This document shows positions 1 to 64,000 of a stretch of 64,000 bases of DNA, piece by piece (positions within the stretch are counted from its first letter, which is position 1; every line of letters begins with the position of its first letter). The DNA lies in contig NC_090287.1 of assembly GCF_037392515.1 (NCBI RefSeq), forward strand, positions 10,793,501-10,857,500, in the 5' to 3' direction. The translations under genes were made by a program, and so were the position numbers. Under the pieces are notes generated by a model. That model searched no databases and was not told the DNA's origin. It saw nothing but the letters and a program-made list of their open reading frames with translations. Source of the DNA: Haliotis asinina. Its lineage: Eukaryota; Mollusca; Gastropoda; Lepetellida; Haliotidae.

Positions 1-153
1 AAATTACTGTTGACATGCATTGCAACATCGCTAACAGTTATAAATCACAGACAGATCCCAAGTCAGCTGAGCGATTAACCTGGCTGCGATTTAGCCCGAT
101 ATTCCCTGTAGTGATGTCCCCAGCAGTATCTGTGCATGTGCAGGCTACTGTAC

Positions 154-3100
154 CTCCGAACATTGCACTGTACAGGAAGGCGGGAAAGTAGTGGTGGAAG
201 TATAGCACACGACTCATGAACCAGAATGGCACGTAGTGTAACCCCCAGCCCAAGAGCAGCCACCAGCAGGACTTGAACATCTTGTCATTGTATACTGGAA
301 AACAAACAGAAGTATAACATGTAACAGAAGTGCATGTTGCATGGTACAGTGCACAGAGGATGAGGCACTTGATGGATGAGGCATAGGGTCTATGAAGCAT
401 GAAGCAAATCACAGTTTCTAAGGCATATGACACAATTGTTTGGTGTGTAATGAATGAAATTGGTCGCAGGGCCCGATGCAAGAAGTGACTTAGCTTAGTT
501 TTATGCCACTTATAGTAATATTCCAGCAATATCAAGGAGACATCAGAAATGGGCTTCACACATGTTGGGGTTCCAGGTCTTTGCTGTGATGAGGGAATGC
601 TTCAACCAGAAGGCCACCATATATATTGATACATAACAATGCTTTTGTATTGTCAGGGAAATCTCACTTTGTTAAAAGGCAATATGGACACCCATGAGGC
701 CACCTTTTCACAGTAGCCTATCGGATAAGCCTTTACATCCAAACTTGCCAGACTACAAAGATGACAGCTGCAGCTGCAAAGGTTTGCTCGCTGTGTGACC
801 CACATTTAGTGAAAAAAGTCAGCAAATTGACAGGTCTAAAACTTTAAGATATATATGCAAGAACTCCTACCTCTTTCAGAGTACCAGTGCACCAATAGTG
901 TTAGAAGCTAAAGTGAGATGTCATAGAAGCCTTGTGATTGATATGCCCAACTTCACAGTATAGACACCTTATTGGATAAAAACCCAGCAAAGGGAGACAA
1001 TAAAATTATTGGTCTAAGCCAGAGATGTATTGAGATTGTCGAGGATGAGTAGACATCAGATGACAACTTAATTTGATAATCTCTCTCACTTACTTCTGAT
1101 AGGCTCAGGTACATGGATTCCTCGCTTTAACTTTATCCTGTGTATAACAAAGAACACGAGGAACACTGCCTTGATGACCAAGAGGCCCCAGAAGATGACA
1201 GGGTTGCCCAGGAGGTAGATACGGTGGTCCTTGGCAGAAAATATCTGACCCTATATGGAAAGAAAGCAAGCAGTCATTACACTTGAACCAGTAAGTCAAC
1301 ACTGTACTATTCCAGTGATGTAAAAGGTTGTGCAAACAAGCCAAGGCAAAAGTGTGAACTGGATACAGAGGAAGTACTAGGCCAGAGGAAGGTCAGTAAT
1401 CTGACTAACATCACGTCCCTGACTACTGCACTTAAGTAGTTACATATGTACACATGTATGTGTGTGTGATTTTGTGCACTTATAGTGCTCTCCAACAAGA
1501 TGTCATGCCACAGGTTCACACAGACACTCCACTCATACACAGCATACAGTCCATTTATCTGTCATATTCTGAGTTTCAGGCAGGGATACAAAAAGTACCA
1601 TCTTCAAGTGCCTCAAGGAACCAAACTGCAGTTATCAAATCTCCAGCCTTCTCTTCTCCAGTCAGGTGCTCTATCCAGTAGGCCATCAATGCAGTGAACC
1701 CCCAGAGTCTCTTCTAGTGGTCAACAATATCTATACCCATGGAAACGAATAAGGGATCACATGAAAGTACACATGTTCCTTTATTCTCTTCCTGTTTTTT
1801 TTCACAAGGTATTACACTGTGGATGAAATTCTGGAAATAAATAAAGGGACGCTTGTACTTTCATGTGTTCCCTTATTCATTTCCATGAGTATATCTCAAC
1901 TGTAACAAAAGCAACAAGCTTACCCTGTAGTTGATAGGCCATTGCCAGGGTCTGGAGGTTATCTCCCCTTCTTTAGGTTTGAGCCCACTGTTTCCCTGTT
2001 AAAGATGAGGGTGGTAATTTATAAATGATACACCGCATCAACACAGGGATTTCACTGCACTGGCTATGATATACTTTTGCATGGTAAATGAAATAAAAAA
2101 ATCCCAAAGTTGATGAATTACTAGACTACAACTCAAATCATGCTGAAATGACTTTCATGGTTTTGGAAAGTGTTAAATGTAACCAACTTGCATAATGAAG
2201 ACAAAGGGAAAAAATAATTGTCATTCTTACACATGACACAATACACTGTTGCCTGAACTCATCTATACAAGACTTGTGCTCTCATGATGTGGGATCTACT
2301 TACCTGCGTCATGACTGCATGGCTTTCAAGAAACTTCTCCACAAATGATGGAGAGTAGACTTCAAAGCTCACATTTGGCACTGGAATGTGGAAAGCACAC
2401 AAAACTAAAGCTGTTTGTCTGGCGTTATCTCAAAGTGTTACACAATCTAACCATCAACCATCATAGGAACCATTCATCGCCTTACTGCTATGTGCAATTA
2501 CAACCACTGTGATAGTGATAGTCTATATTGCAACATACTGTTGTGATAGTGATAGTCTATACTGCAACATACTGTTGTGATAGTGATAGTCTATACTGCA
2601 ACATACTATTGTGATAGTGATAGTCTATACTGCAACATACTATTGTGATAGTGATAGTCTATACTGCAACACACTATTGTGATAGTGATTGTCTATATTG
2701 TGACATACTATTGTGATAGTGATAGTCTATATTGTGACATACTATTGTGATAGTGATAGTCTATACTGCAACATACTATTGTGATAGTGATAGTCTATAC
2801 TACAATATACTATTGTGATAATGATAGTCCATTGTGACTAACTATTGCAATATATTTTTAATTCCAATTCCTTGAATTGTCTAACTTGATATCATTTCCC
2901 AAATGAAAGCCTAGTTTATATGAAATGGAAACAAGCTGTCTAAGAGGTAACATGGGTGGATAACTCTAAATCAAACTGAGCAAATGTGGTACTTCATGTA
3001 TTTTACACTGCACATTTATCAATGGAAGATGTGTTTCTAACATCCACTAACTGCTATCAGAGACTCAACAACTGCAATCTGTCGATAGTTGGATGCATTG

Positions 3101-6100
3101 TTACAGCTCTAACAATGGATGTGTGACTGTGATGATAAATACAGGACATGTATGTCTACAAACACGAGCAAGTACAGAAAAGACCACTATCATTAACAAT
3201 GTACTCTTCTTCAATTGTGATTAAGATATTACAGATGAAAATTGTAATTATTTGAGGGACATATCATTTTGCTGCAGTAAATACAAACATTTAGGAATGA
3301 ACCTTTGGCTGAAATTCATAAACTAGACTTACAAACAGAAGTTTTATTTTGAGATTGTGTCATGACAGGATTAATTTGAAAAATTCAATACATAATTGTT
3401 GGCATTATATTCCTGATGACAAATCACAACTGGAAAATGTGTGTAAGTTGGTGGTCTTGACTATGTAGCAGGCATGCAACTTTGATACAGAGTTTAAGGA
3501 TCAAATTAGGACCTTGACTTTAGTTATGAGATATTTACAATCATATGTGACAGATTTATCATTAGACTTCTACAAAATATTTCTCAAAGTTGTTTGAGTG
3601 ATATTTGTTCAAAATTGACTGATATTTAATTTATTAGAGATCTCTATGATCTATATTTATTAGCAGCTGTAATCACTATACTTACACCTGGAGTCATGCA
3701 CCTCCTCAACACTCCACAGAGCCTTGCTGTCTTTGGCATTTGGATTACATGTGGCTTCCAGCTGCTCCCAGCCCCTGACATGAAGCAGACAAACCCATTA
3801 GGCATGATTTACCTTGTCACGCAAACACAGGGGTCTCAGGGACCCCCAAATATTAGTTTTTGAGGCCAATGTGAGGGACCTGTGAAGTAAAGTGTAAAGA
3901 ACTGTGTGTTTTGATCATATCTTTAGAGCCTGGACTGAATCATTGATCGTATGGACTAGTGGATGAAATGATGCATGTAACTGCCCTGAGTGAGTGAGTG
4001 AGTGTATGAGTGAGTGAGAGTGCAGTTTTTTAGGAATATTCGAGCAATATAACAGAGAGGAACCCCAGAAATAAGCTTGATTTGTGGGTGACTCACCATT
4101 TGGGCAGCTTCTTGTCATGAGAGTAGAGTGCACACTTCACAAAGTAATGGATGATCCTCAGCTTTGAGCGCACAGTCTGTATGGGTGTGCCTGATGGTGA
4201 GCCCACCACTTCAATAAACCAGACATCATTCGAGTCTCCAGTTCCGTTCTGGAACATGAATATAAGGTCATACTCAGTTTGGGCCATCCCAGAAAAATGT
4301 GTCAGCACCCAGATTAACAAGAAAACAAGAGGTTCTTCTCACAAAATTCAGTATCATCTGATTATCATGCATGTGATATATTTATACCAAATTTGATCTT
4401 GGCGGGACTAACATATGTTATGTGAAATTAGTTGTCCCAAACAAGGAAAAAGATGCATTTGTTTGACAAAGCACATAAAACTCATCTTAAATCTTATTTT
4501 TGGTCTCTTCAGACCCTTTCTACAATGGAGGTCCACAATATCCCTGTATAGAGGCTGGTGTTCCAGGTGAGATAACCTACAAAAATCAGTGTCATGGGTC
4601 CTATGTACTCACCTGGCCATACCCTGATACCTGGAAGTGTCGTTTAGACAGTGGTGCTGGCTCCCTGTGACTGTGTAAATTTCTCTTTGTTCTGTAAGAA
4701 ATGGGTGATTTCATGAATGAAAAAAATACATATTGATAAATATATAGATTTGGAGGACTGATTGACAACAATTTTCCATTTGTGGACATATTCACTGTGT
4801 AAGGTTTAATATCTTGATCAATATTATTGTACTTATAGAGATCTTAGGAGATTTGCTGCAGTGCAACATATGACCTACATCACATGTTCCAGTCTGATCA
4901 TATCTCCACTGCGGACAAGCTGTGGCTCATCGGAAATACTGGCTTCACGATCTGCTGGCTTGAAGCGCCAGACATTGTTTTCATCCTTGTGACTATATGT
5001 CGTCACCTGAATTGAAGAACGTAATACTGTTATAAAACATGAAGAATGTTCACACTCTTATCAACTAGACATACCAGTAATAAATGGGAAAGGTTAAAGT
5101 GCCATTAAAGTCAACCAAACAAGGTGGTTGCTACTCATGCTAGTCATTACTGAGTGCATTCAACATTTTCAAAATACGAAACCAACATGGCATTACCATA
5201 CTATCTGATTATTATTAGACAACTGCCAGGCATGAACTGTTCAATCATCCAGTGGCTGTCAAGTGCTGTCAACATTACACCAATGCTATGAAGCTTGAAA
5301 GATATATGTTGAAGGTCATTTGCCGAGTTGGTTTGCTTGGTTTCGTAAAAATGCAAATGTTATGCACATATGACAGAAGCATAAAGATGCTGATCATACA
5401 ATCCAGTGATTGAGGTCATGTGCAACATACCCACAACATGAAAACAAAAGGTTGCAGGAACTGGAATTCCCACTTGGGGTTAAGTGTTGTGGGTGGTGTT
5501 TGGAGAGCATGTGTGATGGTGTTAGATGGTCATCTAGACTGGGACTGACCTGTTGCTGTTTAGGGGGATGCTCCTCAGGGTAGAGATGCCAGTGGGAGTG
5601 AAGGTATGCCCCACCAGTACGGCGCTGCTTCAGTGTGACAGTACTACCATATGCTACATCTGCAACAACATATGTCGTCAAATAAACTTCAAGAGATGAT
5701 ATGAAACTTCAGTGATGACAATGACAGCTTTTGACAACAACATTCACATTGAGTTGGTACTTGCACATGATCAGGTTCTGTACGGACCAGTTATTCAACC
5801 TAATCTTACAGCATTTTGATATACCTTATTTCCTTATCACAACAATTAGCAAAGGCACAATAAAACAAAAAAGGGAAACTTCTGCCTCTTAAACCCTGTT
5901 TCTGTGGGTTCGTGGAAAATGGCCATCCCTGCAACAAGGTACATTGCCCAGTACACCATATATTGATCTAATTACTTGAAATTTCACAAACACTTTTAGC
6001 CAATACACCTTCTCTATGATTATATCACTGAACTATATTTCTTGTTGGTAGCATTTTAATGGAGTGCCTAAGGTTTATTCCTAACTGTTTACCAACTTAC

Positions 6101-9100
6101 TTTCTGGCATGCTGACATTGTGCAGTTTGTTTCCAACCAAGGAGGACTGAAAGGCAGAACTGTAGAAACCGTCTCCATTACCACTGAAATAAAACCAACA
6201 TGCTAAAAACATGTGAAAATTTAACATGTGGAATGTGTTTATTTTATCATAATGAGCATGCATAACAACTATGTTCTATCACCGTCCTACAAAAGATGAT
6301 GACAGTAGCATAATGAATAAATATTGATACAGTGGAAGCTGTCTGAACTGGCACTTGTTGGGACTGAAACATAATCCGGTTAGGACAGTGTGATGGAATG
6401 TAACTTGACATAGTTACCTACACCAAAAACTGAAACAGTTTTGTCACTTTTATGCAAATTGTTGTATGTTCTGGTACTCTAAAGTACTGCACACATTGAC
6501 AATAACAGTCAAACAGCCAACATGTCAGCTCACTATTTGTATGTACAAGTATTCTCATACTGAATATGATCAGATTAGATCAGCTTTGTCGGCAACAATG
6601 TAGTTTCCATGCAGCCAACTCCTTGCCACACGCTGGATTAGGCAGCACTGATTACTGCAGAAACAAATAATCAGGCAGCTATTTTCATGCCAATGATCTG
6701 GATTGACAGCTGCTGGATTGCTGAGCTTTTATATGATGATAAAAGTATTACCCACAATCGGGACTGAGATTTTATATCAGTGATGACAACTTGCGGATTG
6801 ACAGCTTCCACTGTATATGACAATGTTCACATACAAAGTAGCCTCTCATGATTTAAGTCACCTTATGCCATATTTTAATGAGTTGTGTTCTGTGCTGTTT
6901 CAATAAATTAATGGAAAGTACCAACACAGTTCAACATACTCAACATGGTCAATGTTCACTATGCCATAACAAAGGGCTCTCATGTCGAAGCTCACCTAAG
7001 ACTCAGCACATTGAAGTGGACAGCAAATATTATCATGTAGCAGATAATGGGGAGAACAATCAGACACAGGGCTCTGGCCGACAGATGCTTCACAACCTCC
7101 ACCTAGTTGCAGGAACAAAGGGAAGATAACTCTGTAAAGTTCATTTTGAAACAGACAAAAGTCTACAGTTACATGAGATGAGAAACAACAACAACAACAA
7201 CAACAACAACAAAACATTGTACAGTGATACATGCACACTAATGAGAGAACTGGGACTAGGAGTGACCATGACTGTTGAGTATCATTATATTAGGGGCTTT
7301 CAGTCACGAACAAAGGTTACATGGGAACAGTTTTAAAAAAGAATAATGCAATAAAGATGATTCAAGCATATATTCCTCCCTGATATCAGATCCATAGAAA
7401 TGAATGGATTGAGTACAACATGTAATACTATTCCAGGAGCAGTAAAAATGAACACAGATCACAGCATGTCAGCTTGGTGAAGGAGACAACACTGAAGTAA
7501 AGTAGTTTCTGTCTACCAAAGTGCATGCATCATAGAAAAATGTGGATGGGTGGTGCAAGGCATTGAAACATGATCATAACAGATATGATGCAAACAGATA
7601 CGTGAAGTGTTACCATAGACAGGGCCTGATTCCCTAAGAGCTCCCACAGATCATAGGCAGTTGTCAGGCCCACCAGCACGATCACAAACAGACCAACAAA
7701 CTTTACTCTGCCAATGAAGGAAATAGAGATTATTAGCCAAGACTGTTAGTTTCTGCACCTCAACTTCATATAGCAAATAGAATTTTATAATATGAGCTTC
7801 AGTGAGTATGACATATATTTGATATTGCTAACACAAGAGGCTGTGACTTCCTATTTAATGGTAGCTCTAAGCTGTTTCAGAAAAATATATATTAACTTCA
7901 ACAATCAAATATGAATACAATGTTTTAGTGACATTCCCATTTATCATTGTGTGCCAAAATTATTTACAGAAATGCAGCAACAGAATTATCCACATATGAG
8001 GGAACCCATTCTTAAACATTACTGAAACAATTCAACAATAATGAAGTAAACATACTTTCTATACTAAGGGAAACAATAAGGGAAAAAATGAAAGTGCTAG
8101 TGTTCCTTCATTCTTTCCAGGTGTCTTCACATTACAATCTGTTCAGTACACTTGTGATTTAATGTGATCCCACATTTCTTTCCCTCAGCATATAATTTCT
8201 TACAGTAGCACCTGCATGGTGACTTCACTTGCATACTTGGTCTTGATACTGCATTTTTTTATTAGTTTATTTTATCCTCAAAACCATCCATCAGATAATA
8301 ATAAACAATTCTAAAATATCAAGGACAAGATGACTATTGAGCTAGAGTGATACCTTTTGATGCTAACAGTAGTCTCTCATTTAAAGGTCACATGCAACCA
8401 AAAAATCAAACATAATTAAAACACATTTATCACTTATTCATGACACATAATATACATTGCTGCTTTTAAAAAAACAAATAAACAAAATTATAAGCGTACA
8501 ATCGCGATTCAAAAGTGTTATATTTTGTATTTGGGCTTACTTCCCCCGAAACGAAGCCCTCGGGAGACCGAACCCAGTCTTAGCACCTGGATGTGCACTC
8601 AAGTGTAACGACGGATTCTGATTGGCTGTTTCATTTGCTGATCTGCTTTCATTGTGTGTACAGACAGATGATCTGTTTGATGGGCATTTTAGAAGTATAG
8701 CGAGTCACAAGAAAGTAAGATTCTTTATGGATAACAACTTCTTTTTGTGTACTTGATGCGTCGTTTCAGTATGGATTCATATACTGTTGTCAAACAAAAT
8801 CATACACACTAAAACAAGTCGTTATCCATGAAGAATGTATATAGAGATGTTGGGTTTGGAAAATACATGTTCTCCGAATTTGCGCTCGATCCAATCAAAA
8901 CAGTAGAGATGGTAAACTACTCTGCGTGGCTGGAATCTGTCATTCGTCCAAGTACAAAGCAGGACTTGAAACTGACAAGAGTTTGCACCATTTTCCGTCA
9001 GATCCAGTCATCCGAAAACAGTGAATGTAGTTTGTTTGCAACCCACAGACATGAAAACATGTCATGTGTATCACACGTGCCTAATTACATAATGTGGCAG

Positions 9101-12100
9101 AGACGGGACTCGGGTGCACGAGTCATAAATCAACTTATTTTCTCTATGTCGTATACTCTGATAGGTGTTAAGTTCAAATTACACGTGGTCAATGATTGAA
9201 GCTGTGTACTGCATGTTGTCTTTAGCAGACAGGCAGGCAGACATATAGGTGTGAATAAACCAGACACTGAGCTTTCTCTGTGCTTACCACAATCAACAAG
9301 TTTTTTTACGTAACGAGTAGACCATTTACTTGTTTGTGTACACAACCAAGATTAGACTACTGCTCACGACCTCTGACGCTGGGCATGCATACTGTTTCAA
9401 GTCCCGCGAACCTATTCACTGAGCATGCGTTATGGACGCAGTGCAGCACAGCTGTTGAAACCAGTTTTCCCCCCAGCGCTGGGGGGAATTTAGTGAAACG
9501 TTTGAACTCCGATTTCGCGGGCTTTTTTTTCATCGCGTTTTTTTTTCAACTTTATAGGTTGAATTGGCATTTTTTATGATTTGTTTCGGTAAGTGCATAC
9601 CGAAAGGTACCAGAATCTGCAAAGTTGTGTTTTACGTTGCATGTGACCTTTAATATTTTGCTCTGTATGGAGAAACAAACATATAATTTCGACCAACAAC
9701 ATATTATTTTTACAACATCTGGCTTTCTCCCTGAACAATTCATTCTATTTGCTCTACATACACCTGATGACAAAAGACAATGAGTGACAACCCTGAAACA
9801 AGAACAGTCCATTTGACCTCTAGGTCCTGATACACTCACCCTATAGAACACGACAGAAATACTCCTGTCACTGCCAGCCAGCCCCACCAGGAAAAACTGA
9901 ATGGTCTGTAAGTAAAAACATGGATGTGAACTCCCTATTGTGTACGTCAATCATGGATTTGCTGTACAAAAATGTAACATCTAACTTGTCTACATGAAAA
10001 GAAATGCATGTGTACAAATACCTGTTTTGATACAGTTTGAACTTCACACATGAATAAGTCGCCATAATGATGAACACAAGCAGAATAGGGTCAAGTAGGA
10101 TGTGACGCGACAGTGTGATGGTGCCCACATCTGTAACAGAGATTACAGCATTGAACAATGTCATCTAACACCAACCCATGTGGTGGCATTGTGGTCAGTT
10201 ACAGACAGTCTGTGTGCCTACAAGTGTAACAGAGGCATTACACCACTGAAACATCATTAAAGGTAGATATAAGTTTAAAAGTGCTGGTGTACTCTGGAAC
10301 AGTAGCACATGTAAAATCTTGCCCTGAAAATTTTTCAACTGTACTGCTAAATTTGTTCAAGTAAACAACATAATTAACATTAGACAATTAACTGGACACC
10401 ACTACAGTGTGAAATACATAATTCCCTTGCTTGCCCGACAGGAAAAAATAATGAACTTGGACGTCGGGCAATGGGCTAATTTCTTTCCACCTCTGATCAT
10501 CTGACACTAAATTAGAGGGACTTATGGGGTTCAAATACAACAGAGACAGCTTGAGTGCCCATATCTGAAACTGTGTCTCATTGAATTACACGGAAATGAA
10601 TTTCATAACGGTCATGTGTTGTGTAATAGGAACATACCAAACAGGATAAGACAAGCAGCAAATATGGCAGCGACGATGGAATGGGTAAGCACCCACACAA
10701 CCTTGAAGGAGACAGGCACCAGCATAGCTCCACATGTAGCACAGAACTGAAACAGAAAGCCCACTGGACTAGTGATACATTGTTGCCTTCATGTTTTCAT
10801 TCAACAGCGCATATTCACATCCTGCAAGACCACAACATTCGAAGACAAACTACACTTGTTAAAAATATTTGATGCATAATTACATTACCATTTTGATAAT
10901 TACTCATCAATCTCATAATAACATCTATCAAATCATTTTGAGAAGTGTCCTTGTTAAAATTCTCATGTGTCTCAATGTCTTCCTTGTCACTACTCTCACA
11001 TGAATCAATGTCCTCCCAACACCAGTCACACATGTCTTAATGATTATTCACCATTCTCACATGTCTTTGAGTTGTCCTTGTCACCATTCTCACATGTCTG
11101 AGAGTTCCTTGTCACATTCTCATATGTCTAAGTGTCATCAAAGTCACTATTCTCACATGTCTGAGAGTCCTTGTCACAACTCTCACATGTCTAACTGTCC
11201 TCCTTGTTACCATTCTCACATGTCTCAGTTCCATCCCAGTCACTATTCTTTCATGTATCAGTTTTACAATAGGCACCACTCTTAAATGTCACATTGTCCT
11301 CCTCCTCACCACTCTTACGTAGTATCTCAGTGTCATCCTAGTCACCACTCTCTCATGCCTCAGTTTCATCCCAGTCACAACACTCAGATGTCCTCTCACT
11401 TACCACTCTGACATATCTCAGGAACCCCATACTCACCTCATACACGTACCTCAGAAACCCCATGTTCACCACTCTCACATATCTTGGTAACCCCACACTC
11501 ACCATTTTCACAATGTCTCTGTAACCCCACACTCATCACTGTCACATATCTCAGTAACTCCATACTCATCACTGTCACATATCTCAGTAACCCCATACTC
11601 ATCACTGTCACATATCTCAGTAACTCCATACTCATCACTGTCACATATCTCAGTAACCCCATACGCATCACTGTCACATATCTCAGTAACCCCATACGCA
11701 TCACTGTCACATATCTCAGTAACTCCATACTCATCACTGTCACATATCTCAGTAACCCCATACTCATTACTGTCACATATCTCAGTAACCCCATACTCAT
11801 CACTGTCACATATCTCAGTAACCCCATACTCATCACTGTCACATATCTCAGTAACCCCATACACATCACTGTCACATATCTCAGTAACCCCATACACATC
11901 ACTGTCACATATCTCAGTAACCCCATACGCATCACTGTCACATATCTCAGTAACCCCATACTCATCACTGTCACATATCTCAGTAACCCCATACTCACCA
12001 CCCTCATGCCCACATAGTTGGTGTCTCCATACTCATCTCCAGGTTTAGCAAAGGCAAAGCTGCCATCGTAACCTGTTGTTACACCAGCCAAGCCAATAAG

Positions 12101-15100
12101 CATCTGGAAAATGATTAACACAGGTTAACACATAGTTCATGGACATGTTTACTGTAAGACTTTACATCCAAACAGCATATGGTTCGAATGTAGATGAGAT
12201 CAGATGGAAAGATTTGTTGTCCTTGGAACTGGATTCTTGGTAACTGCAGAAATCGATGCTAATGATATCAATCATCAGATTGTCTTCTCTGGACTGGACT
12301 TGATTATTTACAGACTGCAGGATTATGGCTGCAATATTGCTGAGTTCTGTGTCAAACTTGACTCCAAGTGTAACACCCCCACCACTCTCACCAGAAAAAC
12401 AAAACTTGCACAAAACAACTAATCACCTTATAATGTTCCTTAGTATTGCACTTGTATTTTGTATCATGACATTCATGGCTTTTCATGATATTTCATACTG
12501 ACCAAGAACTTGTCTGAGGATCACTACATGTATTTCAAACTGGTGGTCTGTGTATATTCCTTCTTCAAAGACATTCTCGCTTGTGTGTGTTCAGGGGAGA
12601 CATCTTGCAATACTCTTCCTTTCCGAATTTAATCAAATCCACTTAGCCTGTCCAAATATGACACTAGAATGTGTTGCTAACTGCTCAATCAACAGTTTAC
12701 TGAATTGTGTAACTATAGAGACAAAACAAATGCTTGTTTGAAAGTAGCGAGAACAATATTATCAGCTTCAGTATATCAATTCATATAATCAAGATCAAAG
12801 ACCTTATAATGATCAAAGTGAAATCTTGTTGTAGTGAGTGAGTAGGTGAGTTTGATTTTACATCGCTTTTAGCAATATTCCAGCAATATCACAGCAGGGT
12901 ATACCGGAAATGTGCTTCACCCACTGTACCCCTGTGATATGAAGACTGATGTATTACAATCTCCATATTGATTTTCCTGTGTATGTTTTATCTCCAATCA
13001 GCTGATATTATCATGCTTATTGTTCAATCACTAATCATACATTATCATTAGCTACAGATTAATTCAGGTGAATTCAGATCAGACTCACCACTGAACAAAG
13101 ATCACATACTGATTTGCTGTTCTCCATAACATTTTGCCAAAGTTTACCTCTGTAACTGTTCATTTTGAACCATACTACTGTTTCATATGTTTAATCCCTT
13201 TTCTGAAACATAGTACTTCAGATTTAATTCAACGTTGAAAACCAGTCTCTTATAAAAAAAAAAACCCACGGTGACGTTCAAATGATTCACTAAGTTTCCC
13301 CCAGAACTGGGGGAAAAAGGGGTTTCAACAGCAATGTGCTGCTGCGATCATAACTCATGCGCAGTGAATAGGTACGTGGAGCTTGGAGTATGAGGTCAGG
13401 TGCAGTAGTCTTATCTTGATTGTATACACAAACAAGTAAATAATCAACTCGTTACATAAAAAAAATGTTGATTGTGATGGGCAGCCTCTGTCACAGAGAA
13501 CACTCAATGTCTGGCTTATTGACACCTACATGTCTACCTGCCTGTCTGTCTGCTAATGACAATGTGCAAAGCACAACTTCAATCTTTGTCCACATGCAAT
13601 TTGAAATTAACACCTATCTGGTAAAGATACCTATAAACAAAGAGCCGGCTAAGCATATTGGCAAATGAACCAGTGGCGAATGAGAAAGCTTCACTTGAGT
13701 GCACACAGGCTGTTTCTGGGTTCTGCCTCCCAAGTGCTTCCTTTCAAGGGATGTAAACCCTAGTGCAAAATACTGCACCTTTGATTTGTGATTATATGCT
13801 TATAATTTTGTTTATTTGTTTTTTCTTAACCAGAGAGGCAATTTATGTATCACGAATAAGCAATAGCGGTGTTTTAATAATGTTTGATTATTTGATTGCA
13901 TGTGACCCTTAATGAATAACAAATTACTAAGGATAAAGGGCATTTTCCCCTATTTGACAGTATTGTGGGTTTGGGTTTGGGTTTGGGTTTGGGTTTGGGT
14001 TTGGGTTTGGGTTTGGGTGTGGGTGTGGGTGTGGGTGTGGGTGTGGGTGTGTGGGCGTGAGCATGGGCATGGATGTGGAAACACTATATGTATTTGACAG
14101 TCGTAAGACAAAACACTTTATCTTCACCATTTGTGTCCTGTGTCAGGTAATATTACACTGAGTGAACTACTGCACTGTAAGGCTTGATCATTACTTTCAT
14201 TACAGGATCTTATCAAGAATTTGGTACAATGAATTATTGTGGTACCCAAGAGATACAGTAAACACGTTTCTCTGCATCCATAGTATTCATTTGTGTATAC
14301 TGGATATTTATTTCTGTGGCATGTAAAAGACTGCTATCAGCATGATTATGGTGTACAGTATCATCAAAACCCACAACACTACAAACGATTAACTACACCA
14401 AATACTAACAGCATTGCTCAAGTACATCTCCTACCTGAGAAGTCAATACACTACCTGGGGAAATTGATATTGATTACTGCTATTGACAATGAAGACATGA
14501 TTGACAGCTCGTTGGACTCATGCTTGCTTGTGTCAATCAATACAAAACATACATCATAGATGAAGATCAATACATCCAGGCTGAACTCCAATGACCAAGC
14601 CTCCACGGTATTTCTCAGCAACACAAGGATGGAACAACTGTCAAATTACCATCTCTATGCTTTAAGCATATATTTTTTCTCCATTTTGCAAAATAGCTCC
14701 TATCACCAGCTCAGTTTCTCAATTCAACCACAGAGCACGGACTTTCTCTTACTGAACACAGGTTTAGTATAGACCTACATTTAAACTGCCCGCACTGTAT
14801 ATATTGTCAATAGATTCAGTATTGATTAACAGTGCTGTCACAGGACTGTCGTGACGGAACTTTCATGCATTGAAGATGTTTCCTGAGTACAAAATGGTTT
14901 TGTCTCCATGCTTCAAGAACAATTGTTTCCGCTGTTGGGAGGGGAAGGAATTTTGGTTTGACATTAGCAATTATTTTAATGTTTCAAAGTGAATTAAAAA
15001 AAAAAGAACAAGCATTGTCACTCAGGTGACATAATCAAATCAAACTTTGTGCTAAAACCTTCAAAGTGTCGCAGTGACCTTGAAAATGATGTGAAGGTCA

Positions 15101-18100
15101 CCAAAATCGGTTGGGCTCTACACCATCTTTAAGTAAAGCTTGGTGTCAAACATTAAGAAATCCAGCAACCAGTTCTTGAGATATCTTGTTGGCAAGCTAA
15201 ACACATATGTGAACATGCTGACACCTTCAAAGTGAAGGGTGGACCTTGAAAATGATGTGAAGGTCACCAAAATCAACTGGGCCCTATGCCATCCCTAAAT
15301 AAAGCATGGGGTCAAATATGAAAAAATCCAGCAACTGGTTCTTGAAATATCTCGCGGACAAGGGTAAAACGTGAAAGTCCCCCTGTGACCTTGACATAGA
15401 GGTCAAGGTCACCAAACCTGACTAGAACCTTTCTCATATAGTGATGAACCTAGGTACCAAATATGAAAAGAATGTAGGCAACCTTTCATTACATATTGCA
15501 TTTCATAGGTACTGATGGATGGAGCCTCATACCATATCCCCCACTTTGCGCTAAACGCGTGGAGGGGAGATAAGATTAAAAAAACAAAATCAGATCAGAT
15601 AGTCACTTTAAAACTTAACAGTAAAATGAAACTGATTACCTACAAGGTGAGGTGTGAGTAGAACAAATTCAGTAAAACAAGAGTGTGTGAGTGATTTAGT
15701 TTGATTTTACACCACTTTATAAATTATATTCCACCAATATCATGATGTAGACACCACAGTCTAAGTAATCTTAGCTCCAGTGTTATTTGTTACACTCCCA
15801 CACTGGGTCTAACATAGTAACAAAAGTTAGTAGGAGGTCACGTCAGGTAATCCTTGAGCAACCTATGACAGTCCAAACAAATTTGAAACAGCTAAACGGA
15901 TTTAACCAATCAGACAACAGCTACTGTTTTGGGTTTGGTGGGAATTACAACACACACAGGTCACTGACAATGATCTCTCAACAAATGAAAATCTTCATAT
16001 AACACTGATATTTTGACATGCAGCATATATGCTTTTTCTTTTTTGTTGACATGGTTACCATTAGCTAATATTTCCGCAAATTGACATTCTTGAATATTGC
16101 CAAAATTGCTATTTTCAGTGACTGTCTATTCACATGAAAATCAAAAGGAGGCTCACTCATAATGCTGATATGTTGCGGGAGCTATACTGGAACACCTAGC
16201 AATTGTTGATGGGATCACTATCCGTGGTGGTGATACTGCTGCCTGTTTCATACACAGTACTAGTGTATTGACTGATTTACTGCTACACCATTTCATTCAC
16301 ACTCAAAATGAAGCAATGAATGATCCAGATAGTAAATGGTTCTAAGGTATGTAATAACAGTAAAATGAATAATGTTGGAAGGGATGGGTTATAGACTGGC
16401 TGTGGATACGTTCCGACCTTTCAACTTCAACACAAAAGTAGAATGTAACATTGATATTGCAGTGAAACAGTATGTTTGTTTTTATTCAATTGTTCATTCA
16501 AAATGCTTTAAAATAGTACAATCCAGAATTTCAACAAGAGGATTGTGCCCATAATCCTGATAATACTCAATTTGAGGGTGCAATAACATGCCAGGTGCCT
16601 AAACAAGGGCGTATGCACACCCTGCACAATGATATGGACAAAACTCCCCTCGCATAATGTAACTTTGCTGGTCTTGTTTCAATCTAACTTTCCGGACATG
16701 GACTATCATTGTGTCAACACTTTCCATGTACTCGTTTGTCTTTATCATTATATTATACTAATGACAACTGAATTGTGTTTCATATCGTAATTCAGGATTA
16801 GGCTTTATTTGTTTCAAGCTTAAGCTGTCAACCACATTTGCATTTGTTGCCATGGTTACTGATTCTATGGTCTCTTATTTGCAATCTCTTAACTAGCATT
16901 AAAAATTGATCAACTCATTCAATAGCCACAAAAATCTTGACGAGGAAAGAGGGAAACAATATCAATCAGTCAACACTATCAACAAGAACAAATCTTGAAA
17001 CCATGGAAACAAGCACAAGTCTGTTGCCACAAGCATTCTCTTGATGGTTCAAATTTGCAATTTGTCCACACGACTGAATATCACCAATGGTGTCTACCCT
17101 GCAATTTTAGTATATAATTCTGGATCCACATTATTATGGCCAGGGGTCCTCTCCAATCATACTAAGTATGCTACAGAAACACTCTTTAAAGACTGTAAAA
17201 CATGGTCTTACATATAATGCATCATCATGATCATAAGGACTGGTTCAAAATAATGATGACCATAAAAATGATAAAGACTAAAGGCACATAATCATGATCA
17301 TAAGTTCTAATGATACGTATTCATGATCATAAGGATTACTGACACATATTTTTTATCAAAAGGACTAATGATACTTAATCTTGATCATTAGGACTAATGA
17401 CACATATTCTTGATCATAGAGACTAGTGATACTTAGTCTTGATCATATTCATAAGGACTAATGACATGTATTCATGATCACGAGGACTACTATCAAATAA
17501 TCATTATAACCTATACCAAAGTATATGCTAGGTCCAACTAGGTCCTTAATGTTGAGTCAGGCCTGTATCATGTGTATGCCCTTGGGCTAGGGTCAGGTCA
17601 AACAAGGTGACTTTGTAGGAATATGTTGTTACAGGCAGCAAGTCCTGACTCTACCAAGGCATGGAGGGAACACTATGGATTACCTTGCCTAAGGGCGGAT
17701 GCACATCAAAAAAGAATGTCCGGTTGATATACCAGCTTCCCATTTTCCCAAAGTGGGTTTCGTCCCAGCTGCAATGAAGTATATCAATCATGTGAGGGAA
17801 AAGCAAGACAGGTGGTTCTTAATGGTATAAGTTCCTCCAAAACAATCCACTGAATGCAAAAGAAATCGATCATAATCATGATACAATAAACATGAGAAAA
17901 GAACAGTATTCATCATTTCTTCTCATGGCCATTAGTAACTATATAAGCAACATGATATGCTGACCATGGTAGACTTTCACTACGTTCAAGCTACACTAGA
18001 TGATAGATCAGAAGGTATGTGTTCTAGTCTTGCTAGTGTTCTACATGTTCTGCAGTTTTCTAGCAGTACAAATTCTACATGTTCTATGGCAATAACTGAC

Positions 18101-19074
18101 GATGGGGGTTGCCTATGAAAATTAGACATGACGATTGAAATGAACAGACAGTGAACTTGGATAACATTGTCAAAGAAACATATAAAAACAGCAGTCAAAA
18201 ACTCTAAAGTGGTCAGACATCAAACTCTCAGAATGGTTTGACACAAGGTGTTTGATTTTTTGGTTGCATGTGACATTTAGTTTAACTAGACTGTTAGCAT
18301 GAAACTACTCTGGATCAGGGAATAAATACAGTACAGGGTAATATATGCTTTTTTTCAGTACTGAACAATAGCAACTGCATTCTGACATGTCATGAGATGG
18401 GGAAGGGGGGTTCTTTCCGAGGAACACTGGGTTATCACCATTAGAAAATAGAAGAAAATTTATATATCAATCAGTTTTGTAACTGGAGTGGGTTTGTAGG
18501 TTGCAGACAATCTGTGGTTGAGTTGGATTGGTGGTGTCATTACGATTAATTGCCACTGCAATGTGTTGCCTACGTATGAAGCCGTTGCCATTTGATTTAG
18601 GCAACTTAAAAACATGTTGAATCATCTCACTGTTGTAAAGCATTGTGGTTAAGGTTCGTATTTAAACATTTACAATTTAGTGGCTTCGGAATACTAGTGA
18701 ACTTACCAAACATGTTGAGGAAGCTCAATATTGTAAAGCCTTGTGAGTAAAGAGGCCAGGGAGAATAAACACAGACATAGGAAGTAGGCTCTAGGTTCTC
18801 GGGGCGGGCACTCATCATCCTCATCTGACGACATATCACTGGGGGTCAACAGGCCGTCCCTGTTAAACCTCTTCCTCACTGGCTTCTTGCTATCGCCATC
18901 ACCGTGTCTACCTGCCTCTTCGCTGTCATTCACTACGTGTGTTGGCTTCAACTCTGCGTTTCCTTGATTTTGAGCTCGTTGATTTTTACATTCCTCCTCC
19001 TTCCCAAGAATTCCCCCATCCTTTTCCTTACCGCCCTTTCTTTTCCGAAGAGCCTGGACATGTTTGGTCGACAT
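154..19074 (-). CDS. POMT2: Protein O-mannosyltransferase 2, 18 coding exons, C-terminus outside the window
   Basis: GT39 enzyme of the ER membrane that, with POMT1, moves mannose from dolichyl-phosphate-mannose to Ser/Thr of proteins such as alpha-dystroglycan. Coding exons from the 5' end: 18707-19074, 17684-17768, 11999-12103, 10638-10746, 10022-10130, 9840-9905, 7614-7707, 6996-7102, 6101-6183, 5550-5659, 4879-5006, 4613-4691, 4097-4248, 3686-3774, 2304-2380, 1924-1995, 1094-1250, 154-294. All introns are GT-AG and phases agree at every junction (about 710 codons). [11 protein letters not shown] near residue 124 carries the catalytic Asp-Glu pair; HILLDPILL and VKFVGLF are typical PMT membrane segments. 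Exons 10-13 (about residues 376-532) form the MIR region with [11 protein letters not shown] and [10 protein letters not shown]. The last exon has [11 protein letters not shown], which matches POMT2 better than POMT1. About 70 C-terminal residues should lie left of base 1. A charged ~90-residue N-terminus with DMSSDEDDE precedes the first membrane segment. The start is the first in-frame ATG of the exon. Confidence 0.95.
484..572 (-). mobile_element. SINE fragment, tRNA-headed family, 3' part
   Basis: It contains a diverged tail (ttagttttatgccact), the core aatattccagcaatatcaa and the segment gaaatgggcttcacacatg, all shared with the complete copy at 46474-46657. The tRNA-like head is missing. 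It lies in the last POMT2 intron of the window. The rest of that intron (295-1093) shows nothing else recognisable. Confidence 0.7.
2508..2850. repeat. 34-bp minisatellite in a POMT2 intron
   Basis: About ten head-to-tail copies of a unit starting tgtgatagtgatagtctata, with start-to-start spacing of 34 bp (2508, 2542, 2576 and on). Copies differ by a few substitutions and decay at the right end. The array lies between exons 14 and 15. The remaining ~0.8 kb of the intron is AT-rich with nothing recognised. Confidence 0.9.
3987..4083 (-). mobile_element. SINE fragment, tRNA-headed family
   Basis: It has a (tgag)n tail, a diverged aatattcgagcaatataac core and ccccagaaataagctt. It ends 14 bp before the last base of POMT2 exon 13, so the repeat sits almost against a splice donor. 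Confidence 0.65.
7185..7211. repeat. (CAA)n microsatellite
   Basis: About nine CAA triplets, which read as TTG/TGT on the gene strand, about 80 bp upstream of the acceptor of POMT2 exon 8 (7102). Confidence 0.9.
8385..9649. mobile_element. Non-autonomous TIR DNA transposon, copy 1
   Basis: A segment of 1265 bp bounded by inverted ends aggtcacatgcaac / gttgcatgtgacct, each next to TTAA (8381-8384 and 9650-9653), which looks like a TTAA target duplication. It has no transposase-like frame; the 123-codon frame at 8828-9199 matches nothing I know. An imperfect palindrome, ccccagcgctgggg, lies near 9475. A related, shorter copy in the opposite orientation is at 13215-13908. TTAA duplications suggest a piggyBac-type helper, but that is inference. 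The element lies in the intron between POMT2 exons 6 and 7. Confidence 0.8.
11036..11998. repeat. 33-bp minisatellite starting at the splice donor of POMT2 exon 3
   Basis: About 14 nearly identical 33-bp units (11520-11998) continue into older, diverged units with ctcacatgtct cores (11036-11520). On the gene strand the unit reads atgagtatggggttactgag plus 13 further bases. The true donor, gtgagtatgg at 11998, is the first unit; later copies carry atgagt where the donor has gtgagt. Because 33 is a multiple of three and the unit has no stop, long open frames occur here on both strands and should not be called genes. Confidence 0.95.
12256..12362 (+). mobile_element. SINE fragment, second family, 3' part
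   Basis: It contains ggacttgattatttacagac and gcaatattgctgagttctgt, matching the right half of the complete copy at 20686-20965. It lies in POMT2 intron 2, antisense to the gene. Confidence 0.75.
12834..12947 (-). mobile_element. SINE fragment, tRNA-headed family
   Basis: Tail gtgagtgagtaggtgagttt, core agcaatattccagcaatatc and ggaaatgtgcttcacccact match the body of the copy at 46474-46657. The tRNA-like head is missing. Confidence 0.75.
13215..13908. mobile_element. Non-autonomous TIR DNA transposon, copy 2, inverted relative to copy 1
   Basis: Homologous along its length to 8385-9649 but in the opposite orientation. Shared pieces include ttcccccagaactggggg, the aagattagac-like stretch near 13410 and the terminal gattgcatgtgaccc beside TTAA at 13909-13912. 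The left end is eroded, so the start is approximate. It is about 570 bp shorter than copy 1 and lies in POMT2 intron 2. Confidence 0.75.
13966..14053. repeat. (GGGTTT)n to (GGGTGT)n guanine-rich tract
   Basis: About eight gggttt units are followed by about six gggtgt units. Every hexamer carries a run of three G on the plus strand, so the tract could fold as a G-quadruplex. It resembles telomere repeat TTAGGG without its A. It lies in POMT2 intron 2, so the POMT2 transcript carries the C-rich strand. Confidence 0.9.
15010..15575. repeat. Interspersed repeat with three ~165-bp internal units rich in AAGGTCA
   Basis: Three related units start near 15058, 15223 and 15383. Each has gtgaccttga or gaaggtcacc followed by caaatatgaaaaaatccagc-like text. 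The third carries the near-palindrome gtgaccttgacatagaggtc, followed by aaggtcacc. The segment ends near a short inverted repeat, cccccac...gtggagggg (15539-15570). This type of repeat is familiar from mollusc genomes, but I cannot name its class. Confidence 0.7.
15674..15775 (-). mobile_element. SINE fragment, tRNA-headed family, decayed
   Basis: gtgtgtgagtgatttagttt, gattttacaccact and atattccaccaatatcatga are diverged forms of the shared SINE tail and core. Confidence 0.6.
15776..17211. other. POMT2 intron 2, unassigned stretch
   Basis: AT-rich intron sequence. Short open frames (for example 15787-16002 and 16372-16554) show no domain or codon pattern I recognise. I see no exon, RNA gene or repeat array here. 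Confidence 0.6.
17212..17505. repeat. Degenerate minisatellite, unit about 30 bp
   Basis: Repeated pieces of the form catgatcataaggactaatg followed by acacatattc. Roughly nine copies are recognisable with many substitutions and small indels, which suggests an old array. It ends about 180 bp before POMT2 exon 2. Confidence 0.75.
18240..18285. mobile_element. Solo terminal end of the TIR transposon family
   Basis: gtttgattttttggttgcat followed by gtgacattta matches the terminal 30 bp of the elements at 8385-9649 and 13215-13908. No body is recognisable to the left. It lies in POMT2 intron 1, antisense to the gene. Confidence 0.55.
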
Positions 19075-20120
19075 CGCTCTGTTCCTTTTATCACGAGCGA
19101 GCAGATATCTTCGATTTTATTGATGTTACAGTACACCCTGATTTGTTTTCCCCGGCAGCAATTCTGAGAGTTACCTGCCCTTGGGCAGTTGATGCAAAGG
19201 TAGTTCGACTTGTTCAGACGTACTTTCGAATCGATTTGGACAAACATCTTTGCTAAAATTATTACTTTGTTTTATTATTAGACTACAATAAGCGCTTCTA
19301 AATATATTTTCCGTTTAGAAGGTCCAGGTGACCACAAACGAACCCGAATGCCGCAGATGACGATGTGTCAGAAATGAGTAAATGTTGTATCGGTAGAGTG
19401 CGCGTAGTACGTCGGCTAAAAGTGGAATGCAGTTGTTATTGACATCATTAATATTTCACCACATATTTTGCAAACATTGCCGAGGTCATTTTAATGATCA
19501 GTCTGAAATATCCGTTTGTTGTCTATTTAAAGAATAATCCCCGCATATTTTGCACGTATACATGTACTTCCTAAATGTGGGGACCAGTTTTAATATTTGT
19601 TCCTTACTGCATGCAATCGTTGAAACATTCATTGATATGATAAATTTTTAGATATCACATATTTATGATACCTGAACTTCTAGTTTGTGATATCATTAAA
19701 TGTTCTATTATGTCATTAATTATTTTACGATACCATTTATTAGAATTTCATATATATAAAGTCATATTTGTGATATCAATAGCTGCATCATTGACAGAAT
19801 AAAATCAGGAATAAATATTGGAACACATATTTGCATTTAGTCCAAGCTTGAAAACAATTTGTTATTTCTCAGGTACATCTGAAACGTAAACAGCACATCT
19901 CCATTTGTTCAACGATGTGATCAGTTTGTTTAGTCTCCATTTATCTAAAGTCCATATTGTTTTCGTGACAGAGCTAGAGTACTGTTTATTTATTGTCCGT
20001 ATTATGTACATATCACAGTGACCCAAAACGAAGGTCTGTCACAACACGCCAGGTATGCTGCTGAGAGAGAGTGCATGACCTGTGCATAACTAGGTTAGTG
20101 TGATATAGCAGCCATCCGCC
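19075..20120. promoter_or_regulatory. Shared head-to-head promoter region of POMT2 and GSTZ1
   Basis: These 1046 bp separate the POMT2 start codon (minus strand, 19074) from the GSTZ1 start codon (plus strand, 20121) and must hold both 5' UTRs and both promoters. The middle (19560-19800) is very AT-rich with several gatatca-like words. The edges are more mixed. I see no confident TATA box for either gene. Control of both genes from this region is inference from layout. Confidence 0.6.
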
Positions 20121-23100
20121 ATGTCGAAGGTAAAACTTCCTCACCATAAACTATATACATGCCTTTGTGTTCACATACGTTATCGCTAAGGGGTAGGTGA
20201 CACGCTCTTTCTCTCTCGGCAGTCCTGTTGCAAACTAGTGTATGACTGTATCTCTGTTTCTGTTACAAGGCTACACCGAGGCTCGGTGATTTTTCCTAAG
20301 TCTGCTTCACAAATGAATACCGATAACTACTGACACAGATGTGCTACCGCATTTACTCTGTTAGATGTCAGGATGTAATATTTTACGTGCACTGCACATT
20401 ACTTAGTCGGTCCTAACACTCCTAAAATGTATCTGCATAACGAATCCAATGACATTATCTATAAGAAAATATATGTCATATGAAATAGAACGTGGTTTCG
20501 TCACACTAATGCATGCGACTTTATTGGTGAATTGTTTCATAATCAGTCGTTATTTGTTTTTCTAATCATTGACAAATTTGCCTAATGTTTGCGCTGAAAA
20601 CTGATTAATGTACGGTTTAGTACGACCACATTTTCACGGAATCTGTCAAAGTTACCATTGTACTTTACTGAAATGTATATGGGAGCTACCCGTAAAGATT
20701 CCGGGGTAGAATAAGCCTTCAGTAACCCATGCTTGCCATAAAAGGCGACTATGCTTGTCGTAAGAGGCGACTAAAGGGATCGAGTGGTCAGGCTCGCTGA
20801 CTTGGTTGGCACATGCCATCGGTTCCCAATTTCGCAGATCGTTGCTCATGTTGTTGATCACTGGATTGTCTGGTCCAGACTCGATTATTTACAGACCGCC
20901 GCCATATAGCTGTAATATTGCTGAATGCGGCGTAAAACTAAACGCACTTACTCACTCACTCACTCGTATATGGGAGTATGTTTGCTTAAGGGGAGATGGG
21001 TAGCTTAGTGGTTAAAGCGTTTGATCTTCACGCAAAAGACCCGAGTTCGATTCGCCTCATGGGTTCAATATGTAAAGCCAATTTCTGGTATGATGTGGGT
21101 CGAATATTGTTAACAGCGGCGAAAAAACCTCACTCACCCATTTGTTCACATGATGTACATAATGTGTTGCAACTGTGATTAGCTGGCTCGCCCCATGACG
21201 TGTTCCTATAAAATAAAATAATGTGTGTTTTTCCGGCCTTATATTTGGCATATCTAGCTAGCATGGTCATTACGAGGCGATCCCGTCATGTGCACTCTCT
21301 AATACTGGATAATCAACTTCAGAAAAGTTTGTATGATTTCTTAGGTTAGTATTTTTTACAAATTTCTCCCAGATCTTGAATGTGTACAGGACATCATCTG
21401 TCAGAGCACTAATTTATTGTCACTAGACAGTCAGTTCTTTTTTTCTGGTTTAATAGTAACTCAGTTTTCATACTTTGGCTATATAGTCTCTCATGTACTT
21501 CTCCCGACGGTTGCGCACCGGAAATCGCAGCTTCTTCGAATTTGCCATTGATTCTCATTTACTTTTTTCGTTTTCAGGGTTCAACTGTCGATTAGTTTAG
21601 TCACATTTGATTCCTTTCATTTGTTACTTCAGAGCTTCCTTTGTAATTACAGAACATTTGTGTTCCCACAGCAGAGCTCTGCGTGTAATGCGCTTTTTGA
21701 ATAGCATCGCTGCCGTGTGCGACATTTATGTACTGTAGGGATGTTATACGTCAGTTTGGTAAGAAAGCACTGAATGACCAGGAAACCGTCACTGGAAACT
21801 CTGGTGTTTGAAACGAAACTTTCATATCAATTAGTTAATAAAACAATCTTTTCACTGTTGTGTAGAGGATGCTTCTCTACGGCCACTGTTCAAGTTCCTG
21901 CACCTGGAGAGTGAAAATAGGTACGTAAGAAATTTATCCGAAATTTATGTCATGATATATTGATATCTAAGATAATGCAGTTTGGTTACGTTCAGTGTTT
22001 TGCTGTGCGAATTACGATATCACACTATCAGTTGAACCGAATATTATTTACAATCCACAACATAGCATTATTAAGCCTGCATGGAAGTGATTTAGGGAAA
22101 TGGAGTTCACGGCAAACAGATTACTGTGGGGATGGTTCAACTGTCTTATGGCTTGGATCGTAAGTGCCACGCACCTGCCTGTCTGGCTCTAGTCGAGGCT
22201 TTACATGTGCTGTATGGACAGACAGACAGACAGACAGACAGTCATGTGTCTTATACACAAAAGTAGAATGCAGAGACCGTAACGTACTGTTGTTCCATTT
22301 TCAGCTCTGGCAATCAAAGGAATGCAGTATGAAGAAGTTTCCTTGACGGATGATTTAATGGTAGGACAAATATTTTATGTTTTGGAGACTTTTGATTCTT
22401 TGTAAAATCACGATGATCACTCACACATTCATGCAATCATGAGATTCAGAATTAGACATGTTTATCCGATGCTCTTTGACGAAGTAATCAGTTACCCCGT
22501 GTCATCAAAAGTGACTTCGCCCAATGAAAGACGAAGTCAACCCTTGTAGATGTAGGATCTAGAATGAAAGGGAGAAACTGAGGGTATATTAGAACAAGGC
22601 TCACAAACAGAACAAGGCTAATAAAATAAGATTTTGATAATAATACTTTGATACTCCACACATGAAAGATTTCGTTTAAGGTGTTGAAAATTTAGTTAAC
22701 GTTGGGATCTTGTCTGGGTTATAGAGTGTTCTGTAATTATCTTCAGTGACAAACGTATTCAGGACGAGTAAGCACCCCAATGTCATGTCGTCTGTCTCAT
22801 CGTGTGTGGCTTCTTCGCTTCTCGCTCTGGAACAGTTAGAGATATGAGTTCCGATCCAGAAAGCGTTCGTAACATTACTACTTGTCGTAACTCTACAGTA
22901 TAAACACGGGCTTACGAATGTCGTAACTCTATAGTATAAACACGGGCTTACGAATGTCGTAACTCTACAGTATAAACACTGGCTTACGAATGTCGTAACT
23001 CTACAGTATGAACACGGGCTTACGAATGTCGTAACTTTGTAGTATAAACACGGGCTTACGAATGTCGTAACTCTACAGTATAGACACGGGCTTACGAATG

Positions 23101-26100
23101 TCGTAACTGTGTAGTATAAACACGGGCATACGAATGTCGTAACTCTACAGTATAAACACTGGCTTACGAATGTCGTAACTCTACAGTATGAACACGGGCT
23201 TACGAATGTCGTAACTCTACAGTATGAACACGGGCTTACGAATGTCGTAGCGCTACGAATGCCTTGTAGATCGGGACCGATCCGATCATTGTCACAGAAC
23301 TATTATAGAGGTTACATATTGTCACTTTTACATTCATATTCCAATCAAATAATATTAAGATAGGTAGTTTTATTTACATAGCTGTAGCAACGTATATACT
23401 GTCTGTCTCGAACTGACCATTGTGTGTAAGAGCTAACTGAATTAATTGTACAATGTAACGTTCGAATCATTAGCAGAACGGGAACTATTTCCGACAAACT
23501 AAATACTTTTCGTCAGTTAAAACAGTGATTTATTTGCTTTCATTTGAATTTATCCATGTGCCCTGTGTGGCGTTATCTTGTACACGTGAATTCAAAAGAG
23601 TATTTCGTATTTCGTTTGTATTTCGTTTTGTTTTTCTGATAGTGCTGCTAAAAATCTTGACCTGCGGTGGTCTGTTGATCTCAACGCATTAGGTTCAAAT
23701 TACAGTTTGGACATAGCTGAAGAATACTTCTCTGGTTACGGTTTGCAGGAAAACTGTCCCAACTTCTTGAAAGCCAGTCCTTTGCGGCAGGTGCCAGCTC
23801 TTGTACATGGCGAATGCTGTTTGACGCAGTCGGTTAGTAAACAAATCTTCCATTTATGTAGCATCTAAAGTGATTATTCATATGGACATTTATTGATCAG
23901 TACCAATTTCATCATTTTCAAAGTATGTTTGTTATCTGACCACACAGTCTTCGTACCATCATCTCAATTCAACGGATGTGTCACCAATAATGCTTTATAC
24001 TGAAATGATCATTGTACGAAATATAGGATTGAATATATTGTCATATATGACAAATCCATTTTAACACCTGATCCTAAATACGATGTAAGTTGTAGCTGAA
24101 CAGTGTCCAGGTTGGAACGTTATTATTGGCTTATCAGTGTCAATGATGTCTGGTTTTGACTAGTACTGTACGTTACCATAAATAACTGCAGGGCCCACAT
24201 GCACAAAGCGATCTTAGCGCTACGATTATTAAACCTATGTTGGAGAATGAGATTTACAATCATTGTAGAGCTAAGATCGCTCTGTGCAAGTGATCCATGC
24301 ATGTTTACGTGACGGGCGCTTCCAGTTCTCAAGTTTTCGCGAACACTTGGTATCATAAATGTTTCATAGTGATTCACAAACAAATGCTGATGATATAGTC
24401 GTAAGCATACAATTGAATCCGCTCCCAGCAAAAATAGTTTCCTCCCTGTGCCTTTTAGATAGCCATCTTAGAGTACCTGGAAGAAATACAACCCAACCCA
24501 CGATTGCTGCCAGTGGACCCAGTTCTGAGAGCGAAGGTATGTTCACTTCCTTTGTCCCTGAGCCTGTGACGATTCTTGCACTGCAGAACAACACCAGGTT
24601 TGCTGCATCTTTTATTCACCCATGTTGAATTGTACAATGGAGGTGTTTATTCTGAAGTACATAATCTCTGCTGTGATTGCGTTTCCAGCTTTATTTGTGT
24701 TCACCACACATCTGTTTTTTGTTACTTCTGTCATTTGCTCGCTACTATACTCTACATTAACCCGAGCTCATATTTTTGTTACATAACACTGTGCTAACCT
24801 ATATGAATGAATCCACAATATGGAAGTGTGTGCATTCTGAAGAAGTTTGATATTCATATGTGAATGTTCTGAGCTATCACGATGTACCATTTCCATGAAT
24901 AAAGGTTCTATCTGTTCTCGTGTATAATAACCCATTCATGAATTTTCTCAATGCCCTTGGTGTAAAAATGCCATGAACGAATATTTTCAATGCCTTTCGT
25001 GTATATAACCAATCGAAGAATGCCCACTATTCGATAAGTGTTGTGGATGCTTTTGTAGTGCAACTGACATTAATGTTCTGTATTTGACAGGTGTATAATT
25101 AACTTGATTGAATTGTCTCTGTTCTCAAAGTGTATAATTCAGAAACAATGTCTTGTTAGGCATGTATTAACTGTCTGATCTGTGTTGTTAAGATAATAGT
25201 ATATACTGATTGTCCGATATGTGTTGTTGAGATATATATTGACCGTCTTATCTGTGATGTTAAGGTATATGTTGACTGTCGGGTCTGTGTTGGTAAAGGA
25301 TTTATTGGTTGTATCTGTGTTGTTAAGGTATATATTGGCTGTCTCACCTGTGTTAGTAAGGCATATTGTGGCTGTCTTCTTTGTCTTGTTATAGAATATA
25401 CTAAGTGTCTTATCTGTGTTGATTAGGTATATATATATTGACTGATCTATGTTGTTTAGACCCGGGCACTGGCGGAGACAGTTGTATCATCTATCCAGCC
25501 ATACCAGTGCTGCAATGACACCATGGTATCCAGAGTTGGAGGGGAAGAGAAATTTAAGGAATGGGCAGACTTTTGGATAAACAGAGGGTTTGCTGGTATG
25601 GAGAACTGGAACATGCTGGAACATCAGAGAACGAACATGGCCTTTGTCACATGTGATTTATCTCTTCAGTGGCAAGAGATTTTATTTTTCATTATATAGT
25701 GACGAAATGATTAGTCCCTTCAAGGCTCCCTAAATTTCCCCTGAATCCCAAATTCACATGCATAGTAAAAATTCTAACGTGGATATTTACCATTAGCCAA
25801 ATCCACATTGTAATGCCCACGGTGCTCTTTTTTGGTTTGTGAATTCGATTTACATTTTGAGCAAGAAGAAAACGATGAAATAGGCTATATGTATACTCTT
25901 AGTCTAGTGACTATATAGATGAAAACAAAACCCATGCCGACTCAATGTTAAATTGTCCCATACACCTTAAATTCACTAGTTCTAGCACTCTCTCAATACG
26001 CACATTCTGGGGTGTATTCAACAATAATTCCCGTAAGGCGTTAAACAGCCACATTACCTTCTCAATCAACTCTACTGTCCATTAAATGAGAACAAAGGCA

Positions 26101-27776
26101 CACGTTTGAAAAACGCCTTTGGACTATTTTAGGAGAGTCCACTTGTGCAACATGTGCTTCTCTGCTGGACAGGACTGAAGCCCTAGAAAGCCTTCGAGTC
26201 CAGCTGCCTGCCAATCTCTGCGACTTCACCATATATACTGGATTACGTTTTGGCATGTTCAAATGACTGGCAACCTGACATTTTCCCGTCTCAGTTTGGG
26301 ACTGCAGTTAAACATATTGATAAAACATACTAAGACGGTAGTTTCCTAAGATGAAACTGATCGAATGAGAGTAACTGCATCACCCAGTCATATCCTGGAG
26401 TCCCAGTTTGTGTAAAGTCATGCTGGAATATTTTTATGCTCTTGTCATTGAATCTGACCGTAAAAACTCCAACTGATAATCATCAAAGCGACCCTTATGT
26501 AGATATGGCTATTATTTACAACTTTAAATGCCGATTTATTTTATGAACTTTCAGCCATTGAAGTGATGCTGAAAGAAACACATGGGAAATTCTGCATCGG
26601 TGATGACGTCACAGTTGCGGATCTGTGCATGGTGCCTCAATATAACAACGCAGTCAACAGGTAACAATATGCACGATGACGTTACCATGGTTTCAACGAC
26701 GTGCGACTGCCTTGATGCTAAACTGTTCGCACGTCACGCTAAAGGTGCGGCCTTGATATGCCACGACATTGTGAGCGGCCCATTTCTGGACATTGAAGTA
26801 GCTTGTTTAGCGTAGCCTGAGCTACTCTAAATATGCATGACCCGACAGGTCAGTGAGTGAGTGAGTTTAGTTTTACGCCGCACTCAGCAATATTACAGCG
26901 ATATGGCGGCGGTCTGTAAAGAATCGAGTCTGGACCAGACAATCCAGTGATCAGCAACATGAGCATCGATCTGCGCAATTGGGAACCGATGGCATGTGCC
27001 AACCAAGTCAGCGAGCCTGACCACCCGATCCCGTTAGTCGCCTCTTACGACAAGCATAGTCGCCTTTTATGGCAAGCATGGGTTGCTGAAGGCCTATTCT
27101 ACCCCGGGACCTTCACGGGGCTCAAATGGCACAAACGTCAAGTGGAATTAACTTCATTAAATAAGGGAACAGCGGGTGTTATTAATGTTGCGTTCGTGCG
27201 AAGCGTACATACATTGGAAACATTAAATCATGCGTAGCTTCATTTTTATAAAAAAGCATTGCTGACAATTTCTCGACACTTAGATATCAAACGGCAACCT
27301 TGTCTCGGCTGTTCGGACGTGATGACAATCAATTTACCAAGGGTCACCCCTTCATAATAATAGACCCAACCCGGTGTGGCAGGTCAAGCTGAACAGACTG
27401 TAGAATATAACCAATACAGGCTCTCTCCAAATATGCTGATATAAGAAGCGCCAAATCCAGTCTATTAAATCTTCACGCATTTGTGGAAGAAGGCCCTAGC
27501 ATACTGAAGGTCTCCCAGGACGGAGGGATGGGAAAGGAAAATAATACCGATTGAAAGAGGGATACTGTCTTTCAACAGTGAAAGTGGTACTTTTCGAGGT
27601 TCTATAATGGTGGGTTGTAAACGTTTTAGTTACACAAACAATAATCTTTTAATCTACAGTTTCTGTTTTATTTCAGATACAACATTGACGTGAGTGGGTA
27701 TCCAACGATGTCGAAAATAGCCGAACACTGCTTGAAACTGGAACCTTTTTCCTCAACAAGGCCACCAGTTGCGTAG
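20121..27776 (+). CDS. GSTZ1: Glutathione S-transferase zeta / maleylacetoacetate isomerase
   Basis: Cytosolic enzyme that isomerises maleylacetoacetate to fumarylacetoacetate, using glutathione, in phenylalanine/tyrosine breakdown. Coding exons: 20121-20129, 21866-21920, 22305-22360, 23749-23832, 24459-24536, 25460-25595, 26555-26660, 27677-27776; 624 bp including stop, 207 aa (human 216). All introns are GT-AG and all phases agree. The zeta signature SSCTWRV is at residues 13-19, where human has SSCSWRV, and leads into KIALAIKG. Other family stretches are LRQVPALVHGE, LTQSIAILEYLEE, ALAETVVSSIQPYQ and CIGDDVTVADLCMVPQ. The first coding exon is only nine bases (Met-Ser-Lys). I chose it because gccatccgccatgtcg is a good initiation context and its donor keeps frame; exon 2 also has an in-frame ATG, so a start there is possible. 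It is divergent from POMT2. Confidence 0.95.
20686..20965 (+). mobile_element. Complete SINE, second family, with 11-bp target duplication
   Basis: The 280-bp element is flanked by perfect copies of gtatatgggag (20675-20685 and 20966-20976). It starts ctacccgtaaagattccggg and goes through ggcgactaaagggatcgagt, a ggttccc word, actggattgtctggtccaga and tttacagaccgccgccatat. It ends with gcggcgtaaaactaaacgca and a (ctca)n tail. It lies in GSTZ1 intron 1. Other copies are at 26853-27120, 33276-33490, 45487-45712, 48551-48762, 52748-53016 and 61191-61432. Confidence 0.9.
20992..21135 (+). mobile_element. SINE, tRNA-headed family, diverged
   Basis: The tRNA-like head has tagcttagtggttaaagcg (A-box region) and gagttcgattcg (B box), then caatatgtaaagccaatttc. 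The tail is aacagcggcgaaaaaacctc. It lies just after the SINE at 20686-20965, in GSTZ1 intron 1. Confidence 0.8.
22218..22241. repeat. (GACA)n microsatellite
   Basis: About six gaca units in GSTZ1 intron 2, about 60 bp before exon 3. Confidence 0.85.
22884..23250. repeat. 36-bp minisatellite in GSTZ1 intron 3
   Basis: About ten head-to-tail copies of a unit beginning tcgtaactctacagtataaa and ending cgggcttacgaatg. Units differ at one to three positions (for example ctttgt or ctgtgt for ctctac). The high identity suggests a young or homogenised array. Confidence 0.9.
24201..24287. mobile_element. Short foldback (MITE-like) element
   Basis: An 87-bp near-perfect inverted repeat. The left arm has gcacaaagcgatcttagcgc and the right arm ctaagatcgctctgtgc; about 23 of 26 arm positions pair. 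It has no coding capacity. It lies in GSTZ1 intron 4 and is probably a mobile foldback element. A transcribed hairpin is the alternative. Confidence 0.6.
25165..25445. repeat. Degenerate minisatellite in GSTZ1 intron 5
   Basis: About eight units of roughly 33 bp built on gactgtctgatctgtgttgt followed by taaggtatat, with many substitutions. The array runs to within ~15 bp of the exon 6 acceptor and so replaces or overlaps the polypyrimidine region. Confidence 0.75.
26853..27120 (-). mobile_element. Near-complete SINE, second family
   Basis: It matches 20686-20965 in reverse orientation from the (gtga)n tail through gccgcactcagcaatattac to accccgggaccttcacgggg. The target duplication is not clear. 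It lies in GSTZ1 intron 7, antisense to the gene. Confidence 0.85.
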
Positions 27777-29382
27777 AGGCTTGGTGTAGCAGAAGACATC
27801 CATTTCAAACACAGTTGTATTATATACTGTATTAACTGACATAATTTTGATAAAAGTTTATATTCAATTTGAATATAATGTCTGTTGTTAAACACATGTA
27901 TTTTGACGCTCTTCGCCTGCTGACGTTTTTCAACTTATTTTAGAATACATGTTTGAGTGAGCGTGAGTTTTACGTCGCATGTAGCAATATTCCAGCAATA
28001 TCACGGCGGAGGACACACTGTATCCATGTGGGATTCGAACCGGGTCTTCAACGTGTGTAGTGGACGCCCCCAGTACATTATTGTATCATTGGTGATGACA
28101 TCGACGACTACCCAGACGGGGGCATATCAAAAAGTAGCGAACCTAACTATATTCTCGATGTCTGATGTTTGTAATGTTTCCAATTATCTTGTGATGGGAT
28201 CATTAGAAAAACCATATCCAAAGTTGTGGGTAATGTGGTTCACGAGAGATGAGTCATCACAACACGCTGGGTATAATGTTTGTAAAATTATTGCAGAAAA
28301 TGAAAACGACGAATCATTTTGTACCTCTTGGATAAAGGCAATGCCAGATTTTCCAGCTGGCATTGTTTACAATAATGCATGAATAGGGATACATTAGAAC
28401 CTTATTTCCTTATGATGACGTCATCAGGAAGGGAGTGGGCAGTGTCTCCAAAACAAGCTCTTTCAGTAAACATGGAGAGAGGGGTCACTTTAACAAGATA
28501 TTGTAGTTTCAAATTGTTTTTTTATGCACATTCCCGCGTACATGGAATCTCAAACCAGAACAGTCAGTGTGTAGGAGAGAGACAGTATGCAGTAACCATT
28601 GGTGATGATGAAATTATTACAGGTACTTGATGTTAATGTTTAATGGACTATTTTTCGAGAAGTGAAAATAGTAAAGAAAGAACTCTAGTTTATTATCACT
28701 GCGAACATTACTTCGTTTCATTCTCGTATCCTGTTACGTTTTAATAGCTACAATTTGAGCAGATATGAAATGAATCCATATTTATTTGCAGTTTGAAACT
28801 GTTAGCAGAAATTATCTAGTGGTTCAATGACAAGTAGGATAACCATTATTTGATAACCCGAAGTGACTGCCGTGGGACAATGGCTAACTGTAAAGAAGAT
28901 ATTGACCATCTGTTGAATATATATGGGTCATATGAAATATATGATATTATATGAGTGCCCATGTCATACTATGTTGACCACACGAGTGGCCAAATGTTGG
29001 TATTAGCCGAGCGAGAGCCATTAAGGCAAGATTGTCGCAAACATGGCATGGAATGGGCACGAAAATAATATTCTGTTTATTACCGAAGTCGTCAAAATGA
29101 GGAAAATAAACCCACATCTACCTTCAAACCCGGGATTGCTACCCGCCGCCTGCGCATTTAGAAGGCAACGCGATATTATATAAGTGTATTTTATTTTGGA
29201 TGAACGCGTCTATTCAAACGTTTCTACATCATTGCTGAGACACCGATGACAATAATATTTGTTACGTCAAGGCACCTGTGTTTGGAGGATTTGGCAGATA
29301 TGCGTGGATAGATTAGGGGGAACGAAAACATGTGTAACCATCCACGACTTCCAAATGAAACGCTGATCTAATTATGACACTA
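27777..29382. other. Intergenic region between GSTZ1 and the first SLC46-like gene
   Basis: It holds the GSTZ1 3' UTR and one SINE fragment (27956-28062). Open frames of 141 and 83 codons at 27957-28382 and 28379-28630 overlap by a few bases in different frames. The first begins inside the SINE and I recognise no domain in either. The rest is AT-rich and unassigned. Confidence 0.6.
27956..28062 (-). mobile_element. SINE fragment, tRNA-headed family
   Basis: gagttttacgtcgcatgtag, caatattccagcaatatcac and a B-box-like gggattcgaaccgggtcttc match the copy at 46474-46657. The outer part of the tRNA-like head is truncated. Confidence 0.75.
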
Positions 29383-30279
29383 GAGAGTGAGTGAGTGAAT
29401 ATTTAACGTCACATCGGCAATATTTCAGCCATATCGTGACGGGAACAAAACACTGAAATGGAATACATGTGTATTATAAAAACCTGTCAACAAAGGACAG
29501 TAAAACAACTAGAATATCACAGAAAAGAAAGTAAAACTAGTAACTTTACCTAAAACAATTTATCTATAGTGGACAATACAATATAAAAATGGGCTATAGA
29601 TTGCTAACAATTGAAGGTAGATCACCGTACTAGGGACCATGGGGACTTACAGCACTTTTGCTACCTGCATGAACCCTAGCTGGATTTACATCGTCCCCTC
29701 AGCCGTCAGCAATTTGGGAAATCTAGCCATACAATAAAAAGACACTTATACTACGATTAAAAACATGGAGTATCACAAGGACAATGCTAAAACAAGCGAA
29801 TCTCCAGCTTGCAGCACCAAGGATACCCGGATCATATACTCCAACAGAAAAATTAAAAGATTAATTGTTCCTCCATATTGGCCCATGAGCCACCGACATC
29901 TGGGCATACTACTCTAGGCAAAAACATACATAAAATGATACATTTCAAATAACAATTTCAAAATAGCCAAGCATGCAAAATCAAATCAACAGTTTCATAC
30001 ATTTTGAGCATTACATAATTGTAGCTCAGGGCTTGGCGTGACCAGCCGATTGATAGAACTGGGTCAGTTCTACCACCCGTCTAGGTGAAGTAAGGGCCGA
30101 AGTGGTGTGTTGAGCAATAAGAGCAAAATGGTTCAGTCTCCTACTGCCCGCAACCACCAGACTACCGTCCTCCACCAACACGGGACACAACCCACGGCCA
30201 ACAGGTTGCCCAATTTGGTCGGCTCTTACGACTAGCAATGGGGTGCTGTGGACACATTCTGTCCCGGGTCCACACGGGA
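29383..30279 (-). mobile_element. 897-bp SINE-like element with a SINE tail and head but a different interior
   Basis: Flanked by direct copies of atgacacta (29374-29382 and 30280-30288). The plus-strand left end, gagagtgagtgagtgaatat, leads into acgtcacatcggcaatattt, the shared SINE tail and core. The right end, gtcccgggtccacacggga, resembles the head of the second SINE family. The ~800 bp between is unrelated to either SINE. A related interior segment occurs at 49195-49375. Open frames inside it do not look like reverse transcriptase or transposase, so it is non-autonomous. Confidence 0.65.
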
Positions 30280-30394
30280 ATGACACTAAATACAACTGAC
30301 ACACCAAACTACAGCCACTCCACGTTTTCCGCTCCCTGGTCATCATATTCCATACACTTTGTACAGAACTAAAGACATATACTAGAGATCACAA

Positions 30395-30490
30395 GTCTTC
30401 ATAGAGGATCAACTTCTTTATTGTAAAACAACGACGTTTCGGTAAAGACACATATACCGTTCCCAACTTGAGTGTCTTCACCAAGATATC
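30395..30490. repeat. Fragment of a dispersed repeat with gaaacgtcgttgttttac
   Basis: On the minus strand it reads ggtgaagacactcaagttgg, then accgaaacgtcgttgtttta, then aataaagaag. This wording is common in invertebrate dispersed repeats, including the ends of Penelope-like elements. Here it lies downstream of the first SLC46-like gene and could supply an AATAAA polyadenylation signal. Class not established. Confidence 0.45.
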
Positions 30491-30792
30491 GCTGCCAGTT
30501 AATCATCCACAAAGCTTTATATTTATATTGGTTATTTATATTACGTACAAATCACAAAATGCCTCTCAAATGTACTCACAAACAATTATACAGGCATGCT
30601 GCACCAAATTATGCTGAATGAACATTAAAAAATGAAGAGTCTAAGAATGATGTTAAATCTCTCTTGTTTACCCTTTGTATTTGATACTAGAACCGGATAT
30701 AGATTATTGTTTATAATATATTAATATAACCCGTCTGAACTATTTGGATTACTATGTGACCATATACAGACTGGCCGTGACTAGGGATTTTG

Positions 30793-33700
30793 TTACATGT
30801 GGGTCGTCACAGTCTCCACTTTATTGTCCTCTGAAGGAAAAGAAAGAATTGTCATTTGTCTTTGTCATTATCTGATATATATATGTGACTATCAAACTTG
30901 TTTTCGTTCTAACTTCAAAAATAAAAACAATAATGTTGACCAAACGGAAGATTTTGACATTTCATAAGCTTTTGATTTGTCTCGTTACACTCGTCAGAGA
31001 TACATTTTAAGTCGATATTTTGTACTTTCCTAGCAAAATCATATATGAAGTTAGTGATCATTGTATATTTGTCAGACAGTATAAGAAAGATATACTACTA
31101 CTATCAGCTGACGACTTGAGTGAAGTGTCATCAACATATTGGGAAAATCTTCAAAGTATTTGATTGCTATTTTAATCAGCAGCACTATCATTCGTGCACC
31201 TGTATGGCATATATATTAAACAAACTTGTTATTTCAAACGATACCTGTCACTAGTGCCCCGATTAAACACTACATTTGAACTTCTAAATCAATGTTTGAT
31301 AAAACGTTTGAAATCCACCCTGAGTGTCTTCAAACGTTTCACCCTTCTGATTCAGTACAGATTATTACATTAAACTCAGAAAATACATACATACATACAT
31401 AGATACATACATAGATACATAGATACATAGATACATACATACATACATACATACATACATACATACATACATACATACATACATACCATACAGACTTACC
31501 TTTGCTGTTGTCATTTGTGTCTCCTTTCACGGTTTTTGCAATTGTAGAGTCATCCAGAACAAGTCCTCTCGGATTAAAATGAAGATACCTGCAATTCAGG
31601 TGTAGATCTAACATGAACATCGCAAAGTGTTTAGCATCAAGTAAATACTAAAGCACAATATATTAACATTTTTCTAAGGAACTGTTGGCGATATTCTTCC
31701 ATAGCTCAAAAGGTACAGTGACCACTCACAGCATGATGACCGCGGCAATGACAGACAGACCAGCAGCCACCATGAAGCTGAAGCCAGGGAAGAAATCAAG
31801 AGTTGCTGGGTAGAGTTGGTTGAACATCAAGGATGCCACCATGACAGCAACGCTGTCCATTGCAGCTAGAAGCCCAAACAAGCGCCCTGTGAAAAGATGA
31901 TGAACAGATACTGAAAGCGGGCATGCTCATATATTCATATCGCCTATTGCATGGTCCAAAGTATACTGAAATGATTACCCTTATTCAGTTTTCGTTTTGA
32001 TCTGACCTTCAGCCTGCCACCTACAAGCCAAACAGAAGCAGATACCATGTTCAATTTGATTGACTTCTAAAAGCGAATCTGTACGCTTAACTTGGCTGTA
32101 CATACAGTACATGTGAATCTTGTGAGGTGAGATCAGAGCTTTACAACTGATGTCTTAACTCCTTTCTAGCTATCCTTTAGACAGTTTTGGACTATTTTCG
32201 CTCTGCACGCAAAGTAGAATCCGCGCACGTTTGAAACAGAGACTGACTTTTTGATTTGACAGCGTTTCAAATTAACTTCACTGTGATCCAAGTTTTACCA
32301 TGAGCCTTACCCTGTTCAGCCTGGTCGACCAAACTGGACATGAGTGACCGAACAACAGCTGCTTGAAAGCCTTGGAACATGGCAATCACTGCCACTGAAA
32401 TATAATGAAGAGATTTCTGATACCACTTTCACACATCAATAGCTGGCAGATACACCATCTGTTTTGTATTTTCCAGAAAATACCTACGTATGTTAGGACC
32501 GAATAGCATATACACATTTATACCAGTTGCAAGTTACCTAGAAAGACTTCCCATGTCCGCTTGCTGAGTCCCAAAACCACCAGACCGATGATTTTGGACG
32601 TGAAGCCCCACAGTGCTATAGTTGTGTTCCTCAGCTTCCTACACAGAGGCAGAACTGAGACCAGCATCAAACTACGAAGGAAGTTCTCCAGACCCTGATA
32701 GTAACCCAAAGTTGTTTGTGACCAGCTGAGTGGGGCTCGCCTTGTGTACAAGAGAAGGACGTCTCCTTCACCTGTAGAACACCAAGAGGTGACCAATGCA
32801 TTAGTGTTGAAAAAATCCATATAGCGAAACTGCGAAGGTAAACGGCCAATTATACACTTGAAACTTTAAATACATATAGCTATGATTAAAAAAGAACATT
32901 ACATGTTTTATATGCCTTGAAACCGCGAAGTGGTATGGTAACCGTGACATATTTTACTCTGATTATGCACAAAGAAATCAAAGGAAATTATGGTGAAGAT
33001 TTACGTGTAATCTTACTTGCCATGAGTCAACTAATAACCGTTAATGTTCATGTTTGCACCCATGCTTGGAAAAGATATCCCTGCCCCTTGCATGTCAATA
33101 ACTATATGTTCTGCAAGTATACGTCTTGCCAATGTCGTGAAAGATATTGTAATATTGTAAAACTGTCGTCATTTAAATAAGTTAATAAAATTGCAGTGCA
33201 CACAACTGGAATTATGACATGTATACCCCGATGATCTTCACAACACATGCGACAGCTTTTGAGATCTGCCCCGTGAAGATCTTGGACTTCTTTAGCCCAT
33301 GCTTGGTGTAAGAGACGACTAACGTGATCGGGTGGTCAGGCTCACTAATTAAGTTGACACATTACATCGTGCATCAATTGCGTTGATGGATGCGAATGAT
33401 ATAATCACTGGATTGTCTGTTCTGGACTCGACCATTTACAGACCAAATCCATGTAGTTTGAATATTGTAGAGTACGGCGTAAAACAACTAACCAACCAAC
33501 CAGCAAACTTATTGAAACATACACTTTGTATGTGAACCCAGTATGATAGGCTGCAATTGCCTGTTGAAAAAATATGATGATGATGATGATGATGATGACG
33601 ACGACGACGACGACGATGACCATGTATATATGAGATTTGGAAACAAACGTAAATGTGTACTTACACACTGTCCCGATGACATAGATGTTGAAGATAATGA

Positions 33701-34520
33701 GCAGTAAGAAGATGCAGAGAGTTCTCTTCTCTTGCCTCTTCTTCATTACACAACGAGCAGACTCCTTGACAGATCCAAGAAGCCAATAAGTGCAAACACT
33801 TTCACTCTCGGGTCTGGTTGTTGTAGCCGTTAGGTTCTCTAAACGTATGACCGCGTATGCAAGTCCTAGGAAGGAACATCCAGCCATGAAGGCAAAGACG
33901 AATGTGAAGCTTGTATTGTCCAACATGACTCCTGATATGAAGACCCCAACAGTTCCAGCTAAGAAGATAACAGCCTCCACGATTCCTACTCGCGCCGTTT
34001 TATTGGAGGGATCAGCGATATGCGTCACGTAGCTGTACCCTGCCATCAGCAGGGCAGTGAAGCTCCCAGACAGACCATTAACTGCTGCAGCAATCATCAA
34101 ATACTCAACTTTACTTGAAGGGTAAATGGACAAAATCGTATACACAACGTAAGACAACGTTGCCCCTACACTGGGTATAATCACAGGTAGTTTCCGGCCC
34201 ACTTTGTCTCCCCAGGATCCGAGGATAAACACAACAATCAAACATGCCGGAACACGTTCTACAATATTTTTCTTTAAGATCCAGTAGGACGTCTCAGACT
34301 GGACATAATCCTCCTCTGTTTTGTGGTCCTCTTGGAACGTCTTGTTGCGCAGGCTGCTGCAGAAAGTTTCGTTGTATTTGTCAAGGCAGACTTTGTTATA
34401 CACAAAGGCTTGGAAGGTTGGGATGGCTAGAAAGGACCCGATCATATAAAGAAACAAAACTGGCTCGACTGTTATGTGATTCAAATCGAACTGCCGTCGG
34501 CAACATCTAATAACAGCCAT
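30793..34520 (-). CDS. SLC46-family MFS transporter (proton-coupled folate transporter-like), copy A
   Basis: Predicted 12-helix carrier of the major facilitator superfamily at a cell or lysosome membrane; substrate unknown (the SLC46A1 relative moves folates with protons). Coding exons 5' to 3': 33665-34520, 32538-32771, 32311-32394, 31730-31886, 31500-31588, 30793-30830; 1458 bp, 485 aa, all GT-AG with consistent phases. TVEPVLFLYM (residues 17-26) is the SLC46 N-terminal motif. GSWGDKVGRK (101-110) is the MFS loop 2-3 motif. VCLDKYNETFC lies in the first outer loop with possible N-glycosylation sites. LYPATLDFFPGFSF near the end is close to the LYPATLNFMKGFPF of human SLC46A1. Exon 1 starts after an acceptor at 34535, and an upstream non-coding exon ends near 35765. 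Copy B (50887-54501) has identical exon structure. Confidence 0.92.
31383..31487. repeat. (ACAT)n microsatellite, with ATAG variants
   Basis: About 26 tetranucleotide units on the plus strand. It ends within ~15 bp of the splice donor of exon 5 of transporter copy A, so length changes happen next to a splice site. Confidence 0.9.
33276..33490 (+). mobile_element. SINE, second family, diverged
   Basis: cgtgaagatcttggacttct, gactaacgtgatcgggtggt, actggattgtctgttctgga and gagtacggcgtaaaacaact match the head, middle and tail of the family. It lies in the first coding intron of transporter copy A. Confidence 0.8.
33570..33618. repeat. (GAT)n/(GAC)n triplet repeat
   Basis: About eight gatgat-type triplets run into about seven gacgac triplets, about 45 bp after the end of exon 1 of transporter copy A. 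Unspliced reading here gives runs of Val and Ile that are not part of the protein. Confidence 0.9.
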
Positions 34521-35267
34521 ATTTAGGACAAATTCTGAAAATAGAAACGTATGATTTAGTTACACTGGGTGAAGGTTACGTTGTAAAAGGCCTAAAAAAA
34601 TCTAAATCGTATTAACAATCATTCGTTTACATCCACTCATACCACAAAATGACAGTCAGAACAAAATGCAATGGATGGGTATTTTCGACAAAACGAATTT
34701 ATCGCCGATGCCTTCTCAAATGCACCTGTACCCCATGTGAGTCTGTACTCGTACTCGGATTGCTGCATTGCTAATATTGCTGTCAATAGCACATCGATAT
34801 ACTTCGCCTGGTGACCCTCGAGGGTCAAACACTTTATGACTGCTCTGTACTCAAGCTTATCTATTTCTGCGTTTCAATAGGGATAAATGTGATTGGATGT
34901 CAAAAAATCCGTTTGACTCAGTGATGTGTTTGCAGAATTTACGTCCTAAAAATAAAACGTTATTTAACAAACTAAGTACAATCAAAATATTGACACAGTT
35001 CACTATTTGTTACGAGCGAGGAGTCCAGAGAAAGGACAGTCAGGTTTTCGAGATGCACGAGAAGCAAAGATGTCCACTGTCTTGGTCAGAAATTTCTAAC
35101 CAGAAAGTGATATTTTCTACGAAAGCCTAATGTTGCCACTTTTGTAGCATAAAATAATTTTTCAAATAATCGAAGTAACGAGAATTGTCTTTGAAAAAAA
35201 TATTTTATGCAACAAAAGTTAATTTTCCGTAACTGGGGTGAAATGTAGATAGTCCCGGAACAGAACA

Positions 35268-35555
35268 TGCATTGTGGGACTAACTTCGCCTTGTGCTGTA
35301 CAAAATGTTTGAAGACTAGACGTTGTGGGACGAGCTTTGTCTTGTGGTATACCAAACACTGGAAGACTAGACAGTGTAGGACGAGCTTCGCCCTGTGCTA
35401 TATACAAAACGTTGTAAGGCTAGACGTTGTGGAACTAGCTACCCCTTGTGCTATGCAAAACGTTGCAAGGCTAGACGTTGTGGAACTAGCTTCCCCTTGT
35501 GCTTTACAAAACGTTGGAAGGTGGTTATTGTGGGACTAGCTTAGTCACGCATACG
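35268..35555. repeat. 51-bp minisatellite in the 5' intron of transporter copy A
   Basis: Five full and one partial copy of a unit built on gttgtgggacgagctttgtc, then ttgtgctatacaaaacgttg, then gaagactagac. Single copies of related text (gagctttgccttgtcctata with acacacgtgcaagg) recur at 38880-38990, 44440-44560 and 55425-55560, each beside a copy of the SLC46 promoter block. Confidence 0.8.
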
Positions 35556-35764
35556 AGCATCACAAGAAAAAATTTTCTTGTGCGATAAGCTTTGTGTTGT
35601 CTTGTACAAACACAAGTGTAAAGTGAAGTATCAGCTTCTCTTGTCCAGTACGCTAGAACGAACACAACGTGGTTTGTTCAATTATCTTTGCCGGTTTCGA
35701 CCTGCGTCTGTTATATGTTAACAAAGACACAAGAAGGAAGAAATCCATTTAACAGATAGCTTAC

Positions 35765-35920
35765 CTCATTCAACGACAACTGAATGGATGGAGCAACAAA
35801 TACGTTGGGACTTCAGACAATCAGGCACATTCGTTCATAAAGGCAATCTACCCTTTCAAGAGTATATATAAGAGCAGCAAAAGATAAACAATGATATTTA
35901 GCAAGTCATTCTGTTTTACC
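35765..35920 (-). promoter_or_regulatory. Promoter and non-coding first exon of transporter copy A
   Basis: Read on the minus strand: a conserved block (35875-35912, containing atttagcaagtcattctg on the plus strand), a TATA-like tatatata at 35863-35870, and a likely non-coding exon ending ttgaatgag just before a gtaagc donor at 35759-35764. The intron would end at the acceptor at 34535, 14 bp before the start codon. The conserved block is nearly identical at 44818-44855 and recognisable at 39195-39235 and 55772-55805. Transcription start near 35835 is inferred from TATA spacing. Confidence 0.65.
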
Positions 35921-38870
35921 ATGGTGAGAGTCCTTGGAATGCCATGATAGATATACACACATTCCTGACAGCTGAAATCGATCCTCATGTGGGTCAGTCT
36001 GTGACTTTCCAATGTATTATCTGCGACATGAACAGAAACCTGAATTCATTGTTTACAAACGTAATAATCCTTGAAGGTCGGGTCAGTACTCGGGTTCTGG
36101 TGGACTCGCTGATACAAGTAACCGTATCCCATATGTTAAGATCGAATCTCACGATGCAGATCACTTTATTTTATGGTCCTGAACTGTAGTGTAATAATAG
36201 AATGGATTGGAAATGTTTGTTCGTGTTGTAATTTCAATAGGGAAACATTTCCGTCATTATTTAATAAGGCTAGCTTAGCGTTCACGATGAAAGCCAATTC
36301 CTAACGCATAAAAGACACAACACCAGTGACATCTGTTTCAAGTTTTCTAAAAAGTATTTCGCTCATTCTTTTACGAATGTTCTGGGTGTTTTAGAGCAGA
36401 CACATATTGGTAAGCTACAAGAATTTAGGAGGCTATTCCTGTTAATAAGCTGCTTTAGAATTGTTGAACATTTACTTGCCATAAAACTTTACTTAACCTC
36501 TATGTTGTGGACACAAAACAATGATTCGTAAACCAAAGCATGTATGAGACTTTACTGATTGAACTGTCAGCACCCAAGTGAATAAAAGTATTACTGCGAT
36601 AACAGTACTATCAAAACAGGACCTATATCCACCAGGCGCGAGTGCTTTCTATGTTGCATCGTTTCCATGCGTTTGGTATCTACAATGGACTTCTGACGTT
36701 CCATTATCGTGTAAAAATGAGTCATCACCTTGATTCCCGAATGACGTTCCCAAGTTGAAAATGTTATTTCCTATGTACACATTCATGACTGATCACCCCC
36801 GCTCCTCAACGTCCAGAGTCAAGCGGTCAAATGTACATGTAGTGTACATTGAGCGTTCTTCACATCTGCGGACAGGCATACCTGTATGATCTGGGTTGTG
36901 TTTTCTTATGACTCATTGATTCATAATTAACCTTAGACACTCGTCTGTCAATATGCTACAACTTCAGCACCCCAAGAGTATTGAAATCTACGCTACATTA
37001 CAGAACAGTACGAAGCCACTAAAAGGAATGAGTGGACAGACACCAAATTGGTGATTCATGTCATGACCGATTGTTCATTTCGAAGCTCATGATGTCAGTC
37101 ATCGGATTTTCAGGCACTTGCTCCATTATAACAGGCCGCCAACAGTTAGCCGGAATATTACCTCGGTTGGCTTTCAAACCCTTCACTGAACTGTTGAGCC
37201 TAACTTAAACATGGTAAAGAGCAATATCTAAGGCTGCAGGTCATTTAAGTTCATATTTATGTAAATATGTCTGTTTGTATTATCACTTTTACCCTTTGGA
37301 AGGGCTACGATTGACAGCGACCCTCATTTGAAATGCTTGTAGCAGTCATTACATATATACATGATATGACACATATCAAGTTTCAATACACTGTTCTTAC
37401 ACAGGGCCTCATCAAGTGACATCTGATCCACTATTGCAGGTGACTGGTGTGCATAATTCTGGATATTGGTTGTGATGCATGGTTTGGTCAGATAATGTCA
37501 GCATACTAATCACGTTAAGGGTAGCCAGCAGTCAGGTCGACCACCATTTCGTAGGATAATACATCCCTTCTTTGAATCACAAAACCTTATTTCTTCGCTG
37601 TCAAGCGGCGTGTGAAACAAAGTGACTTCCACTTCAGAACGTTCCAAAATTCCCGGGTATAGAACCACTCCACCTATGAGACGCCTGCCCGGAGCAGCAT
37701 GACAGGCTTAGTGTGAAGCTTGACTTCACTGGATTTTGAGGTCACGGGGAAGAGAGTACTGTCGAACGAAAGTCGGTCTCTTCAGTTCATGACTGACTTA
37801 TGGTCTAACACGGCACGCACTGATGATGACCTTTGAATGTACTGAATATGACACTGTGAAAAGGGGTACACATTCCCGTTTTTTGCATGAAGTTTCAATT
37901 ACATGTAACTTGTTGGTATGGCTGCTTCGGCTCTCATCTGCATTGGTTTGGTGGTTGGTTTGATAAATAGTTTTGAAGTAAATGATAAATGATGTATCCA
38001 TCTATCTGTATATGTATGTATCTATTACACACTCTGCAACAAAACACAACCTGCATTCAATACATATTCTTCTCAACTGGTAATGAGAGTTCACTGTTGT
38101 TTATGCATGCCATTCAACCACTCAAGGTCTTATAATTATTGTTATTATTTGATCATATTAGACACCTTACCAGTGAAACCCGACTGTGAGGGGTAATAAG
38201 AACAGTTATCGCATCACTGCCAAAGTGGTGTGTGGCAACGGAGAGGTCAGCTTTGAAACGGTCCATTACATCCTGAATCTAGCCTAACCAAGATCAACTA
38301 AGGACAATACTTGCATATTTATGGTTTTTCGTACTTCTGCTTACTCCAATAAACGTCTTTATCCCAACCCCAGAATGTCGGCTACATTTTACAACATTGA
38401 TTACCCTGCTACATGGCTTTCAAACAAAATCAGCCATAGGTAAATAGCATTTAATATATTGATAATTCTCTATGGGTATTTAACCTATGCATTCGATTTC
38501 ATTTATTATGATTTCAGTCACTGGTTGACTGACGTAATTCAAAGTGTCTTGATGCTGAAAATACATATGTCTGCATTCCACCTACGTATTCACTGGTTTT
38601 ACACTCGAGTGGAGATTTGTGGTGTCACGATCTTTACTGACAAATGGTAAAGACGAACATGCCATGCTTTGATAACTCTCCAGAGTTTGATGTTTGGTAA
38701 CTGGGTTTTCTTGCAAGACTGTCTACTGTCCAATATTATTTTCCGTCATCGAGTCTTTAATTACACCATAGCTGCGACATAGGACACCTTAAGCTTCGCA
38801 CTGTCACATAAAAAGGTGCAACATAAAGAAGTTTGTTCTCGTGTGACTAGACGTGTTGCCCCATTCTGCA
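35921..38870. other. Region upstream of transporter copy A; left copy of a diverged segmental duplication
   Basis: No gene seen. Stretches such as gttgtggacacaaaacaatg (near 36505), the gtttggtatctacaatggac area (near 36670), the gtcaggtcgaccaccatttc area (near 37530) and ttggtatggctgcttcggct (near 37912) reappear in the same order and orientation at about 45765-47600. This marks an old duplication of the upstream flank. Confidence 0.55.
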
Positions 38871-38879
38871 TAATTACAG

Positions 38880-39240
38880 CGTAAGAAATATTGTTCTTGT
38901 GTTATGAGCTTTGCTTTGTCTTGTACACACACATGTACAAGGTGTAGAACACATTTTCCGCACGTCCAGCTTTGTATTGCCCAATACACTTATATAAGAC
39001 GTTTGTTGCTCGTCCGTCTCGTTCTAAAACCGTTAGCCATTAGGTATTCTAAAAATGGCACTCACACTAGTTTGAAGTGTTAACGCACCTGATTAGACCA
39101 TATGGGTGAACAGAACGGGCGGAGAAATAAATGCGTTGACCATAAGACACATCCACACGTCAAGGCAGCCTGAGCACAAGCAAGATAAAACTGCAGCAAG
39201 AGATACGCGGTGATATCTACCAAGCCATTCTGTCAATTCG
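38880..39240 (-). pseudogene. Orphan SLC46-type promoter / first-exon cassette
   Basis: It has the same order as the 5' region of transporter copy A: the repeat text gagctttgctttgtcttgta (38905), then an eroded donor region (39085-39100, acgcacctgattagacc), then gggcggagaaataaatgcgt, a gataaaa where the TATA box would be (39183) and the conserved block gatatctaccaagccattct (39213). No transporter coding exon follows in the sense direction between here and copy A. It is probably a relic of a lost gene copy. Confidence 0.55.
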
Positions 39241-39499
39241 TGGCAGAAATCAGTGATAAACAGTGACTGGCTCTTCATATGACAGACAGAAAAAAACGAC
39301 CTCTGAATCAAAGGAGACGTGTTTGACATGCCTGCTTTTTATGAACAACTGGTTTAGATGTGTCGATTTGGGGCCAAACAGCCGTCTGTATTTTATATCA
39401 CAAAGTCCTCCATCCTCGGCGCGATAAACTGCAAGTATGAATATAGACAGCGGTGCATTAATCAGCAACGCGAGCATGCCATTGGTAGGCGTGATGGAC

Positions 39500-40130
39500 A
39501 ATTTGTTACAACGGATGCACTAGCCTTGGGGTGTCGTCGTCAGTCACTAATGTTGCATATCGTTCGACGTGACGAAAATGATGTAGAATTAGATGTGGGA
39601 CTGCAACCTGCACTAACACACAGCCGCTGGTCTGCAGGTACCCGTGTACAAGACCAATCATGACTGCAATATCATCGTGTTCGATGTTTAGAATGGTCCG
39701 AAGACATGTCAGAATCATCCATAGGCAGAGGAACAAATGACGAATCACGCTTTTTAAGGCTTTGCCGATGACGGGTGTGAACATCGCGTGAAGAGTTGTG
39801 ATCGTGAGATTCACCGATTTGGGGGAATCGCAACTGTTTCGTAAGCCGTTTGTGTCTACGGTCGAACTGAACTGACTAGACCACTGGAATCAAAATGCAA
39901 GTGTTGATCACATTCTGACCCTGGTCCTTCTTCCATTTATGCAGCCAGGTGGACCTGCACTGACATTGAAACATGGTAGCCCATGAACACGACCGAACCC
40001 ATTCGGAATTAACTGGGACGACAAGTGTTGCAGTGACGAACTCACGAATTGCAACAATCTCCGGTTAGAGCGCTCCCACAGGATCTCCTCTTCAATGAGG
40101 TTACAATGGCTATAGACTCTTCGGTCCCAA
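39500..40130 (+). pseudogene. Broken Tc1/mariner-type transposase, copy 1
   Basis: Successive frames give pieces of a Tc1-like DDE transposase in order. CLEWSEDM (about 39690) matches the RL-W line, NDESRFLRLCR (about 39740) holds the second catalytic region, FGG (about 39825) the -WGGI- position, and LVLLPFMQPGGPALTLKHG (about 39925) the -LPFL--Q--GP-L-FQ-D- stretch. The frame shifts several times and stops are common. The third acidic residue region (PDLNPIEHL in relatives) is not clear. Terminal repeats are not found. It is an old, dead DNA transposon. Confidence 0.6.
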
Positions 40131-40139
40131 CACTTCCAA

Positions 40140-40215
40140 TGAGTGTGAAGGTGCCATAGGTTCGATTCTACACATGGGTAAAATGTGTGTAGCAGATGTC
40201 TGGTGCCCCTAAACA
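40140..40215 (+). mobile_element. SINE fragment, tRNA-headed family, middle part
   Basis: The B-box-like ggttcgattctacacatggg is followed by aaaatgtgtgtagcagatgt and ctggtgcccc, as in the body of the family. The tail is missing. Confidence 0.6.
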
Positions 40216-40849
40216 TACTCAGTCACTCACTTACACACACACACACACTATCGCGTGAACCTACATGGACCTGGACTGACATTTCAACTTCTGGATGTTG
40301 TGGTAGTGCTGCCCGATGACACTTCCTTGCATAACAGAAAGTTAATGTCGATGCTTCACTTTGTTCCCATTCCATGCCATTCGTCACCACATTCCGTTGC
40401 GCCTTTCAAGGAAGTCCAAAGAAAACAGTGATGAATTCTGAAACATAACATTTGCCCAACGGTGATTTGTAAAGGGTTAATGTGACGGGACAACACGTGG
40501 ACGTCTGGCATGTAGGTTCCTTCTGTGTAGAAGATTATAAACCATTTGTTCACTCACACAGACACCTGTAGGTATTTGTGGCTCGTCTCCTGTTTGGATG
40601 CACTATGAACACGATTTTGTATTCTGCAATGATAGTAACTTCCTGTATTACAATACAGACTAAGTTGGCGCTATTTGGTACATATGATTTATTTTGGTTT
40701 CAGTTTTCTACGCTTTAAAATTCCAGTGTGTCTGAAGTTTATTTTAGTTTTATCGTTTTCGGTCGTTTTACGTTTCCCAGGGGTCTTCTAAACTGATTCA
40801 CCAATCATTTTGTTTTAAGAGGCCACGACATTTTCAATTTATACGAATG
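40216..40849. other. Unassigned intergenic stretch
   Basis: A short (CA)n run is near 40234-40248. The piece ggacctggactgacatttca (about 40268) again resembles the Tc1 -GPGLTFQ- stretch, so a second scrap of that transposon may follow. Nothing else is recognised. Confidence 0.4.
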
Positions 40850-41000
40850 TATGTACATAGCTGTAGGAATCTATATATGTCATATTACGAATTGTCTGTT
40901 TGTGAATTTGTAATTCATTTTAGTCAGGGTGAATAGTTTTCGTCAGTTGAAAAAGTGAGTTCATTTGAACCCCTCCATATGTCAGGTAAAAAAATTATTC
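40850..41000 (+). pseudogene. Relic resembling GSTZ1 intron 3
   Basis: tacatagctgtaggaatcta and ttttcgtcagttgaaaaagt, followed by a ccatatgt word, match the same words in the same order at 23376-23560 inside GSTZ1 intron 3 (tacatagctgtagcaacgta, ttttcgtcagttaaaacagt). No GSTZ1 exon is recognised beside it. Probably a fragment of a duplicated GSTZ1 locus. The similarity is by eye and could be a shared dispersed repeat. Confidence 0.45.
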
Positions 41001-43339
41001 TGTACACCTATTATTCAGCCATCGGATGCACATTGTTTTTCATTGCGGGTTTGTGACATATATGATCAAATAAATTATTAATCTTCAGAAAAGTTGACCT
41101 GTAAGGAATGTCGTCCTAAAATCCTAGAAAGTCACAATAACACAAAATATTATCGAACTTTCCAAGCTTTCATGAATTTATCATTACCAGTGATGAAAGA
41201 AATTCAGTCTTTGTACCACCATATACAATATATAGAGCAGATATCAGGTTTGGAAATTCGGTTTATACTGATAACAGTGGTATTTTCACCATGTCTAATA
41301 TATCTGGACAGACTTGTTCTTTATATGGAATACGTTAACATAAACGCATGAAAGATATTGATTTTTGTGGTACAATTGTTGTTTTCACAGTGGATGGTGA
41401 AGCAGCAACATGTGGTGACAAACTGTGCGAAGTGCGGAGGTAGGAGTTCTCGTTTCGTCACGTCTTAATTAAAACCTCATATTGTTTCCCTTTTTAGCTG
41501 AAGTCATGTAGGACAATTGTGACCTTTGGCAAAATGGTACCTTTGTCAGCCAGGATGTAAAAGATATCTTACTGCAATTAAGTAACAAACTTTTATGGTC
41601 TCCTACAAAGTACCTTTATTACTATAGCAAGTCTTTGAGTCATTGTCAAATGGGCTGATAGTATCACCTGTGGTCATCTGCTCCCTGCAAAGACGTTGTA
41701 CAAACATTATGTACACCTCGCTAATCTATTGTAAAATCAACCCCATGGCTTCATACACAGACTATGCACACCTTTGTAAAAACACTCTGTGGCTTCCTGC
41801 GCATACCATATGTATACCTTTGTAATTACTCATTCTCATTCACTTGACAAGTATAAGCCCAGAAACGCCGTGCTTAAATAATAAAGAAGTTGCATATCCA
41901 TAACAAGTGTCTAGTATGATAGTATCATCTTCGTACAAGAAAGGATCTTCTTCGTACGTGCATGTTTGTTTAGTTTAGGCCATGGCATTATTTTCGTCTA
42001 TCCCCTTGACCTTTATACTGAATACTCATTTCATTTGACAGGAACACTATTGCGTTGAAATATGATTGTATTAGAGGGAATTCAGATGGCATCAACCACT
42101 AGTGTCATATTTTAACAACATTTCAATCAATAATGCATAAAACGCCTGAACTCAGGGGAGACACTCAGTGCAAGATATTGTCACTGTGACAACTGCCTAT
42201 GCTAGAAAAGTAGGGGGAAATAACAAGAAGTGCTATACAAAGGGATCTGGTTATCACATTTTATTCAGACAACATATAAGCTATTGAAACAAGTGGAACA
42301 AAGGTACCCACAGTAACACCTCAAAATACGTTTCTGTTGGAAAAGACTATTATAGGGTAATTAGTCTAATCACTCAAGCATAATAACTACCTCTCCGCTA
42401 ATAACAAGAGGAACAGAAATACATAGATCCGGCAACAATGCAGTCGGTGGAAATTAGTCGTCGGGGGTAATTAGAGCGTATTTGAATATCAATCCTAGGG
42501 TGTTAAAACTGCCACTTTTTATTACCAAGAGGTCATTTCTAGCCAGGTGTCCTTTGTCTGTATAGTATACCAACGTAGTCTTTCTTACACCATTTACTCA
42601 CTGAAGGGGTGATATTCGGCGTCTCTGATCTCTGTAAAGAATTATCGAGTTACTAAGTGTGTTTGCACTAATCCAAGCGGTGATGGCTTTAACAAATTAA
42701 AGTTAGAAATTAATAGAGATACGAATAGGATGGCTGTTTGAGAAATTTACATGAAACGGCAATTGTTTAGACGTAGCCAAGGGTTTTTAATAATTTAGGT
42801 GTATATTTTTCAAAACCTTCATCATGGAACACGTATGTAAATAAGACGTCCCTCCAGGGCAAGCAAATACTTATGTGAATATTTCATACCCTAAAGAAGG
42901 CTGGTGAAGTAAAATTTAGTACATTCATGTAGTACAATGTTTGACTCCCAAATTTAACCTATTCTGTTATATGGCTGAGAGATCTGACGTTTTACTCATG
43001 ATAATGTTTTAGAAAGGGTTCATCTTTATGTTTGTAAAAGATGCTTAAGAGTTTAGGTCAGTACTATTAATTGCATGGTTTATGGAGAATGTGGACGTTA
43101 CCCTTTATATACTGAAGTAGACTGTGTATGTTATGTGATTTAGGTGTGATAGAAGATGAGCATTTGTTATGCTAGATGTCAGTATTGTAACAATTAACAA
43201 TGTTGTTTATCCCCCATTTTACCCCATCAATGTGAACATAAATCAATCAAATAAAGTCATTGTTGAAAGCAACAAATCTACAAATTGTGAAACGTCTGTC
43301 AACATACATCTATCATAGATTCAACAAAAAATAACCTGT
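41001..43339. other. Unassigned region between the transporter copies
   Basis: AT-rich, with no gene I can support. One exon-like segment (41392-41442) has an acceptor ttgttttcacag, an open stretch VDGEAATCGDKLCEVR and a donor gtagga. A shorter relative (cacagtggatggtggagctg) is at 49391. Its family is unknown and it may be a relic exon. Confidence 0.4.
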
Positions 43340-43713
43340 TTAAAAATAATATATGAGGTTACACACTCGTATTCTGCTTTAGTGCTGTGGCCTCTTCACT
43401 ACCCCGAAGAAGAGAAATTGAATTGACAGATGCAATTGATCCACATATGATCACCTTGTGAATTATTCTTTGATCGGTTTTGGAATTTTCATTAAATATC
43501 TTTGTGTCTGTGGCCTACGTATGACATGTTATATATGAGTGTACACACTTGCACTGTACTATAATGCTGTGGCTTCTTCAGTACCCTGAATAACAGAAAT
43601 TGAATTGACAGATACATTTGATCCACATTTGATCACCTTGTTAATTAGTCATTTTGATCTGTTTTGTAATTTTTGTTGTAACCCTTTGTGCTTGATGCCT
43701 AAGAATGACATAT
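43340..43713. repeat. Two tandem ~185-bp units
   Basis: The first unit (about 43340-43531) and second (about 43532-43713) share agaaattgaattgacagat, gatccacat-tgatcacctt and tgctgtggc-tcttca-tacc in order. They are about 80 percent alike by eye. No coding potential is seen. Confidence 0.75.
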
Positions 43714-43725
43714 CTACTTTTCAAG

Positions 43726-43925
<200 letters not shown>

Positions 43926-44439
43926 ACATTTCAATTACGTCTCCTGTATTCACGGATGGCAATGCTGGTCCACATCGTTCATTTGTCGCTGGTTGTTTTT
44001 TCTTTACATCAGGAGGAGGCAGCAACTCTACTTTGGCCTTTCAGGTGTCCCCACTCCAATACGGCAGAACAATTCCGGGTCACAGAATACACTGGAGAGA
44101 TCCTTTAACATCTTCAGGAGCATCAAAAATGGAAAGCATCACCTCAACGTCCCATTATGCGTCTTATATAGTCATTGACATTGTGTTCGGTTATTTGTAC
44201 TTTAATGAATTGAAAGTGGCAAGAGCTGACAAGAAAATATCTGCAGATCCGAAATTACAAATAGTTATTCTTGGTTACGGCAACGTAACGTTTGATTAGC
44301 AAGAGTATTCACTTTCTAGGTTAGCTACTTCTGACTAGAAAGTGGTACATCCACGACCTGACTTAATTACTGAAGTTCCGGTCAATGACACTTCGCCTTG
44401 TCCTATACAGAAAATGTGCAACGTATGCAAGTCAACTCT

Positions 44440-44860
44440 CGTGTGACAAACTAAGCTTTGTCGTGTTCATGCGAACGTGAAACGCTGAGAAATATCTCCT
44501 GTAATGAGCTTTGCCTTGTCCTATATACACACGTGCAAGGAGAATAACACGCATCGATTGTGTTTGCGTCCTGTTCTCCCAAGTTGAACCTACACAACAC
44601 ATTGTTTTTTTCGGGTATCTTCGTCTGTCTGGAACTGCGTCTGTTTTACTCAGCCATTCTGAACAATATGAACAGGAAAACGGGATTAATAGATCACTTA
44701 CCTGATTCAATTCGGGTGACACCTGAATGAACGGAGTAAGAAATACGTGATACTTCATACCACCAGGCACATTCACAGGTCAAGGCAATCTACTCTACAC
44801 GAGCTATACATGAGAACAGCAAAAGATAAACAATGATATTTAGCAAGTCATTCTCTTACC
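44440..44860 (-). pseudogene. Orphan SLC46-type promoter / first-exon cassette, well preserved
   Basis: It contains the repeat text gagctttgccttgtcctata with cacacgtgcaagg (44509-44539), an intact acttac donor (44696-44701) after a likely non-coding exon, and a weakened TATA at ctatacat (44803). The block agcaaaagataaacaatgat, atttagcaagtcattct (44818-44854) is nearly identical to that of transporter copy A. No coding exon 1 follows. It could still start transcripts. Confidence 0.6.
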
Positions 44861-45486
44861 TTGGTAAGAGTCCTTGGTCTGAAATGATAGATAAAAATTG
44901 CTCCTGATACAAAAGATAACAAAAAAAACCACCATCCCCAACTGGGTCAGTTTGGCTTTGCAATTTATTATCGGTGACATGAACAGGGCCTCAGTCCTTT
45001 GTTTACAAACGTATTAACTCGTCAAGGTCGGAGTGAGCACTCCATGTTTGTTGTCAGAGGCGCTAAACAGAAACAGGTAACATTATTCCAGGTGTGATTC
45101 CATGCCGACGATGCTATTCACTATTCACGGGATGTTCTTGTTTACAGAGCTCCGTCATACAGTTTGAAAAGAGTTCGGCGTAAAATAGAAATGGATTCTG
45201 GATATGTGTACTTATATCTCACGCATCACCAGAAACACGATAGAACTGTCATTAATTTATTTCACGAAGACAGATGTGGGTGTTGTAAGAATTACTTACG
45301 TGTTCACTTGAAATACATATTCTATATTGTATAAAAACATAATGTCAATGAAATTTTAGATAAATTTAATTCACTGACTATTTTAACAAAATGTCTGGAT
45401 GATTCACAGTAGAGAAATATTGGTAAGTTACTAGAACTGGAGACTATTTGTTCTAAAACAAGGCTTTAGAATTATCACCATGAAGA

Positions 45487-45712
45487 TCCGGCTTAGAACT
45501 GATCTTTAGTAACACATGCATGCTTGTAGTAAGATTCGAGAAGATCGAGTGGTCGCTAACTCGGTTGAGACATGTCACTGTATCCCAACTGCGTCGATCG
45601 GAGTTAATAATTGGATAATTGGATTGTCTGGTCCCCATTCGATTATTTACAGACTGCCGTCGTATAGCTGGAATATTGCTGAGTGATGCGTAAACTGAAC
45701 TCTCTCACCCAC
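45487..45712 (+). mobile_element. SINE, second family, diverged
   Basis: aagatcgagtggtcgctaac, ttggattgtctggtccccat, gattatttacagactgccgt and gctggaatattgctgagtga match the family. It interrupts the segmental duplication, which is continuous at 36470-36490, so it arrived after the duplication. Confidence 0.8.
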
Positions 45713-46339
45713 TTCAGTCTTGTTGAATATTCACTTGCTATGTTTAGTTGACTTCTTTGTTTTGTTGTGGACACAAAACATTGCTTCGTAAACCAAGTCC
45801 AATACATTTATGATAAATACTACTTGAACTATAAAGCATATGATAACAACACCACCTACATTGTTTTGTTTCTATGCGTATCGACAATGGAGTTGGGAGA
45901 TACTTGTCTGACGTCTCATTATCGTGACATACTGAGTTATCACGTAGATACACAGATGCACACTCTTCATTGAACGCCCCCCCCCTCCCCCCAACAAAAA
46001 GCAAAATTAAAAAAACAACAACCAAGAAACACATTGGTGAATATGTAGCTGCACCATACAAATATACTATTTCTTTTCACAAACATTTTCTTTGTGTGAT
46101 TGTAAACAGCCTCACAACGCAGCAATTTATAACTTGGTCCCTTGTTGTAGAAGGAATATTCGCCCAAGGGTCACCAAGAAAACATGCAAGGCAAAACGCC
46201 GGAATGAAGCGGCAACGTATGCGGTCACTCTAAAAAGGCAAACGCTGTGTTTGAGTTTGTCAATCGTGGAATTTGACAGCAAGTCGGTGCATCAACGGTG
46301 TCCTTTCACATACAGCACGCGTCACGGTCGTCTAACGTC

Positions 46340-46700
46340 TATGTCTTGCCATAGCCTTCCAGACTACCAGATCTAAACCCGATAGAACATTTATTGGATG
46401 AACTCGATCGACGTATACGTCAACGTCGAAACAGGCCTCAAACACCTCCACAACTGGCCATAGCATCGCAGGAGTGAGTGAGTGAGTGAGTGAGTGAGTG
46501 AGTGAGGTTTTACGCCGCTTTTAGCAATATTCCAGCAATATAACGGCGGGGGACACCAGAAAATGGGCTTCACACATTGTACCCATGTGGGGAATCGAAC
46601 CCGGGTCTTCGGCGTGACGAGCTAGCGCCTTAACCACTACGCTACCCCACCGCCCCCGCATCGCAGGAAGTGTGGGTTAGAATTCCACAACAGCGGCAGC
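46340..46700 (+). pseudogene. Broken Tc1/mariner-type transposase, copy 2, C-terminal part
   Basis: The frame from about 46371 gives DLNPIEHLLDELDRRIRQRR followed by NRPQTPPQLAIASQ. This is the conserved region around the third catalytic acidic residue of Tc1-like transposases. A SINE (46474-46657) splits it, and the target words continue at 46658 with gcatcgcaggaagtgtgggt. Upstream transposase parts are not recognisable. Dead DNA transposon. Confidence 0.75.
46474..46657 (-). mobile_element. Complete tRNA-headed SINE with 11-bp target duplication
   Basis: Perfect gcatcgcagga copies flank it (46463-46473 and 46658-46668). On the minus strand the head reads ggtagcgtagtggttaaggc (A box) and acccgggttcgattccccac (B box), then the body tgtgaagcccattttctggt. 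The core is tatattgctggaatattgct and the end gcggcgtaaaacc with (ctca)n. The head looks tRNA-derived; an independent tRNA gene is ruled out by the fused body. This is the best copy of the family in the window. Confidence 0.9.
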
Positions 46701-47650
46701 CATACACAGTTCTGATTTTGACGCCATCTTGTTGACAGCAGAAACACAGCAATAACGGCTGCTGTTGTGTTGGCAAACCTTTTGTATAGACGTGTGAATT
46801 TTTACCTTTTATATCATTGAAACTAGATGGAATAACTGCTCTTAAACAGACGCTATAAAATCGTTTGAAATGGCTTGTACGTTTCCAGTTTTGAAGAGTG
46901 TCGTATTGTCGGTTCATATTGTTCAACGACTTTCCAAAATATTAAGTTACAGAATCTTATTTTCTGTTTACACTAACATGTTTGGTTACCATCCCGCTTG
47001 CCACATATGGAAGGTAGACAATGGCTCCCTTCATAAAAAAAATGATTTTATTAAGTTGCTTTGTAAGATATTCGTAAAGAGCGCCCCAAGATAAGAAATA
47101 ATGTTCGGCAAGAAGGGGTGCGAGAGTCGATTTAATGTCACGTGGTAATAATTCATTCGAGTATTTTATTTTACTATTGCAATCTAAATATGTAATTAGT
47201 TATATATAGGAGCTTCCCTTAGGGCTGGCAGTTAGCATTATTGAGAGAAATGCAATATTATTGTTCAGAGAAGTGTGTGAGGTATAGTGCCTTTAAGACC
47301 GGTCAGCGTTCAGGTCGATCACGAGTCCTAAGGAAGATGCAGCCCTTCATCAAACTTTATCCGTTCATGTCTAATCACATGTCCTCCACAACAGACCCGT
47401 GCGAAATCGATAATTAATACAGGAATGTCCGGGGTGATAAATACGTACAGCCCAAAGCAGCACGGCAAGTCTTGTGTCAAACTCGACTGTCAATGTCGAA
47501 TGGAGTGACACGTTTGCGACACTGAACCGCAGTAAGGCAGTTTATATTCTGAATTATAAGTTATGCTATGGCTTTGGCTGTTTCGGTCCTTTTGAGTTTG
47601 GCGTTGCGTAAATTAATGATGAATACAGGTTCTTTTATCAGTGCACTTTG

Positions 47651-48550
47651 TATATAATTGATATGACTTCTGTATTTCTATGTGCTTATATATAACACTT
47701 CAGTTTCAGGCTTCGGTTATTGCTTCGAGGTAAATTTGACAGTGATTTGTTTTGTTGCGTGAAGGTTGGACCACATGTAGGGTGTGCTCTGAAAATGACG
47801 TGCAGCGATTCTGTCACGATGCACCCACTATTTGCAATCATATTGTGTCAGGGCTGTATGCTTCTCTCCTTCCACAAGCAAATTTAAAAACACTTTAAGT
47901 CCGAATCTTTAAATCTCTGCTCTTGATTAGTTTTATTGATCAAAACGTGATCTTTAGTACGCTGAATTGACGACCTTTATTGAATATTGAAGTCACCCAT
48001 AAATGTGATTTTTTTCAATATGATACTTTACAAAATATGAATTCAGTAGGATCAGTTCTCGTGTATATGTTTGTCTTACTGAAACGCAAGTTACGAGAAA
48101 AATGAAAGAAACGAAAGTTACGAGGAATATGAAATCTTCAAAAAGTAAGCGTTCATGTTTATGTCTTCTAGATAAAACTGGACACAAAAATCATAGTTTC
48201 TCTCTCTCTAACAAATCTCTTTCTCTCTTATCAATATGATGTAGAAATGTATCATTAAGACTGAATTATTGCGTTAGCACACAGTTTCATCTGATTTCCT
48301 TTGAATTCATTCCGGTAAAACTATTTTCTTGAACAACGGAAATAACATGAATATTCCATTCCTTTGTTAATCATACATTATTTGTATTTGCAAAATATAC
48401 AGGGTGATATATAGCACGGAAATATTGTCCTAAACTGGCTATCTTATTTCATTTAGTTTCCCTGATCACTACCAAGTTCCCAGCATCGTTTTGAAAGAGT
48501 TCCTCATAGCAGAGTTATATTCACATATCATTTGTCTTACACCCTCCATT
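47651..48550. other. Intergenic, nothing recognised
   Basis: AT-rich sequence with a CT-rich patch near 48195-48230. No gene, array or transposon match is seen. Confidence 0.6.
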
Positions 48551-48762
48551 ATGAAGACCTGTGAAGGTCCTGGTTAGAATATTGGCCTTCGGTAACCCAA
48601 GCTTATCGTAAGAGGCGAATAACAAGATTGGCTGGTCAAGCTTCGGGTTTGCACATGTCATCGGTCCCCAACTGCGCAGATCGATGCTCATGCTTTTGAT
48701 CACTGGATTGTCTGGTCCATACTGGATTATTTATAGACCGCCACCATACTGCTGGAATATTG
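48551..48762 (+). mobile_element. SINE, second family
   Basis: gacctgtgaaggtcctggtt, gcgcagatcgatgctcatgc, actggattgtctggtccata and ctggaatattgttg match the family. The (ctca)n tail is missing. Confidence 0.8.
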
Positions 48763-49194
48763 TTGTTGGTCTAGCGTTTGATTAGGAGAAGGTTTGCGGA
48801 ATATTGTTTCATTCAAATTGACATTGGACGAACAAACTGTGTATTGTAGTTTTAAGACCAATACCATAAAACGCAGTCATTTACCTTTGCATTTAAACTA
48901 ATGTGATAAAATATAGCCCTAATGTCAATGGTCATGTCCACAAAGTGCTCTGGACTAAATGTTCCAAAAGCACAAATTTCCAACTTCCGACACCTTCCCA
49001 GATTACTGGCGGTGATCAAATACGTTAACAATTGCAATGCGTACATCATAAAACAGAACAGATTTGGGTCTGCAAATTTGTTTATAATGACAAAAATAGT
49101 ATTTTCAGCATTACTAGTTCATTCATATATAATGCGGTCAAGAAAGATGAAATGGGTGAATATCTTTGATAGTGACTTAAAATTTTATATCGCA

Positions 49195-49375
49195 ACGACA
49201 ATATTACAGCACTACAACAAGGTAATTAATTTGAAATATCTGTCAACAAAGGACAGTAGAACTAACTAGTCTATCACGGATATATATGTACAACTAGTAA
49301 TGAAATCTAAAATACTTTAACTATAGAAGAAGATACAATATGAAAAGGTGCTATAGATCGCTAATATCTTTGTGC
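49195..49375 (-). mobile_element. Fragment of the 897-bp SINE-like element
   Basis: ctgtcaacaaaggacagtag, gaagatacaatatgaaaa and gctatagatcgctaat repeat the order found at 29488-29610 in the complete element. It is truncated at both sides. Confidence 0.6.
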
Positions 49376-50019
49376 CACAAATGTAATATCACAGTGGATG
49401 GTGGAGCTGTTACATGTATTGAATAGTATAATGCTATACTTAACAGAGGTATAACATCTGCCTTGCACATTGAAGGGCGTAACAGGGATAAGTATGTAAG
49501 TGAAATTTACAAGTGTCACCAGTTTACCGAAACATTTATCATCAATACTGATTTGCTCCTATTTCAGGGAACTGAAGATGTTTTTCATACGTTTTAACAG
49601 AGGGGAAATAGATTTGCTTCTAAGAACAAAAGCTCCATCCAATGCAAGGTCACCACGTCAATGTGATCATGTTAAAGGAAGCATCACAGAAGTGTTGCAT
49701 ATGTTAAACAAGACTATTACATACATACAAAATTACAAGGACACACGAGCAAATACATTTGGAAGAATGTTTCACAAAAATACGCTTATAATTATTGAGA
49801 AACAGTTGTGCGGAAAGTATATGAATGAAAGTAGTCCAGGTCAAAATAATTTATCACGCTGTTAGAAAAAGTAAACTTGTAATTAGAAAATGGATAAATA
49901 AGATTCAAAATAATAATAATTAATGCTCTGCACATGTACTCATGTATGGATTTGGAGGGATCCGACATATTTGCTACGACAAACAAAAGAGGGAGAAGTA
50001 TTGTTTATAAAATAAAATA

Positions 50020-50285
50020 AAGGACACCGACGCAGTGTGTCCATGTTCCGAATTGTCTACAAAAAAGCATACGTTTCTGTCCTTCATGAATGGATTCTGA
50101 AATCTCTTCATTGTATTGATCTCCCTGAGCGACTAACTGATTTAATCATGTCTTTAATGAGTTGCTGGTCGACTCAACTTGAGATGTACTCGCAAGAGCA
50201 GGTGCAGACATCGGAATCTATTAAGTCAATAACATTTATCTATATTATTGAATTTCTGTCCCTTTTGACAGCAAAGGTGATTGGA
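50020..50285 (+). pseudogene. Non-LTR (LINE) reverse transcriptase fragment
   Basis: The frame from about 50037 gives SMFRIVYKKAYVSVLHEWIL, then KSLHCIDLPERLTDLIMSLM and SCWSTQLEMY. This aligns with the -DYKKAYDSVPHSWI- segment of LINE reverse transcriptases. The catalytic Asp and the following Asp of that motif are both Val here, and the next motif (-GDSLSP- in relatives) is eroded to IEFLSLL. It is only about 80 residues long and dead. The flanking stretch 50290-50640 is more GC-rich and may belong to the same element, but I cannot place it. Confidence 0.7.
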
Positions 50286-50886
50286 TAGATTCACGAAAGG
50301 CATGCTAAATATGCGGACCTCGCCTTTAACGCTGTCTTCAGACTCCCCACTGTTCTCGGTGCTCTTGGTTTGGTACCCCGTGATCTCTTTGCGCAGATTA
50401 GGAGAGTGCCCGTGTTCTCTACCGAGAGCACAACCCTTCTGACACTCTGGCTACTGCAGAAGGCTGCAGTATTGGGGAGTCTGCACATTCTCCGAAAAAT
50501 TCTTGGGGGTTCGACAAGGCAGCGTTTCTGGGAGAACTCCCATTCGCTATCTGGGCTGCGTGTAGAGGGGGCAAGGACCCTGAGCTGATGTTGGACCTTA
50601 GCAGACTGACTGTGCCAGGATCACCCGAACCCTCTCTGTTACATATTTATATTCATGTGTAAACCATAATAGTCTCATAAACATGTATATATGTATGCTC
50701 AAGGAACACAGAAAATGAAAGTAACTAAGCTATGAAATTTTGTTGTGTCTCCTTTATCCAGTGTGTTTAAACTAGAACTAGAGGTAGGGTATTATGCATT
50801 TCTCGAACTTATTAATATGATCTGTTTGAACTATTTGGATTAGGCAAAACATCTACAGCTACTGGAGTTGTGCCAAGTGACTTTGT

Positions 50887-53800
50887 TTACAAGTGAGTCG
50901 TCTCCACCTGAATGTCCCCTGAAACAAAAGAAAAACACACACAGATTTGTATACAGTCATTTTTCTTTGTTATGTCTTCATAAATACATGGCTCATGTAT
51001 TTCTCTCGAAATAAATATGTAACTGTCAAGTTGGTTTGCGCGTAATCTGCTCCACCAGTGATGGGTTTGTATGGTAGCCTAGTGTTTAAAGTGTTCGCTC
51101 GTCACACCGACGATCCGGGTTCTATTCCCTGCATGGACACAGTGTGAAGTACCTTTCTTGTGTTCCCGTCCTGAAATTGCTGGAATATTGCTATATTCAC
51201 CCACTCCACCACTGATAACATTGCCATATACTGAGCTTTGTGCACAACATATTCACAAGGAAGATACAACTACACTAGCATCGTTCTTAGAAATTGTTTG
51301 AGTTGTCACCGGCAAATAGTGATGACACCCTGTGCCTGTAAGGCAGTTTGTTGTTTACTTTGTTCTAAATCGGTTAAAAACATGTATGCACATTGTGGTC
51401 ACGGTATATTTGTCATCCAGTATATAAGTGATATTTTGATGGTGTCATTTATGTACAACAAAAAATATTTTCTTCGTATATGATAATCGCCCCTTAGAGA
51501 TCTGATAGACTCAGAGATACACCATTTAGTTGCAATGCAGCTGAAATGCAGTGTGTCAGAAATGTTCCGTTTCAGAGTCGGAATTAACACAGGATAAATC
51601 CTCAATCCGGCCATTAGCATTCAGAGGTAATATTTAAGTGCCTGATCAATAATCTTTTGGATCCATTACCAGTCAAATGTTATACTACGTAATGCCAACT
51701 GGCACTAAATTGTCTGGAACAGTGTCAGTAGTGTCGCAGTCTCAGTCTCAAGATCTAGCTACTGATACAATTAACAAGTGATGAGACCGAGTGACAGCTG
51801 ACAGTGTGGACGAGACCTAAAATCATATATAATTGAGGTCTTTTCGTAAACCCCACGAGACATACCTTTGCTAATGTCGCCCGTGTTCCCAGTCACATTT
51901 TTTGTAATCATACTATCATCCAGCACCAGTCTTTTCAGAACAAAATGAAGCCACCTGCAATTCAATTACAGACGGAAGATAAACGTTCAAATTATCTACG
52001 ATCTTTTAAATGCATGGCACAATATACTTATGATTTTTCTTGGGAATAGTTTCGATATTCTTCCTAAAGGTACATAGCTAGCATGAACATTGTAAGATAT
52101 TTACAATCAATAAACGACGCATTAAGAAATATACTATTTTAAGGGATTTTTCTGCTATTCTTCATTGGCTCTAAAGGCTCTATTACCACTTACAGCATGA
52201 TCAATGTAGCAACGAGACACAGACCAGCAGCCATTATGAAGCTGAAGCCAGGGAAGAAATCAAGGGTTGCTGGGTAAAGAGCATTGAAAATCACGGATGC
52301 CATCAACCCACCAAGGCTGTCAACTGCAGCCGAGAGTCCAAACATGCGCCCTGTAAACAGGTTAAGAACACAATGAAAGGTTCCATGTTTATATACTTAT
52401 GCTGTTTGAAGCATTTTCTGTGTTGTTCAAGTACAGTAAACGTTCTGATTTGATTTTCATGTTTACACACCAAATGCGCCCAGAGTAGTCTTCATCTTAC
52501 CTGAAACAGCTTTTCCATTTAACCATTCATCGTAAGACTGTTAAACAACACTAGCGAGATCAAAGCTTTACTTTAGTTAGTCATAGATCAGGTATGATCA
52601 CTTTTTGTCAGTGATCGTGTACATAATGTTCAAATCTCTTTTATCCGGTACGTCAATCGAGATCGACTTTCTGTCGTTAGTGTTTTTTTAAATGCTGCAT
52701 TCATTGTGATCCAAGCAGTGATCATTCCATCTTTACAGCATCACGCCGGTCCCGGGGTAGAATAGGCCTTCAGCAACCCATGCTTGCCATAAAAGGCGAC
52801 TCAGCTTGTCGTGAGAGGCGACTAACGGGATCGGGTGGTCAGGCTCGCTGACTTGGTTGACACATGTCATCGGTTCCCAATTGCGCAGATCGATGCTCAT
52901 GTTGTTGATCACTGGATTGTCTGGTCCAGACTCGATTATTTACAGACCGCCGCCATATCGCTGTAATATTGTTGAGTGCGGCGTAACACTAAACTCACTC
53001 ACTCACTCACTCACTCACAGCATCACGCCTGTCCTTAGCCCTACCATGTTCATCCTGACTGACCATACTGGACATGATTGACCGAAGCACAGCCAGTGGG
53101 AAGCCTTGAAACATGGAAATCACTGACACTGAAATAAATGTGACATACACTTGATGAGCGTGCTAAGACTTTCAATAAACATATTAGTTAAACCATATTC
53201 AACTATCTGTTTGGTGATTTTAATCATATACCTTTGTAAATGTGACCAAAGAAGGAGGAATGGCATGAGTACATTTCAAGTAGTTGTCATTTACCTAGAA
53301 AGACCTGCCATGTCCACTTGCTGAGTCCCAACACCACCAGACCGAGGACTTTGGATGTCAAGCCCCAGAGTGATAAAGTCGTGTTCCTCAGCTTCCTACA
53401 CAGAGGCAGAACTGTGAACATCATTAAACTACGGAGGAAGTTCTCCAGACCCTGATAGTAACCCAAAGTTGTCTGTGACCAACTGAGTGGGGCTCGCCTT
53501 GTGAAGAGAAGGAGGATGTCTCCTTCACCTGTAACCCGTCAAATGGTGACCCGTCTTTAACTGTGGACACCGTGCATAGTGTTATTCTTCCTCGTACATT
53601 CGACTAGTTTAAACGATAACGGCTAAGAAATATAATTGTACTCACTCACTGTTCCGATAACAAGCAGGTTGAAGACAACGAGCAGTAGGAAGATATATAG
53701 AGTTCTCTTCTCTTCTCTCTTCTTCATCATACAACGACCAGACTCCTTAAGAGATCCAAGAAACCAATACTCGCAGAAACTTTCACCCTCGAGCCGACTT

Positions 53801-54501
53801 GTTGTGGTGGCCGTTAGGTTCTCTAAACGTATGATAGCATATACCAGTCCTAGGAAAGAACACCCGGCTGTGAAAGCAAAGACGAATGTGAAACTCGTAT
53901 TGTCCAACATCACTCCCGATATGAAGACACCAAATGTTCCAGCTAAAAAGTTCACAGCCTCTATGAATCCCAATCGAGTAGTTCTATTGGCGGGATCGGC
54001 GACATGGGTCACGTAGCTGTACACAGCCATTAACTGGCCCGAAAACCCCCCAGACAGACCATTTACTACACCAGCAATCATCACATACTCAACTTTACTT
54101 GAAGGGTATATAGACATAAGCAAGCACACAAGGGAAGACAACGTTGCTCCCACACTGGGTAGAATAGCTGGTAGTTTCCGACCCACTTTGTCACCGAAGG
54201 ATCCGAGAATAAAAACAACAATCAAACACGACGGAACTCGATCAACAATATTTTTCTTTAAGATCCAGTAGGACGTCTCAGACTGGACAAAATCCTCTTC
54301 TGTTTTGTGGTCCTCTTGGAACGTCTTGTTGCGCAGGCTGTCGCAGAGAGTTTCGTTGTATTTGTCAAGGCAGACTTTGTTATACACAAAGGCTTGGAAG
54401 GTTGGCATGAACAGAAAAAGTGCCAACATATAACAAAACAAACCGGGTTCGACTGTTATGAGATTAAAACTGAACTTCCACCGGCAGCATCTAGCAGCCA
54501 T
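50887..54501 (-). CDS. SLC46-family MFS transporter (proton-coupled folate transporter-like), copy B
   Basis: Paralogue of copy A in the same orientation about 20 kb away. Coding exons 5' to 3': 53646-54501, 53295-53528, 53045-53128, 52194-52350, 51866-51954, 50887-50918; 1452 bp, 483 aa, GT-AG introns, with the same phases and same first-five exon lengths as copy A (856, 234, 84, 157, 89). TVEPGLFCYM, GSFGDKVGRK and LYPATLDFFPGFSF mark the family. The N-terminal outer loop (VCLDKYNETLC, LRNKTFQEDHKTEED) is almost identical to copy A, while helices 1 and 4 differ more. The C-terminus ends QVETTHL against KVETVTTHM in copy A. Substrate unknown. Both copies look intact, so both are probably functional. 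Confidence 0.92.
51061..51216 (+). mobile_element. SINE, tRNA-headed family
   Basis: The head has ggtagcctagtgtttaaagt (A-box region) and gatccgggttctattccctg (B-box region, one change), then the body cacagtgtgaag and core gaaattgctggaatattgct. It lies in the last intron of transporter copy B. Confidence 0.75.
52748..53016 (+). mobile_element. Young SINE, second family, 13-bp target duplication
   Basis: Perfect acagcatcacgcc copies lie at 52735-52747 and 53017-53029. The element runs from ggtcccggggtagaataggc to a (ctca)n tail and is close to the consensus suggested by the other copies. It sits in intron 3 of transporter copy B, antisense, with its duplicated target ending 15 bp from the exon 3 donor at 53044. 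The 5' hairpin is slightly truncated. Confidence 0.9.
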
Positions 54502-55424
54502 ATTTTGGACAAAACCTGAAACCAGAAATGTAATTTCGATTTCATTTGAAAAGGTGGGTCAAAACAACACAGTATGTCCTCTCCAGAACACATTAAGAAC
54601 AATTGCACAATATATTGGTTTTTTTTTAGAGAATATTTAATAGAATGATGCATTCTTGAATGGATACGCATTGCGTTTATACATTGAAATCATGTATCGA
54701 ACTTAAAATTTCCCCAATAGGAGACACGAGTTAAAGCCTTTATAGCAGAAACGTTATATTTGATGATGATTTTTCATTTTAGTGTCCGATGTTGAGTTCC
54801 CAAAATAACGGTGGTTGGTGGAATTAGGATAAGCAAAGGGTCACCGTGGAAGTGATTTACTGTTTTGTGCATCCCTTTTACCAGATTCCTGTACTCTCAA
54901 TGCTGGCGTTGTATAGAAGCGAAGTCAAAAGTTCCTTTATGTCAGCCGGACTGTCAAAGATGTGAACAGATATACCGCCAGCTTGTATAACATTTCATGA
55001 CGAGGTTCCTGTCTGAAGGCTGTCATTTAATTGTCATTGTGGCAGTCACTTGGTCCTTTTTCCAGAGAGCAGTACGTATAAAGACACCATAGATTTATCC
55101 TTTGATGCAATCGCTGGTTTTATACATCGATCGTAACACTGTGGCGTGTGATGCTAAATGCGATGGCTGTATGTTAGGCCTCAGATGTTTATGATTTTCA
55201 TCAATCATTTATTACAGTGATGGAAAAAGAGGTGGTAAAGGTTTGTTTATCACGCATGTTTTCCATAATGTGTGCATGTGTGTATCAGCCCTTTACGATA
55301 CAAGTAACCTACTGCATGGCCTCCCTTGTGACAGACACATCCATGCCAAAGAAGACCTAAACACTATCTTCACTCCTTAACTAAATACCGGTCCCAGGAT
55401 GGGATCCACATCTTGTTGGAGCAG
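54502..55424. other. First intron (5' UTR intron) of transporter copy B
   Basis: It starts at an acceptor at 54516-54517, just upstream of the start codon. No gene, array or transposon is recognised. Confidence 0.5.
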
Positions 55425-55850
55425 CTCCGCTTTGTCTGCAAACACGTGTGGTGTATAGATGTTAAGTCGTATATTCACACGCAATACCTTCATGTGTGAC
55501 GTGTTTAGCTTTTTTTGTACACACACGTGCAATGTGCTGAGCACAATCTCCGCTTGTCCACTTTCCACTCTAGATACGACAATCCGTGTTCGATTAGCTC
55601 CGCCTGTCACGAGCTGCTACTCTGATCATGTCATTTACTGGAAGGGCTTCATTTAACATGTAGCTTACCTCATTCCGACAACTGTCGGGGTGGAGAAATA
55701 AATTGGAGAAACAATTAGACACATACACTGATTAAGCATACGTGTACTTACCTCGAATAATGTAAATGTCCAGCAAAAGGTAAATATCTAGCGAGTCATT
55801 CTGTCAACCTGTCAGAATGAAATGATCAAGGATGACTAGCTCCTGATATG
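55425..55850 (-). promoter_or_regulatory. Promoter and non-coding first exon region of transporter copy B
   Basis: It keeps the order seen in copy A: repeat text (gctccgctttgtctgcaaac at 55427; gtacacacacgtgcaatgtg at 55517), a gcttac donor at 55663-55668 after a likely non-coding exon, and a diverged conserved block agcaaaaggtaaatatctag, cgagtcattctgtc (55772-55805). The TATA word of copy A is not preserved. Assignment is by comparison only. Confidence 0.5.
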
Positions 55851-57689
55851 AAAGATATAAATATCCTCTCGTGGCTCAGTACCTCGCTTCCGAATCGCTA
55901 TCTGTTATATATACAGTGAGGTAATACAGTTGTTAAAACATACCAGCCTGTCGAGATCTGGGCTAAAATTTATCTCCAGCAAACCCATTACACAGCGTGA
56001 CGGTAAACAATAGTCATTCCTGGTATAGATCGTTTGGCTCAAACTCGGAATTCCAAAACTTGAAAACTAATAAAAGTGTTATATTCAGTGGAAAGCTGAT
56101 TATAATCAAAACACCACTCCAACTCTGAATGTTTTCCCCTACAATTAACAATCTGTTATTTGTTTATCAACTGTTTAACGATCCATCATTAAAATATTGA
56201 CACATATTACTATTTGTTACGGGAGAGAAGTGCAAAGAAAGGGACAGCTAGATGTTTGAGAAGCACATGCACAAGTGCCAACAAAGTTTATATGTTCGTT
56301 TGCCTGTGCTGTGCAATCTCCATTTTTTTTCTCTCGCACACCTAGCTCCGTGCGTGTATGTGTCCTGATACCTATATGATGCTCATGGCTTTCTGGTCCA
56401 GACTTGATGATTTACAGAATATAAGCATTAAGCTCGAATATTACCTACGGTTCAAACCCAACAAGCAAAACAAATCCACCTCAGTCACTTGATACATCAT
56501 GAAGACTACAACCTTAGGTTGGTAATCTGACGATTGAGTAACATGGCCAAACCCAGCGACATGTCACTATCTCATGCAACTCATATCGCGTGTGTATAAA
56601 TAGTTGGTTTGTGTACGCAAGTGTATATACTATTGATAATTTTGCTTTGGGTGCACAGTTGTTCATTTCCCATGCCGATTATGATTCTGAGAGGCCGAAT
56701 GTAACTTCACGCTTCTATCACAAATGAGTTTGTAGGTAACCTAATGCTTTTCATCGATTTGTTTGTTCAGTTTATTGTGGAATACAGCGGTTAACTCCTG
56801 CACGTTTCTTTGCTGGTTATCCACCATGGTCTTTTCATTGTTAAACTTTTAGCTTCAACCTTGGAATCGACACTAAAGACAATCACATCTTCAGAAGAGA
56901 TGCTCTTTTCAAAATCAAAGAGTCTATAATCAAGATAATCTGTTCGGTCAAGAGGATTACACTCATGCATCAGAGATCTGTATATTTATCATGGTGACGC
57001 TAGAGGGAGACATTATGAAAGAATTAAGAATATTCAGTGAAACGATGTCGTAACCATTGATATTTTATATCTTAAATGAGATAAATAATTAAATAATATG
57101 GTAACACTAAGATGTGACTGTGTTTTGCCTCAGTTCTAAAGGTCACCTGAGCGTCCTTCTGTTCCTCATGCGATTTAAAGGTTCATTCGTGATACTTAGT
57201 ACATATTTCAATGATTAATAAGGACCATGGAAGAGACATAAAAAATACGATGAATAGCATGTTAAATGATACTCTGTACATATTTAATATTTAAATATTT
57301 TTTTATAAATACATGGCTGTCGCCCTTCCTCTGGGATTAGGGTTCTTGTATTTACACCCACACCCATTGTTGCAAATGTCCACCCTTTATCGCACGAAGG
57401 CAAGAGTATAACTGATTGAAATTATATGTTATTAATTCAGTCCGTGTTTCATAACTGAAACGCACTGACAACACACTGACACGTTTCCGAATTGCACCCT
57501 GACCGTGTTCACGTGCAGATCATAAAAAAAAAAACACGCTTGCGAGAGCACATGTTGTGAATGAGGTAGAATACGACTTTATGGGTACTACCTCTTGTTT
57601 AACGCATAGAGAGACTTTTCAGCATAAGTTACTGCTCTTATATATTTTTGAGTGATTATCTGACGAATATGTAATATGTACTGGTTGTG
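55851..57689. other. Intergenic, mostly unassigned
   Basis: aatattgacacatattacta and tttgttacgggagagaagtg (56190-56235) resemble 34986-35025 in the 5' intron of copy A. A SINE scrap is at 56384-56452. Otherwise AT-rich with no gene recognised. Confidence 0.5.
56384..56452 (+). mobile_element. SINE scrap, second family
   Basis: gctcatggctttctggtcca, gacttgatgatttacagaat and gctcgaatattacc are diverged forms of the family's right half. Confidence 0.55.
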
Positions 57690-57800
57690 GTTTGCTGAAA
57701 ATCTGCTTCTTGTCATTGAAAGCCACAACTGTACAGCAGGTGCCATCTCGTGTACATGGCGAATGGTCTTCCAAGCAGTCAATTTGTAAATGTCATTTTT
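57690..57800 (+). pseudogene. Relic of GSTZ1 exon 4
   Basis: aggtgccatctcgtgtacat and ggcgaatggtcttccaagca, followed by gtcaatttgtaaat, match exon 4 and its donor flank in GSTZ1 (23785-23850: aggtgccagctcttgtacat, ggcgaatgctgtttgacgca). The acceptor side (gtttgctgaaaatctg) has lost the AG of gtttgcaggaaaactg, and the frame is broken. No other GSTZ1 exon is nearby. With the piece at 40850-41000 it points to a lost duplicate of GSTZ1 in this cluster. Confidence 0.8.
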
Positions 57801-58633
57801 GAAACCTTAAAAGTGATCATTGCTTCCACCAGGTGATTATTTATTCCACTAACGTTCAGTGGGCAATGCCACATATGGTACACGGCATCAGGTCTGAAAT
57901 AGTCATGTTTTGGACCATATAGGTGCTGCAACCTTCATACGAAAACCTCAGATTGACCTAGTCTTGGAATAAAGAATTGTTTGGTATTTACCTTGCCCTC
58001 GATAAAATGTTTCAGAAATAGTTTCATGATAAATTCCATAGAATACCATGATACATTTTTAATAAAGTAGAATTACTCAATAGTAATATGGGATGGGAAG
58101 GCAGTTACACGTGTAAGATGCAATACTGTTGCAAGGAATAATAATAATAATGTACCCAAGAATATGTCATTAATACTAATTAGCATCACATCAAGAAATC
58201 ATAATGCTGGTCGTCAGTAATATCGGATGCGCTTATGAATACAAAAACCTGTACCCAAAGCCACCTCACACGTCCAATGTTGAAACGTCATATGTAGGAA
58301 AGGCTTTACCAGACCATTTACAACGACACATTAGAATCTACAAGTACACTGTCACATGAAATTGTGAACAAATTTTCATACAGAATAAGTCAATAAGATT
58401 TTGAAAAATGTAGTTTCAAAACAAAGAAAAATACACGGAAAGTATATAAGAGGCGTAACAATGAAAGGGATCAAGAGCTAAAGTATTCAAAATTTTATTT
58501 CAAAAATAAACTTATTACAACTGGATAAAAAGAATTTAAATGTCACACCAGATTTGTTTTGTGCCTTTTAACGCGTCACTATCTGGATTAGAGCCCTCAA
58601 TTACTTTGAAATTAATTCTAAGCTGGATCTACA
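57801..58633. other. Intergenic, nothing recognised
   Basis: AT-rich. It may include the downstream end of the LTR element fossil, but I see no clear match to the candidate LTR at the right edge. Confidence 0.5.
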
Positions 58634-58704
58634 CAGTGAGTGAGTGAGTTTAGTTTTACGCCGTACTGAGCAATATTCCAGCTATATGGCGGCGATCTGT
58701 AAAT
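58634..58704 (-). mobile_element. SINE tail fragment, second family
   Basis: gtgagtgagtgagtttagtt, ttacgccgtactgagcaata and ttccagctatatggcggcga match the tail and core. It ends after gatctgtaaat. Confidence 0.75.
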
Positions 58705-61190
58705 TCAGAATTCAGAACAATTCCTGGAATGTCATTTATAATAGCCTCTTCCGTGCTATTTGCAGTTTCCGAAGAAACTGACTGGTCCAAAATATGAGAA
58801 CCAGCAACATGATCCAACTCGACAGATGATGTGATAGAAACCTCTGAGTTTCCTTGGTGATATCCAATATAGAGAAATGGAACTAAATCCTCACTCACTT
58901 TCATGTTCAGAAGAAATATCTTCATAATTCATCTTCTTGAGTTGTGTTGATAAAGCAACATCTGGACCAGACATAAAAGGCAGCATTATATTTCTGTGCA
59001 ATGTCTTCATCTTACCCTTCCCATTCTCTTTTCTTGCCACATATTCTGCTGTGTCCTCGTTTGGCTGACCATAACAAATGGATCACTGGACCAGAAATCT
59101 GCCAACTTGTGCTTCCCTTTTAGACCAACATTCTTAACTAGTACTCTATCTCCTGTAAGAACTGCTTCCCTTACGCCCGTGTCATATCTCTTTGTGTCTG
59201 CACGCAGCTTTACTGGGCTGTGGACGCAATGTTAAAAGCATAGTCTAACCTTTTATTCAATCAGACTATATACACAATACCTGACTGCCCCTGCATGTCA
59301 TCTGGATTAATGACAAGGAAAGCGTCAATAGCCAAACATCAGATAGAATGGCGAATAACCAGTGCCATCATGTCTTGTAGCATTGTAAGCATGTACTAAT
59401 GCTAGAACATACATTTTCCAATCTGCTTGTTTATCTCCCTCTAAGGTACTTAACCTATTCAGTAAAGTCTGGTTAAATCGCTCAACCATTCCATTTCCCA
59501 TTGGGTGATATGGTGATGTGCTAGTTTTGACAGTACCAGCTAGTTTACATAGGGCTTTAATAACTTTTGGCTCAAAATTGCGACCCTGGTCACTGCGTAA
59601 CTGTGCTGGACATCCATAGTGAAGAAAGAAATCAAATAATGCGTTGTAGTAGCCGTTTGATTCCTAGCTGGAACTGCACCTGCAAATCTCGTAAAATGAT
59701 CGGTAATCACAAGAATATTCCCGCATCTACCTGCTTCCACAAGCGAAAGGTAATCTACACAAACTAATTCCATAGGTTGACTTTTAGAAATATTCACAAG
59801 GGGTGCTGCAAATTGATTAGAACATTTTCTGCGAATACATCTACCACAAAGCCTGACCTTGGAGTCAACATCCGCGGACAACCCCGGTCAATAAAATCTG
59901 GACTGAACTAAATCTATAGTTCTGTCTCGACTCTGTTGTCCCATGTCATCATGTAACGCGTGCAAGACTAATTTCCGCTATTGTTTTGGCAATAGAAGTT
60001 GATATCTCAAATCACCTTGATGGAACTTTTTTCTGTATAAAACACCATCTCTAACCACAAGCTTTTTCCACTGTCCCAAACGCTTACGAACTCCATCGGA
60101 TTCCTTGCTAACTAGACGAGCAGTAGGTTTTCTTCCCTTTGAGACAAATCCATCACTGTGCTAACATCCAGATCTTTAGACTGTTCTGAGACCCAATCTA
60201 CATTCTCGAAAAGAAAAGGTACTGTCTTTCACAACATCACATGAAGTTTCCAAACATTCAATCATATTTACTGATTGAGAAACATATAGCCTTAGCATTG
60301 GACTAAACATCTGTTATAGAAAAAATCGGGTGACGAAATAAGGCATCTGCATCCTTATTAACTTCTCCTGGACGACAGAGAATCTTACAGTCATACGTGG
60401 ACAGTGCTGCACCTGTGCCCAGTCGCGTCTAACTTGGCTATTGACAGGAAATATGTGAGGGGATTATTATCAGATCTAACTTCAAAGTGATTACCATATA
60501 GATAATCATGGAACTTATCCACACAGCCCATTTGAGAGCTAAGAACTCTAATTTGTGTGCAAATAATTTTTGGATTTCCTCAATGCACGACTAGCATAAG
60601 CAATCAGTTTCCTTGCCATATTGATGCTGATACAAAATTGCCCCCACACCCTCTCTGCTGGCATCTATTTTGAGAATGAAGGGTTTAGAATAATCCGCAT
60701 AAGCCAGTACTGGTGGTGAAATTAAACACTATCAGCTGATTAAAAGCTGCTTGAAGTTCAGAAGTCCATTGTAAGTTTGACGTGGTTTGGCTTTGCCTTT
60801 CTCCAGTTTTCAATGAAGTAAATCAGTCAAGGTTTGGCCACTCCGGCATAATTCTGAACAAACCGACGGTAATAACCAGTGAAACCTAGAAGTTTCTGCA
60901 ACTCTTTAACAGTTTTTGGAACAGGCGATGATTTCAAGGATTCAGCCTTGTCTGGATCAGTTTCTACTCCTTCTGATGATATAACATGTCCAAGATATTT
61001 GACCCTATTTCTGAATATTTCACATTTAGACAGTTTTAACTTCAAACCATGCGCCCCCAACCTTCGAAATACAGATTCTACTCTGCTCAAATGTTGTTCA
61101 AATGTTTGTGAAAATATGATTATATCATCCACATTGATCAAACATTCTTTTACGAGTAGACCACTCATACATTTCTCCATTAACATCTGA

Positions 61191-61432
61191 GTAAGTGAGT
61201 TTAGTTTTACGCCACACTCAGCTATATTCCAGCTATAAGGTGGCGGTCTGTAAATAATCGAGTCTGGACCAGGCAATCCAGTGACCAACAACATGAGCAT
61301 CGATTTGCGCAATTGGGAACCGATGACATGTGTCAACCATCTCAGCGAGTCTGACCACCCGACCCCGTTAGTCGCCTTTTATAGCAAGCATGAGTTGCTG
61401 AAGGCCTATTCTACCTCGGGACCTTCACGGGT
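61191..61432 (-). mobile_element. SINE, second family, inserted in the LTR element
   Basis: Flanked by cattaacatctga (61178-61190) and cattaacctctga (61433-61445), a 13-bp target duplication with one later change. It runs from the (gtga) tail to cgggaccttcacgggt. It interrupts the reverse-transcriptase region and so postdates the LTR element. Confidence 0.9.
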
Positions 61433-62375
61433 CATTAACCTCTGAAATGTAGCTGGGGCATTGGTCAAAGCGAACGGCACCCGATTGCATTCGAAAAATT
61501 CTAGGAAAGGAATAAGAATCCAGAATGCTTTTATAAATAGTCTTTTCATGGCGATGTATACCCTCAGACTGCCATCCATCTTGCGAACCAAAACAATATT
61601 TGAAGAATAGGGGCTATGTCTTTCACGAATGGCTCCACACTCAAGCATATTTCTAAGATGTTGCCTAACTTCCTCCAACAGAGCTGGGGGTATTCTACGG
61701 TATGGTTCCATGAAAGGCACATCATCCATAAGATTAATCTCATGTCTAACTGTGGTAGTATGGCCCACGTCCAGAGAATGCTGGGACATAACATCTGTCC
61801 ACCGACTAAGCATATTTTCCACTGGACCGCTTTGATCACAAAACAAGGGACTGCTAAGTTAATAGTAACAGGCTTCTCTTTCGTATCACCGACTGAAGAA
61901 GAATCACTATCATGTTCCAAATCCAAAGGCAAACAATTCACAACCGGAACTTCTTCAAACTACATAGTTCTGCTTTGCGAGGAAGTATGATGGTTCTAGC
62001 AGATTAATTGCAAACCTTGACAAAGACATTAGCAGTTTTATGCGGACCATCAACTTCTACAACTCTAGGACAAACTCAAACCCCCAGGGCTAACCTGTAA
62101 TTGTTCCTTCGCAGCAGTGTTTATGTGGACTAGTATGCACTACACCCTTAGCATCACTACCTGACGAGACGGATGTACGGGCTGGTTGAATGTATTGTGT
62201 GTTAGGTGGCAATAGGGAACTTGCCCGTTGTCTGGAACTGGTAGGTCGAACTTGATATTCTGAAGTCTCTATATACTTGATCGTCTTCTGAATATCTTCC
62301 TCACTAACTCCAGCTTTGCTACTTTTGGATATCCCCATCCTCTTCAGCTCCGCCGGTGGCCATTGTTGCAAGGGT

Positions 62376-63216
62376 CAGCGATAATAGACAAATACAAGTG
62401 CTGAAAATCTAATATACATCAGTCAGTGAACATCAAAATTCCAATGAAGACAGGAGTCACATCTGGTTTCCCCAAGCTGTCAGCTCTGTAAAGAAAGTCT
62501 CGTGCAATAAGATCATGGTATCAATTTGTGTTCACAACTCAAAATGTGCAGTGCAGTTGTTAAGACAGTTATCAACTTTCCAATGACAGTCACACTCGCC
62601 TCAAGCTTTCATTCTCAAAAGTTGAAAGTAGGATGATGAATTAATGCAGCTCAAAACCTATTCACTATGCAAATAGTGTAGAAAATATTCATTTATTTAC
62701 AAAATGAAACTAGTATTGTCACAATCCAATAATCCATACTTCATATTACTTCAGTGGCATGTTAAACAAATGGCATCAAACACTGAACACATGTGAAATT
62801 CAAATAAGCATTTGTAGTGAACAGCTGAAAAAAACCAAACAAAAACAAAAGAAAACAATTGTCAGTACACTGATCCAACGTTGAAAACAAATTCCTGTGA
62901 TAAATATATCACAAAATGTCATCCACAAGCGAAACGCGAAGCAATCCATCGATAATAAATCACAAATCTGACAAAACACACGTGAAAGTCATACCAAAAT
63001 GTCAAAATAAATGTCTGTTCACCACAGAAGATATATACATCGCGAGCGCCTACACCTTAGGGTAGTACTGTTAATGGTACTACTGCCGGCAACGTATCAT
63101 GGTGTTATTGGGTCCTTACAACACCTGGTCACCAGAACACCAAACGGAATACAATCCATCGGTGAAAAACGATGCCCGTGGCGAGTGGTTAAAGTTGTCA
63201 TGATGCTGCGACAGTC
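62376..63216. other. Leader region of the LTR element fossil, no genes recognised
   Basis: AT-rich stretch between the possible gag part and the primer-binding-site-like word. No domain is recognised. Confidence 0.4.
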
Positions 63217-63290
63217 ATGTGGTTATGGTTGTCATGTTGTACGGCGGTCATGTTGTACGGCGATCATGTTGTACGGTGGTCATGTTGTCG
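63217..63290. repeat. Short tandem repeat, unit about 17 bp
   Basis: Four imperfect copies of catgttgtacggcggt lie just next to the primer-binding-site-like word of the LTR element fossil. Confidence 0.75.
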
Positions 63291-63325
63291 AGAACACCAG
63301 GCCCATTTGGGCGCCAAAATATCGC

Positions 63326-64000
63326 AGGTTTGTTATAAACAGGACCACTGGGCTGGTGTTCAATGCTTTTATTCAACGTCACTTACCGAAACATGTGTCT
63401 TAAACCTGTAATTAGTGAAATTACACAATGTAATTGCGAACTGCCACTGCCAGCATGGTGTGTGTCATCCATGAGAGACAAATTACAACTATTGCGACAT
63501 TGACATGCGATACTGAAACAATTATACAATTTACTTATTACTAAACCATATATTTTTATTAGATGTAAGTAATTATGAGACAATAACGGTTTCTGACCTA
63601 TCATTAAATACAATTATTTAAATACACCACAACAAGTAATTGTTTTCAAATAAACAATTCAAACAAACTTGTATACCTGTCTTAAAACAATTCCTGCAAC
63701 AAATTTGGGAAGTATACAAATATTTCATCATGACCATTTTGCCGCATAAGATATGCACCACCTCTGAACCAGTCTAGTGGCCTCCTCTCACGACCTGAAC
63801 TGTGACATGTGTTATACAGAACACCGCCAACTACCATTAAAGAAAATAAGTATACGACAGAATATCTCCACTAATTCATTTGCAAGACGATGCAAGACGA
63901 TTGATAAACAGTCTAAACCAAACAGCAAATAACAATTTTCTTAACAAAAAGTATTGAAACGTAACTGCAAACGTGTCGTTAAATACAGTTCTCAGTTGTA
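63326..64000 (-). mobile_element. Candidate 5' LTR of the Gypsy-type fossil, runs off the window
   Basis: It lies directly upstream (minus sense) of the primer-binding-site-like word, where a 5' LTR is expected. No second LTR copy could be matched by eye near 58 kb, so its outer end and identity are not proven. Confidence 0.35.

Follow-up and report, generated by a model that had tools for sequence, protein, structure and literature searches.

The third intron of a protein O-mannosyltransferase (PMT) gene on the minus strand of the 64,000-nt stretch of Haliotis asinina DNA analysed here (the window, in whose coordinates all positions are given) appears to be taken up for the most part by a minisatellite grown in place, adjoining the splice donor of exon 3, and that has no required function. 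We give this reading a probability of about 0.77. Exon 3 runs from 12103 to 11999 with donor +1 at 11998; intron 3 is 1,252 nt long, about 1,096 nt of it array, and exon 4, from 10746, carries the protein on in frame. Judged from the sequence, 11998 would be the donor normally used, and the array would be expected to be spliced out whole, from 11998 to 10747, with no function needed. The elements of this region are as follows (a slash marks the donor boundary).

11999..12103, minus strand: exon 3, 105 nt, phase 0 at both ends, 35 aa
11989..12001, minus strand: real donor GTG/GTGAGTATGG (GTG/GTGAGT), +1 at 11998; the TRF array edge at 12001 lies 3 nt into the exon
11537..11998, minus strand: young block, copies 1-14, 97-100% identity to the unit; A at donor +1 in copies 2-14
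11404..11536, minus strand: intermediate copies 15-18, 70-88% identity; GTGAGT kept in copies 16 and 18
10903..11403, minus strand: old copies 19-34, 53-67% identity; consensus of copies 19-32 GTGACTAGGAGGACACTGAGACATGTGAGAATG
10747..10902, minus strand: rest of intron 3, 156 nt, acceptor TTTCAG
10639..10746, minus strand: exon 4, 36 aa, far end placed by eye

Part of exon 2 together with exons 3 and 4 matches the Pfam PMT family (PF02366, E 6.1e-29), which bears out the family named in the initial annotation, where the gene was labelled POMT2. The type is a different matter. Among solved PMT sequences the same segment matches 9i5k_A (a PMT chain whose type is not named; E 7.6e-22) and Pmt2 (8.9e-22) almost equally well, with Pmt4 (1.4e-19) and Pmt1 (1.2e-14) lower, and because the best two are a chain of unnamed type and Pmt2, POMT2 is a likely but tentative label. 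Exon 3 by itself matched only Pmt2 among the solved sequences (E 0.52). The initial motif filter gave no other exons.

TRF reports a 33-bp array at 11404-12001 (18.1 copies, 91% matches, score 949) and a second 33-bp array, a weaker one, at 10961-11392. When the intron is aligned to the unit by wraparound, with small gaps allowed, the two become a single run of 34 units that begins at 11998 and reaches about 10903; its last two units are weak and leave the far end approximate. That the array begins with the real exon 3 donor, as first proposed, agrees with the TRF edge and with the alignment of the unit from the donor; the 33-bp period also stood, but the size did not, since the array runs well past the young block. 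The period holds at exactly 33 bp as far as copy 14, small indels appear in later copies as the array continues to about 1 kb, and copy 15, of 34 nt, shifts the frame of the copies that follow. Decay of the units grows with distance from the donor through the three blocks listed above (the identity of copy 1 is counted without its first base).

The first base of the unit, which is donor +1 in copy 1, separates these blocks in another way. Copies 1 and 2 differ at this base only, G versus A. All of copies 2-15 have the A, while copies 16-18 show G, as do 12 of the 14 copies 19-32 (the remaining two are gapped there); the base is T in copy 33, and copy 34 is gapped. Thirteen copies (2-14) divide into ATGAGTATGG (eight), ATGCGTATGG (three) and ATGTGTATGG (two), with C at donor +4 in copies 3, 10 and 11 and T in copies 4 and 5. 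The claim that every later young copy reads gtg/atgagtatgg is thus true to the letter for 7 of these 13, not 8, because copy 7 ends in GTA, and the rest deviate. Likewise, the statement that a single G-to-A difference sets the true donor apart from its decoys holds for copy 1 against copy 2 but overlooks the G in copies 16-18 and in most older units. Since G is found in those copies, A at position 1 is probably the derived state, and the simplest history would be an original G, a single change to A and subsequent amplification of the A unit. Complete donors, GTGAGT or GTAAGT, occur within the array in copies 16, 18 and 19 and in none of copies 2-15, which, with A at +1, offer no GT donor there.

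We infer that the array grew through slippage or unequal exchange, starting no more than 3 nt from the boundary of exon 3 and intron 3. The latest big amplification would have laid down some 13-14 near-identical units beside the donor from a unit whose +1 G was already A. When units exchange sequence, the array's outermost base would almost never be copied inward, and splicing of exon 3 would be abolished if the real donor had A in its first position, so that G would be held there. Copy 1 would keep its G because the edge escapes copying and splicing needs that base, while copies 2-15 are no donors in the present DNA. In a simulation of neutral exchange with G fixed at the first copy (4,000 runs, an A founder being assumed), copies 2-14 all carried A in 81% of runs with founders G,A, in 83% with G,A,A and in 35% with G,G,A. 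Under this model selection against decoys would not be needed to produce the A block, though it would be compatible with it.

How the first unit arose admits several answers. The founding event may have been the tandem duplication of the intron's first 33 nt, GTGAGTATGG included, which would be compatible with growth in place, and the initial annotation had taken the array to be seeded by the donor in this way. The donor is indeed one array unit, in register with the others, the match to the unit begins 3 nt ahead of the donor, and intermediate copies 16 and 18 retain GTGAGT. The seeding itself is not borne out, as the old units (copies 19-32) have the consensus GTGACTAGG, unlike the donor's GTGAGTATGG; we regard a donor-first origin as possible and no more than tentative. 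The converse order, in which an array arose within the intron and reached the exon edge, where a unit turned into the donor or took its place, agrees with the location of old units distally and of young units next to the exon, and with the identity of the unit's last three bases and the final exon codon, GTG. Such a history demands replacement of the donor, and a three-base match may be chance, so we hold it to be rather unlikely. Because the old-unit consensus is GTGACTAGG and not GTGAGTATGG, the two orders are not separated.

A third origin, duplication of the end of exon 3 into the intron in the fashion of amphioxus mirages, drew our attention through the exon word GATGAGTATGGAG (12037-12025), which copies 9, 12 and 14 repeat exactly over 13 bases. 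A match of such length is absent from all 3,000 windows of 105 nt drawn at random from the 64 kb, and 1% of these windows reach the alignment score. Against 3,000 synonymous recodings of the exon, by contrast, the match loses its force: 8% reach 13 bases and 22% the alignment score. The old-type unit shares at most 6 exact bases with the exon, and its alignment score is attained by 6.9% of windows. The match being striking against random windows and non-significant against synonymous exon versions, seeding from the exon was set aside as improbable.

The preferred reading, growth in place beside the donor, has close precedents. Minisatellite units of the human IFI6 gene (6-16, G1P3) were reportedly described as splice donors by Turri et al. 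in 1995. According to a later source (PMC4526556), the repeat units of this minisatellite do act as donors; there it is downstream units that are used, whereas in PMT copies 2-15 the donor position lacks GT. A splice site that seeds its own array of near-donors had been called an unusual arrangement, but an equal layout is known from intron 18 of human ABCA7, where (PMC5954066) an exon-flanking VNTR of 592 bp in the reference, with 25-bp units, has the exon 18 donor as its first GT. Both arrays thus start with the exon's own donor. They differ in that retention of a single ABCA7 unit shifts the frame while a PMT unit of 33 nt would keep it, and in that PMT copies 2-15 are without the donor G. 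Amphioxus mirages (Adh3, globin, troponin C, PGBD5) are minisatellite-like repeats at exon-intron boundaries (PMC3087553, PMC3902484), and cluster edges are reported to be excluded from homogenisation and splicing to be regular despite the arrays (PMC3087553). Tandem repeats at a boundary with an edge unit that escapes homogenisation would describe the PMT array as well. The globin duplications, however, hold exon sequence together with the splice signal, while the PMT unit matches just 3 nt into the exon. The architecture is therefore already known from human and lancelet, and the feature of the present locus is a donor-competent first unit beside a donor-dead block. It offers a clear case in Haliotis asinina where the units of a minisatellite keep register with a splice donor, and illustrates how a constrained edge base can diverge from the homogenised units that follow. 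Such a case would be useful for asking how frequently the border of an array coincides with that of an exon and whether donor-dead units are preferred in amplification; the picture of splicing and of the PMT gene is unchanged.

Between 12103 and 10900 GTGAGT occurs at 11998, 11502 and 11436 only, which confirms the complete motif previously noticed in two older units. The exon 3 frame is also open through the array up to a stop, as had been described, and the sites that bear on the consequences are these.

11497..11502, minus strand: decoy ATG/GTGAGT, +496 nt (1 modulo 3), frameshift
11444..11449, minus strand: decoy GAG/GTACGT, +549 nt, in frame, would insert 183 aa
11438..11440, minus strand: TGA, first in-frame stop upon retention of intron 3
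11431..11436, minus strand: decoy GAG/GTGAGT, +562 nt, outscores the real donor, just behind the in-frame stop

Donors were scored with typical base frequencies of animal donors, and on these weights the top GT sites of intron 3 are 11436 (12.0), 11502 (10.3), 11998 (10.0), 11403 (9.6), 11309 (9.5) and 11449 (8.8). Decoy 11403 would add 595 nt and lies downstream of the in-frame stop. The sole in-frame site ahead of the stop with a score of at least 4.4 is 11449, which the initial annotation did not name and which may be one fair in-frame decoy. It had been proposed that intron retention or use of the two GTGAGT decoys would give an extended exon. This does not hold: 11502 shifts the frame, 11436 lies behind the stop, and since the frame is open just to the TGA at 11440-11438, retention would still yield a premature stop. 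Among the decoys an extended exon would hold for 11449.

Because 33 is a multiple of three, the open frame hinges mainly on one stop-free unit. A unit without stops in the exon frame is expected in 35% of shuffled units and in 49% of random 33-mers of approximately the window's composition, and another frame is likewise open across the young block (with an 11-residue peptide). Openness as a signal of constraint was accordingly rejected (P = 0.35 for shuffled units). We also considered a depletion of donors next to the exon. None of the 62 GT sites in the first 495 nt of intron 3 scores 4.4 or more, compared with 5 of 16 in the next 99 nt, but 101 of 1,270 windows of 495 nt are equally free of such sites, and the figure comes from a stretch that is nearly one repeated unit, with units that are not independent. 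Depletion as a signal was rejected on these grounds; selection against nearby decoys would also give it.

A use for the array, by which retention or decoy donors would extend the exon or tune the amount of enzyme, seems very improbable to us. It could draw on the high-scoring GT sites at 11436, 11502, 11403 and 11449, yet three of these four entail a frameshift or a prior stop; the open frame has the high chance expectation just given, and the array peptide stays below the Pfam cut-off, with no family reached and a best E of 0.078. RNA of the young block folds more strongly per base than 60 of 60 random windows, which also speaks for use. Fold z values against ordinary shuffles are –2.5 for 11900-12040, –7.6 for 11600-11740 and –0.3 for 11404-11540. 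For six perfect units and a null that keeps the repeat the z is –2.1, a modest excess reached by 12 of 400 shuffles, and because the excess shrinks to this value much of the fold strength comes from repetition. On that account an RNA hairpin was rejected as a signal.

Another way to give the array a role is to treat it as a latent ladder of in-frame donors that A-to-I editing of the RNA could switch on. A change of A to G at copy 2, 6, 7, 9, 12, 13, 14 or 15 would give a donor scoring like the real one, and k steps along the ladder, of 33 nt each, would add 33k nt (11k residues) with no stop among them. Each position-1 A in copies 2-15 has a probability of at least 0.97 of being paired in the fold predicted for the RNA 12203-10904, the likeliest partner being U (0.34-0.36 each), and pairing of these bases means that editing could activate donors in the transcript. 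A 5' G neighbour is poor for ADAR. Thirteen of the 14 position-1 A's in copies 2-15 have G as their 5' neighbour, which we counted against editing, and such a ladder appears to us extremely improbable.

Growth in place is consistent with the distribution of the repeat in the genome. When 11403-11036 and 11403-10747 were compared with the 1.14 Gb genome, in a search that passes over common words and gives scores to the best candidates only, the sole match was the locus itself; the lack of a second match for the old block and intron tail fits growth in place. An introner-like dispersed element was rejected on the result for 11403-10747 in this common-word-skipping search. A literature search for a dispersed repeat found nothing.

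The young block, in turn, has at least 19 matching places in the genome, two at the locus and 17 at seven other sites among the matches listed, with periods of 34 (C11), 30 and 18 (C1), 33 (C8), 38 (C10), 19 (C6) and 13 (C14). These are arrays of different units, mostly of different periods from the young block, and each has a word of 13-17 bases in common with it, as a word-seeded search necessarily returns. Comparison of the units gave 0/100 counts, an unfair test for hits preselected for similarity. A dispersed family was rejected, as the units and mostly the periods at these seven sites are other ones and shared words are expected from word seeding; still, the source of the young unit may have been partly dispersed. 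The words in common are, for example, ATGAGTATGGGGTTAC in the C8 array and AGGTGAGTATGGGG in the C11 array. The latter array (34 bp), which lies about 200 bp ahead of a coding-looking exon and has no exon immediately in front of it, carries both GTGAGTATGGG and ACTGAGATAT, which succeed one another as they do in the 33-bp unit.

On the sense strand of the intron 3 minisatellite (window 10903-11998) G greatly exceeds C, with a skew of 0.68 in the young block of copies and 0.46 in the old one, and the 2-kb block that holds the array has the strongest skew anywhere in the window. Such an excess of G over C could favour R-loops. The 13-base word GATGAGTATGGAG, found in exon 3 at window 12025-12037, is also present in array copies 9, 12 and 14.

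Stretches elsewhere in the same genome, reached by searching with the young block, carry these two arrays among others:

L014 2772-4302 (= L003 1453-2983): 34-bp tandem array, 45 copies
L007 1502-1774: 33-bp tandem array, 8.3 copies, 98% matches

Within the 45 copies of the 34-bp array at L014, AGGTGAGT occurs 40 times, and this single array holds about 40 candidate donors. No exon stands at its start; a coding-looking exon lies about 200 bp beyond the array. The 33-bp array has ATGAGTATGGGGTTAC in common with the young block of intron 3. Next to it lies a dispersed repeat that seems to derive from a tRNA.

Other tandem repeats are found in the window itself:

2508-2829, 17271-17489, 22883-23256, 25149-25456 and 35272-35542: minisatellites, units of 29-51 bp
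13966-14048: G-rich hexamer run, TGGGTT x 13.8, 98% matches, within intron 2

The minisatellite at 17271-17489 starts about 194 bp past the exon 2 donor and therefore does not abut it. A hint at the kind of animal, though no proof of it, comes from a dispersed repeat word of abalone-like gastropods, which has six copies with 2-3 mismatches each (window 20906, 26877, 45664, 52957, 58660 and 61211; 0 expected).
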